Positions 1 through 64,000 of a stretch of 64,000 bases of DNA are shown here, one piece after another. Below the pieces are notes generated by a model. It did no database searches and was not told the origin of the DNA. It was given only the letters and a program-made list of their open reading frames with translations. Position 1 is the first letter of the stretch. The number at the start of each line of letters is the position of its first letter. The stretch lies in NCBI GenBank assembly GCA_022511205.1, contig JAFLRY010000002.1, positions 1 through 64,000 of the forward strand. The letters are read 5' to 3'. This stretch comes from Eubacterium sp. Its GTDB lineage: Bacteria > Bacillota > Clostridia > Oscillospirales > Acutalibacteraceae. The translations under genes were made by a program, and so were the position numbers.

Positions 1-227
1 CGCCTAAAACGCATTATTTCACGCACCCTCGCCCATTTTTTGTCTTGCCATACGCCAGTATGCCTTCACCAAAGAAATGTGCGATTGTACGCAAACTAAT
101 GCGTTTTAGGTGCGAAGCAGTTTAAAATGAGCTGATTTGGTTTAGGTCAAGGCAAAAAACGCAGGAATACTTGCCGTATTCCGAGGCTTTTTAACGCAGA
201 GATAAGGCAAATCAGCCATTTTAAACC
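1..227. repeat. Composite intergenic palindromic (MITE-like) element made of two adjacent long inverted repeats
   Basis: CCTAAAACGCATTA (3-16) is inverted at TAATGCGTTTTAGG (97-110). GTTTAAAATGAGCTGATTTG (120-139) is inverted at CAAATCAGCCATTTTAAAC (208-226) with a one-base gap. Inner stem GGAATAC(164-170)/GTATTCC(176-182). Confidence 0.6.
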
Positions 228-311
228 GTGTTTGGATTTGGTTCGCTTTGCCTAAAGCTTTATGGGCGCACCTTTCGGTACGCCCCCTATATGATTTTTT
301 ATTATAACAGG

Positions 312-1742
312 TTAATCGACTGTTTTTTCAAATTCCGAAAACTCTCTTTCCTCGTCAGGCTTTTCAAAATTATACATATTTTCGTCCTTAACGTGCTTTC
401 GGATATATTCATCGCGGTCAAAAAGCTCATCCGCCTTGATTTTCCACGCCTTAGCCGCCTCGATCGTTTTGTCAAACAGCTCGTTAGCAGATTCGGGATT
501 GTTCATCTCCGTTGAATACGCGCCCGTATCCTTAACCATTTTGCTGATGGCGCCGGGGTTATCCAGCACCGGGCAGGGACGAAGCATATTGTTATTGAAG
601 GGCTGATTTCTCTTATATGCCATAAAGAGCGGGCTTTGAAGCGCCTCAAGCACGGAATGCTCCTTGATGTTCACGTTTGAGTAGTGAACGAAGGCGCAGG
701 GTTCACAATCGCCGTTTGAATTGATATGGAAATAATGGCGGCCGCCGGCAATACAACCCTGAACGTATTCGCCGTCATTCCAGAAATCAAGAGCAAAAAT
801 CGGCTTGGTGTGACGCCATTCGTGCATTTTTTTATACATCAGCGCGCGCTGCTCGGGAGATACCATAAGCTCCGTTACCGCGCCGTTGCCCGTTGGCATA
901 TATGTAAAGAACCAGGCGAATTTAACACCCTTCTCAATGAGCCAATCCATATATTCGTCCGAAGCGAGCACTTCGGTGTTTTTGCTGGTGTAGCAAAGGG
1001 AAGCGCCGAAGGGAATGTGGCGATCATTGAGCCTCTTCATAGCGGCGGTGCATCTCGCAAACGTTCCCTCTCCGCGGCGGAAATCGTTTTCCGCTTCGTA
1101 GCCTTCGATTGAGAAAGCAGGAAGGAAATTGCCCACCTCGCCGATCTCATCGGCAAAGCTATCGTCTATCAGCGTGCCGTTGGTGAAGCTCATAAATAAG
1201 CAGTCGGGATTTTCGCGGCAAAGGCGCATAAGATCCTTTCTTCTCATGGTTGGCTCACCGCCGGTGTAGAGATACATATACGTTCCAAGCTCTTTCCCCT
1301 GAGCGATTATTCTTGCAAGATCATCGTAGGAAAGCTGGCTTGAAAGCCCGTATTCCGCTGCCCAACAGCCCGTGCATTTGAGATTGCAGGCGGCGGTGGG
1401 ATCCATAAGGATGGCCCACGGCACGTTGCAGCCGTATTTCTCGATATTCTTCATACGAACGGAATAGCTGTTTATGGCAATGTTCATCATCGGCGGGATC
1501 AGCTTCATCAGCACGTTTATATCCGTGTCACACGCCATGCTTTTCGCGAACTGCATCCAGTTGTTATTGGGATCGTCAAGAATCTTGTGGAAGCCCGCGT
1601 ATGATGATCTGTTGACCTTTTTCACGTCGGCCATTTCAAGAAGCGAAAGGATCTTAGGCGCGTTTGCCATAAAGTCCTTTCTCGCATATTTTACGGCTCC
1701 TTTGACCGCTAAAGTCATTACTCTCTCTTTAAGTGATTTCAT
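312..1742 (-). CDS. Radical SAM protein with C-terminal SPASM-like Cys motif
   Basis: CNLKCTGCW radical SAM CxxxCxxC motif; C-terminal CIAGG...CEPCAF cysteines. Confidence 0.85.
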   Translation of the reverse strand: MKSLKERVMTLAVKGAVKYARKDFMANAPKILSLLEMADVKKVNRSSYAGFHKILDDPNNNWMQFAKSMACDTDINVLMKLIPPMMNIAINSYSVRMKNIEKYGCNVPWAILMDPTAACNLKCTGCWAAEYGLSSQLSYDDLARIIAQGKELGTYMYLYTGGEPTMRRKDLMRLCRENPDCLFMSFTNGTLIDDSFADEIGEVGNFLPAFSIEGYEAENDFRRGEGTFARCTAAMKRLNDRHIPFGASLCYTSKNTEVLASDEYMDWLIEKGVKFAWFFTYMPTGNGAVTELMVSPEQRALMYKKMHEWRHTKPIFALDFWNDGEYVQGCIAGGRHYFHINSNGDCEPCAFVHYSNVNIKEHSVLEALQSPLFMAYKRNQPFNNNMLRPCPVLDNPGAISKMVKDTGAYSTEMNNPESANELFDKTIEAAKAWKIKADELFDRDEYIRKHVKDENMYNFEKPDEEREFSEFEKTVD

Positions 1743-1896
1743 ATCTGATTTCCTTATAAATATAAATGAAAATTATAAAATTCAGAGCGTAGAATACTAT
1801 AATACTTAAATCTATAAAAGTCAAGGAAAAACCGTATTCCTTACAAATATTTAATAATTGTAAAGATACGGTTTATTCATCCTTAATAAAGCTATG

Positions 1897-4800
1897 TCAG
1901 AAGCGGATCTGGAATTTCAAGCGGTAATTTCTATCCGTTTTATTTATATATTTTTCGTTGCACTTCGCTCCCCAGCTATCATAGCCGCCAACGCCCTGCT
2001 GCCTTGCAATGGCGCGGATAACGGTTTTATTGCTTTCGGGAAGCTCCTTTTTATGCCACGCGTTTTCAAGCTCAAGGGGAAGATAATGACTTGCGTTGAA
2101 TTCCATAACGGGTTCGGCGATAAGCGTGAACGCCTTTTTATTGCCTACTACCGTTGCGTATCTTACGCCGGTTCTGTTTCCGCATTCCTGAGGCTTGAGA
2201 TAATCGGTGTACATATCCGTTACCGTTGTGTTATAAACGCCTATCTTTGTGCCGTTTCGGCGGTCTATATAGTTTTCGTAGGGACCCTCGCCCAGATAGG
2301 TAACGTTCTCAAAATCAGCGGGAAGCTCAAACAGCATTGATACCTCAGGGATCTCGGGAAGATTTTCACCGGGGAAGAACTGCATATCGATCTCAATTCC
2401 CTTTGAGGTGATCGTGTAATTGATCGTTGCCTTTGATTCCGGCTGGGTACAAACCGTTGCCCTGCCGTTTACGATAACCTTTTTGCCGCCGTCAACGATC
2501 TTGTAGCCGTCTATGGAGAACTTCGTATTGTTGTAAATTCCCGGGGTAGTGCCGGCGTCTCTCCAACAGCCGAGACGGCTGCCCGCGCGGCTACCCCTAT
2601 CGTTATCCGTAAGCGCGCGCCAGAAATTAAGGCGAACCGGACCGGCAAGAAGCTCCTCGCCTCCAACCTTGATAGAATAGAGCTGGTTTCTCTCTCTTCT
2701 CTCGAAGCGGACGTTTACGTCCTCAGTAATGATACGAAGTGAGCCGTAGGTATCGGCAACGATAAGCTCGTCTTCCTCCTCAAGCTCATCATAAGTATTT
2801 TCAAACTCATTGAGTACGAACTGCTCCTCGGCAATTACGTGACCCGCCTTTGCCCAGTTGGTGTTTTCCTTAGTTCTGAGCTCAAGATTGAGATAGCACT
2901 CGGTGCTGGTGAGCCTGTTGAGTTCAAGGTCTATAACGGTCTTTTTATCCGGGGCAAGGTCTATGTCAACGGTACCCTTGCGGAAAACGCCCTTGTCGGA
3001 ACACTGATACCAATAGAGTTCAAACTCATTCAGATTTGTGAAAAGGAATTTATTTTCAACCTCAATAAGTCCTCTTTCAGCGTCTACCTCCTTAAAGGAA
3101 ACGTTCTGATAGAGCTTCTTGATTTCATAAAGCTTCGGAGTAGGCTTTCTGTCTCCAAACAGCAGACCGTTTCCGCAGAAATGACCATCGTGGGGATTTT
3201 CGCCGAAATCTCCGCCGTAGGCAAGGTATTCCACACCGTTTTCATCGGTGGTCAAAATACTCTGATCCACCCAGTCCCAAACGAAGCCGCCCTGCAGGCA
3301 GGGATATTTATCCCAAAGCTCTGTATATTCATCGGTAGAGCCGCAGGAATTGCCCATTGCGTGGGTGTATTCGCAGAGGATATACGGCCTTTTGTCCGTA
3401 TTATTCTTTGCGTATTCTTCGCATTCCCAGGGGCGGGTGTACATATGAGACTGAACGTCGGAAAGGTTTTTCTCGTTGGGATCGTTTCTGCACTCGAAAT
3501 GTATGAAGCGGCTGTCGTCCGCGTCCTTAAGCCAATCATGCATTTTTTCCACGGTCGATCCGCCGAGGCTCTCGTTTCCGAGACTCCAGCAAACTACGCA
3601 GGTGTGGTTTTTATCTCTGTTGTAGAGCGCCTTGATCCTCTCCATGCAGGCTGTTTCCCACTCAGGTCTTGAATCGGGGATCTGCGGGCTGCCAATGATC
3701 TTAGACCAGTTGGTGCCATGTGTTTCCATATTATTTTCATCAATAACGTAAAGACCGTATTCATCGCAAAGCTCAAGCCAGCGCGGGCAGTTTGGATAGT
3801 GAGAGGTGCGCACGGCGTTGATATTATTTCTCTTCATCTGAAGAATATCGGAGAGCATAACCTCCTCCGTCATATATCTGCCGGTGCGGCAATCAAACTC
3901 GTGGCGGTTCGTTCCCTTAAACACTATGCGCTTTGAGTTGATAAGTATGATACCGTTTTTGATCTCAACTTTTCTGAAGCCGAATTTTGAGCTTATATAT
4001 TCAATGGGCTTGCCGTTATACTTAAGCGTGATAACGAGGGTGTAGAGATACGGATCCTCTGCGCTCCACAAACGGGCGTTCGTAACGATCGCCTTAAGAT
4101 TCGTAATATTGTCCTGCTCGGCGTAGCGGCTGTCCAACGCCACCATATTTCCGTCTCTGTCTATAATGTTAAGATCAAGGGACAGGGCGGCGTAGGTGCC
4201 GTGGGTTTTTACAAGCACCTCAAAATATCCGTCACTCATAGTCTCGTTTGGCTCTGCCATAATAACGAAATCGCGGATATAATCCTTCTCCGTTGTGTAA
4301 ATATAAACATCGCGGAATATTCCCGCCATTCTCCACATATCCTGGCACTCAAGCCAAGAGCCGGTACACCAGCGATAAACCTCAACGCCTATAAGATTTG
4401 AACCCTCAACCAGATATTCTGTGATATCAAACTCGCTTCTGTTAAAGGTTGATTCGCTGTAGCCAACGCGCTTTCCGTTTATGTAAAGATAAAACGCGGA
4501 TTCAACGCCCTCAAAGCAGATAATGATACGCTTTAAGAGCAGTGCTTTGTTAATATGGATCTTTTTGAGATAACAACCCACGGGATTATGACCGGTGGGG
4601 GCGTTTGGCGGGCAGATATCCTCGCTTCCCTCCCATGGATAGCGAACGTTGCAGTACTGATTCTGATCGTAGCCCTGCATAGTCCACGAACCGGGTACCT
4701 GAATCGTATCCCAATTGTGGGAATCGTAATGTGGCTGGGCAAAATCCGTGGGCTTATAGGCATAATTTTTGTAGAGCTTAAATCTCCATTTGCCATTCAA

Positions 4801-4956
4801 AAGCTTACAGCGCGAGGAACTGTATCTTTTGCACGTCTCCGCCTCCTCAAAGCTGTCGTAAGGCATAAAGGTGGCATGCTGAGGAAGCTTGTTGATCCCC
4901 ACGATTTCCGGATTGGATTGCCATTCGGAATAGCCGTCAATAAATTTTCTGTCCAT
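1897..4956 (-). CDS. lacZ: Beta-galactosidase, glycoside hydrolase family 2
   Basis: 1019 aa; NRHEFDCRTGR, ILCEYTHAMGNSCG, GGFVWDWVDQ and WSLGNES motifs of GH2 LacZ. Confidence 0.93.
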   Translation of the reverse strand: MDRKFIDGYSEWQSNPEIVGINKLPQHATFMPYDSFEEAETCKRYSSSRCKLLNGKWRFKLYKNYAYKPTDFAQPHYDSHNWDTIQVPGSWTMQGYDQNQYCNVRYPWEGSEDICPPNAPTGHNPVGCYLKKIHINKALLLKRIIICFEGVESAFYLYINGKRVGYSESTFNRSEFDITEYLVEGSNLIGVEVYRWCTGSWLECQDMWRMAGIFRDVYIYTTEKDYIRDFVIMAEPNETMSDGYFEVLVKTHGTYAALSLDLNIIDRDGNMVALDSRYAEQDNITNLKAIVTNARLWSAEDPYLYTLVITLKYNGKPIEYISSKFGFRKVEIKNGIILINSKRIVFKGTNRHEFDCRTGRYMTEEVMLSDILQMKRNNINAVRTSHYPNCPRWLELCDEYGLYVIDENNMETHGTNWSKIIGSPQIPDSRPEWETACMERIKALYNRDKNHTCVVCWSLGNESLGGSTVEKMHDWLKDADDSRFIHFECRNDPNEKNLSDVQSHMYTRPWECEEYAKNNTDKRPYILCEYTHAMGNSCGSTDEYTELWDKYPCLQGGFVWDWVDQSILTTDENGVEYLAYGGDFGENPHDGHFCGNGLLFGDRKPTPKLYEIKKLYQNVSFKEVDAERGLIEVENKFLFTNLNEFELYWYQCSDKGVFRKGTVDIDLAPDKKTVIDLELNRLTSTECYLNLELRTKENTNWAKAGHVIAEEQFVLNEFENTYDELEEEDELIVADTYGSLRIITEDVNVRFERRERNQLYSIKVGGEELLAGPVRLNFWRALTDNDRGSRAGSRLGCWRDAGTTPGIYNNTKFSIDGYKIVDGGKKVIVNGRATVCTQPESKATINYTITSKGIEIDMQFFPGENLPEIPEVSMLFELPADFENVTYLGEGPYENYIDRRNGTKIGVYNTTVTDMYTDYLKPQECGNRTGVRYATVVGNKKAFTLIAEPVMEFNASHYLPLELENAWHKKELPESNKTVIRAIARQQGVGGYDSWGAKCNEKYINKTDRNYRLKFQIRF

Positions 4957-5035
4957 AATAAAAGTACACTCCGTATTATTATCTGAAAAAATGTTATATT
5001 AAGAATAAGCTGCAACCATCGCAAAAATCAAAATT

Positions 5036-5662
5036 CTATCTGCGGTGATAAATACCCTCGTGAAAGCCGTCCTGCCGTATGGCGACTCCCACCGAGCGCA
5101 GGAGTATCACTATATCCATTTTAATGCTCCAATTATCGCAATATTCCTTATCATACTTCACTTTTTTCATAATTGAAATACTGTCTCTTCCCTTTATCTG
5201 AGCCAATCCCGTAAGACCGGGTCTGAAGCGGTAAACACCGTATTCCATTCTCAGCCTGTGGGCTCTGATCTCGCTTGAAATAAGCGGGCGCGGACCTACG
5301 AAGCTCATATCTCCCTTCAGAATATTCCAAAGCTGGGGAAGCTCATCAAGGCTCGTTTTTCTCAGTATCCTGCCGAATTTCGTAATATACTGCTCGGGAT
5401 TTTCAAGCTCTCCGGTGGCACAGTTGGGGGTATTGTTCTTCATCGTTTGAAATTTATAGATCTTAAACGGCTTTCCCCTTCTTCCACGCCTTTCGTGGCT
5501 GAAGAACACGCTGGTTTCCGGCGTTAAATAATTAATAACGCATATAACGAGAAAAAGCGGAGACAAAATTATCAGCGCAAAAAAAGAAGCGACTATATCA
5601 AACAGTCTTTTAAATTTTATCGGCGTGAACCACTTTTTAACAAATGCTTTCATACTCATCAA
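5036..5662 (-). CDS. Bacterial sugar transferase (undecaprenyl-phosphate glycosyl-1-phosphate transferase family)
   Basis: KRLFDIVASFFALIILSPLF TM helix, FVGPRPL, RPGLTGLAQIKGR motifs. Confidence 0.9.
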   Translation of the reverse strand: MMSMKAFVKKWFTPIKFKRLFDIVASFFALIILSPLFLVICVINYLTPETSVFFSHERRGRRGKPFKIYKFQTMKNNTPNCATGELENPEQYITKFGRILRKTSLDELPQLWNILKGDMSFVGPRPLISSEIRAHRLRMEYGVYRFRPGLTGLAQIKGRDSISIMKKVKYDKEYCDNWSIKMDIVILLRSVGVAIRQDGFHEGIYHRR

Positions 5663-6252
5663 ACCGAAGCGAGCAGACCTTTTATCAGCAATGCTCTGCA
5701 GGGCGCGGCCTCGGCATCTCCTATTTTAATCGGTGCGGCAAACAAGAAATAATCGCCGTCATCAACCTTGCTTAAATCTATTCCCTCTAAAATTGCTATA
5801 TCGTTATACATAAGCTCCCGGTGAACGCTTGCCTCGTTATCCTCCGGCGCGATCGAAAGCGCGTCTATACCCACCAGATCGAGATCAAACCTGCACAGCT
5901 CGAAAACGGCATTATCCATAAGATAACCGTTTCCGCCGCATTTTATCAGAAGCTTTTTACAGTTCCACGGCATATTTTTTTCTATCCACTGAGCGGTTAT
6001 AGGCCCGTTGGCGGAGGCAACGGTGCATTTGCCTATAAATTTTTCGAGGGGGAGCCTGTCCACCGGCTCTCCGTCCTCAACGAAATGAAGCGGCGCGTCT
6101 ATATGCGCCCCTGTATGAAGGCACATCGTTATATCGGAAAGATTATATACGTCTCCCGCGCTCATATCGCAAACGCTTTCAAGCCTCGGAGGCGTGTCCT
6201 CGCCGTAGAGCTTAGCGCTTAAAATATCGGGTGAAATATCAAAAAATATCAT
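5659..6252 (-). CDS. Cyclase family / kynurenine formamidase-like protein
   Basis: HTGAHIDAPLHF metal-binding motif of the cyclase family; probable start MIFFDIS; overlaps the downstream sugar transferase by 4 nt. Confidence 0.8.
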   Translation of the reverse strand: MIFFDISPDILSAKLYGEDTPPRLESVCDMSAGDVYNLSDITMCLHTGAHIDAPLHFVEDGEPVDRLPLEKFIGKCTVASANGPITAQWIEKNMPWNCKKLLIKCGGNGYLMDNAVFELCRFDLDLVGIDALSIAPEDNEASVHRELMYNDIAILEGIDLSKVDDGDYFLFAAPIKIGDAEAAPCRALLIKGLLASV

Positions 6253-6465
6253 TTCCGCCTCACATCTAAACATTTTTCAGTGCAAATGTCAACAAGAAAA
6301 TATAAATTTGCCGAAATTAATCAACACACAGTGAATATTTTTATTGATTGTATCATAAATATATTAAATATGCAATTCTTAATTTATTTTTTACAATATC
6401 ATATTGAAATATTATCTTTTAAGATATATAATAGCTTGTGATTATGAATTTAAGGGAGTGTAATT

Positions 6466-7065
6466 ATGAAAAAAGCTTTATCCTTAGCATTGATATTTGT
6501 ATTCATCGTAATGATATTCAGCGGCTGCAATTCCGCGCCCACTGCTGAAATGACGGAAAGGAACGTTACCAAAACCGTTGACGTGGCTTTTAACGCATTA
6601 AAGGAATTTGATATTGAAGCTCTTGAAACGTACGTTAAGTCGTCCACCCTTGCTCAGATTATTACCTTTGCTGTGGAACACGAGCAGTTCAGGGCTCTCG
6701 GCAGGGCAATATTCGCAAACTTAACTTATGAGATCACTGATATTGATCTTGACGCGGGACTCGTTACCGTTGCGGTTATAAACAAGGATCTTAAGGACGC
6801 GGCAAAGAGCTTTATGGACGGACTGCTTGAGGAATATTCCCTTATGGATCTGCTTTCCCTGCTTGGCGATGATTCTTGGCTTAACGGCAATCTTTCCGTT
6901 TTAACCGAAAGCATAAACAAATGCGAGCTTAATCCAAATCCGATAGAAATAACTCTTAAAATCAGAGAGGGCGCTGAAAACCTCGTGCTTCGCTTCGGAT
7001 CTGAGGCGGAAGACGCTGTATCCGGCGGCGCGCTGGGCGCTATAAAGAGTATAATTCCATTCTAA
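6466..7065 (+). CDS. Putative lipoprotein of unknown function
   Basis: Signal peptide with lipobox IFSGCNS; RBS GGGAGTG upstream. Confidence 0.7.
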   Translation: MKKALSLALIFVFIVMIFSGCNSAPTAEMTERNVTKTVDVAFNALKEFDIEALETYVKSSTLAQIITFAVEHEQFRALGRAIFANLTYEITDIDLDAGLVTVAVINKDLKDAAKSFMDGLLEEYSLMDLLSLLGDDSWLNGNLSVLTESINKCELNPNPIEITLKIREGAENLVLRFGSEAEDAVSGGALGAIKSIIPF

Positions 7066-7077
7066 ATTAAAAATACT

Positions 7078-7113
7078 GAGCAATATGGATCAATAACGTA
7101 TTGCTCTTTTTTT
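7078..7113 (+). terminator. Rho-independent terminator
   Basis: GAGCAATA(7078-7085)/TATTGCTC(7099-7106) followed by a T run. Confidence 0.7.
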
Positions 7114-7161
7114 CGTTAAAACGCTTCTCGGTTTCGGGAAGCGAAACTATGAGGTGTAACA

Positions 7162-9924
7162 ATGGCAAATAAAATTCTTACCGCGCTTTTCGGGGACTAT
7201 TCCGTAAAAGAGGTAAAAAAGGTTAGAAAAATTTCAAATAAGGTTTTAGAGCTTGAAAGCAAGTATCAGCCTATGAGCGATAAGGAGCTTGCTTCCCAAA
7301 CAGGCATTTTAAAGAGCAGACTTGCCGACGGCGAAACGCTTGACGATATTTTGCCGGACGCGTTTGCCGTATGCCGTGAAGCGGCGTGGCGTGTGCTGGG
7401 TATGAAGCACTTTGAGGTGCAGATCATAGGCGGTATCGTTCTCCACCAGGGCAGGATCGCCGAAATGAAAACGGGTGAAGGTAAAACCCTCGTTGCAACG
7501 CTTCCCGCGTACCTCAACGCACTTACCGGCGAGGGCGTTCATATCGTTACGGTGAACGACTATCTCGCAAAGCGTGACTGCGAATGGATGGGCAAGGTTT
7601 ACCGCTTCTTAGGTCTTACTGCCGGTCTTATAATCCACGAAAAAACCAACGAGCAGAGAAAGGAAGCCTATAACTGCGACATAACCTACGGCACCAATAA
7701 CGAAATGGGCTTCGATTATCTTCGTGACAATATGGTGCAGTACAAATCCCAGAAGGTGCAGAGAGGTCACGCTTTCGCTATAGTCGACGAGGTGGACTCC
7801 ATACTTATCGATGAGGCGCGTACTCCCCTTATTATCAGCGGTAAAGGCGATCAGTCCACGGATATGTACCGCCGCGCCAACGATTTCGCCCGTTCCCTTA
7901 AAATGGTTAAGGTTGCCCAGATGGACGAAAAGCAGGACACTGAGGAAACCTACAACGGCGATTTCGTAGTAGACGAAAAGGCAAAGACCGCCACGCTCAC
8001 CCAAAGCGGTGTTAAAAAAGCCGAGGAGCGCTTCGGTGTTGAAAACCTTATGGATATGGAAAACACCACGTTGCTTCACCATATCAATCAGGCAATCAAG
8101 GCGATCGGCGTTATGCGCCGCGATATCGATTACGTTGTTAAGGACGGACAGGTGCTTATCGTAGACGAGTTCACCGGCCGTATAATGCTGGGCAGACGTT
8201 ATAATGACGGTCTGCACCAGGCGCTTGAAGCGAAGGAAAACGTTAAGGTTGAGCACGAGAGCAAGACCCTTGCCACCATCACCTTCCAGAATTATTTCCG
8301 TCTTTACGGCAAGCTTTCGGGTATGACGGGTACCGCTTTAACAGAAGCCCCCGAATTCAGCGAAATATATAAGCTGGACGTTGTAGAGATACCCACCAAC
8401 AAGCCCCTGCTCCGTGAGGACATGCCGGACGTGATTTTCCAGACGGAGCGCGGAAAATTCAACAACGCGATTCAGCAGATCAAGGAGTGCCACGAAAAAG
8501 GTCAGCCGATCCTTGTGGGCACGATCAGCATCGAAAAGAGTGAGGTGCTCTCAAAGCTTCTGAAAAGAGAGCGCATTCCCCATAATGTATTAAACGCGAA
8601 AAATCACGAGCGAGAGGCTGAGATCATCGCCCAGGCGGGTAAGCTCGGCGCGGTAACCATCGCCACCAACATGGCAGGACGTGGTACCGATATCATGCTG
8701 GGCGGTAACTCCGAATTCCTCGCCAAAGCGGAAATGAAAAGATTGCAGTATTCCGACGAGTTGATCGCGGAGGCAACGGGCTTTGCCGAAACTGAGGACG
8801 AGGAAATACTGAATGCCCGCAAGACTTTTAGAGAGCTTGAGGCAAAATACAAGGAATCAATTAAAGATGAAGCGGAAAAGGTAAGAGAAGCGGGCGGTCT
8901 GTTCATTCTCGGCACGGAGCGCCATGATTCACGCCGTATCGATAACCAGCTTCGCGGACGTTCCGGACGTCAGGGCGATCCCGGTAAATCGCAGTTTTAT
9001 CTTTCACTGGAAGACGATCTTATGCGCCTTTTCGGCGGCGACAGGATCAAATCCATTATGGGCGCCCTCGCTGACGACGAAAATATGCCCGTTCCCAGCA
9101 AGATGATCTCGAGAACCGTTGAATCCGCTCAGCGCAAGGTTGAGGGACGCAACTTCGGTATCCGTAAGAATACACTCCAGTACGATGATGTAATGAACCG
9201 CCAGAGAGAGCTGATTTACAACCAGCGCGATATGGTGCTTGACGGTATCGATCTCACAGACAAGATCCTTCAGATGCTTGATTCCAGTGTTGACGAGAAC
9301 GTTGCCGTATACTGCGCCAAGGACGCGAATAAGGCAGACTGGAATATTCAGGGCCTTAAGGAGAAATACAAGGGCTGGCTCACTACTGACGACGACTTTG
9401 AGAATATCAATGAGCTGACCGTTGACGATATCGCCGAAATGCTCAAGGAGAGAGGACATCAAAATTTAGAGGCAAAGAGGGCTATGTTGGGCGACGAACT
9501 CTTCGGCGAGTTCCAGCGAATGGTGCTTCTGCGCAACGTTGATATGCTTTGGATGGAGCACATTGACGCTATGGACGATCTCAAGGAGGGTATCCATCTT
9601 CGCTCCTATGCTCAGCAGGATCCCGTTGTTGCCTTCAGAAACGAATCCTACGATATGTTTGACGAGATGACCGCAACGATCCGCGAGAACACCGTCAGAA
9701 TGATGCTCACGATCGTTCCCAGAAGACGTGAGGACGTGGAGAGAAAGGCCGTAGCGAAGGTTACTTCCTCGTCGGCAGGCGGAGACGACAGCGTTAAGGC
9801 TTCCCCCGTAAGGAAGGGCAAAAAGATCGGCCCCAACGATCCCTGCCCCTGCGGAAGCGGAAAGAAGTATAAAAAATGCTGCGGCTCACCCGAAAAGCTT
9901 GCTGAAAAAGGAAGCAAAGAATAA
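7162..9924 (+). CDS. secA: Preprotein translocase subunit SecA
   Basis: GEGKT Walker A, DEVDSILIDEARTPLIISG, TNMAGRGTDI, C-terminal SEC-C CPCGSGKKYKKCC. Confidence 0.98.
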   Translation: MANKILTALFGDYSVKEVKKVRKISNKVLELESKYQPMSDKELASQTGILKSRLADGETLDDILPDAFAVCREAAWRVLGMKHFEVQIIGGIVLHQGRIAEMKTGEGKTLVATLPAYLNALTGEGVHIVTVNDYLAKRDCEWMGKVYRFLGLTAGLIIHEKTNEQRKEAYNCDITYGTNNEMGFDYLRDNMVQYKSQKVQRGHAFAIVDEVDSILIDEARTPLIISGKGDQSTDMYRRANDFARSLKMVKVAQMDEKQDTEETYNGDFVVDEKAKTATLTQSGVKKAEERFGVENLMDMENTTLLHHINQAIKAIGVMRRDIDYVVKDGQVLIVDEFTGRIMLGRRYNDGLHQALEAKENVKVEHESKTLATITFQNYFRLYGKLSGMTGTALTEAPEFSEIYKLDVVEIPTNKPLLREDMPDVIFQTERGKFNNAIQQIKECHEKGQPILVGTISIEKSEVLSKLLKRERIPHNVLNAKNHEREAEIIAQAGKLGAVTIATNMAGRGTDIMLGGNSEFLAKAEMKRLQYSDELIAEATGFAETEDEEILNARKTFRELEAKYKESIKDEAEKVREAGGLFILGTERHDSRRIDNQLRGRSGRQGDPGKSQFYLSLEDDLMRLFGGDRIKSIMGALADDENMPVPSKMISRTVESAQRKVEGRNFGIRKNTLQYDDVMNRQRELIYNQRDMVLDGIDLTDKILQMLDSSVDENVAVYCAKDANKADWNIQGLKEKYKGWLTTDDDFENINELTVDDIAEMLKERGHQNLEAKRAMLGDELFGEFQRMVLLRNVDMLWMEHIDAMDDLKEGIHLRSYAQQDPVVAFRNESYDMFDEMTATIRENTVRMMLTIVPRRREDVERKAVAKVTSSSAGGDDSVKASPVRKGKKIGPNDPCPCGSGKKYKKCCGSPEKLAEKGSKE

Positions 9925-9987
9925 CAAATCAAAACCCGGATAAAAACGGCCGTTTTGCTTAAACGATGCATTATTCGTTTTTACCGC

Positions 9988-10016
9988 TTGACTTTAGATG
10001 ATATTATTTATATAAT
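9988..10016 (+). promoter_or_regulatory. Sigma-A type promoter
   Basis: TTGACT (9988-9993), 17-bp spacer, TATAAT (10011-10016). Confidence 0.7.
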
Positions 10017-10049
10017 ATACTTGTAATATTTAACAGGAGGATTTTTGCA

Positions 10050-10289
10050 ATGACTTTAAGTAAAATCTTTAAAATTATAGGCGTGATCGTTGCTATCGCG
10101 GGTGTTGCCGCTGCAGTTTATTTCGCAGTTAAAAAGCTTACAGGCAAAAAAGAGCCTGAATATTTTGACGACAATGACTTCTTTGAGTGCGACAATGATT
10201 TAGAAATCATTGAGGTTGCAAGCGAGGAAGAAGCTCCCGCTGAGGAGGTTGCTGAGGAAGCGCCTGCCGAAGAGGAAGCCGCGGAATAA
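10050..10289 (+). CDS. Small single-TM protein with acidic C-terminal tail
   Basis: RBS AGGAGG; one hydrophobic helix followed by an E/A-rich tail. Confidence 0.6.
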   Translation: MTLSKIFKIIGVIVAIAGVAAAVYFAVKKLTGKKEPEYFDDNDFFECDNDLEIIEVASEEEAPAEEVAEEAPAEEEAAE

Positions 10290-10302
10290 TTTAACTGATT
10301 TG

Positions 10303-10336
10303 GGGAGCAACTAAACCGTTGCTCCCTATTTTTTAT
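10303..10336 (+). terminator. Rho-independent terminator
   Basis: GGGAGCAAC/GTTGCTCCC then ATTTTTTATTT. Confidence 0.8.
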
Positions 10337-10386
10337 TTATTGGTTTACCAACAGGGTTCGAACTTGCGCAGGCAAGTTAAGTTTTT
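10337..10386. repeat. Palindromic intergenic repeat, family P (copy 1)
   Basis: TTTATTGGTTTACCAACAGGGTTCGAACTTGCGCAGGCAAGTTAAGTTTTT; stem AACTTGC/GCAAGTT; aligns with the copies at 40217 and 42398. Confidence 0.6.
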
Positions 10387-10444
10387 ATAAAAAATAGGCT
10401 TGCGATCGCAAGCAAGATTCTTATTATTTTTGGAGTTGATCAAA

Positions 10445-11305
10445 ATGTACAACAGCGGTCTTGTTTTAGAGGGCGGCGGAAACCGCGCAATATTCACCAG
10501 CGGCGTGCTGGACGCGTTTATGGAAAACGGCATAACCTTTCCCTATGTTATAGGCGTTTCGGCGGGTTCGTGCAACGGCGCTTCATTTTTAGGAAAGAAT
10601 ATACGCCGTCAGCATGATATCACCATAAACTACTGCCGTGATAAGAATTATATGAGCCTCTCTTCCTACAGAAAAACAGGCGAATACCTAAACCTTGAAT
10701 GGATATTCGGAGAACTCACCTATAATTTAATGCCCCTTGATTACGAAACCTACGAAAACAGCAAAGCCGTTTTGTGCGCAGTTCTCACCAATGCGCTGAC
10801 GGGCAAGGCAGAATATTTTTATCCAAAGGATCTCAGGGAATTCGGCTGCCCCATACTTAGGGCAAGCTGCGCGCTCCCTGTTGTCACCAAGGGTGTTAAG
10901 CTTGAAGGAATGCATTATTTTGACGGCGGTCTCGTTGACTCCATTCCCCTTAAACGCGCGCTTGAAGACGGTTGTCAAAAGGCGGTAGTCATTCTCACCC
11001 AGGATAAGGATTACGTGAAATCTCCCTATAAAGGCGCGAAAATCGTTAAAAAGATCTATAAAAAATATCCGCTTCTTGTAAACAACATCCTCGCCCGCCA
11101 CGATATGTATAACGAACAGCTCCGCTACGTTGAGGAGCAGGAGAAGTTGGGGCATGTTTACGTAATCCGCCCCGCCAAACCGCTGAACTGCAGTTCCATT
11201 GAGCGCGACACCGTGAAGCTTGAGGCGATCTATCAGCTTGGCTATCTCCAAGGGCAAAAGGAAATCGAAAAGGTCAAAGCCTTTTTGGAGGATCAGTCTG
11301 CATAA
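10445..11305 (+). CDS. Patatin-like phospholipase family protein
   Basis: GGGNRAIFTSGVLDA oxyanion region, GVSAGSCNG nucleophile elbow, DGG dyad. Confidence 0.9.
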   Translation: MYNSGLVLEGGGNRAIFTSGVLDAFMENGITFPYVIGVSAGSCNGASFLGKNIRRQHDITINYCRDKNYMSLSSYRKTGEYLNLEWIFGELTYNLMPLDYETYENSKAVLCAVLTNALTGKAEYFYPKDLREFGCPILRASCALPVVTKGVKLEGMHYFDGGLVDSIPLKRALEDGCQKAVVILTQDKDYVKSPYKGAKIVKKIYKKYPLLVNNILARHDMYNEQLRYVEEQEKLGHVYVIRPAKPLNCSSIERDTVKLEAIYQLGYLQGQKEIEKVKAFLEDQSA

Positions 11306-11333
11306 TACGTTTTAAATAAGTTTGGAGCTTGAT

Positions 11334-11831
11334 ATGAACAAGTTAATTATAATAAGAGGAAATTCGGGAAGCGGAAAATCAAGCGTTGCAAGAGGACTCC
11401 AAAAAAGGATAGGTAGAAATACGCTCGTTATTGCGCAGGATACCGTTAGACGAGAAATGCTCTGGGCGCGTGACGGCTACGATACCGCCGCGCTTCCGCT
11501 ATTGATATCTTTACTGCGTTACGGATATGAGAATAACGGGGTAGTCATTTTAGAGGGGATATTACATTCCCAATGGTATAAGCCGTTGTTTGAAACAGCC
11601 GTTCAGTTATTCGGCACGGATATTTTCGCCTATTATTACGATCTGCCCTTTGAGGAAACTCTGAAGCGCCACGAAACAAAGCCGCAAAAATTAGAGTTTG
11701 GAGAAACCGAAATGCGCCGCTGGTGGAACGAAAAAGACTACATTGGCATTATTCCCGAAAAAAGCATTACAAAAGATATATCGCTCGAAGCGGCAATAGA
11801 TACGATCCTTTCGGATATTCAAACAAATTGA
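11334..11831 (+). CDS. AAA/P-loop kinase (zeta-toxin-like ATP-binding protein)
   Basis: IIRGNSGSGKSS Walker A near the N-terminus; 165 aa single P-loop domain. Confidence 0.7.
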   Translation: MNKLIIIRGNSGSGKSSVARGLQKRIGRNTLVIAQDTVRREMLWARDGYDTAALPLLISLLRYGYENNGVVILEGILHSQWYKPLFETAVQLFGTDIFAYYYDLPFEETLKRHETKPQKLEFGETEMRRWWNEKDYIGIIPEKSITKDISLEAAIDTILSDIQTN

Positions 11832-11907
11832 CAACCTACTTTATTTAGGAGCGCATATCAGGCGTTCGGAAACATTGGCACAGTAAAAATTCAAAGGAGA
11901 ACGTAAT

Positions 11908-12549
11908 ATGGAACACGCGAAATACGCGGTATTGATTTACCCCGATTTTTCCTTGCAGGAAATAACCTGCCTGACATCTTGCCTGTCCGTATGGTTTGGC
12001 GAAAAGATAGATATAATCGCAAGCGAAATGAAGCCTTATGAAAGCGAGGAGGGCTTTCAAATCGCTCCCGCCAAAACCGTTGATGAAGTAAAGCCGACAG
12101 AGTATTCGTGCGTTATTCTTCCCGGAACAATCAATCCTCTGCCCGCTCTATACGATGACAAACTGATTGATTTTTTGCGAAAAGGCAAGGAAACGGACAC
12201 CCTGTTTGCCGCGATTTCATCCGCGCCGATTTTGCTTTCAAAAGCGGGCATTTTAGACGGCAAAGATTTCACCGCGGGATACTTTATGCAAATGGCAGAC
12301 ACTTTTTCCTTTATTGATAAAACCCATTTCGTTCACAAACCGATCGTTGAAAGCGGCAACGTTATAACGGGTATCGGTATGTTTTTCAAAGAATTTGCCG
12401 AAAGCGTGCTACATAGATTGGGTTATGATTTCGGCGAGAGCATTATGGTTGAAGCGGATCGCAAATATACCGAGGAAGATCTGACATTTTATTGGACAGA
12501 TGAGGAATACAACGAATTTTTAGAGGAACTAAAAGAGTTCACAAAGTAG
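11908..12549 (+). CDS. DJ-1/PfpI family (glutamine amidotransferase-like) protein
   Basis: YAVLIYPDFSLQEITCL and CVILPG patterns of the DJ-1/PfpI fold; catalytic Cys position not clear (ISSAPILL). Confidence 0.7.
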   Translation: MEHAKYAVLIYPDFSLQEITCLTSCLSVWFGEKIDIIASEMKPYESEEGFQIAPAKTVDEVKPTEYSCVILPGTINPLPALYDDKLIDFLRKGKETDTLFAAISSAPILLSKAGILDGKDFTAGYFMQMADTFSFIDKTHFVHKPIVESGNVITGIGMFFKEFAESVLHRLGYDFGESIMVEADRKYTEEDLTFYWTDEEYNEFLEELKEFTK

Positions 12550-12605
12550 GAGCACATAAGTTTGTCAAACAAATGCAAATAAATCAAAATGGCGGGTTGA
12601 AGCTT

Positions 12606-13295
12606 ATGGAACATAAAGAGATTCAAAAAATTGCAAAAGATACTATTGAATATATCAAGACAGTAATCCAACCCGGAATGAATTTGCTTGATGTCAGGAG
12701 AATGTGCGAAGAAAAAATGTTAGCTTTGGGCGCGGATTCTTTTTGGTATCATAATATAGGCGCGTTCGTGTTTTCGGGTGAGGAAACGGTTTTGTCCGTA
12801 TCCGGCAGGAAATATAAAACATCAGACCGCATTATTCAAGGCAACGATATAATAACAATTGATCTAAGCCCTCAGCATAATAAAATCTGGGGCGACTATG
12901 CCCGCACTGTAATCATTGAAAACGGAAGCGTTGTACAAAACATTGCGGATATTAGAAATGACGAGTGGCGAAACGGTCTTCTTATGGAGGAAAAACTCCA
13001 TAACAAGCTGAAAGAATTCGCCAATCCGTCTACTACCTTTGAAGAATTATTTTACTATATGAATAGCTTTATTTCCGATAACGGTTACGTTAATCTTGAT
13101 TTTCTCGGAAATCTCGGTCATTCAATCGTTAAAAACAAAATCAAAAGAGTATACATTGAAAAAGGAAATCGCGCCAAGCTCGGAGACGTTGAATTCTTCA
13201 CGTTTGAGCCTCATATCAAAAAAGCCGACGGCTCATTCGGATACAAAAAAGAAAATATATACTATTTTAATAACGGCGAATTGAAAGAATTATAA
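12606..13295 (+). CDS. M24 family metallopeptidase-like (creatinase/Xaa-Pro peptidase fold)
   Basis: IIQGNDIITIDLSPQHNKIWGDYART, NLGHSIV, FTFEPHIKK motifs. Confidence 0.75.
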   Translation: MEHKEIQKIAKDTIEYIKTVIQPGMNLLDVRRMCEEKMLALGADSFWYHNIGAFVFSGEETVLSVSGRKYKTSDRIIQGNDIITIDLSPQHNKIWGDYARTVIIENGSVVQNIADIRNDEWRNGLLMEEKLHNKLKEFANPSTTFEELFYYMNSFISDNGYVNLDFLGNLGHSIVKNKIKRVYIEKGNRAKLGDVEFFTFEPHIKKADGSFGYKKENIYYFNNGELKEL

Positions 13296-13315
13296 ATTTA
13301 TGAGGAGATAAGCTT

Positions 13316-13597
13316 ATGCACAAATGGATCACCGAAGACTGGGAATTTATCATTACCGTTTCATCGGGAAAGGCGGAGCATTGCCGACTGGGCTTTGAAG
13401 AGGGCGATACGTTTAAATGCCGATATGAAGTGCCTTCTGGCTTCTGCCCGAAAACGATGCCCGTATTACATACCTTATGTGAAATCGCGCGTTGCGGCGG
13501 CAACTACGTAAGCCGTGGCTCTGATAAAAAATACGAAATTGATTTCCCCTGCGCGGACGGCGCAATTACGTTTCATCTGCTGGCGAAGCATATATAA
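13316..13597 (+). CDS. TIGR04076-like family protein
   Basis: Short protein with CxxGxxxGDxF, PxGFCPxxxPxLH, CPADG-like (PCADGAI) signature. Confidence 0.6.
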   Translation: MHKWITEDWEFIITVSSGKAEHCRLGFEEGDTFKCRYEVPSGFCPKTMPVLHTLCEIARCGGNYVSRGSDKKYEIDFPCADGAITFHLLAKHI

Positions 13598-13661
13598 TCG
13601 TCTTCAGCAGATAAATCGGAACTTATGACTTTATAAAAAATCACTTTAGGAGAGTATAATT

Positions 13662-14210
13662 ATGAACTTTTTACAGTTGGCCAAAGACAGGAGATATTCC
13701 GTAAGAAAATTCAAAAAGCAGGCAGTTGAAAAAGAAAAGCTTGATTTGATTCTTGAGGCGGGACGGATTGCGCCGACGGCCTGTAATTATCAGCCACAGC
13801 GAATTATGGTCATCGAAGACAGCGCTGCCTACGAGAAGCTGAGGCAGTGTACCCCGTGTCACTTTGACGCGCCGGTCGTTTTGATGATCTGCTATGATAA
13901 AACCACCTGCTGGAAAAACAAGACAAACTCAACTATCGGCGGAGACGTTGACGCGAGCATCGTCACCACGCAAATGATGCTTGAAGCCGCTGAACTTGGG
14001 CTTGGTACAACGTGGGTAGGCGCGTTCAATCTTCAAAAAATTCGGGAACTGTTCAGTCTTCCTGATTATCTTGTACCCGTGGCACTGCTTCCGATCGGAT
14101 ATCCTGCCGATGAAGTAGAGCCGCATCCGTGGCATTTTAAACGCTTTGATATTGACCACACCGTTTTCTATAATTCCTTTGACGGAATAACCGAAGGTGA
14201 AGCTCACTGA
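13662..14210 (+). CDS. Nitroreductase family protein
   Basis: RYSVRKFKKQAVEKEKLDLILEAGRIAPTACNYQPQR; LGLGTTWVGAF; LPIGYPAD. Confidence 0.9.
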   Translation: MNFLQLAKDRRYSVRKFKKQAVEKEKLDLILEAGRIAPTACNYQPQRIMVIEDSAAYEKLRQCTPCHFDAPVVLMICYDKTTCWKNKTNSTIGGDVDASIVTTQMMLEAAELGLGTTWVGAFNLQKIRELFSLPDYLVPVALLPIGYPADEVEPHPWHFKRFDIDHTVFYNSFDGITEGEAH

Positions 14211-14230
14211 TTCCGGGAGGTAACTGATAT

Positions 14231-14632
14231 ATGACAATTTGTGAGTTAAAAACATTTGATCTTGATGCAATACTGAACCTGTATTCCGCCGTTGGCTGGA
14301 CAAATTATACAGAGAATCCTGATATGCTGAAAAAAGCATATGAAAACTCTTTGCTGACTTTAGGCGCCTATGACGGCGATAAATTAGTCGGCGTTATTCG
14401 CACTGTGGGAGACGGTTATTCTATTGTTTTTATACAGGATATTTTGGTTTTTCCGGAATATCAGCGCAAAGGAATCGGAACGCAGCTTATTCGGGAAGTT
14501 ATGGAGCGGTTTTCCTCAGTTTATCAAATGGAGCTGATGACGGATAACGCGCCTGAAACAATTTCCTTTTATCAATCAGTCGGATTTGTAAAGGCTGACG
14601 ATATGGACGGTTGCGCTTTTATAAGAATATAA
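14231..14632 (+). CDS. GNAT family N-acetyltransferase
   Basis: VFPEYQRKGIGTQLI acetyl-CoA binding motif; FYQSVGF. Confidence 0.9.
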   Translation: MTICELKTFDLDAILNLYSAVGWTNYTENPDMLKKAYENSLLTLGAYDGDKLVGVIRTVGDGYSIVFIQDILVFPEYQRKGIGTQLIREVMERFSSVYQMELMTDNAPETISFYQSVGFVKADDMDGCAFIRI

Positions 14633-14658
14633 TTCACGTTTAGCAAAACAGAAAGCAA

Positions 14659-14685
14659 AGGCAGCAGAAATCTGCTGCCTTTTTT
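14659..14685. terminator. Rho-independent terminator between convergent genes
   Basis: AGGCAGCAGA/TCTGCTGCCT + TTTTTT. Confidence 0.8.
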
Positions 14686-14686
14686 G

Positions 14687-15961
14687 TTAAATAAGAATGT
14701 CTGTTATCCATTTCAGCATAGCTGTATTTGTTTTGGCAAGTGCCTCGAATTTATCGTATTGTGAGAAATACGCAATGCAAATCATCTGTATCGAATAGAT
14801 CACATAGGGTATCGCCTGCTGCTCATATTCCGATAACGGCTCAATACTGTTATAGCCGTTAATAAGATTATTCAATATCTCAAGCCACTTTGCTTTATTT
14901 ACATTATCGTTGAAACATTCGGATAGGATCGCCGTTGCGCAATAGCAGATATCGAAAATTCTGATATTTACCTCCGATAAATCAAAATCAATGAAGCCTT
15001 TGAATTCGCTGCCGTCAAAAATCATATTGGACGGATTGATATCGCGGTGAATTATCTGTTTAGGTAATTTATCATAGAATTTTGGGAATCCGCTTTCATA
15101 TTCATTAATAAAATCAGCGTGCACCGCAATTGAATTTTTGAGTTTAGGCAAGGCTTTGAGTGCATTATCAAAAATATTGACTTCAGTATAGTCCTCCTTA
15201 TCAAAGTCTTTTAACGCCCTGTGAAGCCTTGCAATGTTTTCGCCAATGACATACGCTAAAGATGTATTAGCAAAGACATCATCACATCTCAGCTGATTGC
15301 CCTTGATGCGTTTTAGCATAATGAAATAGAGTTCTCCGTTTTGCAGATAATCATCGCCGTTAACGGTTTTTATTATCTCGGGGGCGGGCAATCCCGCCTC
15401 TGCAAGGGCTTTTGATATGCGAAGATTATTTTGAATACTGCCGAGATTTGCGGTAAATTTGATGACGCGATCATCGCCAATGTAATACGCGTTATCATTT
15501 TGTCTTCCCGTGTTTTCATTATAGATGTTTGCAATACTTTCATTCTGCAAATTCCAGTTTTCAAGTAATTTTTGAATTTTCGTTTTAGAAATCATTATAT
15601 GTTCCTCCTGCAAAATGTTGATCTTATAAGGCCTTTCGCTCTTATAAGCCTTGATGAATTCGGAGGGTGAGCAGCTGAACTCCCGTTTGAATGCTTTATA
15701 GAAGCCTGCATAGGTCTCAAAGCCGTAGCTCAGCGCCGCGTCAATTTTGGCGCTTCCCCTTGAAATTTCGTATACGGCGTGCAAAAGCTTTCTTCTCGCT
15801 ATATATTCTGACGGCGTAAAGCCTGTGTAATGATGAAAAAGTCTGCAATAATGCACGCGGGAATAGCCTGCCATATCGCATAACTCGTCAACGGTGATCT
15901 CCGATTTCAGATTATTTTCGATATAATCAAGGCACTGCTGGATCATCTCACGGATATTCAT
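14687..15961 (-). CDS. AraC-type HTH domain fused to an aminoglycoside phosphotransferase-like kinase domain
   Basis: N-term AGYSRVHYCRLFHHYTGFTPSEYIARRKLLHA ... YAGFYKAFKREFSCSPSEF (AraC HTH); C-term IIHRDINPSNMIFDGSEFKGFIDFD (APH catalytic loop). Confidence 0.85.
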   Translation of the reverse strand: MNIREMIQQCLDYIENNLKSEITVDELCDMAGYSRVHYCRLFHHYTGFTPSEYIARRKLLHAVYEISRGSAKIDAALSYGFETYAGFYKAFKREFSCSPSEFIKAYKSERPYKINILQEEHIMISKTKIQKLLENWNLQNESIANIYNENTGRQNDNAYYIGDDRVIKFTANLGSIQNNLRISKALAEAGLPAPEIIKTVNGDDYLQNGELYFIMLKRIKGNQLRCDDVFANTSLAYVIGENIARLHRALKDFDKEDYTEVNIFDNALKALPKLKNSIAVHADFINEYESGFPKFYDKLPKQIIHRDINPSNMIFDGSEFKGFIDFDLSEVNIRIFDICYCATAILSECFNDNVNKAKWLEILNNLINGYNSIEPLSEYEQQAIPYVIYSIQMICIAYFSQYDKFEALAKTNTAMLKWITDILI

Positions 15962-16044
15962 TTGACGCCCTCCTTTCTGTTTCAACTTGCAAGTTCAACT
16001 GCATTGTAACATATATAATTTCTAAAACATTTCCTATTTTATCA

Positions 16045-16076
16045 AAAAGCAGTCAAGCTGAACTTGACTGCTTTTA
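16045..16076 (-). terminator. Rho-independent terminator overlapping the trmL stop codon
   Basis: AAAAGCAGTCAAG/CTTGACTGCTTTT hairpin. Confidence 0.7.
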
Positions 16077-16574
16077 CCATTCAAGATTATGTAATTTGCC
16101 CTTGAGAGAGAGCTGGGGATAGTCCCATTGTCTGAGGGTTTCGTATACGGCGACGGCAACGCTGTTGCTGAGGTTGAGGCTTCTAATGATCCCCCTCATC
16201 GGAATACGAACGCACCTGTCGTGATTTGCTTTAAGCAGTTCCTCGGGAAGTCCTTTCGTCTCCTTGCCGAAAACGAGGAAGGCGCCGTTGGGATAGCTCA
16301 CGTCCGTGTGGGTCTGCTCCGCTTTCGTGGTGTAGTAAAAAAACTCAGCGCCCTCATTCTTCCTGAAAAATTCCTCCGTGCTGTCGTAATAGGTAATATC
16401 CAGCTTGTCCCAATAATCAAGCCCCGCGCGGCGCACCCTCTTTTCGTCTATCTGGAAGCCCATTGGTCCTACGAGATGAAGCCTTGCGCCCGTGGCGGCG
16501 CAGGTGCGGGCAATGTTACCCGTGTTTTGCGGTATTTCCGGCTCAATGAGCGCCACATTAAGCGAGTATTCCAT
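16074..16574 (-). CDS. trmL: tRNA (cytidine(34)-2'-O)-methyltransferase, SPOUT family
   Basis: ALIEPEIPQNTGNIARTCAATGARLHLVGPMGF; FGKETKGLP; RIPM...RSLNLSNSVAVAVYE. Confidence 0.95.
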   Translation of the reverse strand: MEYSLNVALIEPEIPQNTGNIARTCAATGARLHLVGPMGFQIDEKRVRRAGLDYWDKLDITYYDSTEEFFRKNEGAEFFYYTTKAEQTHTDVSYPNGAFLVFGKETKGLPEELLKANHDRCVRIPMRGIIRSLNLSNSVAVAVYETLRQWDYPQLSLKGKLHNLEW

Positions 16575-17682
16575 TTATATATACTTCCTTTATATTCATC
16601 TCATCGTCAACGAAAATCATATCCGCCGCCTTGCCCGTGGCGATAGAGCCTATCTCCTTATCCATTTTGATCGCCCTTGCGGGGTTTATTGTGCAGGCCT
16701 TCAGCGCCTTTTTGAAATCAATGCGGAATGAGAGCAGATTTTTGAATTCCTCAAAAACATTCGTAATGGAAGCGGCGATAGTACCGTCCTCCAAAACGGC
16801 GTATTTGCCGTTTTCCTCAACGAAAACACGCTGTCCGCCAAGCTCATATTCGCCCGCGCCGAGTCCCGCCGCCCGCATGGAATCGGAAATAACGCAGGCT
16901 CTGTCCTCGCCGAGAATTTTAAACGTGCTTCTCAGTGCCGCAGGGCAAACGTGTCCGCCGTCGCAAATCAGCTCACAGGTAACGTTTTCATTATCGATCA
17001 ACGTTCCTGACGCTCCCGCCTCACGTTGGGAGACCGCCGTCATTGCGTTATAAAGATGCGTAGCATGGCACGCGCCCATATCAATAGCCCTTTGGGTTTC
17101 ATCGGCGTTGGCGTTTGTATGGCCGATGGAAACGGTGCATTTTTCGCTGACGTGCTTTATGAATTCGTCGCTGTCAAAGGCTTCGGGAGCGATCGTTATC
17201 AGCTTGATATTCTCGCCGCTTTCAGCAAAAAGCTGCTCAAATTCCTCTATGCTGCCCGCCCGAACGAAGTCGCCGTTTTGGGCGCCTTTCTTTTTGTAGG
17301 AAATATAGGGGCCCTCAAGATTTATACCAATCAGCTTCGCGCCGGCTTCCTTACCCTGATATTCCCTGCCGCATTTCACGATAGCGGTGAGCGCGGCGTT
17401 ATTAAGGGTCATGGAAGTTGCGCAAAAGGAGGTCACGCCGTTTTTCGCAAGATAGGCGCTGATCTTATCAAGGCTTTCAGCCGTAGCGTCGCTGAAATCG
17501 CCTCCGTTGGCGCCGTGAATATGGATATCAATGAAGCCCGGCAGGGCAATCAAGCCGCTCATATCCTTGCCGTCCTCGTTAATAATTCCTATCTCGGTGA
17601 TCCTGCCGTTTTCAATTCTGAGGTCGGCGATCTCCTTTTCAAATATTTCATTGTAAAAGCAAACGTTTTTTAAGATCATCAC
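16558..17682 (-). CDS. nagA: N-acetylglucosamine-6-phosphate deacetylase
   Basis: PGFIDIHIHGANGGDF; LEGPYIS; HLYNAMTA; ICDGGHVCP. Confidence 0.95.
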   Translation of the reverse strand: MMILKNVCFYNEIFEKEIADLRIENGRITEIGIINEDGKDMSGLIALPGFIDIHIHGANGGDFSDATAESLDKISAYLAKNGVTSFCATSMTLNNAALTAIVKCGREYQGKEAGAKLIGINLEGPYISYKKKGAQNGDFVRAGSIEEFEQLFAESGENIKLITIAPEAFDSDEFIKHVSEKCTVSIGHTNANADETQRAIDMGACHATHLYNAMTAVSQREAGASGTLIDNENVTCELICDGGHVCPAALRSTFKILGEDRACVISDSMRAAGLGAGEYELGGQRVFVEENGKYAVLEDGTIAASITNVFEEFKNLLSFRIDFKKALKACTINPARAIKMDKEIGSIATGKAADMIFVDDEMNIKEVYINGILA

Positions 17683-18644
17683 GCATTTTCCTTTAATATT
17701 CTGAAAGTGATTTCCTGTAACTGTTCGAAGCTTTCAAGGCTTCCCATTTCAGCCCTGAATTTCGCCCCGCCGCGGAGCCCCTTTGTGTAGTAAGCGGCGT
17801 GGTGGCGAGCCTCCCGCATAGCGGTGTATTCGCCCTTGTATTCGATCATTTTTTCAACGTGTTTCAGCATAACGCTTAACTTCTCCGTAAGCGACGGCGG
17901 CGGGATAACTATGCAATCGCTGAGATAGGCGTTGATCTGCTGAAATACCCAAGGGTTGCCCATTGCCCCCCTGCCAACCATTATAGCATCACAATTCGTT
18001 TTTTCAAGCATTATCGCGGCGCTTTGGGCGTCCACTATATCGCCGTTGCCGATCACGGGGATATCCACCGCCTCTTTCACCTTGCGGATAATTTCAAGAT
18101 CGGCCTTGCCCGAATACATTTCCTTTCGCGTTCTGCCGTGGATCGTGATTGCCGCTGCGCCGTTTTTTTCAAGTATCTGAGCCATTTCCACGGCGTTTAC
18201 GCAATCATCGTCCCAGCCCTTTCGTATCTTGGCGGTAACGGGAATGCTGACCACTTTAGAAACCGCCTTAACGATCTCCCCCGCCAGTGCGGGATTTTTC
18301 ATCAGGCTGGCTCCCCCGCCGTTCATCGCTACCTTCGGCGCCGGACAGCCCATATTTATATCTATAATGCTCGGTTTAAATTCAAGGCATTTCACCGCCG
18401 CCTGAGCCATTATTTCGGGATCATCGCCGAAAATCTGCGCTCCCGCGGTTTTTTCATCTGCCCCAAGTGACAAAAGTTCAGCGCTTTTCCTGTCTCCCAT
18501 TGTGAGCCCTTTTGCGCTGACCATTTCGGTTACGGTATACGCCGCGCCGAAGCGCGCGCAAAGCTCGCGGAAAGCCTTATCCGCCACGCCCGCCATGGGG
18601 GCGAGAAACGCTATGCTGTCAAATTCTATATCCTTAATTTTCAT
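17679..18644 (-). CDS. dusB: tRNA-dihydrouridine synthase
   Basis: LAPMAGVADKAFRELC; DINMGCPAPKV; ITIHGRTR; VIGNGDI; MVGRGAMGNPW. Confidence 0.95.
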   Translation of the reverse strand: MKIKDIEFDSIAFLAPMAGVADKAFRELCARFGAAYTVTEMVSAKGLTMGDRKSAELLSLGADEKTAGAQIFGDDPEIMAQAAVKCLEFKPSIIDINMGCPAPKVAMNGGGASLMKNPALAGEIVKAVSKVVSIPVTAKIRKGWDDDCVNAVEMAQILEKNGAAAITIHGRTRKEMYSGKADLEIIRKVKEAVDIPVIGNGDIVDAQSAAIMLEKTNCDAIMVGRGAMGNPWVFQQINAYLSDCIVIPPPSLTEKLSVMLKHVEKMIEYKGEYTAMREARHHAAYYTKGLRGGAKFRAEMGSLESFEQLQEITFRILKENA

Positions 18645-18689
18645 TTTCCTACCTCACAAGAGGATTGTATCATAAATATAAGCAAGAAA

Positions 18690-18713
18690 AAAGAACCTTT
18701 TTCAAGGTTCTTT
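18690..18713 (-). terminator. Rho-independent terminator of the rpsF-ssb-rpsR operon
   Basis: AAAGAACCTT/AAGGTTCTTT with T run on minus strand. Confidence 0.75.
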
Positions 18714-18740
18714 AAAGAATCTACTAATCGTTTGCACAAA

Positions 18741-18980
18741 TTAGTCTGCGCTGTAGGGGAGAAGAGCGATCTGACGGGCGCGCTTGATAGCGGTCGTAAG
18801 CTCTCTCTGGTGCTTTGCACAAGTTCCCGTTACACGGCGGGGAAGGATCTTTGCTCTTTCAGAAGTGTATCTGTTGAGCTTAGCAACATCCTTATAATCA
18901 ATGCATTCGCACTTATCTACGCAAAACTGGCAAACCTTTTTGCGGCTCTTCTTAACAACGCCGCCCTTGTTATATGCCAT
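18741..18980 (-). CDS. rpsR: 30S ribosomal protein S18
   Basis: [62 protein letters not shown]. Confidence 0.97.
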
Positions 18981-18998
18981 TATAAGTTTCCTCCTTCA

Positions 18999-19433
18999 TT
19001 AGAATGGTAAGTCGTCATCATCATCGATGATCTCTTCAAAATCGCTGTTGTCTGCCGAAGCATAGCTGGGGGCAGGCTGATTATAAACAGGATTTGAAGC
19101 TGTGTTGCTCTCTGCCTTTGAACCGCAGAAAGAAACGTTGTTCGCAACGACCTGAACCGTTTTTCTCTTATTTCCGTCTCTGTCGGTATAATTATCCGTT
19201 TGGATCGAACCCTCAACGGCAATCATAGAACCCTTGCGGAAATAGCGAGAAACGAATTCAGCAGTCTGGCGCCAAGCGGTAACGTCTATAAAATCGGCCT
19301 TTCTTTCTTCGCCTGCTCTTTGAAAGTTTCTGTCGCAAGCTACCTGAAACTGAATAACCGAAACACCGTTAGGCGTCGTTCTGAGCTCCGGATCATAGGT
19401 TAATCTACCCATGAGTACAACCGTGTTAATCAT
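18999..19433 (-). CDS. ssb: Single-stranded DNA-binding protein
   Basis: MINTVVLMGRLTYDPELRTTPNGVSVIQFQVA; acidic C-terminal DDDDDLPF tail. Confidence 0.97.
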   Translation of the reverse strand: MINTVVLMGRLTYDPELRTTPNGVSVIQFQVACDRNFQRAGEERKADFIDVTAWRQTAEFVSRYFRKGSMIAVEGSIQTDNYTDRDGNKRKTVQVVANNVSFCGSKAESNTASNPVYNQPAPSYASADNSDFEEIIDDDDDLPF

Positions 19434-19447
19434 ACATAGCCCTCCTA

Positions 19448-19738
19448 TTACTCGCCTTTAGCGACGATGAGTGAACGGAGAACGCCGTCCGTAATGTTGA
19501 TAACACGATCAAGCTCTGCCGGGAAGTTTTCGTCCGACTCGAACTGAGCAACAACGTAATAACCCTCTGTTTCAAAGTTGATAGGATACGCAAGTCTGCG
19601 CTTGCCCCATTCGTCAACTTCGCCAAGAGTGCCATTCGCCTTGATCAGGTCAGTGAACTTAACCTTAAGAGCCTCAACTGCTTCCTCGCCTTTTGAGAGT
19701 GAGAAAACCAATACGATTTCGTACTTCTTTAATGCCAT
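19448..19738 (-). CDS. rpsF: 30S ribosomal protein S6
   Basis: MALKKYEIVLVFS; GKRRLAYPINFETEGYYVVAQFES. Confidence 0.95.
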   Translation of the reverse strand: MALKKYEIVLVFSLSKGEEAVEALKVKFTDLIKANGTLGEVDEWGKRRLAYPINFETEGYYVVAQFESDENFPAELDRVINITDGVLRSLIVAKGE

Positions 19739-19765
19739 TCCTGTGCACCTCCTTCTGGACTTTTG

Positions 19766-19787
19766 GCCCGAAATCCCTGTTTCGGGC
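19766..19787 (-). promoter_or_regulatory. Hairpin in the rpsF leader, candidate S6/S18 autoregulatory structure
   Basis: GCCCGAAA(19766-19773)/TTTCGGGC(19780-19787), just upstream of the rpsF RBS. Confidence 0.35.
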
Positions 19788-19826
19788 AAGGATAGCTATC
19801 TTTATATTTATAAGGATAGCCTATGT

Positions 19827-19855
19827 ATTATAGCAGACAAAAATTACCGTGTCAA
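19827..19855 (-). promoter_or_regulatory. Consensus sigma-A promoter of rpsF-ssb-rpsR
   Basis: Minus strand TTGACA (19850-19855), 17 bp, TATAAT (19827-19832). Confidence 0.85.
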
Positions 19856-19874
19856 GCCTTAACTTGACACGGTA
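19840..19874 (-). terminator. Rho-independent terminator of the LRR gene, overlapping the rpsF -35 box
   Basis: TACCGTGTCAAG(19845-19856)/CTTGACACGGTA(19863-19874) followed on minus by AATTTTTG. Confidence 0.75.
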
Positions 19875-19916
19875 TAGCTTTATTTAATATGCTATTTCAT
19901 TCTACAAGTTATTTCC

Positions 19917-21206
19917 CTAATTTTCAATTAATTTAAACGCCAGACCTTTTCTAGAGGCAAAACTTGCTGCCTCGGAACCTTTTTCCCCATAAATTGTAGG
20001 TTGTGAGTACACATATGATCCAAGCATATAGTTGTCGATTCCTGTTACATTTGAAGGAATCACTATGTCTGTTATCATTATTGAATCTTTAAACACGTTT
20101 TCCGGTATTGAGGAAATTCCTTTCCCAAATGTAACCTTTTTCAAATTATTGCAATTAGAAAGCACGTATGTTCCTATTTTAATTGTGCTATCTGGGAAAT
20201 TAAATTCTGATAAGTTATCCATATATGAAAATGCTCCGGTAGCAATTTCTTCTACAGTATTTGGTATGCTGATTTTTTCAAATGCTGTATGTGAAAACGC
20301 TGATGACCCTATGTAAGTTATTTTATCATTAAACTCAATTTTATTCATCGATTCCGCACTTTGAAACATTGCCTCCGGTATTTCTGTCATTCCTTTTCCC
20401 AGTATTACAGATTTAAGCATTTTGCAGCACATAAACACTCCGCTTCCTAATTCTGTTACTGAATCAGGAATAGTAACTGACGTTATAGGTGCATATGCAA
20501 AAGCCCAAGTTCCAATACTTTTCAACTTGTTGTTTAAGGTAATTGATGATAAATTTTCACATCTGTAAAACGCTTGTCTACCGATTTGACACAAATTTTT
20601 CGGCAACACTAATGATGAAATTGAATAACCAGGCGTTGTAAATCCTTCTCCCGGTCCTCCAAATGCTTTCTCTTTAATTGACAGTACCGGTAAATTGTCA
20701 AATTCTTCTGGTATAATCAATTCTCCTGTTAAATCTTTTTTTACACTTCCTGTCACTTCAACATAGGTTTTATAAACGTCATATGTCAAGATATCATCTT
20801 GGGAAGGATACTGCAATGTTTCTCGACCTATAGGATTAAAATCGGCATCATAGTAATAATTATCAGAATCGCCCACATCATAAAAATCATCATCTAAGTC
20901 ATCTGCACCATAGAAATCATCATCTAAATTATCTGCATCATAGAAATCGTCATCTAAATTATCTGCGTCATAGAAATCGTCAGGATCATAGTAATTATCA
21001 CTACTAGTATGTAAACCATTATTACTTCCGTAATTAGCAACAGCTATTACTGTTCCGATTAAAACAACAAATACTACCGCAAACGATATAATAACTTTCT
21101 TTCTTGCGTTCTTATTTGTTGAATTAATCAACGAAACGGGTGCGCCACATTTAGCGCAAAACTTTTCATTTCCTTTTATTTCGCTTCCACAATTTCTACA
21201 AGTCAT
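19917..21206 (-). CDS. Zinc-ribbon membrane-anchored protein with BspA-type leucine-rich repeats
   Basis: N-term CRNCGSEIKGNEKFCAKCGAP; TM; acidic 10-aa repeats; LRR units such as LKSIGTWAFAYAPITSVTIPDSVTELGSGVF. Confidence 0.85.
   Translation of the reverse strand: MTCRNCGSEIKGNEKFCAKCGAPVSLINSTNKNARKKVIISFAVVFVVLIGTVIAVANYGSNNGLHTSSDNYYDPDDFYDADNLDDDFYDADNLDDDFYGADDLDDDFYDVGDSDNYYYDADFNPIGRETLQYPSQDDILTYDVYKTYVEVTGSVKKDLTGELIIPEEFDNLPVLSIKEKAFGGPGEGFTTPGYSISSLVLPKNLCQIGRQAFYRCENLSSITLNNKLKSIGTWAFAYAPITSVTIPDSVTELGSGVFMCCKMLKSVILGKGMTEIPEAMFQSAESMNKIEFNDKITYIGSSAFSHTAFEKISIPNTVEEIATGAFSYMDNLSEFNFPDSTIKIGTYVLSNCNNLKKVTFGKGISSIPENVFKDSIMITDIVIPSNVTGIDNYMLGSYVYSQPTIYGEKGSEAASFASRKGLAFKLIEN
20880..20998 (-). 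repeat. Tandem ~30-bp coding repeats (DDDFYDADNL units)
   Basis: DDFYDADNLDDDFYDADNLDDDFYGADDLDDDFYDVGDSD encoded by near-identical 30-nt units. Confidence 0.9.
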
Positions 21207-21221
21207 ATTTTAATATGCTCC

Positions 21222-22058
21222 TTACCACTCATTTCTTATATCTATTACATCTCCATCATACCAATAATCGGTTCCGTCTGATGCGCCTAAATACATTTTG
21301 TCATCTATCCAAATAGTATTTATGTCGATATAGTTCATATCTTCAAATGTAACAGGAATGAATTTACCATTTATATATCTAAAGAACGAATCAAATTCTC
21401 TTTCGTATGCTTCGCAATGAAAATTATACACCTTGTTTTCTTTGAATCCATTCCAATAATCATTTGTCTCAATATCTATTGTTATTTTTCCTGTGTCAAC
21501 ACTTTTGTTTACAACTCCTCTTGCATAAGAGAAGGTCAGATGTGCATTGCCCACATCATATCCCTGTTTTAAATAAAAATATCCATGATTTGAATCCCAT
21601 AAAACCTGAGCTTCATAAACGGAGAATGAGCCTAATAATTCACTTTTGGATATCGAGTTAAATTCATCAAGATTGTTTGGAGAAAATGTTATATTCTCTA
21701 AATACTTCTGATTTTCGCTCAACTCCGCACCGGAAAGCAAATACAATCCTTCATAAGTAAAATTCCGATTAAAACTATCTATCCCCGCTCGATATTTTTC
21801 TGCTTGAATATAATTATAGGTCGTAATAATCAAAACTATAAGCAAGGGAATGCATATTATCGGAATCAATATCTTTATGATTCTTTTGCCTGATTTAGTA
21901 TTTTTATTATTTATTTCAAAATTCTCTTTATGTGAATCATTAATGTCAATTTGATTTGTTTCATTCACTATAACAGTATGGTTTTCAAGCTTTGCCCCGC
22001 AATTCGTGCAAAACTTGGCACCGTCTTTAAGTTCGCTTCCGCAATTTTTACAAAACAT
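21222..22058 (-). CDS. Zinc-ribbon domain membrane protein
   Basis: MFCKNCGSELKDGAKFCTNCGAKL; TM ILIPIICIPLLIVLIITTY. Confidence 0.75.
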   Translation of the reverse strand: MFCKNCGSELKDGAKFCTNCGAKLENHTVIVNETNQIDINDSHKENFEINNKNTKSGKRIIKILIPIICIPLLIVLIITTYNYIQAEKYRAGIDSFNRNFTYEGLYLLSGAELSENQKYLENITFSPNNLDEFNSISKSELLGSFSVYEAQVLWDSNHGYFYLKQGYDVGNAHLTFSYARGVVNKSVDTGKITIDIETNDYWNGFKENKVYNFHCEAYEREFDSFFRYINGKFIPVTFEDMNYIDINTIWIDDKMYLGASDGTDYWYDGDVIDIRNEW

Positions 22059-22070
22059 ATCTTTTCTCCT

Positions 22071-22781
22071 TTAAATAAATAATTCTTTCAGATACTCATT
22101 TGGACACATATTCTCCAACAGAGTTATCAGTTCAACTTCATTAATTATATTTCCGTCTCTATCTGTCCATAGGCTATTTTCGCGTTCACTATCCCAACCA
22201 TAATACGATGCAATGGCGTTATCATTTTCATCGTAATAGTATTCATGTAGTCCGCATTCAAGTATACTGAAAATATCGGTTTTAAAAACTACTTCTCCAT
22301 TTTCATCATACATTATTTGCCAACCGTCAACATATCCGGAATAGGCATTTTCATATCTAACCTTATAAGAGCCTAATATATTTGCATTTCCATTAACTAC
22401 TTCTCTATATGGTGCGTCATAAATAAAGGCAATTGCTTGAGCCGGACCAGTTGAAAAATCATAGTTTTTATCAATGTAGTCAATTGTTTCATAATCATCT
22501 GAGCAAAACATAATTACAGTAATACCTGAAGCCCCTAAATCCTCATAGTAATCCATATCTATAACATCTTTAACCTCAAAATCCAAAGAAGAATTAATGG
22601 GATAGGTTCCTCCATTGAAAGTCAAAACATTTTTACTTGCGTGCACATTTGATTCCTTTTGATTTGGTACTGTACTTTCTAAATTCCTCGCTCTACAAGC
22701 TGAAAATGCAGTAGCGATCACTATGCATACTAGCGCTAATAGCGCTATTTTTTTCAATTTACCAGTTATAGTAGAAATCAT
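22071..22781 (-). CDS. Hypothetical lipoprotein-like protein
   Basis: KIALLALVCIVIATAFSACRA signal/lipobox; start taken at MISTITG; overlaps the upstream ORF end. Confidence 0.6.
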   Translation of the reverse strand: MISTITGKLKKIALLALVCIVIATAFSACRARNLESTVPNQKESNVHASKNVLTFNGGTYPINSSLDFEVKDVIDMDYYEDLGASGITVIMFCSDDYETIDYIDKNYDFSTGPAQAIAFIYDAPYREVVNGNANILGSYKVRYENAYSGYVDGWQIMYDENGEVVFKTDIFSILECGLHEYYYDENDNAIASYYGWDSERENSLWTDRDGNIINEVELITLLENMCPNEYLKELFI

Positions 22782-23439
22782 TATAACACTCCTTACACAC
22801 CTTTTCTGTTTCTCCCCAAAAGCTAATTGTATAATTTTTGCCAATATAAGTCTTGCCGCATTCTTCACAGTTGTGAATATTTGTTACAACAAGTAAAACA
22901 ACTATTAATGCGGCAATTACAGCAGCAATCACACCTGTTTTTTTCTTTTTTGCAGGATCCATTGATTTAACATTTTGGGAAGCGCCTTTTGCCATATCAA
23001 CGGCGCTGTTGAAGCCTTCTTTTGCTTTATCTTTAAGAATATTTAGCGACTGACTGTTTTCAATATCCTGTTTGACTGATTTCACAAATTCATTTTCTCT
23101 AACCTTGTCAGCCGCATTTTTCACAAAACTTTGAACTGTCGCTTCTTGTTTAACAGTATCGCCATTAATTTTTGCTCCGCAAATATGGCAGAAGGAAGCA
23201 TTTTTATCTTCAATAACTGCATTACAATTCGGGCAAAGAATATCTTTTTCTTCCGCAAGACTCGCTCCGCAGAAAGAACAAAAAGAAGCACTTGAATTAT
23301 CAATAACTGAATTGCAATTGGGGCATACTGTATTTGTTTCTTCAACTGTTTCGATAATTTTCTCAATTGTTCCGCCGCATTGCGGACAGAAATTCATTTC
23401 TTCATCATAGGTTTGACCACAGTTGTTACATTTTTTCAT
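22759..23439 (-). CDS. Multi-zinc-ribbon membrane protein
   Basis: Three CxxC...FCxxCG zinc ribbons, then TM VIAAVIAALIVVLLVVT and another Cys cluster. Confidence 0.75.
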   Translation of the reverse strand: MKKCNNCGQTYDEEMNFCPQCGGTIEKIIETVEETNTVCPNCNSVIDNSSASFCSFCGASLAEEKDILCPNCNAVIEDKNASFCHICGAKINGDTVKQEATVQSFVKNAADKVRENEFVKSVKQDIENSQSLNILKDKAKEGFNSAVDMAKGASQNVKSMDPAKKKKTGVIAAVIAALIVVLLVVTNIHNCEECGKTYIGKNYTISFWGETEKVCKECYNDFYYNW

Positions 23440-23540
23440 TATTACTCCTCCATCAAAGCAGATTACATTAATGTGAGGTAATTATACATCTGTTTTATGT
23501 TAAAGTCAATACGTTAATGTAGCGTATTTTGGGTGATAAT

Positions 23541-23798
23541 ATGAAGCAAATCATATTTAACAACAATAAAAATATTATTTCAGATAAAATTAAAGAGTAC
23601 CGAATTAAACGGAAAATTTCTCAGGGTGACCTTGCAGCAAGAATGCAGGTTTTAGGTGTTAATATCAATCAGCAGGCGATCAGCAGAATCGAGAAAAATC
23701 TGCGGCAGGTTACGGATTATGAGCTTGCCTGCTTCTGCAAATGCCTTGGTGTTACGCCCAATGAATTGCTTAGCAATTTTGAAAAATATTTTGAATAA
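23541..23798 (+). CDS. XRE-family HTH transcriptional regulator
   Basis: IKEYRIKRKISQGDLAARMQVLGVNINQQAISRIEKNLRQVTDYELACFCKCLGVTPNELL. Confidence 0.9.
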   Translation: MKQIIFNNNKNIISDKIKEYRIKRKISQGDLAARMQVLGVNINQQAISRIEKNLRQVTDYELACFCKCLGVTPNELLSNFEKYFE

Positions 23799-23800
23799 TA

Positions 23801-23832
23801 AAACGCCGTGCAAAATTGCACGGCGTTTTTTA
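23801..23832. terminator. Bidirectional terminator
   Basis: AAACGCCGTGCAA/TTGCACGGCGTTT + TTT. Confidence 0.8.
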
Positions 23833-23847
23833 TGAATTATTCTAAAA

Positions 23848-24519
23848 TTAGTCTTGGTTTTCGCCATTCCCTGCAGTCTGCTCCGGTGCTGATCCGGATT
23901 CGGCGGGTTGTGACGGAGTGTAATAAACATTCGTCTGTTCGGTTGTCTGAACAGGCTCAGGTGTAGGCACATACGGCTGTGTCGGTGCTGATGACGGGAT
24001 CTTCGCGCCCTCAAGCAGGAAACTATTATACTCCTTATCCAGCCTTACAAAGCTTGCTACTGCTGAAGCGGAAGCGATGATCCACCACCAGCCGGAAAGC
24101 ATTCCCATGTTAATCGTAGTAAGTACACACTCTATGATACTTACGATTAGCAGAATTATTGCGCAAATCTTGCTTTTTCCAAGATGCATTCCGAGAGTGA
24201 GCGCCAAAAGGATAACCACATCTATCAACGCATAAAAGTTATGGGTCCAAGCGATACCGAAAACCGCTGATATTGCGGCTAAAATATAGCAGGTGATTGC
24301 CATACTGTTTATGCTTTTTCTTAAAGCAGGTGAGGCATATTTTTCAATGAATTCCTTTTTGCTCACAGTTCCCCTGTCTATCGCAGGGGTAGCATTCACA
24401 TAAGCGGGCTGAGTATAAGTTCCGGATACAGCCGGATCTTTCATTTGAGCGCCGCAATAACCGCAAAACGCGGCATCGTTTTCAAGTTCTTTCCCGCACT
24501 TTGGACAAAACATATTCAT
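23848..24519 (-). CDS. Zinc-ribbon membrane protein
   Basis: MFCPKCGKELENDAAFCGYCGAQM; several TM helices; Pro/Gln-rich C-term. Confidence 0.75.
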   Translation of the reverse strand: MNMFCPKCGKELENDAAFCGYCGAQMKDPAVSGTYTQPAYVNATPAIDRGTVSKKEFIEKYASPALRKSINSMAITCYILAAISAVFGIAWTHNFYALIDVVILLALTLGMHLGKSKICAIILLIVSIIECVLTTINMGMLSGWWWIIASASAVASFVRLDKEYNSFLLEGAKIPSSAPTQPYVPTPEPVQTTEQTNVYYTPSQPAESGSAPEQTAGNGENQD

Positions 24520-24533
24520 TCTCCTCCAATGAT

Positions 24534-25604
24534 TTATATAAGCGAAGCTACGAGATCGCCCATATCGGCGGTGGTTACCATATCAAAGCCCTCCTCGTAG
24601 ATATCGGGGGTTCTCGCTTTGGTAAGGGCGATATCAACGGCGTTTTCGATGGCGTCCGCCGCTTCTGATTCACCAAAGGAATAGCGGAGCATCATCGCGC
24701 CGGAGAGAATTGTTGCCAGCGGATTCGCCTTTTGCTGACCGGCGATGTCAGGTGCCGAGCCGTGGATAGGCTCGTAAAGACCGAAAGTACCCTCCGCAAG
24801 AGAAGCGGATGCGAGCATTCCGATGGAGCCGCTTATCATAGAGGCCTCGTCGGAAAGAATATCGCCGAAAATGTTTGAGGTAACGATCGTATCAAACTGG
24901 CGAGGATTACGAACGAGCTGCATAGCGCAGTTGTCAACGTACATATAAGAAAGTTCGACCTCAGGATAATCAGCCTTTACCTCCTCGGCAACCTTTCTCC
25001 AGAGTCTTGAGGAATCAAGCACATTCGCCTTATCAACTAATGTGAGCTTCTTACCGCGCTTCATAGCGTACTCGAAGCCCGCTTTAACGATTCTCTTGAT
25101 TTCGGGAACAGTGTAGCGCTCCGTATCGTATGCGCCGACGATTCCGTTTTCCTCATACGTTCCCCTATCGCCGAAATAAATTCCGCCTGTAAGCTCACGA
25201 ACGATCAGGATATCAAGACCGTCGCCGATGATCTCCTCTTTAATCGGAGAAGCATTTTTGAGGGGTGCGAAAATTTTTGCGGGGCGAAGATTTGCGAATA
25301 AACCTAAGTCTTCGCGAATAGCAAGCAGACCCTTTTCAGGGCGGTTGTTGCCGGGCTGGGTATCCCACTTGGGGCCGCCTACCGCGCCGAGAAGCACCGC
25401 ATCGGAAGCCTTGCAGGCATCCGCCGTTGCCTGCGGATAGGGCGCGCCCGTTTCATCGATCGCGCAACCGCCGAGAAGCTGATAATTATAATCAACGGAA
25501 AAGCCGAACTTCTCCCCTGCCTTATCAAGCACCTTTATACATTCGTCAACGATTTCCGGGCCGATACCATCACCCTTTAAAACTGTAACCTTGTAATTTT
25601 TCAT
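24534..25604 (-). CDS. leuB: 3-isopropylmalate dehydrogenase
   Basis: [53 protein letters not shown]. Confidence 0.97.
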
Positions 25605-25623
25605 AATATCCTCCGAATTATAC

Positions 25624-26373
25624 CTATAATTTTATGGCTTTCATTTGTAATCTGACATAATCAATGATCCATTTGCCGTCAGTATACAGCTTAGGTCTGC
25701 AAATTTCAACGACTTTTTCAATGATTTCAGCTTTCGTTTCGTCATCGATCCCATTGAATGCCGAGCCTAAAAACATATTTATCCAGTTTTCAAGTCCATT
25801 TTCGCCCACCTGCTCCGTGGGTCTGTCATAAAGCACGGCATATTTAACGGAAAAACCGTGCTTTTCCAGCAGAGGCGCAAACTCGCCGATGGAACGGAAA
25901 TTTAAAGTGTTTTCGTATTTTAAACCGAATGACGCAAAGACTTGCTCCATAGCATTATGAACGGTAACACCATTTCCCTTTCCGCCGAATTCGAACACGA
26001 ATTCTCCGCCTGTTTTCAAATTTTCCGAAATATTTTTCACTAACGCATCGTGATCGACGATCCAGTGAAATACGGCGTTTGAAAAGATCGCGTCCGTTTT
26101 TTCCTCCAGGCGAAATTCGCAGGCATCGTCAAGCCTGAAATCAAGATCAGGATGAAGCTCCTTCGCCTTTTCAAGCATTTGCGGTGAAGCATCTATGCCA
26201 AGCGTACGGTAGCCTTTTTCAATGAGTTGCTCAGTCAGCGCGCCGTTTCCGCACCCTAAATCAACAACAAAGCTTCCTTTCGGCACGGTCAGAAGCTCCA
26301 GAACTCCCTCACCGTATTTGTGGACGAACTGAAAATTATCGGTATAATTGTTGGAATCCCAACGATTCTTCAT
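25624..26373 (-). CDS. Class I SAM-dependent methyltransferase
   Basis: [28 protein letters not shown]; trans-aconitate-methyltransferase-like layout. Confidence 0.85.
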
Positions 26374-26521
26374 AATTTCCTCCGTAATATTTCATTTTTC
26401 TATTAACTCTCTGTTGTTTATTCTTGCGTATTCTATTGGCAGCTATGGAGGTATCCTAAGTCTTTAAGAGATCGTACCATTCTGCTGCCATTAATTTAAT
26501 TTCTTAACAAAATACTGAATA

Positions 26522-27097
26522 CTATTCGTGCTTATCCATAAGTTTTTTCTTTTTTATCGTTGAGCAAAAACCAACTATATAAGATAATAACGCTAACAAT
26601 CCACCAATAAAAAGAAATATTAAGCAAAGCCGTAGAATTACAGAATAATCACCCCAGAACGCTGCATATGCACCTACGAATGCCATAAATGCAGCAATAA
26701 TCGTCTTTTTAATTAACACTCGTCTTGTATACAGTAACCTGTCCATATAAAAATCCTGTATATCCACATTTTCCTTTGTAATCCGAAAGATATCACAATA
26801 TCCACACTGCAACAAATTTCCACGATACTCGTCTGACTTCAAGATACTTTCCCATTCCAAAATCGGCCAAGTGTCTTTGGGAAATATGTATGTTAATACA
26901 TATTGTACTTTCTTTGGAGTAGACCTTTGAAAAGTAAAAAGATAGCGAAATCTTGATCTAACAAAACGATATCCATTCTGTTCCTCTTCACATAGTATTT
27001 TCTCGGCTTTTTCCAAATTCCAAAATGGGAAGAATATGAATTTTTGTTTTTGCTCGACTGACTTAGAATAATAATGCTTTTCCAATAGATAATACAC
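26522..27097 (-). CDS. DUF2812-like membrane protein
   Basis: N-terminal FFPFWNLEKAEKIL...GYRF; two C-terminal TM helices. Confidence 0.5.
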   Translation of the reverse strand: MYYLLEKHYYSKSVEQKQKFIFFPFWNLEKAEKILCEEEQNGYRFVRSRFRYLFTFQRSTPKKVQYVLTYIFPKDTWPILEWESILKSDEYRGNLLQCGYCDIFRITKENVDIQDFYMDRLLYTRRVLIKKTIIAAFMAFVGAYAAFWGDYSVILRLCLIFLFIGGLLALLSYIVGFCSTIKKKKLMDKHE

Positions 27098-27179
27098 CTC
27101 CTAATATGCGCCAAACAATTGAAGATGTCCTTCTTGATAAAGTTTTTCACGCACAATGCTAAGTCATTACTCCGTGTAC

Positions 27180-28916
27180 TTAACAAACGTCAAAGATGCC
27201 GGGCATGGTATCATCACGCATCGTATCCGCCTGATCGCGGTTGATGGCGCAGACGATGCCCTTCATTGAAGCGTAGCTGATATTGTGGCTTACGCCGATA
27301 CCGAAAACATCCTTGCCCTGCGGGTTTTTCAGATGGATATAGCTGATAGCTTTGGAATCACTGCCGACAGAAATGGCGTGCTCGCTGTAGTCAACGAAGC
27401 TGTAATCTGTGAGTCCGATCTCCTTAATTGCTGAGAAGAACGCACCAATCGGGCCGCTTCCCGTGCCTTCTATCCTTACGGGTGCGTTATCCTTATACTT
27501 GATCTCGCCGCTGAAATGAACGGTGGTGAGATAATCCGCTTCGTTCTTTTCCTCATAAACCTTATAATTAAGTAGTCTGTAGGGGCCGCAGACGTTTCTG
27601 TATTCCTTTTGGAAGAGGTCGAAAACCTCGTGGGTCAGAAGCTCCTTGCCCTTTTCATCGCAGGCGTGCTTGACCACTGCGCCGAACTCCGCATGCATAG
27701 CCTTGGGCATCTTAATACCGTATTCATTGGCAAGCACGAACGCCGCGCCGCCCTTTCCGCTCTGGGAATTAATGCGGATGACCGGCTCGTATTCTCTGCC
27801 TACGTCTGCGGGGTCGATGGGAAGATAGGGAACCTCCCAAAAATCGGAATGGGTCTCATCCATATAATTCTTGCCCTTGTTGATCGCGTCCTGATGAGAG
27901 CCAGAAAACGCGGTGAATACCAGCTCGCCGGCATAGGGCTGACGGGGCGGAACCTTCATCTTGGTGGTGCGCTCGTAAACCTCTTTGATCGCGTTGATAT
28001 CGCTGAAATCAAGCTCGGGATCAACGCCCTGCGTCCACATATTCAGCGCCAGCGTAACCATATCCACGTTGCCCGTACGCTCGCCGTTTCCGAAAAGCGT
28101 ACCCTCAACACGGTCCGCACCCGCCATAAGGGCAAGCTCCGTTGCGGCAACGCCCTCGCCTCTGTCGTTATGCGGGTGAAGTGAGATGATCGCGCAGTCT
28201 CTGTTTTTCATATGGCGGCAGAAATATTCGATCTGATCCGCGTAGCCGTTGGGCGTTGAGCATTCAACAGTAGAGGGCAGGTTGAGAATAATGGGATTCT
28301 CAGGCGTGGGCTGCATAACCTCCATCACCTTTTCGCAGATCTCGATAGCATTATCAATTTCCGTGCCTGTAAAGGATTCGGGTGAATACTCGTATCTGAT
28401 ATTCATATCGGGGTTTTCCGCAAGCTCCTTATCGGTAAGCTCCTTGATAAGCTTCGCGCCGTTGACAGCGATATCAATAACGCCCTGCATATCCGTTTTG
28501 AAAACCACCTTGCGCTGAAGCGTGGAGGTGGAATTATAGAAATGAACGATAACGTTCTTCGCGCCCCTGATCGCCTCAAAGGTTTTCTTGATAAGATGCT
28601 CGCGCGCCTGAACGAGAACCTGAATGGTAACGTCATCGGGGATATAATTGCCGTCGATAAGCGTTCTTAAAATCTCGTATTCCGTTTCAGAAGCTGAGGG
28701 GAAGCCCACCTCGATCTCTTTAACGCCGATTTTTAAAAGCGTGTGGAAAAGCTCCAGCTTCTCCTGAAGATTCATCGGGTCTACCAGCGCCTGATTGCCG
28801 TCTCTTAAATCGACGGAACACCAGATAGGCGCTCTGGTGATTACCTTATCCGGCCACGTTCTGTCCGGAATGTTGATGGGTTTAAACGGTGTGTACTTTC
28901 TGAATCCGTCTAACAT
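27180..28916 (-). CDS. leuA: 2-isopropylmalate synthase
   Basis: APIWCSVDLRDGNQALVDPM; SLHPHNDRGEGVAATELALMAGADRVEGTLFGNGERTGNVD; start at MLDGFRKY with AAGGAG RBS. Confidence 0.97.
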   Translation of the reverse strand: MLDGFRKYTPFKPINIPDRTWPDKVITRAPIWCSVDLRDGNQALVDPMNLQEKLELFHTLLKIGVKEIEVGFPSASETEYEILRTLIDGNYIPDDVTIQVLVQAREHLIKKTFEAIRGAKNVIVHFYNSTSTLQRKVVFKTDMQGVIDIAVNGAKLIKELTDKELAENPDMNIRYEYSPESFTGTEIDNAIEICEKVMEVMQPTPENPIILNLPSTVECSTPNGYADQIEYFCRHMKNRDCAIISLHPHNDRGEGVAATELALMAGADRVEGTLFGNGERTGNVDMVTLALNMWTQGVDPELDFSDINAIKEVYERTTKMKVPPRQPYAGELVFTAFSGSHQDAINKGKNYMDETHSDFWEVPYLPIDPADVGREYEPVIRINSQSGKGGAAFVLANEYGIKMPKAMHAEFGAVVKHACDEKGKELLTHEVFDLFQKEYRNVCGPYRLLNYKVYEEKNEADYLTTVHFSGEIKYKDNAPVRIEGTGSGPIGAFFSAIKEIGLTDYSFVDYSEHAISVGSDSKAISYIHLKNPQGKDVFGIGVSHNISYASMKGIVCAINRDQADTMRDDTMPGIFDVC

Positions 28917-28948
28917 AATGATTTCTCCTTTCGTATTCGGGGAGCTAT

Positions 28949-28991
28949 TCAAGGCAAATCAGCCACGCTTCATTCGGATCGTTTTGCCTAA
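28949..28991. repeat. Short sequence resembling the right end of the 1-260 palindromic element
   Basis: AAGGCAAATCAGCCA...TTCGGATCGTTTTGCCTAAA versus AAGGCAAATCAGCCA (204-218) and TTTGGTTCGCTTTGCCTAAA near 235-257. Confidence 0.4.
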
Positions 28992-29240
28992 AAAAATACA
29001 CCCCTATGAGATATAGGGGTGTAGAAATCTACACGGTACCACCCTACTTCAGCAGAAAAATCTGCCCTTTAGCATCTGACAATGCCTTAACCTTTAACGC
29101 GGTCACGCGTCTGCCCCTATTAACCGATAGTCTTTTCAAGGCAGCAACTCCACGGAGAGCTATGCATTACAATTTCCGTATCGGCTTTCACCAACCGCCG
29201 ACTCTCTGCAACTGAAAACAATAATCTTTTTCCGCTTCCC
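28990..29240 (-). promoter_or_regulatory. T-box riboswitch leader of leuA
   Basis: Minus-strand T-box AGGGTGGTACCGTG (29032-29045); terminator TACACCCCTAT/ATAGGGGTGTA (28997-29023) + T run; Stem I-like AGAGAGTCGGCGGTTGGTGAAAGCCGA. Confidence 0.9.
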
Positions 29241-29334
29241 AGTCTTTTATGGGTACTATTTAATTAGTAAATTCATTATAACATTAAATTTATAATTGTC
29301 AAGCCCCTTTGTTCCGGGGCTTTTCCGTTTGTGC

Positions 29335-29976
29335 TTACAACTGAGAATAGCCGTAGCCGTTGGCGATAGCGTCCACGGGAACGCCCATTCTGCAAAGCGG
29401 ACAATTGTGAACGTCGTAAACCTCGTAGCCTGGCAAATCTTCTTCGGTAAAAATGGAATTTACCTCTATGCCCGCTATGCTTCTTGCGGAGCTGAACGCC
29501 GCGGAAATTCCAACAACCGTTCCGCCGTAATACCCAACGCTTTCTATCGCCCTTTCAACTGTGCGCCCGCTGGTGATACAGGACATAATGATGATAACTC
29601 TCTTATCTCTTATCATTCTCTGGAGATTATCTCGGAAAATGATATTACCCTGCGCGTCATACTCAGCGCCGAGAGAGTAAATGCTATGGTTTGGATTGGG
29701 ATTCATCATCGAGGGTCTTGCCAGCTCGTGGGCAAGATACGCGCCCAGCGTCTGAGTTTCATAAAGGCAGAGAACTGTATCTGCCTCAATGCCCCGCGTA
29801 TTATAGTATTCGGAAAGAAGCATTGCCGTATCGGTAGAAACCTCGTGATTATGCTTTATATCAGACGTTCCCACGTAATAATTGATATGGGCGTTTGCCG
29901 TGATAAAATGCCCGTGCTTAACGCGAATAAACACGCGCTCATCCCTCGGCGAGGTAATTTTAATAACGTTATCCAT
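29335..29976 (-). CDS. Orotate phosphoribosyltransferase-like PRTase
   Basis: RVIIIMSCITSGRTVERAIE resembles a PRPP-binding loop; LLSEYYNTRGIEADTVLCLYETQTLGAYLAHEL. Confidence 0.65.
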   Translation of the reverse strand: MDNVIKITSPRDERVFIRVKHGHFITANAHINYYVGTSDIKHNHEVSTDTAMLLSEYYNTRGIEADTVLCLYETQTLGAYLAHELARPSMMNPNPNHSIYSLGAEYDAQGNIIFRDNLQRMIRDKRVIIIMSCITSGRTVERAIESVGYYGGTVVGISAAFSSARSIAGIEVNSIFTEEDLPGYEVYDVHNCPLCRMGVPVDAIANGYGYSQL

Positions 29977-30163
29977 AAAATCAGCCCTTTTCTGTAGGTT
30001 GAGAAAGCCGGACACAAGCCGGTTTCCTCAACTTTAATTTTACAACAAGTGCAAAGCCTTTTCAACAACCGCAGGCGTAGAAAAGTTTTAGGCGATTTTA
30101 GTTAAACTATACAAACAGTAATCTTAAACAAATTTCATTCTTCAAAAAATGTTTAATTAGCTA

Positions 30164-30192
30164 TTGACACGGCATATGCCTTATGTCATAAT
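30164..30192 (+). promoter_or_regulatory. Promoter with palindromic operator candidate upstream of padR
   Basis: TTGACA (30164-30169), 17 bp, CATAAT (30187-30192); GGCATATGCC (30171-30180) within the spacer. Confidence 0.65.
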
Positions 30193-30226
30193 ATACATAG
30201 ATTTCCAAGGTATAGGAGGAACGATT

Positions 30227-30553
30227 ATGAAAATCAGCAAAGAATTATTAAAAGGCAGCACGGAGGCGCTGGTGCTTTCCGCCATATCCCGCGAGGATAT
30301 GTACGGCTACAAAATTGTTAAGGAGATAGATATGGCAAGCGGCGGAGCGTTCGTTCTCAACGAGGGCACGCTCTACCCCATTCTGCATTCCTTTGAAAAC
30401 GACGGCCTGGTGGAAAGCTACTGGGAGGAGTTTGAAAACCGCAAGCGCAAATACTACCACATTACGAAAAAGGGCAGACGCGCCCTTGCGGTCAAAAAGG
30501 AGGAATTCGAATATTTCTCCACGTCCGTTAAAAAGGTTCTGGAGTTTGCGTGA
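30227..30553 (+). CDS. PadR family transcriptional regulator
   Basis: MKISKELLKGSTEALVLSAISREDMYGYKIVKEI; EGTLYPILHSFENDGLVESYWEE; KRKYYHITKKGRRAL. Confidence 0.95.
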   Translation: MKISKELLKGSTEALVLSAISREDMYGYKIVKEIDMASGGAFVLNEGTLYPILHSFENDGLVESYWEEFENRKRKYYHITKKGRRALAVKKEEFEYFSTSVKKVLEFA

Positions 30554-31860
30554 TGAAAGACTTCCTGCGTTCTGCCGAGGAGCAGTTAAAATTTAATAAA
30601 GACAAAAGCTCCGTTATGGCGGAGCTGGGCGATCACGTGGAGACGAAAAAAGAGTTTTTCGAAAGCATAGGCTATGATAAAGAAGCAAGCGCAGAAAAAG
30701 CAAACGAAGCTATGGGTGACGGCGAGATCGTTGGGCAACGGCTGAATAAGATACACCGCTCCAATAGATTGCTGTCAGGGATTCTTTTCATGCTTCTTGC
30801 GGCCGTTAACACTTTGATAAAGAACAATACATTCGCTGAAGATAATGACTTCTTTTTGCATACTTTCCTTTGGGCATTGTTAACTTTGGTAGTAGATTTA
30901 TGTATCACCGCTGTAGCTATCAAACGTAAAGACAAAGAAACATCTCTGTATTCAATCTTTTTTTCTTTCTTTCCGCTTTTAGCGCGTAACTTCGTTTTAG
31001 CACAGCCTCTTTGCAATCTTATATTTCTCAGCATAAACAACGATGCATTTAACAGCATGTACTATCATTACAATTTCTTTCGCATTGTAATAACAATATT
31101 ACTGAGCATGCCAATCGTTGTTCCAAATGTTTTTAACATTCATCATTGCAAACAGATAAAGGAGCTTACGAACACAAAAAAGCACAATGAGATATCAAGA
31201 TTTATGCGCAATGCGTGCATTTTTGCAGCAATAATCAGCATAGTGCTATCCGTTCCTTTTTATGCTATAAACAACATCATATGCTTAAAGCAGGCTGAAT
31301 TACGCAGCACCCTTTTCGATTTTGCTTTGGACACAGCCGGCAAATTTGATTACGATGAATGGGATGAACTTACGGAGTATTTAAAAAGCTGTGAATATAG
31401 CTTTGAATATAACGAATATAATGTTCTTCAAGATGAACCCAACCAACTTCACTATCGAATAGAAAAATACACATACCGTAAAGGTGATTGGTTTGTAAGC
31501 TTTACGTTTGATGAAAAGGAAACCGCAAACGGATATCGTGTAGAAGTTAATCACCAAATTGATAATCTTTCTCTTGAATACCTCTATCTGACTGACGAAA
31601 GCTGGCGGGAATTGAGAGAAAAACTCGGTGAGCCATACGAGGGAACTGACAATGTAGCGAAGCTTTCTGCTTGTGAAATAAGAAGCATTATGAAGGGATT
31701 TAGTTTTACCGGCATAAGTGTTGAAAAACAAATGGATAACACAGTTTATAACTATGAATGGCTTCTGCCTTTTTATGCAAACCGTAAAGATTTCAGCCGC
31801 TACAATTTCCAATTCGATTGCGAAAGCAACGGTATATGTTATCAGTATAAATGGTATTAG
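30553..31860 (+). CDS. Membrane protein with DUF1700/permease-prefix-like N-terminal domain (paralog 1)
   Basis: ATG overlaps the padR TGA; N-term DFLRSAEEQLKFNKDKSSVMAELGDHVETKKEFFESIGYD; several TMs. Confidence 0.75.
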   Translation: MKDFLRSAEEQLKFNKDKSSVMAELGDHVETKKEFFESIGYDKEASAEKANEAMGDGEIVGQRLNKIHRSNRLLSGILFMLLAAVNTLIKNNTFAEDNDFFLHTFLWALLTLVVDLCITAVAIKRKDKETSLYSIFFSFFPLLARNFVLAQPLCNLIFLSINNDAFNSMYYHYNFFRIVITILLSMPIVVPNVFNIHHCKQIKELTNTKKHNEISRFMRNACIFAAIISIVLSVPFYAINNIICLKQAELRSTLFDFALDTAGKFDYDEWDELTEYLKSCEYSFEYNEYNVLQDEPNQLHYRIEKYTYRKGDWFVSFTFDEKETANGYRVEVNHQIDNLSLEYLYLTDESWRELREKLGEPYEGTDNVAKLSACEIRSIMKGFSFTGISVEKQMDNTVYNYEWLLPFYANRKDFSRYNFQFDCESNGICYQYKWY

Positions 31861-31885
31861 AACAAAAAAGGCGATGATTTCGATT

Positions 31886-33328
31886 ATGAATGATTTTTTA
31901 CGTTCTGCCGAGGCGCAGTTAAAATTTAATAAAGACAAAAGCTCCGTTATGGCGGAGTTAGGCGATCACGTGGAGACGAAAGTTGAGTTTTTCGAAAGCA
32001 TAGGCTACGATGAGGAAGCCAGCGCAGAAAAGGCTAATGAAGCTATGGGAAGCGGCGAGATCATCGGTCAACGGCTGAATCAAATACATAACCGTATGCG
32101 GAAGGCTTCTGCTTATTTGATCGTTGCCTCCGCAATCGCAAATATTGGTCTGAACGCGGCTATTTTGCTTGCTGATAAAAGCAATTATTCCATCCCCTAT
32201 GCGGCGGCATTGTTTATTTTGGTTTGCAATTTGGCGTTCACTTATGCCGCAATCAAATTCAAAAGCCTTTGGCTATCCGCCGCTTCGATGATTTTTTCCT
32301 TAGCGGCAGTGTGGCTGTCTTCGCCGTATCTTTCCTATCCCCTATGCAATCTTATCATTAATCATTTAAACAGTGACCCGAGCAAAATTTATAGCTTTTC
32401 AAGTATTATGCTATCCATTTGCTTAAGCGCACTCGTTTTTCTGCCGAATGGATTTAATATCTATCATTGTGCGCAGATGAAGCGGCTGAAAAACACAAAA
32501 AAACAGAACTGCGTTGCTGCGGCGTTGCGCAACGCCTGCTTAATACTGGGAATCTTGATATTTATACTTTCATTCCCCTATTACGCGATGAATGACAGCT
32601 TATGCGAGGAACAGGCGCAAATCCGTGAGGAGCTTATGGATTTTGCCTTTGAAGCGGTGAACGAATACGATTTTAAGGATAAAGATGAATTAGAGGAGTT
32701 CCTTGAAAACAGCAAATATGATTTTGAATACACGCCGGAGTATGAAGAATACGGTGAATTTAAAAACACACCCATAACGCACGGTTATGTGTATCGCATT
32801 GGTAATTGGGAGATTAAATTTGAATTTTACAATTCTGATTATTGGCTCAAATACAGCGCGCCCCGCGATAAATACGGAGTATCCGTAAGCAATATTACGT
32901 TTAATATTTCGCAAAGATACCTTATTACTTCCGCAGAACAACAGGAAAAGCTGTCCGACACTATTATAAACCCAAAACATAATTCAACAATGTATTCCAT
33001 TTATTCTTCTACACTACCGGGGGAAGAGCCGATTCAACTTCCTCAGGAATTTTTTACAGCTGACGTTATATGGATGGGTCCACGAACTGCGGTAGGTATG
33101 TCGGCTGATGAAATCAGAGAAGCGATGCACGGCGTTTCACTAATGGCTATCGGATTATATAAAAACGGAAGTTCAACAATGTATTACTACGATTATCAAG
33201 GGCTTGATACATCAAACCGTTTGTTCATATATTGCTACAGCTTTTATTGCGACGATGAAAATATCTGCACAAATTATGATTTGATTTACGATTACCACAC
33301 CATAACCGCTTCATGGCAAAACAAATAG
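31886..33328 (+). CDS. Membrane protein with DUF1700/permease-prefix-like N-terminal domain (paralog 2)
   Basis: Near-identical ~70-aa N-terminus to paralog 1; same TM layout. Confidence 0.75.
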   Translation: MNDFLRSAEAQLKFNKDKSSVMAELGDHVETKVEFFESIGYDEEASAEKANEAMGSGEIIGQRLNQIHNRMRKASAYLIVASAIANIGLNAAILLADKSNYSIPYAAALFILVCNLAFTYAAIKFKSLWLSAASMIFSLAAVWLSSPYLSYPLCNLIINHLNSDPSKIYSFSSIMLSICLSALVFLPNGFNIYHCAQMKRLKNTKKQNCVAAALRNACLILGILIFILSFPYYAMNDSLCEEQAQIREELMDFAFEAVNEYDFKDKDELEEFLENSKYDFEYTPEYEEYGEFKNTPITHGYVYRIGNWEIKFEFYNSDYWLKYSAPRDKYGVSVSNITFNISQRYLITSAEQQEKLSDTIINPKHNSTMYSIYSSTLPGEEPIQLPQEFFTADVIWMGPRTAVGMSADEIREAMHGVSLMAIGLYKNGSSTMYYYDYQGLDTSNRLFIYCYSFYCDDENICTNYDLIYDYHTITASWQNK

Positions 33329-33356
33329 GACGCGATAAACTCGCGTCCCTTTTTTA
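33328..33356 (+). terminator. Rho-independent terminator
   Basis: GGACGCGA/TCGCGTCC + CTTTTTT. Confidence 0.8.
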
Positions 33357-33367
33357 TACAGATTATA

Positions 33368-34894
33368 TTATTTAATAATGCTCTCGCCTGTCATTTCCTT
33401 CGGCTGAGGAATACCCATAACCTTTAAGATCGTGGGGGCGATATCGCAAAGTCTGCCGCCCTCGCGCACCTCGCAGGGATGATTCACAACGATGAAGGGC
33501 ACGGGATTGGTGGTGTGCGCCGTGAAGGGCTCGTCGTTTTCATCGAGCATTTTATCGGCGTTGCCGTGGTCGGCGGTTACTAAAAGCACGCCGTCCATTT
33601 CAAGCACCGCTTCTGTAAGAGTGCCTACGCACTCGTCAACCGTTTCAACCGCCTTTATTGCCGCTGGAATAATGCCCGTATGCCCAACCATATCGCAGTT
33701 TGCGAAGTTAACGATAATCACGTCGTACTTACCGCTGCGAACAGCCTCGTTGAGCTTTTCGGATACTCCGGGGGCGCTCATTTCGGGCATTAAATCAAAT
33801 GTGGAAATCTTCGGGGAATCAACGAGGATCCTGTCCTCACCCTCATACTGCTTTTCCTCGCCGCCGTTGAAGAAGAAGGTAACGTGGGCGTATTTCTGCG
33901 TTTCGGCAATTCTGAGCTGAGTTTTGCTGAGGGTGGAGAGATATTCGCCAAGCGTGTTTGTGAGTGCTTCAGGACCGAAAGCTACGTCTACGTTGGGCAT
34001 CTCAGCATCGTACTGGGTCATACAAACGTAGCAAAGCGGGAAGAAGCCGTTTCTTCTCTCGAAGCCCTTGAAATCGGGATCAACGAAGGTTCTGGTGATC
34101 TCTCTTGCGCGATCGGGGCGGAAATTGAAGAAGATAACGCTGTCATTCGCCTGAACTCTGCCGCCCTCGCCGATAACCGTGGGAAGCACGAATTCATCGG
34201 TCAGATGCTTGCCGTCCTCATCAATGGTCTTATAGGATTCCTTTACTGCCGCAACGGCGTCGTCCGCGTGGATACCCTCGCCGTAAACAATGGCCGCGTA
34301 CGCCTTTTCAACACGATCCCAGATGTTATCGCGATCCATTGCGTAAAATCTGCCCATAACGGAAGCGATCTTGCCAACGCCGATCTCCGCCATTTTGGCT
34401 TCAAGCTCCTCGAGATACTCGTAAGCGGAAGCGGGGGGAACATCACGTCCGTCAAGAAGCGCGTGAACGAAAACGTTTTCAACGCCGCTCTTCTTCGCCA
34501 TTTCAAGGATACCGTAAAGGTGCTCCGTGTGGCTGTGAACACCACCTGGGGAAACGAGACCAATCAGGTGAAGTGCTTTATCCTTGGCGTTTTCCATTGC
34601 CTTGCAGAGCGCGGGATTTTCATAAGCCTCGCCGTCCATAAAGGCTTTTGTGATACGGGTGAGGGGCTGATAAACCACTCTGCCCGCGCCGATATTGGTA
34701 TGGCCAACCTCACTGTTGCCCATCTGACCATCCGGCAGACCAACGTCCATACCGGAAGCGCCGATATAAGTCATCGGGCATTCTGCCATCAATCTATCAA
34801 GATTCGGCGTGTTCGCCATTGCGATGGCGTTGCCGTGCGTATCCTCGTTTTTGCCGAAGCCGTCCATTATACATAAAACTACTGGTTTTTTCAT
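33368..34894 (-). CDS. gpmI: 2,3-bisphosphoglycerate-independent phosphoglycerate mutase
   Basis: MKKPVVLCIMDGFG; QMGNSEVGHTNIGAGRVVYQ; VTADHGNAD. Confidence 0.97.
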   Translation of the reverse strand: MKKPVVLCIMDGFGKNEDTHGNAIAMANTPNLDRLMAECPMTYIGASGMDVGLPDGQMGNSEVGHTNIGAGRVVYQPLTRITKAFMDGEAYENPALCKAMENAKDKALHLIGLVSPGGVHSHTEHLYGILEMAKKSGVENVFVHALLDGRDVPPASAYEYLEELEAKMAEIGVGKIASVMGRFYAMDRDNIWDRVEKAYAAIVYGEGIHADDAVAAVKESYKTIDEDGKHLTDEFVLPTVIGEGGRVQANDSVIFFNFRPDRAREITRTFVDPDFKGFERRNGFFPLCYVCMTQYDAEMPNVDVAFGPEALTNTLGEYLSTLSKTQLRIAETQKYAHVTFFFNGGEEKQYEGEDRILVDSPKISTFDLMPEMSAPGVSEKLNEAVRSGKYDVIIVNFANCDMVGHTGIIPAAIKAVETVDECVGTLTEAVLEMDGVLLVTADHGNADKMLDENDEPFTAHTTNPVPFIVVNHPCEVREGGRLCDIAPTILKVMGIPQPKEMTGESIIK

Positions 34895-34971
34895 ATGTCC
34901 TATCCTCCAAAGCAAAGCCCTCCTGCGTATAGGGTGAAATTGAACCCAACAAGAGGACTTGTATAGTTTAA

Positions 34972-35739
34972 TTATTTGCTTGCCGCTTTCACGATAACGG
35001 AGAAATCCTCTGCCTTAAGAGAAGCACCGCCGATAAGTCCGCCGTCTACGTTCTCTTTTGAAAGAAGCTCGTCTGCGTTCTTAGCGTTCATTGAGCCGCC
35101 GTACTGAACTACGAAAGCGTCTGCCGCCGCCTCGCCGTAAAGCTCAGCGATCACCTGACGGATGTAGCCGTTGACCTCGTCTGCCTGATCTGCGGTAGCG
35201 GTCTTGCCGGTGCCGATCGCCCAAACAGGTTCGTAGGCAATGATAATGTTTGCAAGCTCTTCCTCGGTAACGCCCTGAAGCGCGATCTTCGTCTGAAGAC
35301 CTACAACCTCAAAGGTAACGCCCTGCTCTCTCTCAGCAAGAACCTCGCCGACGCAAAGGATAACCTTAAGGCCGTTGTCAAGAGCGGCGCGAACGCGCTG
35401 GTTAACGGTTTCGTTGGTCTCGCCGAAATACTGACGGCGCTCGGAGTGACCGATGATAACATAGGGAACGCCCATAGCCTTGAGCATAGGAGCGGAAACC
35501 TCCGCGGTGAAAGCACCGCTTGCGGCCCAGTGGCAGTTCTGCGCGCCTACCTTGATATTCGTGCCTGCGGTGGCGTCAAGAGCCGTCTGAAGGTCAACGA
35601 AGGGAGTGCAGATAACAACGTCGCAATCCGCATCCGCAACGAGGGGCTTCATTTCGTTGATAAGCTCCACAGCCTCGGCGGGAGTTTTATTCATTTTCCA
35701 GTTACCGGCGATAACTGCTTTACGAAGATTTTTATTCAT
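34972..35739 (-). CDS. tpiA: Triosephosphate isomerase
   Basis: AGNWKMNKT; GHSERR; AYEPVWAIGTGKTA; YGGSMN. Confidence 0.98.
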   Translation of the reverse strand: MNKNLRKAVIAGNWKMNKTPAEAVELINEMKPLVADADCDVVICTPFVDLQTALDATAGTNIKVGAQNCHWAASGAFTAEVSAPMLKAMGVPYVIIGHSERRQYFGETNETVNQRVRAALDNGLKVILCVGEVLAEREQGVTFEVVGLQTKIALQGVTEEELANIIIAYEPVWAIGTGKTATADQADEVNGYIRQVIAELYGEAAADAFVVQYGGSMNAKNADELLSKENVDGGLIGGASLKAEDFSVIVKAASK

Positions 35740-35769
35740 TTCATATACCTCTTTTTATTTTTTCACAAA

Positions 35770-36969
35770 TTAGTCTTTATCGTTGAGCGCCGCGATACCG
35801 GGAAGCTCCTTGCCCTCAAGGAATTCAAGGGAAGCGCCGCCGCCGGTGGAAATGTGGCTCATCTTATCGCTGAAGCCAAGCTTCGTAACAGCCGCAACGG
35901 AGTCTCCGCCGCCAACGATCGAGATAGCGCCTGATTCGGCAACAGCGTTAGCAACCGCGATAGTGCCAGCTGCAAAGTTCTCCCACTCGGAAACGCCCAT
36001 AGGACCGTTCCAGATGATCGTGCCTGCGCCCTTGATAGCGTCGGTAAACAGTGCCTGCGTTTTCGGGCCGATGTCAAGACCCATCCATCCGTCAGGGATA
36101 TTGTCACTGTCTACTACCATAGCCTCGGTGTTTTCATCATATTCCTTGCCCAGCTTGTTATCAACGGGGATAAGGAACTTAACGCCCTTAGCCTCTGCGT
36201 CTTTCATCATCTGGCCTGCGTTTTCAACCTGCTCCTCCTCGAGAAGAGAAGTGCCGATATTGTAGCCGAGAGACTTCATAAAGGTGTATGCCATACCGCC
36301 GCCGATGATAAGGGTATCGCACTTTTCAAGAAGATTGGTGATAACGCCGATCTTATCGGAAACCTTTGCGCCGCCAAGAATTGCAACGAGAGGACGCTTA
36401 GGCTCTTCAAGAGCGCCGCCCATAAACTGGATTTCCTTCTGGATAAGATAACCGCAAACGGCGGGAAGATAAGCCGCAACGCCGGTGGTGGAGCAATGGG
36501 CTCTGTGCGCCGTGCCGAAAGCGTCGTTAACGAAGATCTCAGCGAGAGAAGCAAGCTCCTTGGAGAAATTCTCCTCGTTCTTGGTCTCCTCTTTTCTGTA
36601 GCGAACGTTTTCAAGAAGCATAACGTCGCCGTCAGCAAGAGCGGCAGCCATAGCCTTAGCGTTTTCGCCTACAACTTCGGGATCTTCAGCAAGCTTTACC
36701 TCTTTGCCGAGATACTCGGAAAGTCTCTTAGCAACGGGAGCAAGGCTGAATTCGGGCTTGTATTCGCCCTTCGGTCTGCCGAGATGTGAGCAAAGGATAA
36801 CCTTTGCGCCGTTTTCCGCAAGATATTTGATCGTAGGGAGAGCAGCAACGATTCTCTTATCGTTCGTGATCTCGCCGTCCTTGAGCGGAACGTTGAAATC
36901 GCAGCGAACGAGAACCTTTTTGCCTGCTACTTCAATGTCTTCAATAGTCTTTTTATTTAACGCGTTCAT
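35770..36969 (-). CDS. pgk: Phosphoglycerate kinase
   Basis: [52 protein letters not shown]. Confidence 0.98.
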
Positions 36970-37194
36970 AATAATACCTCTCTTAAATATTAGTATGTTT
37001 ATTTTTTCACGATAAATATTATATGCCATCCGCCCGCTAAAATCAATACATATTTTTCCATACTATGAATAAATTAAAATTTTAATAATCTGTTAATTTT
37101 ATGCAAAGTATTAAAATTCGTTGACAAAACATTATCAACTCTGTTACGATATATTTTGCAATTAGAAAAGCTATATTAGAGGTGTTTATCAGTT

Positions 37195-40086
37195 ATGAGT
37201 AAAAAAGTAATCAGCTTTATACTTTCGATAGTTATGATGCTTCTTATAATACAGCCTGCCGCATATGCGGCTCAGGCGGCGGATTATGAAACGGAGCTAA
37301 TTAAAAAGGGCTTTCCGGAGTCCTACATACCCGCGCTTCTTGAACTGCACGAAAAGTATCCCAACTGGAGCTTTGAAGTCCTCGAAGTCGGCGAAAATTT
37401 CACCTCCGCGATCAATAACGAGCGCCAGCCCCATAAGCAGCAGCTTATACAGATTTATTCCGGTAATGACGGATACGGCTACTACTGCACTTGCTCCTCC
37501 TGCTACGTAAACGGCAGCTACGTTATCCGTGAGGGCTCAAACTGGGTTGCGGCGTCTGAGAGCGCGGTTGCGTATTATCTTGATCCCAGAAATTTTCTTG
37601 ATGAGGAGCATATTTTCCAGTTTGAATCAACGGCGTATAATGCCGGCCACACCCAGGAGGGCGTTGAATACATTCTTTCCGGAACTTGGATGTATAACTC
37701 AAATATCACCTACAAGGATAAAAACGGAAAGGAAGTCACCTATAAAGACGCAAACGGAAACACCGTTAAATACTCAAAGGCAATTATGGAAGCCGCAAAG
37801 GGCAGTAACCTCTCGGCATATTATATTGCCTCTAAGATCGTTCAGGAGGTTGGAGGAGCGTCTCCAACTGCCGGCGGCGCCAGCGGCACGTATTCGGGAT
37901 ACCCCGGTATCTATAACTATTATAACATTATGGCAACCGGCGGAGCGGGTGACGGGATCAGATGGGCTTCCGTTTCCCCTGACAGCTGGGTAACAAAGAG
38001 CGGCGTAAATCTTAGAAAGGGTCCGAGCACTTCAACCGAGGCACAGGTAGTGCTTCCCGCAAATACGACTGTAAATTATATTTCCACCACGGCAAGGCAA
38101 TCAGACGGCTATACTTGGGTAAACGTTTCCGTTACCTACAACGGCAAATCCTATACGGGCTATATCCGCTCCGATTACGTTGACCACAAAACCGGAACAG
38201 ATCAGTATAACAGACCGTGGACGAATCCGTATCTCTCGATCATCAACGGCGCTCAGTGGATATCGAACAATTTTGCAACTCAGTTTACGGGCTATTTACA
38301 GAAATTTAACGTAAATCCCGCTTCGGGAACGAAAAAGCATTCACACGAGTATATGGCAAACGTTCAGGCGGCGGCTTCTGAAGCTAAAAAGGCCTATACC
38401 GCCTACAAGAAAGCAAATATGCTTGATGCTCCTACAGTATTTACAATACCGGTATATTACAATATGCCCGTTGGCGAGCTGGCGGCGCCGAGAGACATTT
38501 CCGTCAGCGCAACCGTAACCGGTGTTAAGATAAACTGGAGCAAAGTCTCAGGTGCGGAAAAGTACAGGGTGTTCTATAAAACCGGATCGGGCGGCTGGAC
38601 CAAGATAGATGACACAACCTCTACAAACTACACCTGGACGGGCGCTAAGAGCGGCACGAACTACACCTTTACCGTTAGATGTATTTCAAATGACGGAAAC
38701 ACTTACATGAGCGACTATAATTCCGTAGGCGCAAGCATTACCTATATCGCCGCTCCAAAACTTTCTTCAGTTTCTAACACCGCAACAGGCGTTCAAATCA
38801 ACTGGGAAAAGGTGACCGGGGCTGAAAAATACAGAATATTCTATAAAACCGACTCGGGTAGCTGGACTAAAATTGCGGACACCACTTCCTTAAGCTACAC
38901 TTGGAAGGGCGCGAAGAGCAATACAAAATACACGTTTACCGTTCGCTGCGTAAGCGCTGACGGAAAAGCCTATACGAGTAGCTTTGATTCTGACGGATTA
39001 GGCATTACGGCGGCTGCTAAGCCTGAGGTGTCTGCTGTTTCATTGACAGATAAGGGCGTTAAAATCAGCTGGGGCAAGTTCCAAGATGCTGCAAATTACA
39101 GATTATTCTATAGGGCAAACGGCGAAAGCTCCTGGCATAAGATCGGCGATACTGCTTCCACGAGCTACACGTGGACCGGCGCAAAGAGCGGCACAAAATA
39201 CGATTTTACCGTTCGCTGTATAAGCGCTGACGGCGCAAGCTACACCAGCGGCTACGACGATATTGGAAAGAGCATAAATTATGTTGCCGCGCCGAAAATT
39301 TCGTCGGTAACCAACGACGCAAAGGGCGCTAAGATCACTTGGGGCAAGGTGGCAGGCGCCGCCAAATACAGAGTTTTCTATAAAAACAGTAGCGGAAGCT
39401 GGTCAAAGATAGCTGATACTACCTCCACCAGCTACACTTGGACAGGTGCTAAGAGTTCAACAAAATACACCTTCACCGTTCGCTGCGTATCAAGCGACGG
39501 CAAAACCTATACCAGCTCCTATGATAACACCGGAAAGAGCTTATCGTACATTGCCGCGCCGAAGATCTCATCGGTAGCAAATGATGCGGCTGGCGTTAAG
39601 ATCAACTGGGGAAAGGTGGCCGGAGCTGCTAAGTACAGAGTATTTTACAAAACGGGTAACGGCGGCTGGAAAAAGCTTGGAGATACCACCTCAACAAGCT
39701 ACACCTGGAAAGGCGCCAAGAGCGGAACGAAGTATGCTTTCACCGTTCGCTGCGTATCAAGCGACGGCAGCAGTTACACCAGCGGATACGATAACACCGG
39801 TAAGAGCATAACCTACATCGCCGCGCCGAAGCTTTCATCTGTTTCCAAGACCTCATCGGGAGTTCAAATCAAATGGGGCAAGGTAACAGGCGCCGCGAAA
39901 TACAGAGTTTTCTATAAAACAGGCTCCGGCGGCTGGAAAAAGTTAGCCGACACCACCTCCACAAGCTATACGTGGACCGGCGGCAAGAAAGGCACGAAAT
40001 ATTCGATCACGGTTCGCTGCATAAGCAGTGACGGAAAAACCTACACCAGCGGATACGACAATACAGGGAAATCAGTAACACGATAG
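37195..40086 (+). CDS. Secreted N-acetylglucosaminidase-like cell-wall protein with SH3b domain and six C-terminal FnIII-like repeats
   Basis: Signal peptide; SAYYIASKIVQEVGGAS...GYYNYYNIMATGG-type glucosaminidase core; SH3b SGVNLRKGPSTSTEAQV; ~88-aa repeats APK(I/L)SSV...SYTWTGAKSGTKYTFTVRC. Confidence 0.85.
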   Translation: MSKKVISFILSIVMMLLIIQPAAYAAQAADYETELIKKGFPESYIPALLELHEKYPNWSFEVLEVGENFTSAINNERQPHKQQLIQIYSGNDGYGYYCTCSSCYVNGSYVIREGSNWVAASESAVAYYLDPRNFLDEEHIFQFESTAYNAGHTQEGVEYILSGTWMYNSNITYKDKNGKEVTYKDANGNTVKYSKAIMEAAKGSNLSAYYIASKIVQEVGGASPTAGGASGTYSGYPGIYNYYNIMATGGAGDGIRWASVSPDSWVTKSGVNLRKGPSTSTEAQVVLPANTTVNYISTTARQSDGYTWVNVSVTYNGKSYTGYIRSDYVDHKTGTDQYNRPWTNPYLSIINGAQWISNNFATQFTGYLQKFNVNPASGTKKHSHEYMANVQAAASEAKKAYTAYKKANMLDAPTVFTIPVYYNMPVGELAAPRDISVSATVTGVKINWSKVSGAEKYRVFYKTGSGGWTKIDDTTSTNYTWTGAKSGTNYTFTVRCISNDGNTYMSDYNSVGASITYIAAPKLSSVSNTATGVQINWEKVTGAEKYRIFYKTDSGSWTKIADTTSLSYTWKGAKSNTKYTFTVRCVSADGKAYTSSFDSDGLGITAAAKPEVSAVSLTDKGVKISWGKFQDAANYRLFYRANGESSWHKIGDTASTSYTWTGAKSGTKYDFTVRCISADGASYTSGYDDIGKSINYVAAPKISSVTNDAKGAKITWGKVAGAAKYRVFYKNSSGSWSKIADTTSTSYTWTGAKSSTKYTFTVRCVSSDGKTYTSSYDNTGKSLSYIAAPKISSVANDAAGVKINWGKVAGAAKYRVFYKTGNGGWKKLGDTTSTSYTWKGAKSGTKYAFTVRCVSSDGSSYTSGYDNTGKSITYIAAPKLSSVSKTSSGVQIKWGKVTGAAKYRVFYKTGSGGWKKLADTTSTSYTWTGGKKGTKYSITVRCISSDGKTYTSGYDNTGKSVTR
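38485..40080 (+). repeat. Six tandem ~264-bp FnIII-like coding repeats
   Basis: Unit starts near 38485, 38749, 39013, 39283, 39550, 39814. Confidence 0.9.
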
Positions 40087-40114
40087 GTTAAGCCATTTAA
40101 CACGCACAACAAAG

Positions 40115-40145
40115 CAGGAAGGCCATGCGCCTTCCTGTTTTTTAT
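40115..40145 (+). terminator. Rho-independent terminator
   Basis: CAGGAAGG/CCTTCCTG + TTTTTTATT. Confidence 0.75.
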
Positions 40146-40177
40146 TCCCGACCTTTGCAATTTCCGCCGTTTCACGA

Positions 40178-40209
40178 AAAAACACCCCTCCGATACGGAG
40201 AGGTGTTTT
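40178..40209. terminator. Probable terminator downstream of pckG
   Basis: AAACACCCCTCCG/CGGAGAGGTGTTTT hairpin. Confidence 0.65.
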
Positions 40210-40216
40210 GATTTAA

Positions 40217-40270
40217 TTATTGGTTTTGCCAACAAGGTTCTGCCTTGCGCTTAGCAAGGCAGATTCTCAC
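40217..40270. repeat. Palindromic intergenic repeat, family P (copy 2), overlapping the pckG stop codon
   Basis: ATTATTGGTTTTGCCAACAAGGTTCTGCCTTGCGCTTAGCAAGGCAGATTCTCAC; stem TGCCTTGC/GCAAGGCA. Confidence 0.7.
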
Positions 40271-42042
40271 AGATTTGCTTTAACTGCTTCAAGCTCTGCT
40301 CTGAGCTCTTCGGGAAGCGTATCGCCGAACTTAGCGTAAAGCTCTTCAACGCCCTTGAATTCTTCCTCCCAAGCTTCCTTGTCTACGTCAAGGATCTTAG
40401 CAAGGTCCTCAGTGGTCATATCAAGGCCCTCAAGGTTGATATCCTCGGGATTGGGAAGATAGCCGATAGCAGTCTCCTGAGCGTCTACCTTGCCCTCGCA
40501 ACGGTCGATGATCCAGTCAAGAACACGCATATTGTCGCCAAAGCCGGGCCACAGGAAGTTGCCCTCATCGTCCTTACGGAACCAGTTAACGTTGAAGATC
40601 TTAGGAGCCTTATCGGGATCAAGCGTCTTACCGATCTCGATCCAGTGCTTCCAGTAATCGCCCATGTTGTATCCACAGAAGGGAAGCATTGCCATGGGAT
40701 CGCGGCGAACAACGCCTACTGCGCCGGTGGCGGCGGCGGTGGTCTCAGAGCCCATGATCGAACCTACGAATACGCCGTTGTTCCAGCTCTTTGACTGATA
40801 TACCAGAGGAGTGAGCTTCGCGCGGCGACCGCCGAATACGATAGCGGAGATCGGAACACCCTGAGGATTCTCAAACTCAGAGGAAATGCAGGGGCAGTTC
40901 ACTGCGGGAGCAGTAAATCTTGAGTTGGGATGAGCGCCCTTCTCGGTGGACTCAGCGCCGTTCCAGGGATTGCCCTTCCAGTCGATCGCGTTCGTGGGCG
41001 GATTCTTGTCAAGGCCTTCCCACCAAACGGTGTTGTTATCAAGATTATGGCAAACGTTTGTGAAGATCGTGCCGCTCATGGTTGACTTAAGCGCGTTGGG
41101 ATTTGATTTCATATTCGTGCCGGGAGCAACGCCGAAGAAACCGTTTTCGGGGTTGATCGCGTAAAGACGACCGTCAGGACCTTTTCTGATCCAGGAAATA
41201 TCGTCGCCAACGCACCAAACCTTGTAGCCCTTCTTGAGGTAGCCTTCCGGAGGAATGAGCATTGCAAGGTTGGTCTTACCGCAAGCGCTGGGGAATGCGG
41301 CACAGATGTATTTAACCTCTCCGTTGGGCTTTTCAAGGCCAAGGATAAGCATATGCTCAGCCTGCCACATCTCGTTTTTACCGAGATAGGAAGCTATACG
41401 AAGCGCAAAGCACTTTTTGCCGAGAAGAACATTTCCGCCGTAAGCAGAGTTAACGGAGATAATGGTGTTGTCCTCAGGGAACTGGCAGATCCATCTGTTT
41501 TCGGGATCAACGTTGCACTTGCAGTGCATACCGCGTACCCAATCGTTTGAATCGCCGAGAGAATCGAGAACGGCCTTGCCTATACGGGTCATGATGTTCA
41601 TATTGAGAACTACGTAGATAGAATCGGTGATCTCGATACCGATCTTAGAGAACGGTGAACCAACAGGGCCCATTGAATAAGGGATGATATACATGGTTCT
41701 GCCCTCGTAGGCGCCCGCCGCGATATCATAGAGCATTTTGTATGCCTTTTCGGGATCCATCCAGTGGTTGGTGGGGCCTGCATCCTTCTCGGTCTTGGAG
41801 CAGATAAGGGTTCTGTCCTCAACACGGGCAACGTCGTTTACCGCGGTTCTGTGAAGATAACAGTCGGGAAGAAGCTCCTCGTTGAGCTTTATAAGCTCGC
41901 CGGACTCAACAGCCTCTTTTTTAAGAGCAGCGATCTGCTCGGCAGAGCCATCGATCCATACGATCTCAGACGGCTTTAAAAGTTCAACCTTTTCATCAAG
42001 CCAATCAAGAAGAGATTTATTGTTTGTAAGTGTAGTTTCCAT
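40267..42042 (-). CDS. pckG: Phosphoenolpyruvate carboxykinase (GTP)
   Basis: AAFPSACGKTNLAML; GDDISWIRKGPDGRLYAINPENGFFGVAPGTN; FGGRRAKLTPLV. Confidence 0.97.
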   Translation of the reverse strand: METTLTNNKSLLDWLDEKVELLKPSEIVWIDGSAEQIAALKKEAVESGELIKLNEELLPDCYLHRTAVNDVARVEDRTLICSKTEKDAGPTNHWMDPEKAYKMLYDIAAGAYEGRTMYIIPYSMGPVGSPFSKIGIEITDSIYVVLNMNIMTRIGKAVLDSLGDSNDWVRGMHCKCNVDPENRWICQFPEDNTIISVNSAYGGNVLLGKKCFALRIASYLGKNEMWQAEHMLILGLEKPNGEVKYICAAFPSACGKTNLAMLIPPEGYLKKGYKVWCVGDDISWIRKGPDGRLYAINPENGFFGVAPGTNMKSNPNALKSTMSGTIFTNVCHNLDNNTVWWEGLDKNPPTNAIDWKGNPWNGAESTEKGAHPNSRFTAPAVNCPCISSEFENPQGVPISAIVFGGRRAKLTPLVYQSKSWNNGVFVGSIMGSETTAAATGAVGVVRRDPMAMLPFCGYNMGDYWKHWIEIGKTLDPDKAPKIFNVNWFRKDDEGNFLWPGFGDNMRVLDWIIDRCEGKVDAQETAIGYLPNPEDINLEGLDMTTEDLAKILDVDKEAWEEEFKGVEELYAKFGDTLPEELRAELEAVKANL

Positions 42043-42164
42043 ATTGTTTCTCCTTTATATAGAATACTTTATTGATAAAAATATGTGTTATTTTGCCGCA
42101 ATTTTCATCACCATTATTATAACAGTTTTACGGCAAGTTTCAATAGGCAGAATGTATAATTTAA

Positions 42165-43220
42165 CTAAAAATTCACAATATCAATAGGCATAGTTGCATA
42201 AGCGTTTAAATCCGCTTTCGCCTTTACTCCGGCGATAAATTCATAGTAGCCCTGCGAGGCCACCATGGCCGCGTTATCACCGCAATATTTCAGCTCGGGA
42301 AGATACAGCTCCCAGCCGCGTTTTTTACACAGCTTTTGGCTTTTCGCTCTCAAAAGAGAGTTTGCGGAAACACCCCCTGCCAGCACGATTTTTTTTATGC
42401 AACGAGGTTCTGCCTCGCGCAGATGAGGCAGGTTCTCATATCCGAAATCCTTCGCCGCCTTTTCAAGATTGGCTATCAGAATATCCACAACGCTTTTCTG
42501 GAAAGAAGCCGCAAGGTCGGGAATGCTTATTGCTTCCCCCTTTTGCTCCGCGTGATGAACGACGTTGATAACGGAGGTTTTCAGCCCGCTGAAGGAAAAA
42601 TCGTAGGGCGCGCCTTCTATTCTCGGGCGCGGGAACGTAAAGGCATTGGGATCGCCCTCGCCGCTGATTTTATCAATGCTGATGCCGCCGGGATATGGCA
42701 GACCCATTATGCGCCCCGCCTTATCCAGCGCTTCGCCTGCCGCGTCGTCACGCGTTTTGCCGATTATTTTGTAATCGGTGTAGCTATTCACCGCCACGAT
42801 ATGGGAGTGACCGCCGCTGACGATCAGACACAAAAACGGCGGCTCTAAATCGGAAGTGAGATAATTTGAAGCAATATGGGCGCGGATATGATGAACGGGT
42901 ACTATGGGCTTATTCGCCGCCACCGCAAGACCCTTCGCGAAATTAACGCCCACCAAAAGCGAGCCTATAAGCCCGGGCGCAAAGGTTACGGCGATCGCGT
43001 CTATATCCTCAAGCGCGCAATCAGCCTGCTCCAACGCCTCTTTTACCACTGCGCTGATGCTCTCCGCGTGGCGGCGTGAAGCGATTTCCGGCACTACGCC
43101 GCCGTATAGCTTATGCTCATCAAGAGAAGTGGCAATAATATTTGATTTTACGATCCTTCCGTCCTCAACCACTGACGCGGCGGTCTCGTCACAGGAGGAT
43201 TCAATTCCCAGAATTTTCAT
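42165..43220 (-). CDS. tsaD: tRNA threonylcarbamoyladenosine biosynthesis protein TsaD (with ~14-aa insertion)
   Basis: ILGIESSCDETAASVVEDG; VHHIRAHIASN; SGGHSHIV; IVLAGGVSANSLLR; insertion ENLPHLREAEPRCI before KKIVLAGG. Confidence 0.97.
   Translation of the reverse strand: MKILGIESSCDETAASVVEDGRIVKSNIIATSLDEHKLYGGVVPEIASRRHAESISAVVKEALEQADCALEDIDAIAVTFAPGLIGSLLVGVNFAKGLAVAANKPIVPVHHIRAHIASNYLTSDLEPPFLCLIVSGGHSHIVAVNSYTDYKIIGKTRDDAAGEALDKAGRIMGLPYPGGISIDKISGEGDPNAFTFPRPRIEGAPYDFSFSGLKTSVINVVHHAEQKGEAISIPDLAASFQKSVVDILIANLEKAAKDFGYENLPHLREAEPRCIKKIVLAGGVSANSLLRAKSQKLCKKRGWELYLPELKYCGDNAAMVASQGYYEFIAGVKAKADLNAYATMPIDIVNF
42398..42439 (-). repeat. Palindromic repeat, family P (copy 3), inside the tsaD coding sequence
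   Basis: Minus strand ATGAGAACCTGCCTCATCTGCGCGAGGCAGAACCTCGTTGCAT aligns with TGAGAATCTGCCTTGCTAAGCGCAAGGCAGAACCTTGTTGGCA at 40226-40269. Confidence 0.75.
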
Positions 43221-44610
43221 ATAAGTCCTCTGTTGTTCTGATTTCTTTTATTTCTTTATTGTACTTTTCTGCTATTTCCTCAAGCTTTTGTTGTGTCAGT
43301 CCATCAGGAGTAAGCTCCCCCAACTCATAGCTTTTATCACCACTGAAAATAATGTAGGCATTCTCATAAGGAATAAACTCGCCACTGTTGTAGTACCCCT
43401 GAAGCTTACCGATCTCAATCTCCTCATATGGTATACTGCAAAATCTTAATGAATCATCAATAAATTTTACACTCGTATCGTAATATCCGATATCGGAAAC
43501 GGAAAGCAGAATAGATAATGCAAACATTACAAAAAAGAATACGACGACAAACGCCCCCATTGCTTTTTTTACCTTTTTACTGCTATCTCCGTTATATTCC
43601 TTATCGAATTTCGCATCGGCTCTGTTTTTATGCTCCTGCGGAACAAAAAGTATCACCAGTTTTCTACCCACAATCGGAATAAGCATAATCATAAGAAAAA
43701 TTGCGCCCAATAAAGAGACACCTATTCCGCTTATCGGAAGAGTGACCGTAATTCCGAAAATCTCCAGATACGATCCAAACGTTGTAGCCCCATTGAAAAT
43801 CACTGCGTGCAAGCCTAAAGACAGCAAGAAAGATAACACCACGCTCACCGCAAATAACAAAACGTATACCTTTATCTTCGTTTTTTTATAAAGCTTTTCA
43901 AAATCTGTTATATCAGTAAATGTTTTTCTTTCGAATTTGTTTCCGCCCTCAAGATATTCCAGTAATCGTTTTTCATATATAGTATCCAGCTTGCCCTTAG
44001 CATTTTTCTTTTGAAGCTTCTTCAGCGTTTTTGAAGTTATCTGCCCATCTGAAACAGAATAAAACGGGTGAGTGAAAGGCAACAGAATGATGTCGTCAAG
44101 CTCTTCATCTTCTTTCCAGTCATCACCGCCCAATGCAGTGTTCATATCGGTTTCATAATTTTTTTCAAGAGTTGAAATATACTCTTCGGTCTGAGCCTTC
44201 TCGAGATACTCGAAATATTTTTCGGTGGCACTTAAAATATCATCAAGCGCTTTTTTTACGTCATCATTAGATATTAGCGTATCATAATAATACAAATTGA
44301 AATCGGTTATATTAAAAAGATTAAAAATATCATAAAAAGTATAGGCGTAATCCGTTTTTTCAAAGGAAAAGTCAACATCAATCAAATGTTGCCTCATCCA
44401 CATAAAGGGATAATAAGTTATCCTCTGCTCAAACGCGCCGTAATCTATGCTCGCAATAAAGCGCAAAGCGTTATCGTCTGTTTCCTCTTTGAATTCGATA
44501 TTTCTAACAAGATTGCTTTTTGCTGAGTATTTATTTAAATAATCCTTTATACATTCGATAATCCTGATCTCATCTTCGGTCTTTTTTCTGATCTTTTCTT
44601 TTTTAGCCAT
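43201..44610 (-). CDS. Hypothetical membrane protein
   Basis: Long ORF, about four TM segments (VYVLLFAVSVVLSFLLSLGLHAVIF, ISGIGVSLLGAIFLMIMLIPIV, AMGAFVVVFFFVMFALSILLSV); lies between rimI and tsaD. Confidence 0.7.
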   Translation of the reverse strand: MAKKEKIRKKTEDEIRIIECIKDYLNKYSAKSNLVRNIEFKEETDDNALRFIASIDYGAFEQRITYYPFMWMRQHLIDVDFSFEKTDYAYTFYDIFNLFNITDFNLYYYDTLISNDDVKKALDDILSATEKYFEYLEKAQTEEYISTLEKNYETDMNTALGGDDWKEDEELDDIILLPFTHPFYSVSDGQITSKTLKKLQKKNAKGKLDTIYEKRLLEYLEGGNKFERKTFTDITDFEKLYKKTKIKVYVLLFAVSVVLSFLLSLGLHAVIFNGATTFGSYLEIFGITVTLPISGIGVSLLGAIFLMIMLIPIVGRKLVILFVPQEHKNRADAKFDKEYNGDSSKKVKKAMGAFVVVFFFVMFALSILLSVSDIGYYDTSVKFIDDSLRFCSIPYEEIEIGKLQGYYNSGEFIPYENAYIIFSGDKSYELGELTPDGLTQQKLEEIAEKYNKEIKEIRTTEDLYENSGN

Positions 44611-44611
44611 T

Positions 44612-45037
44612 TTAATTCCTCCTTTTCATCAGTATTGCGTTTTCGGTTGGATCGCTGTAATAATTTTTGCGTATCCCCACCTGCTCAAAGCCGAGAGATT
44701 TATATAGGCTGATCGCCGCGGCGTTGCTCTCTCTAACGTCAAGAAAAACGCATTCCGCCTTATTATCCTCAAAGCTTTTTAAAAGAAGCTGAGTGGCGAT
44801 GCCCTGCCGTCTGTATTCGTCAATTACGGCAACGCGGGCGATATCCGCCTCCCCGCAAACGCAGTAAACGGCGGCGTAGCCTGCTGCTTTCTCGCCGTCC
44901 AGTGCCACATAAAGATGTGCGCAGGCTTTTTTTAGCTCCGCCTCCAGCGCCGCTTCATCCCACGGAGAGGAAAAGCATGCTCTTTCGATCTCGGCAACGT
45001 CTTTCATATATTCAGTTGAAAATTTCTTTATTTCCAT
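44612..45037 (-). CDS. rimI: Ribosomal protein S18 alanine N-acetyltransferase
   Basis: GNAT motif VIDEYRRQGIATQLL; LDVRESNAAAISLYKSLGFEQVGIRKNYY; next to tsaD. Confidence 0.93.
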   Translation of the reverse strand: MEIKKFSTEYMKDVAEIERACFSSPWDEAALEAELKKACAHLYVALDGEKAAGYAAVYCVCGEADIARVAVIDEYRRQGIATQLLLKSFEDNKAECVFLDVRESNAAAISLYKSLGFEQVGIRKNYYSDPTENAILMKRRN

Positions 45038-45041
45038 AGTT

Positions 45042-47636
45042 TTAATGTGCGTCGTACCAGGTTTTTCCGATATTTCCGTCCGCAATAAGGCGCACCTTCA
45101 TATCGCAGGCGTTTTCCATTTCCTCAGTAACTATTCCAAGGGCTTTCTGTGCCTCCGCTTCCGGCGCTTCAACGATCAGTTCGTCGTGCACCTGAAGTAT
45201 AAGACGGGATTTCATATTTTCCTTTTCAAGTCTTTCGGCAACCTTTACCATCGCGATTTTAATGATATCGGCGGCGGTACCCTGAATGGGCATATTTCTC
45301 GCAACGCGCTCGCCGAAGGCGCGGAGATTAAAGTTGCTTGAGGCAAGCTCCGGCAGATATCGGCGGCGCTTGAAGAGCGTTTCCGAATAACCGTTTTTCT
45401 TAGCCGTTTCGATCATTCTGTTCATATACGCCGCAACGCCGCTGAAATGATTCAGGTAGCCGTCTATATACGCTTTCGCTTCCCTGTTTGAAACGCCGAT
45501 ATCCTTTGCGAGACTGAAAGCACCGATACCGTAAACGATACCGAAATTGACCGCCTTTGCCCTTGAACGAAGCTCGGGGGTTATCATTTCCGCAGGCAGA
45601 CCGAACACCTGCGCCGCCGTGGTGCGGTGGATATCCTCGCCGTTGTTGAAGGCGCTTATCATATTTTCATCATCCGCCAACGCGGCAAGAACACGAAGCT
45701 CGATTTGGCTGTAGTCCGCGTCTATCAGCACATTGCCTTCGCCGGCACGGAAAAACTTTCTCATCTCCTTGCCCAGTGGGGTGCGGATCGGGATATTCTG
45801 CAAATTCGGCTCAAGGGAGGATATTCTGCCCGTGCGGGTTTCCACCTGATTAAAGGAGGTGTGAATCCTGCCGTCCGGCGCGATAACCTTCAAAAGCCCA
45901 TCGCAATAGGTTGATTTCAGCTTTGAATAGCTTCTGAATTCAAGGATCATCGCCACGATCGGATACAGCGGCGCCAGCTCCTCCAGCACCTCGGCGTTGG
46001 TGGAATATCCGCTTTTCGTTTTCTTTTTGGAGGGAATACCCATTTCCTCAAACAAAACTACTCCAAGCTGCTTCGGAGAATTTATATTGAATTCGTGACC
46101 CGCTTCTTTGTAGATAGATGCGGTCAGCTCCTTGATCCTCGCAGAAAGCATTTTACCGAATTCTTCAATGCCCTGCCTATCCACCTCAAAACCCGCGATC
46201 TCCATTTTGCCGAGAACAGCGGAGAGGGGCAGCTCGATATCCGTTAAAAGCTTTGTTTGCTGAGCCTCGTCAAGCAGTTTATCCGTTTTTTCAAAAATAG
46301 GCTTCAAAACCGCCGCGTAGGAGACCGCCTGCTCCGCAACGCCCATTTCGTTTTCATATTTGGGCACAGCAACGCCGTATTCAAGGCAGAGGTGGTCTAT
46401 AGCGTAATTCGTGTCAGACGGACGGAGCAGATAGGCGGAAAGCATTAAATCGCCCGCCACGGCTTCACATTTTATACCGAGCCTCGCGGCAAGGCGGTGA
46501 AGCTCCTTGGTGTTATAGGAATATTTCTTAACTCCGCTTGCAAAAAACTCAGTTATAAAGGCGTTGAATTCCTCGCAATCGGAGGGCATAACCGCTATGT
46601 CATCGCCGAGAGCAAAATACAAATCGGTAATATAGCCGTCCGTGACCGCCGGATAAAAATACGCGCTTTCATTACCTATTTTGCTCAGCAGCTCTTTCGC
46701 GTTGGCGCAAATAGTTTTCGTTATTTTTCTGGGCTTTTCCTCGACTTTTTTGGCGACCGCCTCATTCCTGTCGAGTGAAAACTTATCAATAAGGCTGAAA
46801 AGCTCCAGCCTTGCGAATTCCGCCGCGGCGCGGGATTTATCTCCCGCACCGATCGTGTAGGAAACTATATCAGTATCTATCGGCGCGTTGGTGCGGATCG
46901 TGCCAAGGTCAAGGGAGAGGTACGCCTTTTCCTTATCGTTTTTCAGCTTTTCACGCACGCCCTTTTTAATATCTATATCATCGATGTTTTCGTAGATATG
47001 ATCGAGCGTTCCAAAACGCTGAATAAGATCAAGCGCCGTTTTAGCGCCTACTCCCGCAACGCCGGGGATATTATCACTGGAATCTCCCTGAAGCGCCTTT
47101 ACCTGAATAAGCGCCGCCGGAGTGATCCCATACTCCTCCATAATTGCGTTTTCATCGTAAATATCAGTTGTCGCCTGACCCATTTTCGTTCTTGCCAGAA
47201 GCACCTTAACGCCGCCGTGGGCAAGCTGGAGCGAATCCCTGTCCCCAGTGGCGATAAAGCATTGAGCCCCATTATTGCGGCAGACCTCGGCAAGCGTGCC
47301 GAGAATATCGTCTGCCTCCCAGCCTTCGCACTCAACAACCTTGTAGCCAAGGGCTTTGAGAAGCTCCTTGAGCACGGGCATCTGTTGGCGAAGCTCATCT
47401 GGCATACCGTGCCTGCCCGCCTTATACGCGTTGTACATTTTATGGCGGAAGGTGGGCGCGTGAACGTCAAAGGCAACCGCCACCGCATCGGGATTGCAGT
47501 TTTCTTTAAGCTTTAAAAGAATATTTAAAAAGCCGTAAATGGCATTGGTGTAGTCTCCGTTTCTCGTTGTGAGAAGCTTGATCCCATAAAAAGCGCGGTT
47601 TACTATGCTGTTGCCGTCAATAACAAGTAATCTCAT
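45042..47636 (-). CDS. polA: DNA polymerase I
   Basis: LLVIDGNSIVNRAFYGIK; ADYSQIELRVLA; RSRAKAVNFGIVYGIGAFSLA; LQVHDELIVEAPE. Confidence 0.98.
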   Translation of the reverse strand: MRLLVIDGNSIVNRAFYGIKLLTTRNGDYTNAIYGFLNILLKLKENCNPDAVAVAFDVHAPTFRHKMYNAYKAGRHGMPDELRQQMPVLKELLKALGYKVVECEGWEADDILGTLAEVCRNNGAQCFIATGDRDSLQLAHGGVKVLLARTKMGQATTDIYDENAIMEEYGITPAALIQVKALQGDSSDNIPGVAGVGAKTALDLIQRFGTLDHIYENIDDIDIKKGVREKLKNDKEKAYLSLDLGTIRTNAPIDTDIVSYTIGAGDKSRAAAEFARLELFSLIDKFSLDRNEAVAKKVEEKPRKITKTICANAKELLSKIGNESAYFYPAVTDGYITDLYFALGDDIAVMPSDCEEFNAFITEFFASGVKKYSYNTKELHRLAARLGIKCEAVAGDLMLSAYLLRPSDTNYAIDHLCLEYGVAVPKYENEMGVAEQAVSYAAVLKPIFEKTDKLLDEAQQTKLLTDIELPLSAVLGKMEIAGFEVDRQGIEEFGKMLSARIKELTASIYKEAGHEFNINSPKQLGVVLFEEMGIPSKKKTKSGYSTNAEVLEELAPLYPIVAMILEFRSYSKLKSTYCDGLLKVIAPDGRIHTSFNQVETRTGRISSLEPNLQNIPIRTPLGKEMRKFFRAGEGNVLIDADYSQIELRVLAALADDENMISAFNNGEDIHRTTAAQVFGLPAEMITPELRSRAKAVNFGIVYGIGAFSLAKDIGVSNREAKAYIDGYLNHFSGVAAYMNRMIETAKKNGYSETLFKRRRYLPELASSNFNLRAFGERVARNMPIQGTAADIIKIAMVKVAERLEKENMKSRLILQVHDELIVEAPEAEAQKALGIVTEEMENACDMKVRLIADGNIGKTWYDAH

Positions 47637-47702
47637 TCTGTTACCTCTGAAAAGCGTTTTTATTATTGTATCATAAATCAATGAAAAATTAAATATAAAA
47701 AT

Positions 47703-47731
47703 AGCACTCATTAAAAAACGAGTGCTTTTTT
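47703..47731. terminator. Terminator downstream of the M20 gene
   Basis: AGCACTC/GAGTGCT with T runs. Confidence 0.65.
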
Positions 47732-47747
47732 CTATGCTATGCGTTTA

Positions 47748-49202
47748 TCATAAAGCGATAGGCGTTGCGCCATCTTCGATAGGGCAAACGTAACCCGAGG
47801 CGGACTTTTCCGAAAATTCTGCTTTAGCCTCCGCCAGCAGTGAGGGATCGGTTAAAAGATCAACGGCAGTAGAAGCCAAAACCTTGGCGGCCGTCATCAT
47901 TCCCTTGTGTGCCATATCCGTTTTGCCGCAGGCCACTATTTGCCAGGAATGGCCCGGCACGTCTGCGGGCCAAGTTGCGGTGGTGATCTGAGCTGTTGGC
48001 GTAAGCCAGCTGACGTCGCCCACATCGGTGCTTCCCGGTGTGAAAACGTCGCCGGAAAAAAGAGGCATAAGAAAATCATTGATGGGCTTTTCCATATTTT
48101 TCGAAAGAGCCTTTACCTGTTTTGCTATTTCGGGGTTGTACTTGGCCCCTGTTCCCGGCGGCATATTGCTTAGCGGATAGGTGGCCCTCAGCGCCTTTGC
48201 ATAGGCAAGCTCTTTCTCATCATAGGCGGGCAGTGGTGTTTGCTCAAAGTTTTTATATAACGCTTTCTCCAAAGTGAAATTAGGCAGCGTCTCCGCCGTT
48301 CCGTCAATAAACACCCTCTCAAAGCTTGTGCCGGTCATCAGCGCCGCGCCCTTGGCAATATCGTCCACACGGGCTTGCAGCTCAACAGAATCCGCCACGC
48401 GGTTTGCACGCACCATATAAAGCACGGACGCCTTTGATTGCACCACGTTGGGCGAAACGCCGCCTGTGTCCGTGATCGCGTAGTGGATACGGCAATCGCT
48501 TGTCATATGCTCCCGCAGAAACTGCACGCCTACGTTCATCAGCTCCACCGCATCTAATGCGCTTCGGCCGTTGTAGGGATCTCCCGCCGCGTGAGCCGCC
48601 ACGCCGGAAAACTTATACAGCACCTGGATGCAGGAATTATTTGTACCTGTAACCACCTCGTTCACATCGCCGGGATGCCAAGTTAACGCAACGTCCAGCT
48701 TTTTCCATAGACCGTCTCGTGCCATAAACGCCTTGCCGCTTCCGCCCTCCTCGCCGGGGCAGCCAAAAAATATTACAGTGCCGGGTGCGCCGCTTTGCTC
48801 CAAATACCGCTTCACCGCCGCAGCCGCCGCTAAGGCACCCGCGCCAAGCAGGTTATGTCCGCAGCCGTGACCGCAGCCGCCGGGAATAATGGGCATTTCC
48901 TTTTTCTCCCCTGCCTGTTGGCTTAAGCCCGATAGGGCGTCGTACTCGCCTAAAATACCGATTATAGGCTTTCCGCTGCCAAAAACACCGCAAAATGCAG
49001 TGTCTATCCCGCAGAGCTTTTCGGTTACTTCAAAGCCTAATTTTTTCAAGGCGTCTATATAGATAGCAGTAGCCTTATGCTCTTTTAGCGACAGCTCGGG
49101 ATTTGCCCAAATCGTATCCGCTAACTCGCAAAATTTCTTGGCGTTATCATCTAAATAATCGGCAAGATTTTTCTTTGATTCTGTTATATCCATTTTATTC
49201 AA
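47748..49202 (-). CDS. M20 family amidohydrolase, AbgB-like
   Basis: GILGEYDAL, GHGCGHNLLGAGA, GCPGEEGGSGK, DVGDVSWLTPT motifs. Confidence 0.88.
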   Translation of the reverse strand: MNKMDITESKKNLADYLDDNAKKFCELADTIWANPELSLKEHKATAIYIDALKKLGFEVTEKLCGIDTAFCGVFGSGKPIIGILGEYDALSGLSQQAGEKKEMPIIPGGCGHGCGHNLLGAGALAAAAAVKRYLEQSGAPGTVIFFGCPGEEGGSGKAFMARDGLWKKLDVALTWHPGDVNEVVTGTNNSCIQVLYKFSGVAAHAAGDPYNGRSALDAVELMNVGVQFLREHMTSDCRIHYAITDTGGVSPNVVQSKASVLYMVRANRVADSVELQARVDDIAKGAALMTGTSFERVFIDGTAETLPNFTLEKALYKNFEQTPLPAYDEKELAYAKALRATYPLSNMPPGTGAKYNPEIAKQVKALSKNMEKPINDFLMPLFSGDVFTPGSTDVGDVSWLTPTAQITTATWPADVPGHSWQIVACGKTDMAHKGMMTAAKVLASTAVDLLTDPSLLAEAKAEFSEKSASGYVCPIEDGATPIAL

Positions 49203-49262
49203 CTCGCTTAACCCTAATTCAGGCCGCCTTTCGGCGACCTGAGCTTTTCCGATAAATAGCTT

Positions 49263-50003
49263 TTAATATAAAACCTTACTGAGGAATTCCTTCGTTCTAT
49301 CGTTTTGCGGATTTAGGAAAAGCTCGTCTGGCTTTCCGCTTTCGGCAATTATGCCCGAATCCATAAACAGCACCCTATTGGAAACCTCGCGGGCGAAGCC
49401 CATCTCGTGGGTAACGATCACTGAGGTCATGCCTGTTTTTACCAAGCCCTTGATTACCTCAAGCACCTCGCCAACCATCTCAGGATCCAATGCGGAAGTA
49501 GGCTCGTCAAAGAGCATAACGTCAGGCTCCATTGCAAGGGCTCTCACGATCGCAAGCCTCTGCTTCTGACCGCCGGAAAGACGGCCGGGATGCTCTTGCG
49601 CTTTATCCGCCAGCCCCACACGATTCAGGAGATCCATTGCCATTTCGTCGGCCTCCTGCTTGGTCTTTTTATTCAGCAGCACGGGGGCAAGGGTGATATT
49701 CTCCTGCACGGAGAGGTGCGGAAATACGTTAAAGTGCTGAAACACCATTCCCATCTTCTGCCTGTGAACGTTGATATCGACCTTCGCGTTGGTTATCTCC
49801 ACGCCTTCGAAGAAAATTTTGCCCTCTTCCGGCTTCTCCAGCAGATTCAGGCAACGCAAAAACGTAGACTTGCCGCCGCCGGAGGGGCCGATAATGGAAA
49901 CGACCTCGCCTTTTTTAATATGCTCATTCACGCCCCGAAGCACGTGAAGCGGCTCGCGGCCCTTGATTTGAAAGCTTTTATGCAGATTTTCAGCCTTAAT
50001 CAT
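49263..50003 (-). CDS. Polar amino acid ABC transporter ATP-binding protein (GlnQ-type)
   Basis: [52 protein letters not shown]. Confidence 0.95.
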
Positions 50004-50670
50004 TTGCCTTCAGTCTCCTTTCAAATACACCAAGCAGACGGCTCAGCACGAAGTTGAGCAGGAAATACAGAACGCCTACGATGAGCAAGCACTCCATAGT
50101 TAAATACGTGTTGCCCTTAACGATCAGGTAAGAAGTCATAAGGTCGCCAACGAAGAAAGTAGACGCCAAAGAAGTCTCCTTGATAACGGTAACAAATTCA
50201 TTGCCCAAAGCAGGCAGAATATTTTTAATAGCCTGGGGAAGCACGATACGTCTCATAGTCATAGAGGAAGTAAGCCCTAAGCTGCGCGCGGCCTCCGATT
50301 GTCCGCGGTCTACGGCCTGTATGCCGGAGCGGAACACTTCAGATACATATGCGCCGGAGTTGATAACCAAGCCTATAGCCACGCTACCGAAATCCGATAC
50401 CGTGAAAGGCAAAATCTTCGGCACGAGAAAATAGAATATGTATAACTGAAGCAACAGCGGAGTGCCTCGCACCACCTCAACGAATGCCTTTACTACCCAG
50501 TTCAGCGGTTTGAATCGCGCCATACGGCCCAGACACAAAAACACGCCAAGTATTGAACCCACCGCAACGGTTATGAAGGACAGCAGCAGAGTGTATCCCA
50601 CGCCGGTGATCAGGAACACGTCCCAGTAGTTGCTCAGGATTTTTACGATATTGCCAAAATACTCAGCCAA
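49996..50670 (-). CDS. Amino acid ABC transporter permease
   Basis: [49 protein letters not shown] loop. Confidence 0.95.
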
Positions 50671-50696
50671 AGCAGAAACCTCCTTTTACAAAAAAA

Positions 50697-50723
50697 CGCA
50701 CGGTCGGGATTTCCGGCCGTGCG
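50697..50723 (-). terminator. Intercistronic terminator-like hairpin between SBP and permease
   Basis: CGCACGGTCGG/CCGGCCGTGCG then TTTTTTT on minus strand. Confidence 0.65.
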
Positions 50724-50742
50724 GAATGGTTAATATTTCAGA

Positions 50743-51627
50743 TTAATTCTCAACAGCGTTGCCGTCGTCATCATATTCGATCTCAGCAGCAGTATCTATA
50801 CCTGCAAGCTTGCTTGCCTCGTCGTACCACTCGCCGTACAGGCCTGCCTCATAAGCCTTAGCAAGGATTTCATTTACCTTATCAGTCAGATCGTCCGCAC
50901 CCTTTTTAAGAAGGATCAGGTTATTCTCAGCTTTCTCGTCGATCTCAAACTGGAAGCCGCTTTCAACGATGTTTTCGTTACTTGCTGAAATCGCTCTGCC
51001 GTTGCCGCGGGCTACAGCAAGGGCATCAATGTTGCCGTTACGAAGAGCCTCAACAGCAGTTCCGATATCGGTAAAGGTTTTGATTGTGCAATCCTCGGGA
51101 AGCTGAGAGGTGCAAAGATCCATCTGAAGGGAAGCAACCTGTGCGCCAACGGTCAGGCCTGAGAAATCCGAAGCCTGAGTCCACTCGCCCTCGTGCTCCT
51201 TAAGCGTGATGATGACCTGCTCGGTCTCATTATCGCCGGCATAGTAGAAGTCGGAAAGATTATAGTTCTCGGCACGGTCTGCAGTCCATGAGTAGCCGGA
51301 AATGGACATATCAACATTTTCTGTCTGCACCGCAACCTGGCTGGCGTCGAAGCTCATAGGCTTGATAACAAGATCAACACCAAGCTCAGCGGCTATGTAC
51401 TTGGCAAGAGTCACGTCAAAACCAACGTACTGATCCTGGCCGCTTTTAGAGATATCAACGAACTCCATCGGGGAGAAGTCCGGGGAGAGAGATATGGTCA
51501 GCTTGCCGGGGGTTACAAGATTGTAGGGATTGTCTTCTGTGTTAGTGGGCTGTCCGCCGCAGGCAGCAAAAGCAACAACGATCATTAGTGCCAACAGAAC
51601 GCAAAGCAGTTTTTTCATTTTTTTCAT
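50743..51627 (-). CDS. Amino acid ABC transporter substrate-binding lipoprotein
   Basis: Lipobox VVAFAACGG; LTISLSPDFSPMEFVD; VGFDVTLAKYIAAELG. Confidence 0.93.
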   Translation of the reverse strand: MKKMKKLLCVLLALMIVVAFAACGGQPTNTEDNPYNLVTPGKLTISLSPDFSPMEFVDISKSGQDQYVGFDVTLAKYIAAELGVDLVIKPMSFDASQVAVQTENVDMSISGYSWTADRAENYNLSDFYYAGDNETEQVIITLKEHEGEWTQASDFSGLTVGAQVASLQMDLCTSQLPEDCTIKTFTDIGTAVEALRNGNIDALAVARGNGRAISASNENIVESGFQFEIDEKAENNLILLKKGADDLTDKVNEILAKAYEAGLYGEWYDEASKLAGIDTAAEIEYDDDGNAVEN

Positions 51628-51828
51628 TTTAAGTTACCTCGTTTCATAATAAATTATTCTTGTCCTTTGAACGATGGTGATTATAACTCCTCTCTGCCGT
51701 CCTGTCAAGGGTATTTTTGAAAAAATATACATTTTTTATAAATATTTATTAATTTTATTCCGTATTTTGTGTATATTTCGGATGTTTTTATGCATAATAA
51801 TGCATATTCGTATGGGAACGGCAAAAAA

Positions 51829-51852
51829 ACAGGAGGGCTATTGCCCTCCTGT
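51829..51852 (-). terminator. Rho-independent terminator
   Basis: ACAGGAGGGC/GCCCTCCTGT then TTTTTTT on minus strand. Confidence 0.75.
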
Positions 51853-51866
51853 AAATTCGTTAGTTA

Positions 51867-52796
51867 TTATTTGATTGCCTTGAAATACTGATCAATTATA
51901 TTCTGAGCGTTTCTGCCTGTTTCTTCAGGATAGGTAACGATCTGGATCTCAACAAACGTGCTGCCGTCTTTTATGATGCATAACGTTTCCTCTGTATAAT
52001 AATCTCCGTATTCCTCATCCTCAACGGCCTGCGAAATATCAACACAGGTATAGGTCTTGCCTGCGATCTCGCGCTCGTAAACATCAGAAATCTTATAGTT
52101 CGTCTCGTTCTCGTAATAATATTCAGCTTCAGCGCGGGCAAATGCCTCAACGCTCTGCGCGATTTCCGTGGCAGAACCCTTAAAAATGCAAACAGCTAAT
52201 ATTTCTCCGGTGCTGTAATTGTAGATAACCGTTTCATAGTCATCAGGGTTTACGTTGAAATAACTACTCAACTCATCCTCGCTTGCGATCTTGAAATTGC
52301 TGCCCGAAACATCGATATTGAGGTTTAAGGAATCGTTAGTATAGCCTGATAAGGATACGGAGCCATCGGATATTGAAGTTTTGTTATCCAAAACATCAAA
52401 TACGATATCAGCGATTTTAAGACCGAATCTTCCGATGAAGCCCAAAACGATTATAACGGCTAAAACTATCGCCCATACGCGGCCCTTTTTCTTGCCCTTT
52501 CCAACAGGCTCCTGATCTGCGGGAACAGTATATGTATAGGAGCTTGCGCTGCCGGAAGCGTCAGCAGTGGCGGGCTGATAATACTCTCCTCCGCCTACGG
52601 TGTTATCGCCTTCGGGGTTATAATATTCGCCGCCCTGTGCGGGGATTTCCGTGTTATCTGTTTCCGGTTGCGCAGAAGCTTCAACGTTTACCACAGTCTC
52701 CTCCACTGCGCCGCTCTCAAAAGTATCAGCGCCGCATTGGGTGCAGAATCTCGAATCATCATTAATCGATGCTCCGCAATTTTTACATGTTTTCAT
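51867..52796 (-). CDS. Zinc-ribbon membrane-anchored protein
   Basis: MKTCKNCGASINDDSRFCTQCGA; TM VWAIVLAVIIVLGFIGRFGL. Confidence 0.75.
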   Translation of the reverse strand: MKTCKNCGASINDDSRFCTQCGADTFESGAVEETVVNVEASAQPETDNTEIPAQGGEYYNPEGDNTVGGGEYYQPATADASGSASSYTYTVPADQEPVGKGKKKGRVWAIVLAVIIVLGFIGRFGLKIADIVFDVLDNKTSISDGSVSLSGYTNDSLNLNIDVSGSNFKIASEDELSSYFNVNPDDYETVIYNYSTGEILAVCIFKGSATEIAQSVEAFARAEAEYYYENETNYKISDVYEREIAGKTYTCVDISQAVEDEEYGDYYTEETLCIIKDGSTFVEIQIVTYPEETGRNAQNIIDQYFKAIK

Positions 52797-52820
52797 AATA
52801 ATGTATCTCCTTTAAATAAA

Positions 52821-54095
52821 TTATTCGGTAACGCCTTCAGCGCCATTCTTATCAAACATACAAAGAGTTTCGAGCATGATCTCTATGCCGACCTCGATGC
52901 AATCGGGGCGGAGGTTTTCGGGTGTGTCAAGACGGGTATGATAATACCTCGGGGGAGCGGGATCCATAGCCGCAAGACCTGTTGCGGGAATGCCCGCCTG
53001 TGTGAAGGAAGCCGCGTCACAGGCGCCGATATATATTGATTCATATTTAACGTCAAAACCGCAGTTGGCGCAAGCGTCGTGAACCATCTCTTTAACGCCC
53101 TTATGGTGCTTGATCGTGCCGGAAAGGTCGCGGTCATAAACGGCAAGCGTCTCAAGATCGCGGAAGGTATCCATAGCAACTACAGCCGTGGGAACGTCCT
53201 TAAGCTCCTGAAGATGCGCCTTAACGTACGCCTTGGAACCGCGAAGACCCGCTTCCTCTGAGCCTGAGCAGATCATAACGACCTCAGTATTCTCAAAGCG
53301 AACGTCCGCCTCGGCAAGCGCCTTGATCGCGCCCATTCCAACGTAGCAGCCGGAAAGGTTATCGGAAGCGCCGGGAACGGATTTCGTCCAGCTCTGGAAG
53401 AATATGAACGAGAGTTCAAAGGGTATGAAAATTATAGAAATAACGAAGAATACTACGAACAGCGTATGCGCCGCGGGGATATCCTTGGCAGCAAAGGTGC
53501 CGCCGTTTACCGCGCCTACGATGATACCGATAACGGCAATAATAGTTTGAACAACAAGACCTATAACCGCGGGGATCTCAACGAGCAGCTTTGCCTGAAG
53601 GCCGCCGATAAGATAGTTGATCGTCCACTCAAACTGAGAATCGGAGTGACCGATCATGATGATACGCTTTTTAACTTCGCCGGTGGGTTTACGAACGGCA
53701 ACCATATTATGGGAGGTCTGCTTCGGGAAAAGAAAATCATCAAACTGCTTATACATAAGAAATTCAAATATAAGCGGAACGAACGCGAGAATGCAGAGAA
53801 CGAGAGCGATGATGGGACTTGCGAACCAGTTTACGAAAACGCTGGCCACGCCGCAGCAAACGGTGAACGGGATAAATCCCATAAAGCCCTGGCGATGAAG
53901 CGTGAACGCCTCGATATTCGTTTCGTCGCAATAGTTTTTCATATCCTTTTCAAACCACTTTTGCGCGCGAAGCTCCTCAGGAGAACCCGGCTTACGGGGG
54001 CCGATCTTATTGCAGATCTTCGTTATGCCCTTTACAGCATACTCTGTCTGGCGCTTGATATCAAATTTATCGCTGTATTCAAGTGCAATTTTCAT
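52821..54095 (-). CDS. M28 family metallopeptidase, membrane-associated
   Basis: IIMIGHSDSQ, SGCYVGMGAIKAL, VVMICSGSEEAGLRGS, IYIGACDAASFTQAGIPATG. Confidence 0.85.
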   Translation of the reverse strand: MKIALEYSDKFDIKRQTEYAVKGITKICNKIGPRKPGSPEELRAQKWFEKDMKNYCDETNIEAFTLHRQGFMGFIPFTVCCGVASVFVNWFASPIIALVLCILAFVPLIFEFLMYKQFDDFLFPKQTSHNMVAVRKPTGEVKKRIIMIGHSDSQFEWTINYLIGGLQAKLLVEIPAVIGLVVQTIIAVIGIIVGAVNGGTFAAKDIPAAHTLFVVFFVISIIFIPFELSFIFFQSWTKSVPGASDNLSGCYVGMGAIKALAEADVRFENTEVVMICSGSEEAGLRGSKAYVKAHLQELKDVPTAVVAMDTFRDLETLAVYDRDLSGTIKHHKGVKEMVHDACANCGFDVKYESIYIGACDAASFTQAGIPATGLAAMDPAPPRYYHTRLDTPENLRPDCIEVGIEIMLETLCMFDKNGAEGVTE

Positions 54096-54168
54096 AAGGC
54101 TATATCCTCCAAATATCAATATATTTTATTTTATCATAAAAAAATAATTAATACAACTATTAAAATCC

Positions 54169-54930
54169 TTACTTGGAATTTTTTTCATATATGAGCCTGA
54201 GGCCTTCTATCAGAAGGTCGTCATCAACGATAACATCCAGAGTAGTTGCCTTAGCGATCGCTCGTCCCAGTCCGCCGGTTACGATAACTGTAGCCTTTTC
54301 TCCGAGCTCCTCTTCAAATCTTGCCACAAGCCCCTCAAGCATTGCCGCCGTGCCTATTACAGAGCCGCCCTTCATAGCGTCGATCGTATTTTTACCTATC
54401 ATTCTTGAGGGGGCGGATATATCTATCTGCGGCAGCTGAGCCGTTCCGCTTGAAAGGGCATTTATGGCAGTTTTTACTCCGCACATAATAACGCCGCCCA
54501 GATGCGCTCCGTTTCTGTCAATAACGGAAGCGGTGGTAGCCGTGCCGAAATCAAATACGATCGCGGGAAGCGGATATTTGTTGATCACCGCAACGTCCCC
54601 CACGACGATATCTGCACCCAACTCCGAGGGATTATCGATTTTGATATTGAGCCCCGTTTTTATTCCGGGACCGACCACTAACGCGTCAACCCCGCAGACC
54701 AGCTTTATCCCCTTCAAAAGCGTTCTGATCAGCGCGGGAACAACGCTTGATATGATCGCTCCGTCAATATCCGTTACACCGTTGATATCCAAAAAAGCTT
54801 TGAGCTTCATTGAATACTCCACGTCCGTTTGATTTATATCGGTTGAAAGCCTGCCGGAGCAGACCATTTTTTCTCCGTCCAGCACGCCTAAAACGATATT
54901 CGTGTTCCCCACGTCAACTGCAAGCAGCAT
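54169..54930 (-). CDS. coaX: Type III pantothenate kinase
   Basis: MLLAVDVGNTNIVLGVLDG; IVFDFGTATTASVID; VIVTGGLGRAIAKAT. Confidence 0.96.
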   Translation of the reverse strand: MLLAVDVGNTNIVLGVLDGEKMVCSGRLSTDINQTDVEYSMKLKAFLDINGVTDIDGAIISSVVPALIRTLLKGIKLVCGVDALVVGPGIKTGLNIKIDNPSELGADIVVGDVAVINKYPLPAIVFDFGTATTASVIDRNGAHLGGVIMCGVKTAINALSSGTAQLPQIDISAPSRMIGKNTIDAMKGGSVIGTAAMLEGLVARFEEELGEKATVIVTGGLGRAIAKATTLDVIVDDDLLIEGLRLIYEKNSK

Positions 54931-54965
54931 ATTATCACTCCGCATTTCTTAATTTAATACATCCA

Positions 54966-54994
54966 TTATAGTATAGAATCTTATATTTGTAAAT
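54966..54994 (-). promoter_or_regulatory. coaX promoter
   Basis: Minus strand TTTACA (54989-54994), 17 bp, TATAAT (54966-54971). Confidence 0.7.
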
Positions 54995-55029
54995 AAAAGA
55001 ACGCCTTAACGCGCCATCTTTTTACTGAA

Positions 55030-55136
55030 ACAGAAAGAAGAAAGCCGCTGTATAACACAGCGGCTTTCCCTCTTTCTATAACAAACTATAGGAGGACAAG
55101 ATACTCAGGAACGGTTGCGGCTCCGTTCCTGAGTGT
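55030..55136 (-). ncRNA. Candidate ~107-nt small RNA
   Basis: Promoter at 55143-55171; 5' hairpin ACTCAGGAACGG/CCGTTCCTGAGT (55103-55134); linker with CCTCCT (55090-55095); terminator-like stem AAAGCCGCTGT/ACAGCGGCTTT (55041-55067), flanks AGAAAGA/TCTTTCT. Confidence 0.6.
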
Positions 55137-55142
55137 ATGATC

Positions 55143-55171
55143 ATTATATTATATATTTAACAATTTGTCAA
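55143..55171 (-). promoter_or_regulatory. Consensus sigma-A promoter driving the candidate sRNA
   Basis: Minus strand TTGACA (55166-55171), 17 bp, TATAAT (55143-55148). Confidence 0.85.
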
Positions 55172-55261
55172 GAGCTGTGAGGAAAAATTTTTGTTATTAT
55201 TTACAAAATGTGCCATAAATCCTAAAAAAAGGCCCTAAAAAAAATCAATGATTAAATCAAG

Positions 55262-55290
55262 TTGACAAAGAACAAATGTTTGACTAATAT
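55262..55290 (+). promoter_or_regulatory. Consensus sigma-A promoter
   Basis: TTGACA (55262-55267), 17 bp, TAATAT (55285-55290). Confidence 0.8.
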
Positions 55291-55296
55291 AAGGCT

Positions 55297-55455
55297 TGTA
55301 GACGAAAACCGCCCATTCCGATACTGTCAAACTCATACGAAATACCTTACGGAGACAAAATCCCGCTCCCGCCGATGCCGCAAAGCAAGAACGCCCTAAG
55401 CCCCTTCGCTCCGTAAGGTATTATATTATTCTATATAATAAGAAAGGACAAAGCT
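55297..55455 (+). promoter_or_regulatory. Structured 5' leader with long-range stem
   Basis: AATACCTTACGGAG (55341-55354) perfectly complementary to CTCCGTAAGGTATT (55409-55422), enclosing ~54 nt. Confidence 0.55.
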
Positions 55456-55656
55456 ATGACTATTGAAGAATTAGCCGAGGAATACCGCGGTCAATACGAG
55501 GTTTTAAGCGCGAAAATAGACGGGCTCCGTCCACTTCTATATGTCTATACCGGCGAGGATCTTTACCTGCTTAGAAAGCGGATAAAAATATATTATGATA
55601 TGGCGTATGAATGCAAAAGAATCTCGAAAATGCTTACTGATTATTACGTGGACTGA
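55456..55656 (+). CDS. Small (66 aa) conserved-looking helical protein
   Basis: RBS AAAGGAC; charged helical sequence; followed 12 nt later by an HTH ORF. Confidence 0.6.
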   Translation: MTIEELAEEYRGQYEVLSAKIDGLRPLLYVYTGEDLYLLRKRIKIYYDMAYECKRISKMLTDYYVD

Positions 55657-55667
55657 GGTGTGCCTAA

Positions 55668-55996
55668 TGATGGATTTAATAGATTCTTACTATTCGGGAG
55701 ACGATCGCGATTCAGGCGATCTTGATTCTCAAAAGGTCAGCAGAAGCGCAATATCAAGCGTGCTTCCGCTGATACTGAAAAATGATCTTACCAACCGCCA
55801 GCGTGATTGCCTGAAGATGAAATATGTGGACGAGCTGAATCAGGCAGAAATAGCAAAGCGGCTGGGTCTTTCCCAACCCACCGTTTGCAGGCATATCGCC
55901 ATGGCAAAGAGCATCGTAAACAACAGGCTTTCCTATTGTCTCGTGGTGCTCAACCGCGCAAACAATATGTGGATAAACTGGGAAAATTCGCACTAA
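55668..55996 (+). CDS. Sigma-70 region 4-like HTH DNA-binding protein
   Basis: LTNRQRDCLKMKYVDELNQAEIAKRLGLSQPTVCRHIAMAKSIV. Confidence 0.7.
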
Positions 55997-56094
55997 ATTC
56001 GGCAAAGCAAATGAATTCACAGATCCCAAAGCGCCGAAATTCAGCACTCACTGACGATTTAGAAATTGCTTTGCCTATATAAACAACTGATACG

Positions 56095-56135
56095 AAAACG
56101 GCTGTTCTGAGGGATCACACGATCCACCGTTTTTA
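56095..56135 (+). terminator. Probable terminator of the HTH gene
   Basis: AAAACGG ... GGATC/GATCC ... CCGTTTTT nested hairpin. Confidence 0.5.
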
Positions 56136-56144
56136 ACAAGTTGG

Positions 56145-56185
56145 AAAGCACACCTTTCTATTTTATGAAAAGTGTGCTTTTTTGT
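56145..56185. terminator. Terminator between convergent genes
   Basis: AAAGCACAC/GTGTGCTTT + TTTT. Confidence 0.7.
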
Positions 56186-56968
56186 TTATTGAAAAATAGC
56201 TTGTATGAACTTGTATGCATAGAAAAACACGTACATCACCGGCTGATGGGCAAGGTAGATCCAAAAGCTGTATTTCCCCGATTTCTGCAAGAATCTACTG
56301 TGGCTTTTGTACGCCGCTTCCGGGAAGTCGCCGTTGGCCGCGTATTTCCCTATGAACGCGCCGAACAAAAACAGAAACAGCCACGGAAGCAAAGCAAAAT
56401 AATCGGCGGACGTAAAAGTTCTCGAATAAAAACCGAGGGGGCAAAGCCAGTCGCTTTGATATAGGATATCCGGAAGCGTTATCAAGCCGAACAGCAGCGT
56501 TTTCTTTGAAATATTATAGGTGGCAAGAAACAGAAACGCGCATACAGTCAAGCCGATTTTCGTATTTATCTTATCGAGCAGGGGTGTTAACAGCCCGGTT
56601 ATTATCATACAGCATCCGAGGCAGGAAAGAATACCGAAATAAATTTCCGCTCCCGTGATCCCCATAAGCGGCATGATGACTGCGGACACCAACGTTACTG
56701 CCAGACCGCCGCCCAAAACAACAGCGCCTCTGCGAATCGTATTGCGCGACAGGCGCGAGCATATCCCCGAGGTAACGATAAACGCCGCCCAGAAAAAAGG
56801 CTGAAAAACACAAAGGGCGTTAAAGACCTTGTAGCCGAAATCATATCCGAGAACAAAGCCTATATTGTAAAACATATGGTGGAATACCATACATATTATT
56901 GCGAAGCCGCGTATCTCATCAAGAAGCAGAATACGCCTTGCGCCGTCCTTCAATAAAATCACCCGCAT
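56186..56968 (-). CDS. DUF1624/HGSNAT-like acyltransferase-fold membrane protein
   Basis: RILLLDEIRGFAIICMVFHHMFYNIGF start motif; multiple TM; C-term FWIYLAHQPVMYVFFY. Confidence 0.75.
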   Translation of the reverse strand: MRVILLKDGARRILLLDEIRGFAIICMVFHHMFYNIGFVLGYDFGYKVFNALCVFQPFFWAAFIVTSGICSRLSRNTIRRGAVVLGGGLAVTLVSAVIMPLMGITGAEIYFGILSCLGCCMIITGLLTPLLDKINTKIGLTVCAFLFLATYNISKKTLLFGLITLPDILYQSDWLCPLGFYSRTFTSADYFALLPWLFLFLFGAFIGKYAANGDFPEAAYKSHSRFLQKSGKYSFWIYLAHQPVMYVFFYAYKFIQAIFQ

Positions 56969-57074
56969 TTCCGAGAAAATATTCTAACACATATCAGCAT
57001 TTATTTCAAATTATTGTATTCATTATTTTTTTATGTTATACTGTTATAAATATTTTACAGATATTCTTTAAGGC

Positions 57075-58274
57075 GTGAATAAGATGAGATATAAAAATGT
57101 GATATTTGATTTTGACGGCACATTATGCGACACGGGCATTGGCATAATGAAAAGCGCTAAATATGCCCTTGAAAGCTTTGGGTATTCCGTTGGCGAAGAT
57201 TTCAAAGAACTCAGCTGCTTTATCGGCCCTCCCCTGCTGGTGACCTTTCAGGAAAAATACGGCGCTCAGCCTCAGGAGGCTGAGGAGCTGGTAAAAAAAT
57301 ACCGCGAAAGATATACCGATATCGGGCTTTTTGAAAGCGAGCTTTATGACGGAATGATCGATCTGCTGAGCGGACTGAAAAAAGGCGGCTTTAAAATCGG
57401 TATTGCCTCATCAAAGCCGCAGATTTTCGTGGAAAGACTATTGGAGCATTTTGAAATTCTCGATTATTTTGACGCCGTTTGCGGTGTTACGTTTGACGCG
57501 GACTGCGTGCCGAAATCTGATATAATCGCCGCCTGTATGGAAAAGCTGAACGCCATCGCCGATGACACACTTATGGTGGGCGACAAACGCTTTGATATTG
57601 AGGGCGCAAGGCTGGACGGCATAGACAGCGCCGGCGTGCTTTGGGGCTACGGCACGAAATTTGAGCTTATTGAGGCAAGCGCAAAATTCATCGCAGAAAA
57701 GCCCTCCGATATCGAATCCATCGCCCTCGGCTTTTTTGAGCAGACCGAGGAGGTAAGCGGCATTTTCAGCGGCAGGATCATAACCGTGCATGAGGATACC
57801 GTTATGCTAGTAGACGGCTCACTGGCAAAGCGTGAACTGGTGGATCACCCCGGAGGTGTGGCGATCGTGCCGTTGACCGATAAGGGCGAGGTGCTTATGG
57901 TGCGCCAATTCAGAGCGCCGTATAAGGAAACGATCTACGAAATACCCGCAGGCAAGCTGGAGCGTGGCGAAGACCCCCGCGAGGCGGGAATCCGCGAGCT
58001 TGAAGAGGAGTGCGGCGTTACTGCTGAAAGCTTTTTTGAGCTGGGAGAGATCTATCCCACGCCCGGATACTGCAGTGAGATCATCAGAATTTACGGCGCG
58101 ACGGGGCTTAAATTCGGCGAGCAGTCCCTTGATGAGGACGAATTTCTTGATGTTTACTCCGTACCCCTTGAAACGGCCTTTGAAAAATGTATGAGCGGCG
58201 AATTCAAGGATGCTAAAACCATAGTTGGAATATTTAAGATCAGGGAAATGAGACGAAATGGCAGCTTATCTTGA
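57075..58274 (+). CDS. Fusion of HAD-superfamily phosphatase and NUDIX (ADP-ribose pyrophosphatase-like) domains
   Basis: N-term VIFDFDGTLCDTG, MVGDKRFDIEGA; C-term NUDIX box GxxxxxREAxxEExGV (GKLERGEDPREAGIRELEEECGVT). Confidence 0.9.
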   Translation: MNKMRYKNVIFDFDGTLCDTGIGIMKSAKYALESFGYSVGEDFKELSCFIGPPLLVTFQEKYGAQPQEAEELVKKYRERYTDIGLFESELYDGMIDLLSGLKKGGFKIGIASSKPQIFVERLLEHFEILDYFDAVCGVTFDADCVPKSDIIAACMEKLNAIADDTLMVGDKRFDIEGARLDGIDSAGVLWGYGTKFELIEASAKFIAEKPSDIESIALGFFEQTEEVSGIFSGRIITVHEDTVMLVDGSLAKRELVDHPGGVAIVPLTDKGEVLMVRQFRAPYKETIYEIPAGKLERGEDPREAGIRELEEECGVTAESFFELGEIYPTPGYCSEIIRIYGATGLKFGEQSLDEDEFLDVYSVPLETAFEKCMSGEFKDAKTIVGIFKIREMRRNGSLS

Positions 58275-59394
58275 CAACAGCGCAACCACCAAGCCCTGCC
58301 GCGAAGCGGTTGAAGCCGTTCGCGCCATGCTGGAGGAAAACTACGGCAATCCCTCAAGCCTGCACGGTTTGGGAATAGAGGCGGCAAAGACGGTCATAAA
58401 AGCAAGGCAAAGCATAGCGACCGCTCTTGACTGCGAAAAAGAAGAAATATTTTTCACCAGCGGCGGGACGGAGGCAAACAACCTTGCTATCTTCGGCGCG
58501 GCTTACGCCAACAAAAGAAAAGGAAACAGAATAGTAACCACCGCCATCGAGCACGAAAGCGTTATGCAGAGTATGGACGAGCTGGAAAAAGAGGGCTTTG
58601 AGATCGTTCGTCTCGCTCCCGACAAGCAGGGAAACATAAGCCTTTCAGAGCTTGCCGAGGCGATCAACGAAAAAACCATTCTCGTTTCAATGATGTATAT
58701 CAACAACGAGGTTGGCTCGATCCTGCCCGTTGATAAGATAAAAAAGCTCGTTGCAAGAGCCGGCGCGCCCGCAATTATACATACGGATTGCGTTCAGGCA
58801 TTCGGGAAAACCGAGGTCAAGCCGAAAAAGCTGGGCGCGGATCTCGTTACGATAACGGCGCATAAAATTCACGGCCCCAAGGGCTGCGGCGCGCTCTACG
58901 TTAAAAAAGGTGTTCGTATATTGCCGAGAACCTTCGGCGGCGAACAGGAAAAGAAGCTTCGCCCCGGCACGGAGGCTTCCCCTCTTATCGCGGGCTTCGG
59001 CGCGGCGGTGGAGGCTCTCCCCGATCTGAAAGAACAGCGCACAGCAATAAAAGAACTCAATTCCTACGCCAAAAGTGAATTATCCAAAATAGACGGCGTA
59101 GTATTCAACAGCGGCGAAAACGCTTCACCGTATGTTATCAATATATATGTGCCGAGCTTCATGCGAAGCCAGACAGTGGTGCAGGAGCTTTCAGCGAATT
59201 ACGGAATTTACGTCAGCAACGGCTCGGCGTGCGCAAAGGGCAAGAGAAGCCACGTGCTTACCGCCATGAAGCTGAGCGACGAAATAATAGACAAAAGCAT
59301 AAGAATAAGCTTTTCAAGGTTCAGCACCAAGGCAGAGATAGACGAGCTCTGCGCCGCGCTGACCGATATAATAAAAAAACACCCGAAGGTGTAG
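58258..59394 (+). CDS. Cysteine desulfurase family protein (IscS/NifS-like)
   Basis: AYLDNSATTKPC; FTSGGTEANNLAIFGA; ITAHKIHGPKGCGALYV; GSACAKGKRS. Confidence 0.95.
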   Translation: MAAYLDNSATTKPCREAVEAVRAMLEENYGNPSSLHGLGIEAAKTVIKARQSIATALDCEKEEIFFTSGGTEANNLAIFGAAYANKRKGNRIVTTAIEHESVMQSMDELEKEGFEIVRLAPDKQGNISLSELAEAINEKTILVSMMYINNEVGSILPVDKIKKLVARAGAPAIIHTDCVQAFGKTEVKPKKLGADLVTITAHKIHGPKGCGALYVKKGVRILPRTFGGEQEKKLRPGTEASPLIAGFGAAVEALPDLKEQRTAIKELNSYAKSELSKIDGVVFNSGENASPYVINIYVPSFMRSQTVVQELSANYGIYVSNGSACAKGKRSHVLTAMKLSDEIIDKSIRISFSRFSTKAEIDELCAALTDIIKKHPKV

Positions 59395-59433
59395 GTGGGC
59401 GAAATCCGAATTCGCTTTGCCCGGAGGATACAA

Positions 59434-60606
59434 ATGAAAGAAATCGTACTTGTAAAAAACGGCGAGCTGGTGCTCAAGGGACTCAACAGAAATTCCTTTG
59501 AGGACGTGCTCATAAAGAACATGAGAAGGCATCTTGCCGATATCGGTCAGTTTACCTTTACTAAGAGCCAATCCACCATAATGGTAGAGCCTGAAAATGA
59601 GGACACCGATCTTGACGACGCGGTTAAAGCGTTGGGCAAGGTTTTCGGCATTGCCGCACTGTCCCGCGCGGCGGTGTGCGAAAAGGATATGGAGGATATT
59701 ATCCGCACGGCGAAGGAATACCTTGCGGATGAGCTTTTGCTTGCAAAAACCTTTAAGGTGGAAGCGAAGCGAAGCGACAAGAAATTCCCCCTTAACTCTC
59801 CGCAGATCAGCAGAGAGCTTGGCGGTCAGCTTCTAAAGGCGTTTCACCATTTAAAGGTGGACGTTCATAATCCGGATATCGTGGTAACCGTTGAGGTAAG
59901 GGACCGCTACGCCTTCGTGCGCGGCAACAACATAAAGGGCGCGGGCGGTATGCCCACCGGAACAAGCGGCAGAGCGGCGGTGCTGATCAGCGGCGGAATT
60001 GATTCCCCCGTGGCGGCGTATATGATGGCAAAAAGGGGCATTGAGCTTATCTCCGTTCACTTCGCTTCTCCGCCCTACACCAGTGAGCTTGCCGAAATGA
60101 AGGTTATGGATCTGCTGAAAAGGGTGGCGGCATACAGCGGCACTATCGTCACCTACGTCGTTCCATTTACCGAAATTCAGGAAGCCATCAGAGATCACTG
60201 CCCTGAGGATTATTTCACCCTCGTTATGCGCCGAATTATGATGAGAATAAGCGGCGAGATCGCGAAGCGCCAGAACTGTCAGGCGCTCATCACGGGTGAA
60301 AGCGTTGGTCAGGTTGCGAGCCAGACTATCTATGCCCTCGGCTGTACGGACAGCGCGTCAGATCTCCCCGTATTCCGCCCCTGCATAGGAATGGATAAGG
60401 ATGAGATCATTGCTATATCAAGAAAGATCGACACCTTCGATATTTCCATTCAGCCCTATGAGGACTGCTGCACCGTGTTCACCCCGAAGCATCCGAAAAC
60501 GAGGCCAAAGCTTCAGGACGTTATCGACACGGAGAATCTCATTTCCGAGCTTGACAGAATGTGTGAAACGGCAATTCAAAACGCGAAAAGAGTATTTATT
60601 AAATAG
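59434..60606 (+). CDS. thiI: tRNA 4-thiouridine synthase ThiI
   Basis: VLVKNGELVLKGLNRNSFE; THUMP domain; VLISGGIDSPVAAYMMAKRG PP-loop; LITGESVGQVASQT. Confidence 0.96.
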   Translation: MKEIVLVKNGELVLKGLNRNSFEDVLIKNMRRHLADIGQFTFTKSQSTIMVEPENEDTDLDDAVKALGKVFGIAALSRAAVCEKDMEDIIRTAKEYLADELLLAKTFKVEAKRSDKKFPLNSPQISRELGGQLLKAFHHLKVDVHNPDIVVTVEVRDRYAFVRGNNIKGAGGMPTGTSGRAAVLISGGIDSPVAAYMMAKRGIELISVHFASPPYTSELAEMKVMDLLKRVAAYSGTIVTYVVPFTEIQEAIRDHCPEDYFTLVMRRIMMRISGEIAKRQNCQALITGESVGQVASQTIYALGCTDSASDLPVFRPCIGMDKDEIIAISRKIDTFDISIQPYEDCCTVFTPKHPKTRPKLQDVIDTENLISELDRMCETAIQNAKRVFIK

Positions 60607-60649
60607 GCAAAACATAGTATTTATCAAAAACAGAGGAAAAACATTGTCT

Positions 60650-61372
60650 ATGCGAAAGAAAATTTACGAGATAATCGAGGCTACCAACAACAAATCTACG
60701 ATGCTGAATAGGATTTATAATTTCGCTATGCTTTTGTGTATCATCATCAGTATGATACCGCTTATGGATAAAAAAGGATCGGAATTATACAGCGCCATCA
60801 ACACTGTAACATTGATCGTTTTTTTGATCGATTACATACTGCGCCTGATAACGGCAGACTATTCTATGGAAAAGGGCGTTAAATCATTTTTTATCTACCC
60901 TTTTACTCCTATGGCGATCATCGATCTTATCTCCATTTTGCCATTTATAATAACTATGAGCCACGGATTCAGGGTGCTTAGACTGTTGAGGATAATCAAA
61001 ACCCTTCGTGTGTTCAGAAGCTTTAAAATATTCAGGTATTCCAGAAACTTTGATCGTATCGTTAAGGTTTTAAAGCTTGAGGCAAAGCCGCTTTTAGCCG
61101 TCCTTTCGCTGGCGCTTTTTTACGTTTTATTTACCTCCTTGACTATGTTCAGCATTGAGCCGCAAACCTTTGAAACCTTTTTTGACGCCGTATATTGGTC
61201 CGTAATATCGCTGACGAGTATCGGCTACGGAGATATTTATCCCGTTTCGGATATCGGGCGGGCGTTTACGGTAATATCCGCCATAGTAGGCGTTGCGATC
61301 ATTGCGTTGCCGTCAGGTATCATAACGGCTGGATACATGGAAATTTTAAGAGAAGACAAGGGCAAAAAATAA
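60650..61372 (+). CDS. Voltage-gated-type potassium channel (six TM)
   Basis: S4-like RVLRLLRIIKTLRVFRSFKIFR; selectivity filter TSIGYGDIYP. Confidence 0.9.
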   Translation: MRKKIYEIIEATNNKSTMLNRIYNFAMLLCIIISMIPLMDKKGSELYSAINTVTLIVFLIDYILRLITADYSMEKGVKSFFIYPFTPMAIIDLISILPFIITMSHGFRVLRLLRIIKTLRVFRSFKIFRYSRNFDRIVKVLKLEAKPLLAVLSLALFYVLFTSLTMFSIEPQTFETFFDAVYWSVISLTSIGYGDIYPVSDIGRAFTVISAIVGVAIIALPSGIITAGYMEILREDKGKK

Positions 61373-61389
61373 AATCAAATTGCACAAGA

Positions 61390-61430
61390 AAAAGGATATG
61401 AGCAAATCGCTCATATCCTTTTGTTTTTTC
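61390..61430. terminator. Bidirectional terminator between convergent genes
   Basis: AAAAGGATATGAGC/GCTCATATCCTTTT + TGTTTTTT. Confidence 0.85.
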
Positions 61431-61431
61431 G

Positions 61432-64000
61432 TTATCCTCTCGTGATCCTGATAACAGTTGCCGAATATTTCGGAACGGTGTAGTTGAATTTATCCGAGAA
61501 GCCTGTTATTTCGAATTCCTCCATAGTGCATTTCTCCGGCTGGCCGAAGATATTATCATCTGTAATATCATTGCCCGCAACCTGATATACTTTTGCCGCG
61601 CCGCCGATATTCTCAGCGTCCGAGATATCAACCGCAAAGGTTTTTTCGCCGTCGGTAACGTTGACCATTTTAACGATGATATCGCCGCTTTCATCGGTGC
61701 TTACCACCTGATACGCATCGCATTTCTTATCGGAATACGTTTGGTATTCAATATAGAGTTCATCGTCTATATAGCATCTGATGATCGTGCTGTCGATTTC
61801 GATCTTTAAGGAATACGTCCTTCCTGTTTCGGCTGTGAATGGTTTTGCCGTGCCTTCAAGCTGACCTGACTTTGCGCCGTTTTCCATTTTCTGAAGGCAG
61901 GAAACAGTATTGCCCCAGCCGCCGATATTCCAGAAGTAGCAATTGTTTTCATCCTGAATCAGGAACGGAATGAAGAACGCTTCGTTGCCGCCGGTCTTCG
62001 TGGCATCTACGGTAAAGGTGTAATTGGTCCAGCTTGTATCGCCAAAGAAGATCGATGCGCCAAGCTCGCTGTATTGGGGATCAACGTTATTTTGGCTGAG
62101 CTTTCCGTCGGCTACGGTCCAGTCGCCGTCGCTGATCTTTGCCCAATTCTTATCAAAGCTCTGCTGATCTGCCGAAAAATCGTCCTCACCGAAAGCTTCA
62201 CCGTAAATGTTATCCACGATCTTCACGTTGTCAAATTCAGCGGTGGTGTACCATGTGCCTAAGCCGATCTTTCCGCTGAGATCGACCTTGCTTGACTGCG
62301 CGCCCTCAATGCTTGATGAAAGAAGCTTGGAGCCGGTATTGGTTGAAAACAGCTTTTGCATATAGTAGTTGATCGAGCCTATCGAAGCCTGATTGTTATA
62401 CCAGATGAGATCGGGCGCCCACTGCCTTGCCGTTACGCTGGAGAAAAGCGGGGCGTAGGTGGCCATGCGTACGATATCGCCGTTTCTCTCAAGACCCGTC
62501 ATATACGCCGCCTCGGCAAGCGCGGAGTTAAGCGTATTAGACCAAGAGGCGTATTCGCCGAGGAAAACGTTGATCGCGCCGCCGTAAAGCGTATCGGTCA
62601 TACCGGCAACGTCTCTCCTATAATTCTCCTCATCGTAATAATCGGTGTTCTGATAGAACCATTCGGGATCATTGTAGTAATGATGATCGATAGCACCCGC
62701 AAAATCAGCGGCGTTTTTACTGTCACCAAGCTGTTCCAGCGCGTATTCATAGGAAGCGAGATAGTCAGCGCCGGAGATACCGTCGTCCGGTCCTGCAGAA
62801 TAAATAAGCTCTATGCCGTCATACAGCTCGGGATCGTCCGCCTTAGCTTCGTTGAAGGCGTCAAGGAACGCCTTGTAGCGAACGTAATAAACCTCTCTCC
62901 AGTTCTCGTTGCCTATGCAGATATATTTGAGTTCAAAGGGCTCCTCGTGGCCGAGAGCCGCTCTAACCTTGCCCCAGGTGGTGGAAGCGTCACCGCGGCA
63001 GAATTCCACGAGATCAAGCATATCCTGAATATATTCTTGGAACCGCTCGGAATCTAAATCAGGGCCGCCTCTGTCGGCTCCCGACTGGCAGTAAAGACCT
63101 GCGTTGAGAACGGGAACGCCCACCGCGCCGATATCCTCGGCAAGCTGGAAATATTCAAAAAATCCAAGTCCGTAGCTCATAAAGCTGGGATATTTATCAT
63201 CCGTGGCATTGATATCCGTCCAGATGCTCACGCCCTGCTTTCTCGCGGCAACGTCACCGTAAGTGCCGTTGAAGAGAAGTGGCTGACCGTCTCTGCCAAC
63301 GCCCACGGAATCCTTCCAGCTGTAATCGCCCTCATCGTCGCGCCCCTCGATAACGCAGCCGCCGGGGAAGCGAAGGAACTTGGGCTGAAGCTCCTCAAGC
63401 ATAGTGGCAAGATCATTTCTCAAGCCGTTTTCTCTGCCTTTATACGTATCTTTCGGGAAAAGAGAAACCATATCAATAGCGGCTGAGCCGTTATCAATAA
63501 GCACCTGAAGGGTTACGCGCTGTTCTTTTTCGATAAATGCGGCGGAAACGTTTGAAGTAAGCGAAAGGGAATACTTTTCCCATTTATCTGTAATGCCGTC
63601 TATCTTCGCCTCGGCGGCAACACTCTCGCCCATCTTATTGCCGTCCTTATCTAATTTGGACACAACGAGGCGAACGGTAACCGCTCCGGTGTAGCCGTCA
63701 AGCGCCTTGGCGTATACGGAGAAATTATACTCCGCGCCTTTTTCAACGCTCATGCCCTCTAAAAATCCTGTATTCTCAATGCCCGCCAATTCATTTTTGC
63801 CGTTTGAGAGTACGAGGTAGTTAACATTGTTTTCGTTCAGAGCGTTCGCCGCATCGTTTATCTTAACCTCCGCGGCGGCCTCGTTAACGGCGTTCCAATG
63901 ATAAAGCTGATCGCCCTCCGCAAGCTCGGTAAATTCGAAGGAGCGGTTTGCCACCTTCTCGGCGTAAAGTCCGCCGTCCGCGGCAAAGTTGATATCCTCA
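61432..64000 (-). CDS. Alpha-L-arabinofuranosidase, GH51 family (5' end beyond window)
   Basis: LQPKFLRFPGGCVIEG; YICIGNENW; NVFLGEYASWSN; frame stays open past 63954 to the edge (EDINFAADGGLYAEKVANRSFEF). Confidence 0.92.
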   Translation of the reverse strand, partial: EDINFAADGGLYAEKVANRSFEFTELAEGDQLYHWNAVNEAAAEVKINDAANALNENNVNYLVLSNGKNELAGIENTGFLEGMSVEKGAEYNFSVYAKALDGYTGAVTVRLVVSKLDKDGNKMGESVAAEAKIDGITDKWEKYSLSLTSNVSAAFIEKEQRVTLQVLIDNGSAAIDMVSLFPKDTYKGRENGLRNDLATMLEELQPKFLRFPGGCVIEGRDDEGDYSWKDSVGVGRDGQPLLFNGTYGDVAARKQGVSIWTDINATDDKYPSFMSYGLGFFEYFQLAEDIGAVGVPVLNAGLYCQSGADRGGPDLDSERFQEYIQDMLDLVEFCRGDASTTWGKVRAALGHEEPFELKYICIGNENWREVYYVRYKAFLDAFNEAKADDPELYDGIELIYSAGPDDGISGADYLASYEYALEQLGDSKNAADFAGAIDHHYYNDPEWFYQNTDYYDEENYRRDVAGMTDTLYGGAINVFLGEYASWSNTLNSALAEAAYMTGLERNGDIVRMATYAPLFSSVTARQWAPDLIWYNNQASIGSINYYMQKLFSTNTGSKLLSSSIEGAQSSKVDLSGKIGLGTWYTTAEFDNVKIVDNIYGEAFGEDDFSADQQSFDKNWAKISDGDWTVADGKLSQNNVDPQYSELGASIFFGDTSWTNYTFTVDATKTGGNEAFFIPFLIQDENNCYFWNIGGWGNTVSCLQKMENGAKSGQLEGTAKPFTAETGRTYSLKIEIDSTIIRCYIDDELYIEYQTYSDKKCDAYQVVSTDESGDIIVKMVNVTDGEKTFAVDISDAENIGGAAKVYQVAGNDITDDNIFGQPEKCTMEEFEITGFSDKFNYTVPKYSATVIRITRG

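Follow-up and report, generated by a model that had tools for sequence, protein, structure and literature searches.

A conserved small RNA gene with a near-invariant anti-Shine-Dalgarno core in the Eubacterium coprostanoligenes group, with a proposed role in the translational repression of metabolic genes

In this study, a short minus-strand locus in the window (the stretch of 64,000 nucleotides of Eubacterium sp. DNA that was analyzed, positions 1 to 64,000 of contig JAFLRY010000002.1) is described which, judging from comparison with related genomes, is almost certainly conserved as an RNA gene. The best explanation of its product, with a probability of roughly 0.6, is an autonomous trans-acting small RNA of about 107 nt that would use a two-part seed to repress the translation of biosynthetic and metabolic mRNAs. 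No paper on small RNAs of the Eubacterium coprostanoligenes group was found in a literature search. Since this conserved RNA has a well-defined core and candidate targets that can be named, and since one of the gut commensals that carry it is in culture (E. coprostanoligenes ATCC 51222), post-transcriptional control of metabolism in these bacteria can be tested directly. Furthermore, the juxtaposition of a near-invariant core with freely varying stems offers a clean model for the way in which anti-Shine-Dalgarno (anti-SD) RNAs gain target specificity.

The whole unit, from the promoter through the end of the RNA, occupies positions 55171-55029 of the minus strand and comprises the following features.

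55143..55171, minus strand: sigma-A type promoter of the small RNA, TTGACA-N17-TATAAT, matching the consensus at 12 of 12 positions
55029..55136, minus strand: small RNA of about 107 nt, with a predicted start near 55136 and a predicted end near 55029
55103..55134, minus strand: 5' hairpin of 12 bp, indicated by the fold and by covariation, with a near-invariant loop region (CGGAGCCGCAACCG)
55080..55098, minus strand: core UGUCCUCCUAUAGUUUGUU, near-invariant in both clades, the proposed two-part seed
55038..55070, minus strand: stem-loop of the intrinsic terminator, with a covarying stem, followed by a T/C-rich tail

The promoter is composed of a -35 element (TTGACA, 55171-55166), a 17-nt spacer and a -10 element (TATAAT, 55148-55143), and the linker between the 5' hairpin and the terminator stem reads AUCUUGUCCUCCUAUAGUUUGUUAU in the window. 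Every element listed in a preliminary description of this DNA, namely the TTGACA-N17-TATAAT promoter, the 12-bp hairpin, a linker containing UCCUCC and a terminator, is present on the minus strand. The 12/12 promoter with its 17-nt spacer recurs in 61 of the 71 dereplicated loci of the genus and the covarying terminator is kept genus-wide, which bears out the claim of a self-contained small-RNA gene of about 107 nt without an ORF; the terminator itself held good as to the stem and not as to the tail, which reads UUUCUUCUUUCU and so is no clean U-run. The predicted fold of the RNA has an energy of -56.2 kcal/mol (z = -9.6), equalled by none of 200 shuffles, and an Rfam scan of the region gave no family at threshold, the sub-threshold matches being weak and scattered over unrelated families. 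Elsewhere in the window, at 29012-29249 on the minus strand, a T-box leader was recognized (RF00230, 113.9 bits). By prediction, the small RNA is transcribed on its own, probably constitutively. Within the promoter spacer (window 55149-55165, minus strand), the sequence AAATTRTGCAA is also conserved genus-wide; lying beyond the -35 and -10 elements, it may be the site of a regulator.

Homologues of the small RNA were found in about 74 of the 80 genomes of the genus, i.e. the E. coprostanoligenes group, which includes ATCC 51222 (contig NZ_FUWW01000001.1), usually as one copy each. BLASTN gave homologues in 48 same-genus genomes, with two partial matches set aside, and the covariance model search that had been suggested in the preliminary description, run with a model (R1) built on 47 sequences, added 26 real homologues among the remaining 32 genomes; weak matches without the core motif were excluded from the count. 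The matches in genomes G010 and G053 were rejected as spurious because the core motif is absent, and the small RNA was not found in these two genomes, both of which are incomplete assemblies; G022, G041 and G071 likewise gave no homologue. Outside the genus, the matches to the covariance model were weak and had no core motif, except for a homologue in one genome of another genus (G207). Across the 47 sequences, changes on both sides were observed in 20 of 28 pairs, with 96.7% of cells paired as against 38-56% when the partner strand was slid, and no shuffle matched the observed values. The signal sits in the 5' hairpin (changes on both sides in eight of nine consensus pairs; 94.6% of cells paired) and in the terminator stem (10 of 14 pairs; 97.6%). 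The preliminary description had made its proposal depend on conservation of sequence and structure in relatives, and the RNA itself proved to be conserved in both.

The core, GUCCUCC(U)AUAGUUUGU, is almost constant across the genus and consists of the anti-SD motif UCCUCC (55096-55091) and a second block, UAGUUUGU (55088-55081). Two clades can be told apart by a single core base (GUCCUCCUAUAGUUUGU or GUCCUCCAUAGUUUGU) and by the loop region of the 5' hairpin, where the sister clade has CGGGCCGCACCG instead of the sequence found in the window. UCCUCC hardly varies and is for the most part single-stranded, its unpaired probability averaging 0.62 over 70 species and standing at 0.77 in the window, in keeping with the earlier assignment to RNAs of the C-rich/anti-SD kind. 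The linker had also been called exposed, which is accurate for UCCUCC and less so for its surroundings, part of the linker being able to pair (YUGUC/GACAG) in many relatives. This third helix around the core is frequent in clade 1; since it shows almost no covariation and cannot be formed by many clade-2 sequences, it was not counted as structure.

In the proposed mechanism, both hairpins would be free to vary in sequence provided that pairing holds, the linker between them remaining fixed. UAGUUUGU(UAU) would pair with (AUA)ACAAACUA in the 5' UTR of a target, upstream of the start codon, and the adjacent UCCUCC would pair with the Shine-Dalgarno sequence of the target, with the mRNA nucleotides between the two sites looped out. 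With the Shine-Dalgarno sequence masked, 30S ribosomes would be unable to bind and translation would drop. The predicted targets, mainly enzymes of biosynthesis or central metabolism, are aspartate kinase, a LysA-like diaminopimelate decarboxylase, aconitase and a PurF-like protein in the genome of the window, and DAHP synthase in relatives. As several biosynthesis genes have ribosome-binding sites that the core can mask, the small RNA is probably a brake on translation.

The search for targets in the genome of the window covered 1.49 of its 1.91 Mb. Plain duplex energy at ribosome-binding sites did not beat that of seeds with shuffled flanks, so CCUCC alone does not pick targets. It had been expected at the outset that CCUCCU would pair with ribosome-binding sites and that such pairings would be enriched; the enrichment in energy failed to appear, and what stood was pairing in two parts. 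The invariant stretch reaches UAGUUUGU, and pairing that combines ACAAACUAU upstream with GGAGG exceeds the controls. When core matches in leaders were scored with one looped-out mRNA segment allowed and with shuffled flanks as the control, five of 1246 leaders reached a score of at least 15, against 0.72 expected. The top leader is that of the LysA-like diaminopimelate decarboxylase (lysA; 19 matched, ACAAACTATA-12nt-GGAGGACAA), followed by those of aspartate kinase and a PHP-domain phosphoesterase (16 each), aconitase (15) and a fifth gene (15); gene identities were taken from NCBIfam. In the PurF-like gene, ACAAACTA also occurs upstream of GGAGG. In the few relatives with readable leaders, the aspartate kinase, aconitase and PHP-gene sites proved weak or missing.

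ACAAACTAT, which is complementary to the second invariant block, has five copies in the 1.49 Mb. Gene leaders contain three of them, against a density-based expectation of 0.15, and in a relative, G013, two leaders carry the word against 0.23 expected. It was singled out only once the top-scoring leaders were known, and the enrichment is modest, with 4% of permuted words doing as well in the genome of the window and 1.7% in G013 (1-6% for nine- or ten-base words). These observations bear on an alternative, judged unlikely, in which the core, which resembles the 16S anti-SD, and the GCCGCA loop would serve as a protein-binding site or would titrate Shine-Dalgarno sequences generally, with no specific mRNA partners. 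Such a function would suit a core that is invariant far past the usual length of a seed, pairing energies that are unspecific, and the absence genus-wide of any long complementary site above the control (39 non-self matches against 58 for the reversed control). However, copies of ACAAACTAT cluster in gene leaders, close upstream of the Shine-Dalgarno sequence, and bipartite matches are in excess over shuffled seeds, neither of which is what a protein-binding site predicts.

Among the relatives, a genus-wide pattern search placed a site before DAHP synthase in six genomes (G006, G010, G013, G045, G057 and G063) and probably also in G053. In the six leaders ACAAACTA lies just upstream of GAGG, and this island is kept while nearby leader sequence differs; the DAHP synthase leader of the window's own genome keeps the site only in part. 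As the search returned 27 non-self matches and composition-matched words predict about 25, the recurrence of this one gene is the only notable outcome. Taken by itself, duplex energy fails to set the targets apart, placing DAHP synthase among the best 11% in G013 and the best 30% in the genome of the window. A second unit resembling a small RNA was observed in G013 (L283:10130-10270, plus strand), with a TTGACA-17-TATCAT promoter, a hairpin, a linker (GUGUCUGUCUAAAACAAACUAUGGGGG) and a terminator. Its linker is complementary to the core of the small RNA (duplex -35.2 kcal/mol), which makes it a candidate sponge; it was not seen elsewhere in the sequence that was read.

Several known RNAs invite comparison. 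RoxS/RsaE and FsrA of Bacillus and Staphylococcus are C-rich trans-acting RNAs in which a motif can pair with the Shine-Dalgarno sequences of metabolic genes (PMC4409812, PMC8216469). The present RNA shares with them its short length, a sigma-A type promoter, an intrinsic terminator and a C-rich motif complementary to the Shine-Dalgarno sequence, whereas its single CCUCC is joined to a second seed, UAGUUUGU, and its range is one genus of gut Clostridia and one genome of another genus; the Rfam scans gave no match to RsaE/RoxS. The alpha-r14 or 'cuckoo' anti-SD RNAs of Alphaproteobacteria, such as NfeR1, have an ultraconserved unpaired anti-SD motif and stems that differ (PMC10746234), and a near-invariant core combined with drifting stems is common to both. 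However, those RNAs have three hairpins, each with CCUCCUCCC, and the clostridial RNA has two hairpins and one UCCUCC, which lies in the linker that joins them. Since it belongs by sequence neither to RoxS/RsaE nor to alpha-r14, the small RNA is, on this comparison, a new family among the C-rich/anti-SD RNAs of the RoxS/RsaE/FsrA sort, with a conservation pattern of the alpha-r14 type. Its role is perhaps like that of GcvB of Escherichia coli, a repressor of the DAHP synthase gene aroG that acts at its translation initiation region (PMC11878033). The likeness concerns only the proposed role, the predicted post-transcriptional repression of amino-acid biosynthesis including DAHP synthase; the seeds differ and no similarity of sequence or structure is claimed. 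A tentative extension, somewhat doubtful as a whole, is that a rigid RNA with a two-part seed represses amino-acid and purine biosynthesis as a clostridial counterpart of GcvB and is checked by a sponge in some species, the sponge having been seen once, in G013.

The small RNA is divergent from a two-gene operon in 59 of the 71 loci, at a distance of 237-408 bp, and the operon has the following features in the window.

55262..55290, plus strand: promoter of the divergent operon, with a LexA (SOS) box, TTGACAaaGAACAAATGTTTgacTAATAT, between the -35 and -10 elements; not part of the RNA
55456..55656, plus strand: ORF A, first gene of the operon, a conserved protein of 66 aa without a known domain, found by tblastn in 59 of 71 loci
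55667..55996, plus strand: ORF B, second gene of the operon, a sigma-70 region 4 HTH protein (PF04545, E 5e-10)

The box, GAAC-N4-GTTC, has been published as the SOS operator of B. subtilis, and clostridia have been searched for it (PMC4234289). At least seven of its eight positions are matched in 54 of the 59 loci, and all eight in 43; a lexA gene is present in the genome of the window, and a weaker version of the box, e.g. GTACATATGTTT, was seen in roughly half of the genus's lexA promoters that were read. This arrangement, a small RNA adjoining a LexA-controlled operon, recalls IstR-1/tisB of Escherichia coli, in which a small RNA lies beside a LexA-controlled gene (PMC8145889), and raises the alternative that a constitutive RNA silences the operon through the ORF A leader until SOS induction. 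The frequency of the divergent arrangement and the presence of the box in nearly all of these promoters speak for it, as do the complementarity of UUGUCCU in the window's RNA to AGGACAA in the ribosome-binding site of ORF A and the occurrence of GG[AG]CA[AG] in 20 of the 33 ORF A sites of clade 1, compared with 5 of 179 in the background. However, six genomes (G002, G007, G038, G049, G051 and G077) hold the RNA with its core unchanged while ORF A is undetectable; the RNA is therefore independent of the operon and would act on its own, unlike a type I antitoxin, the obligate partner of an adjacent toxin gene. In four other genomes the RNA and the A/B operon share a strand, with the operon following downstream instead of diverging. 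Furthermore, cognate pairing between the RNA and the ORF A leader is no better than permuted pairing (P = 0.11), ORF A pairs overall no better than other genes do, and neither ORF A nor ORF B resembles a small hydrophobic toxin. With the operon lost where the RNA is kept and no preference for cognate pairing, an antitoxin function is distinctly improbable.

A leader or attenuator acting in cis on coaX, which in the window follows the RNA on the same strand, is ruled out as a general role and has a negligible probability, since coaX has, as had been claimed, a promoter of its own (TTTACA-17-TATAAT, 54993-54965, 11/12) and adjoins the RNA in none of 29 other loci tested, which also deprives the original designation 'upstream of coaX' of meaning.

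The ORF A/B operon possibly encodes, by its box and domain content, an SOS-controlled sigma-like regulator for which no description was found. ORF A (about 66-75 aa across the loci) matched no Pfam family and no plasmid, and ORF B gave two weak, partial matches to phages. Homologues of ORF A occur in other genera, and at least one more of them (L221) has a GAACN4GTTC box just upstream. Many ORF A mRNA leaders (e.g. window 55297-55455, plus strand) begin with a hairpin that has a variable stem and the loop CCACUC or CCGCCC(C).
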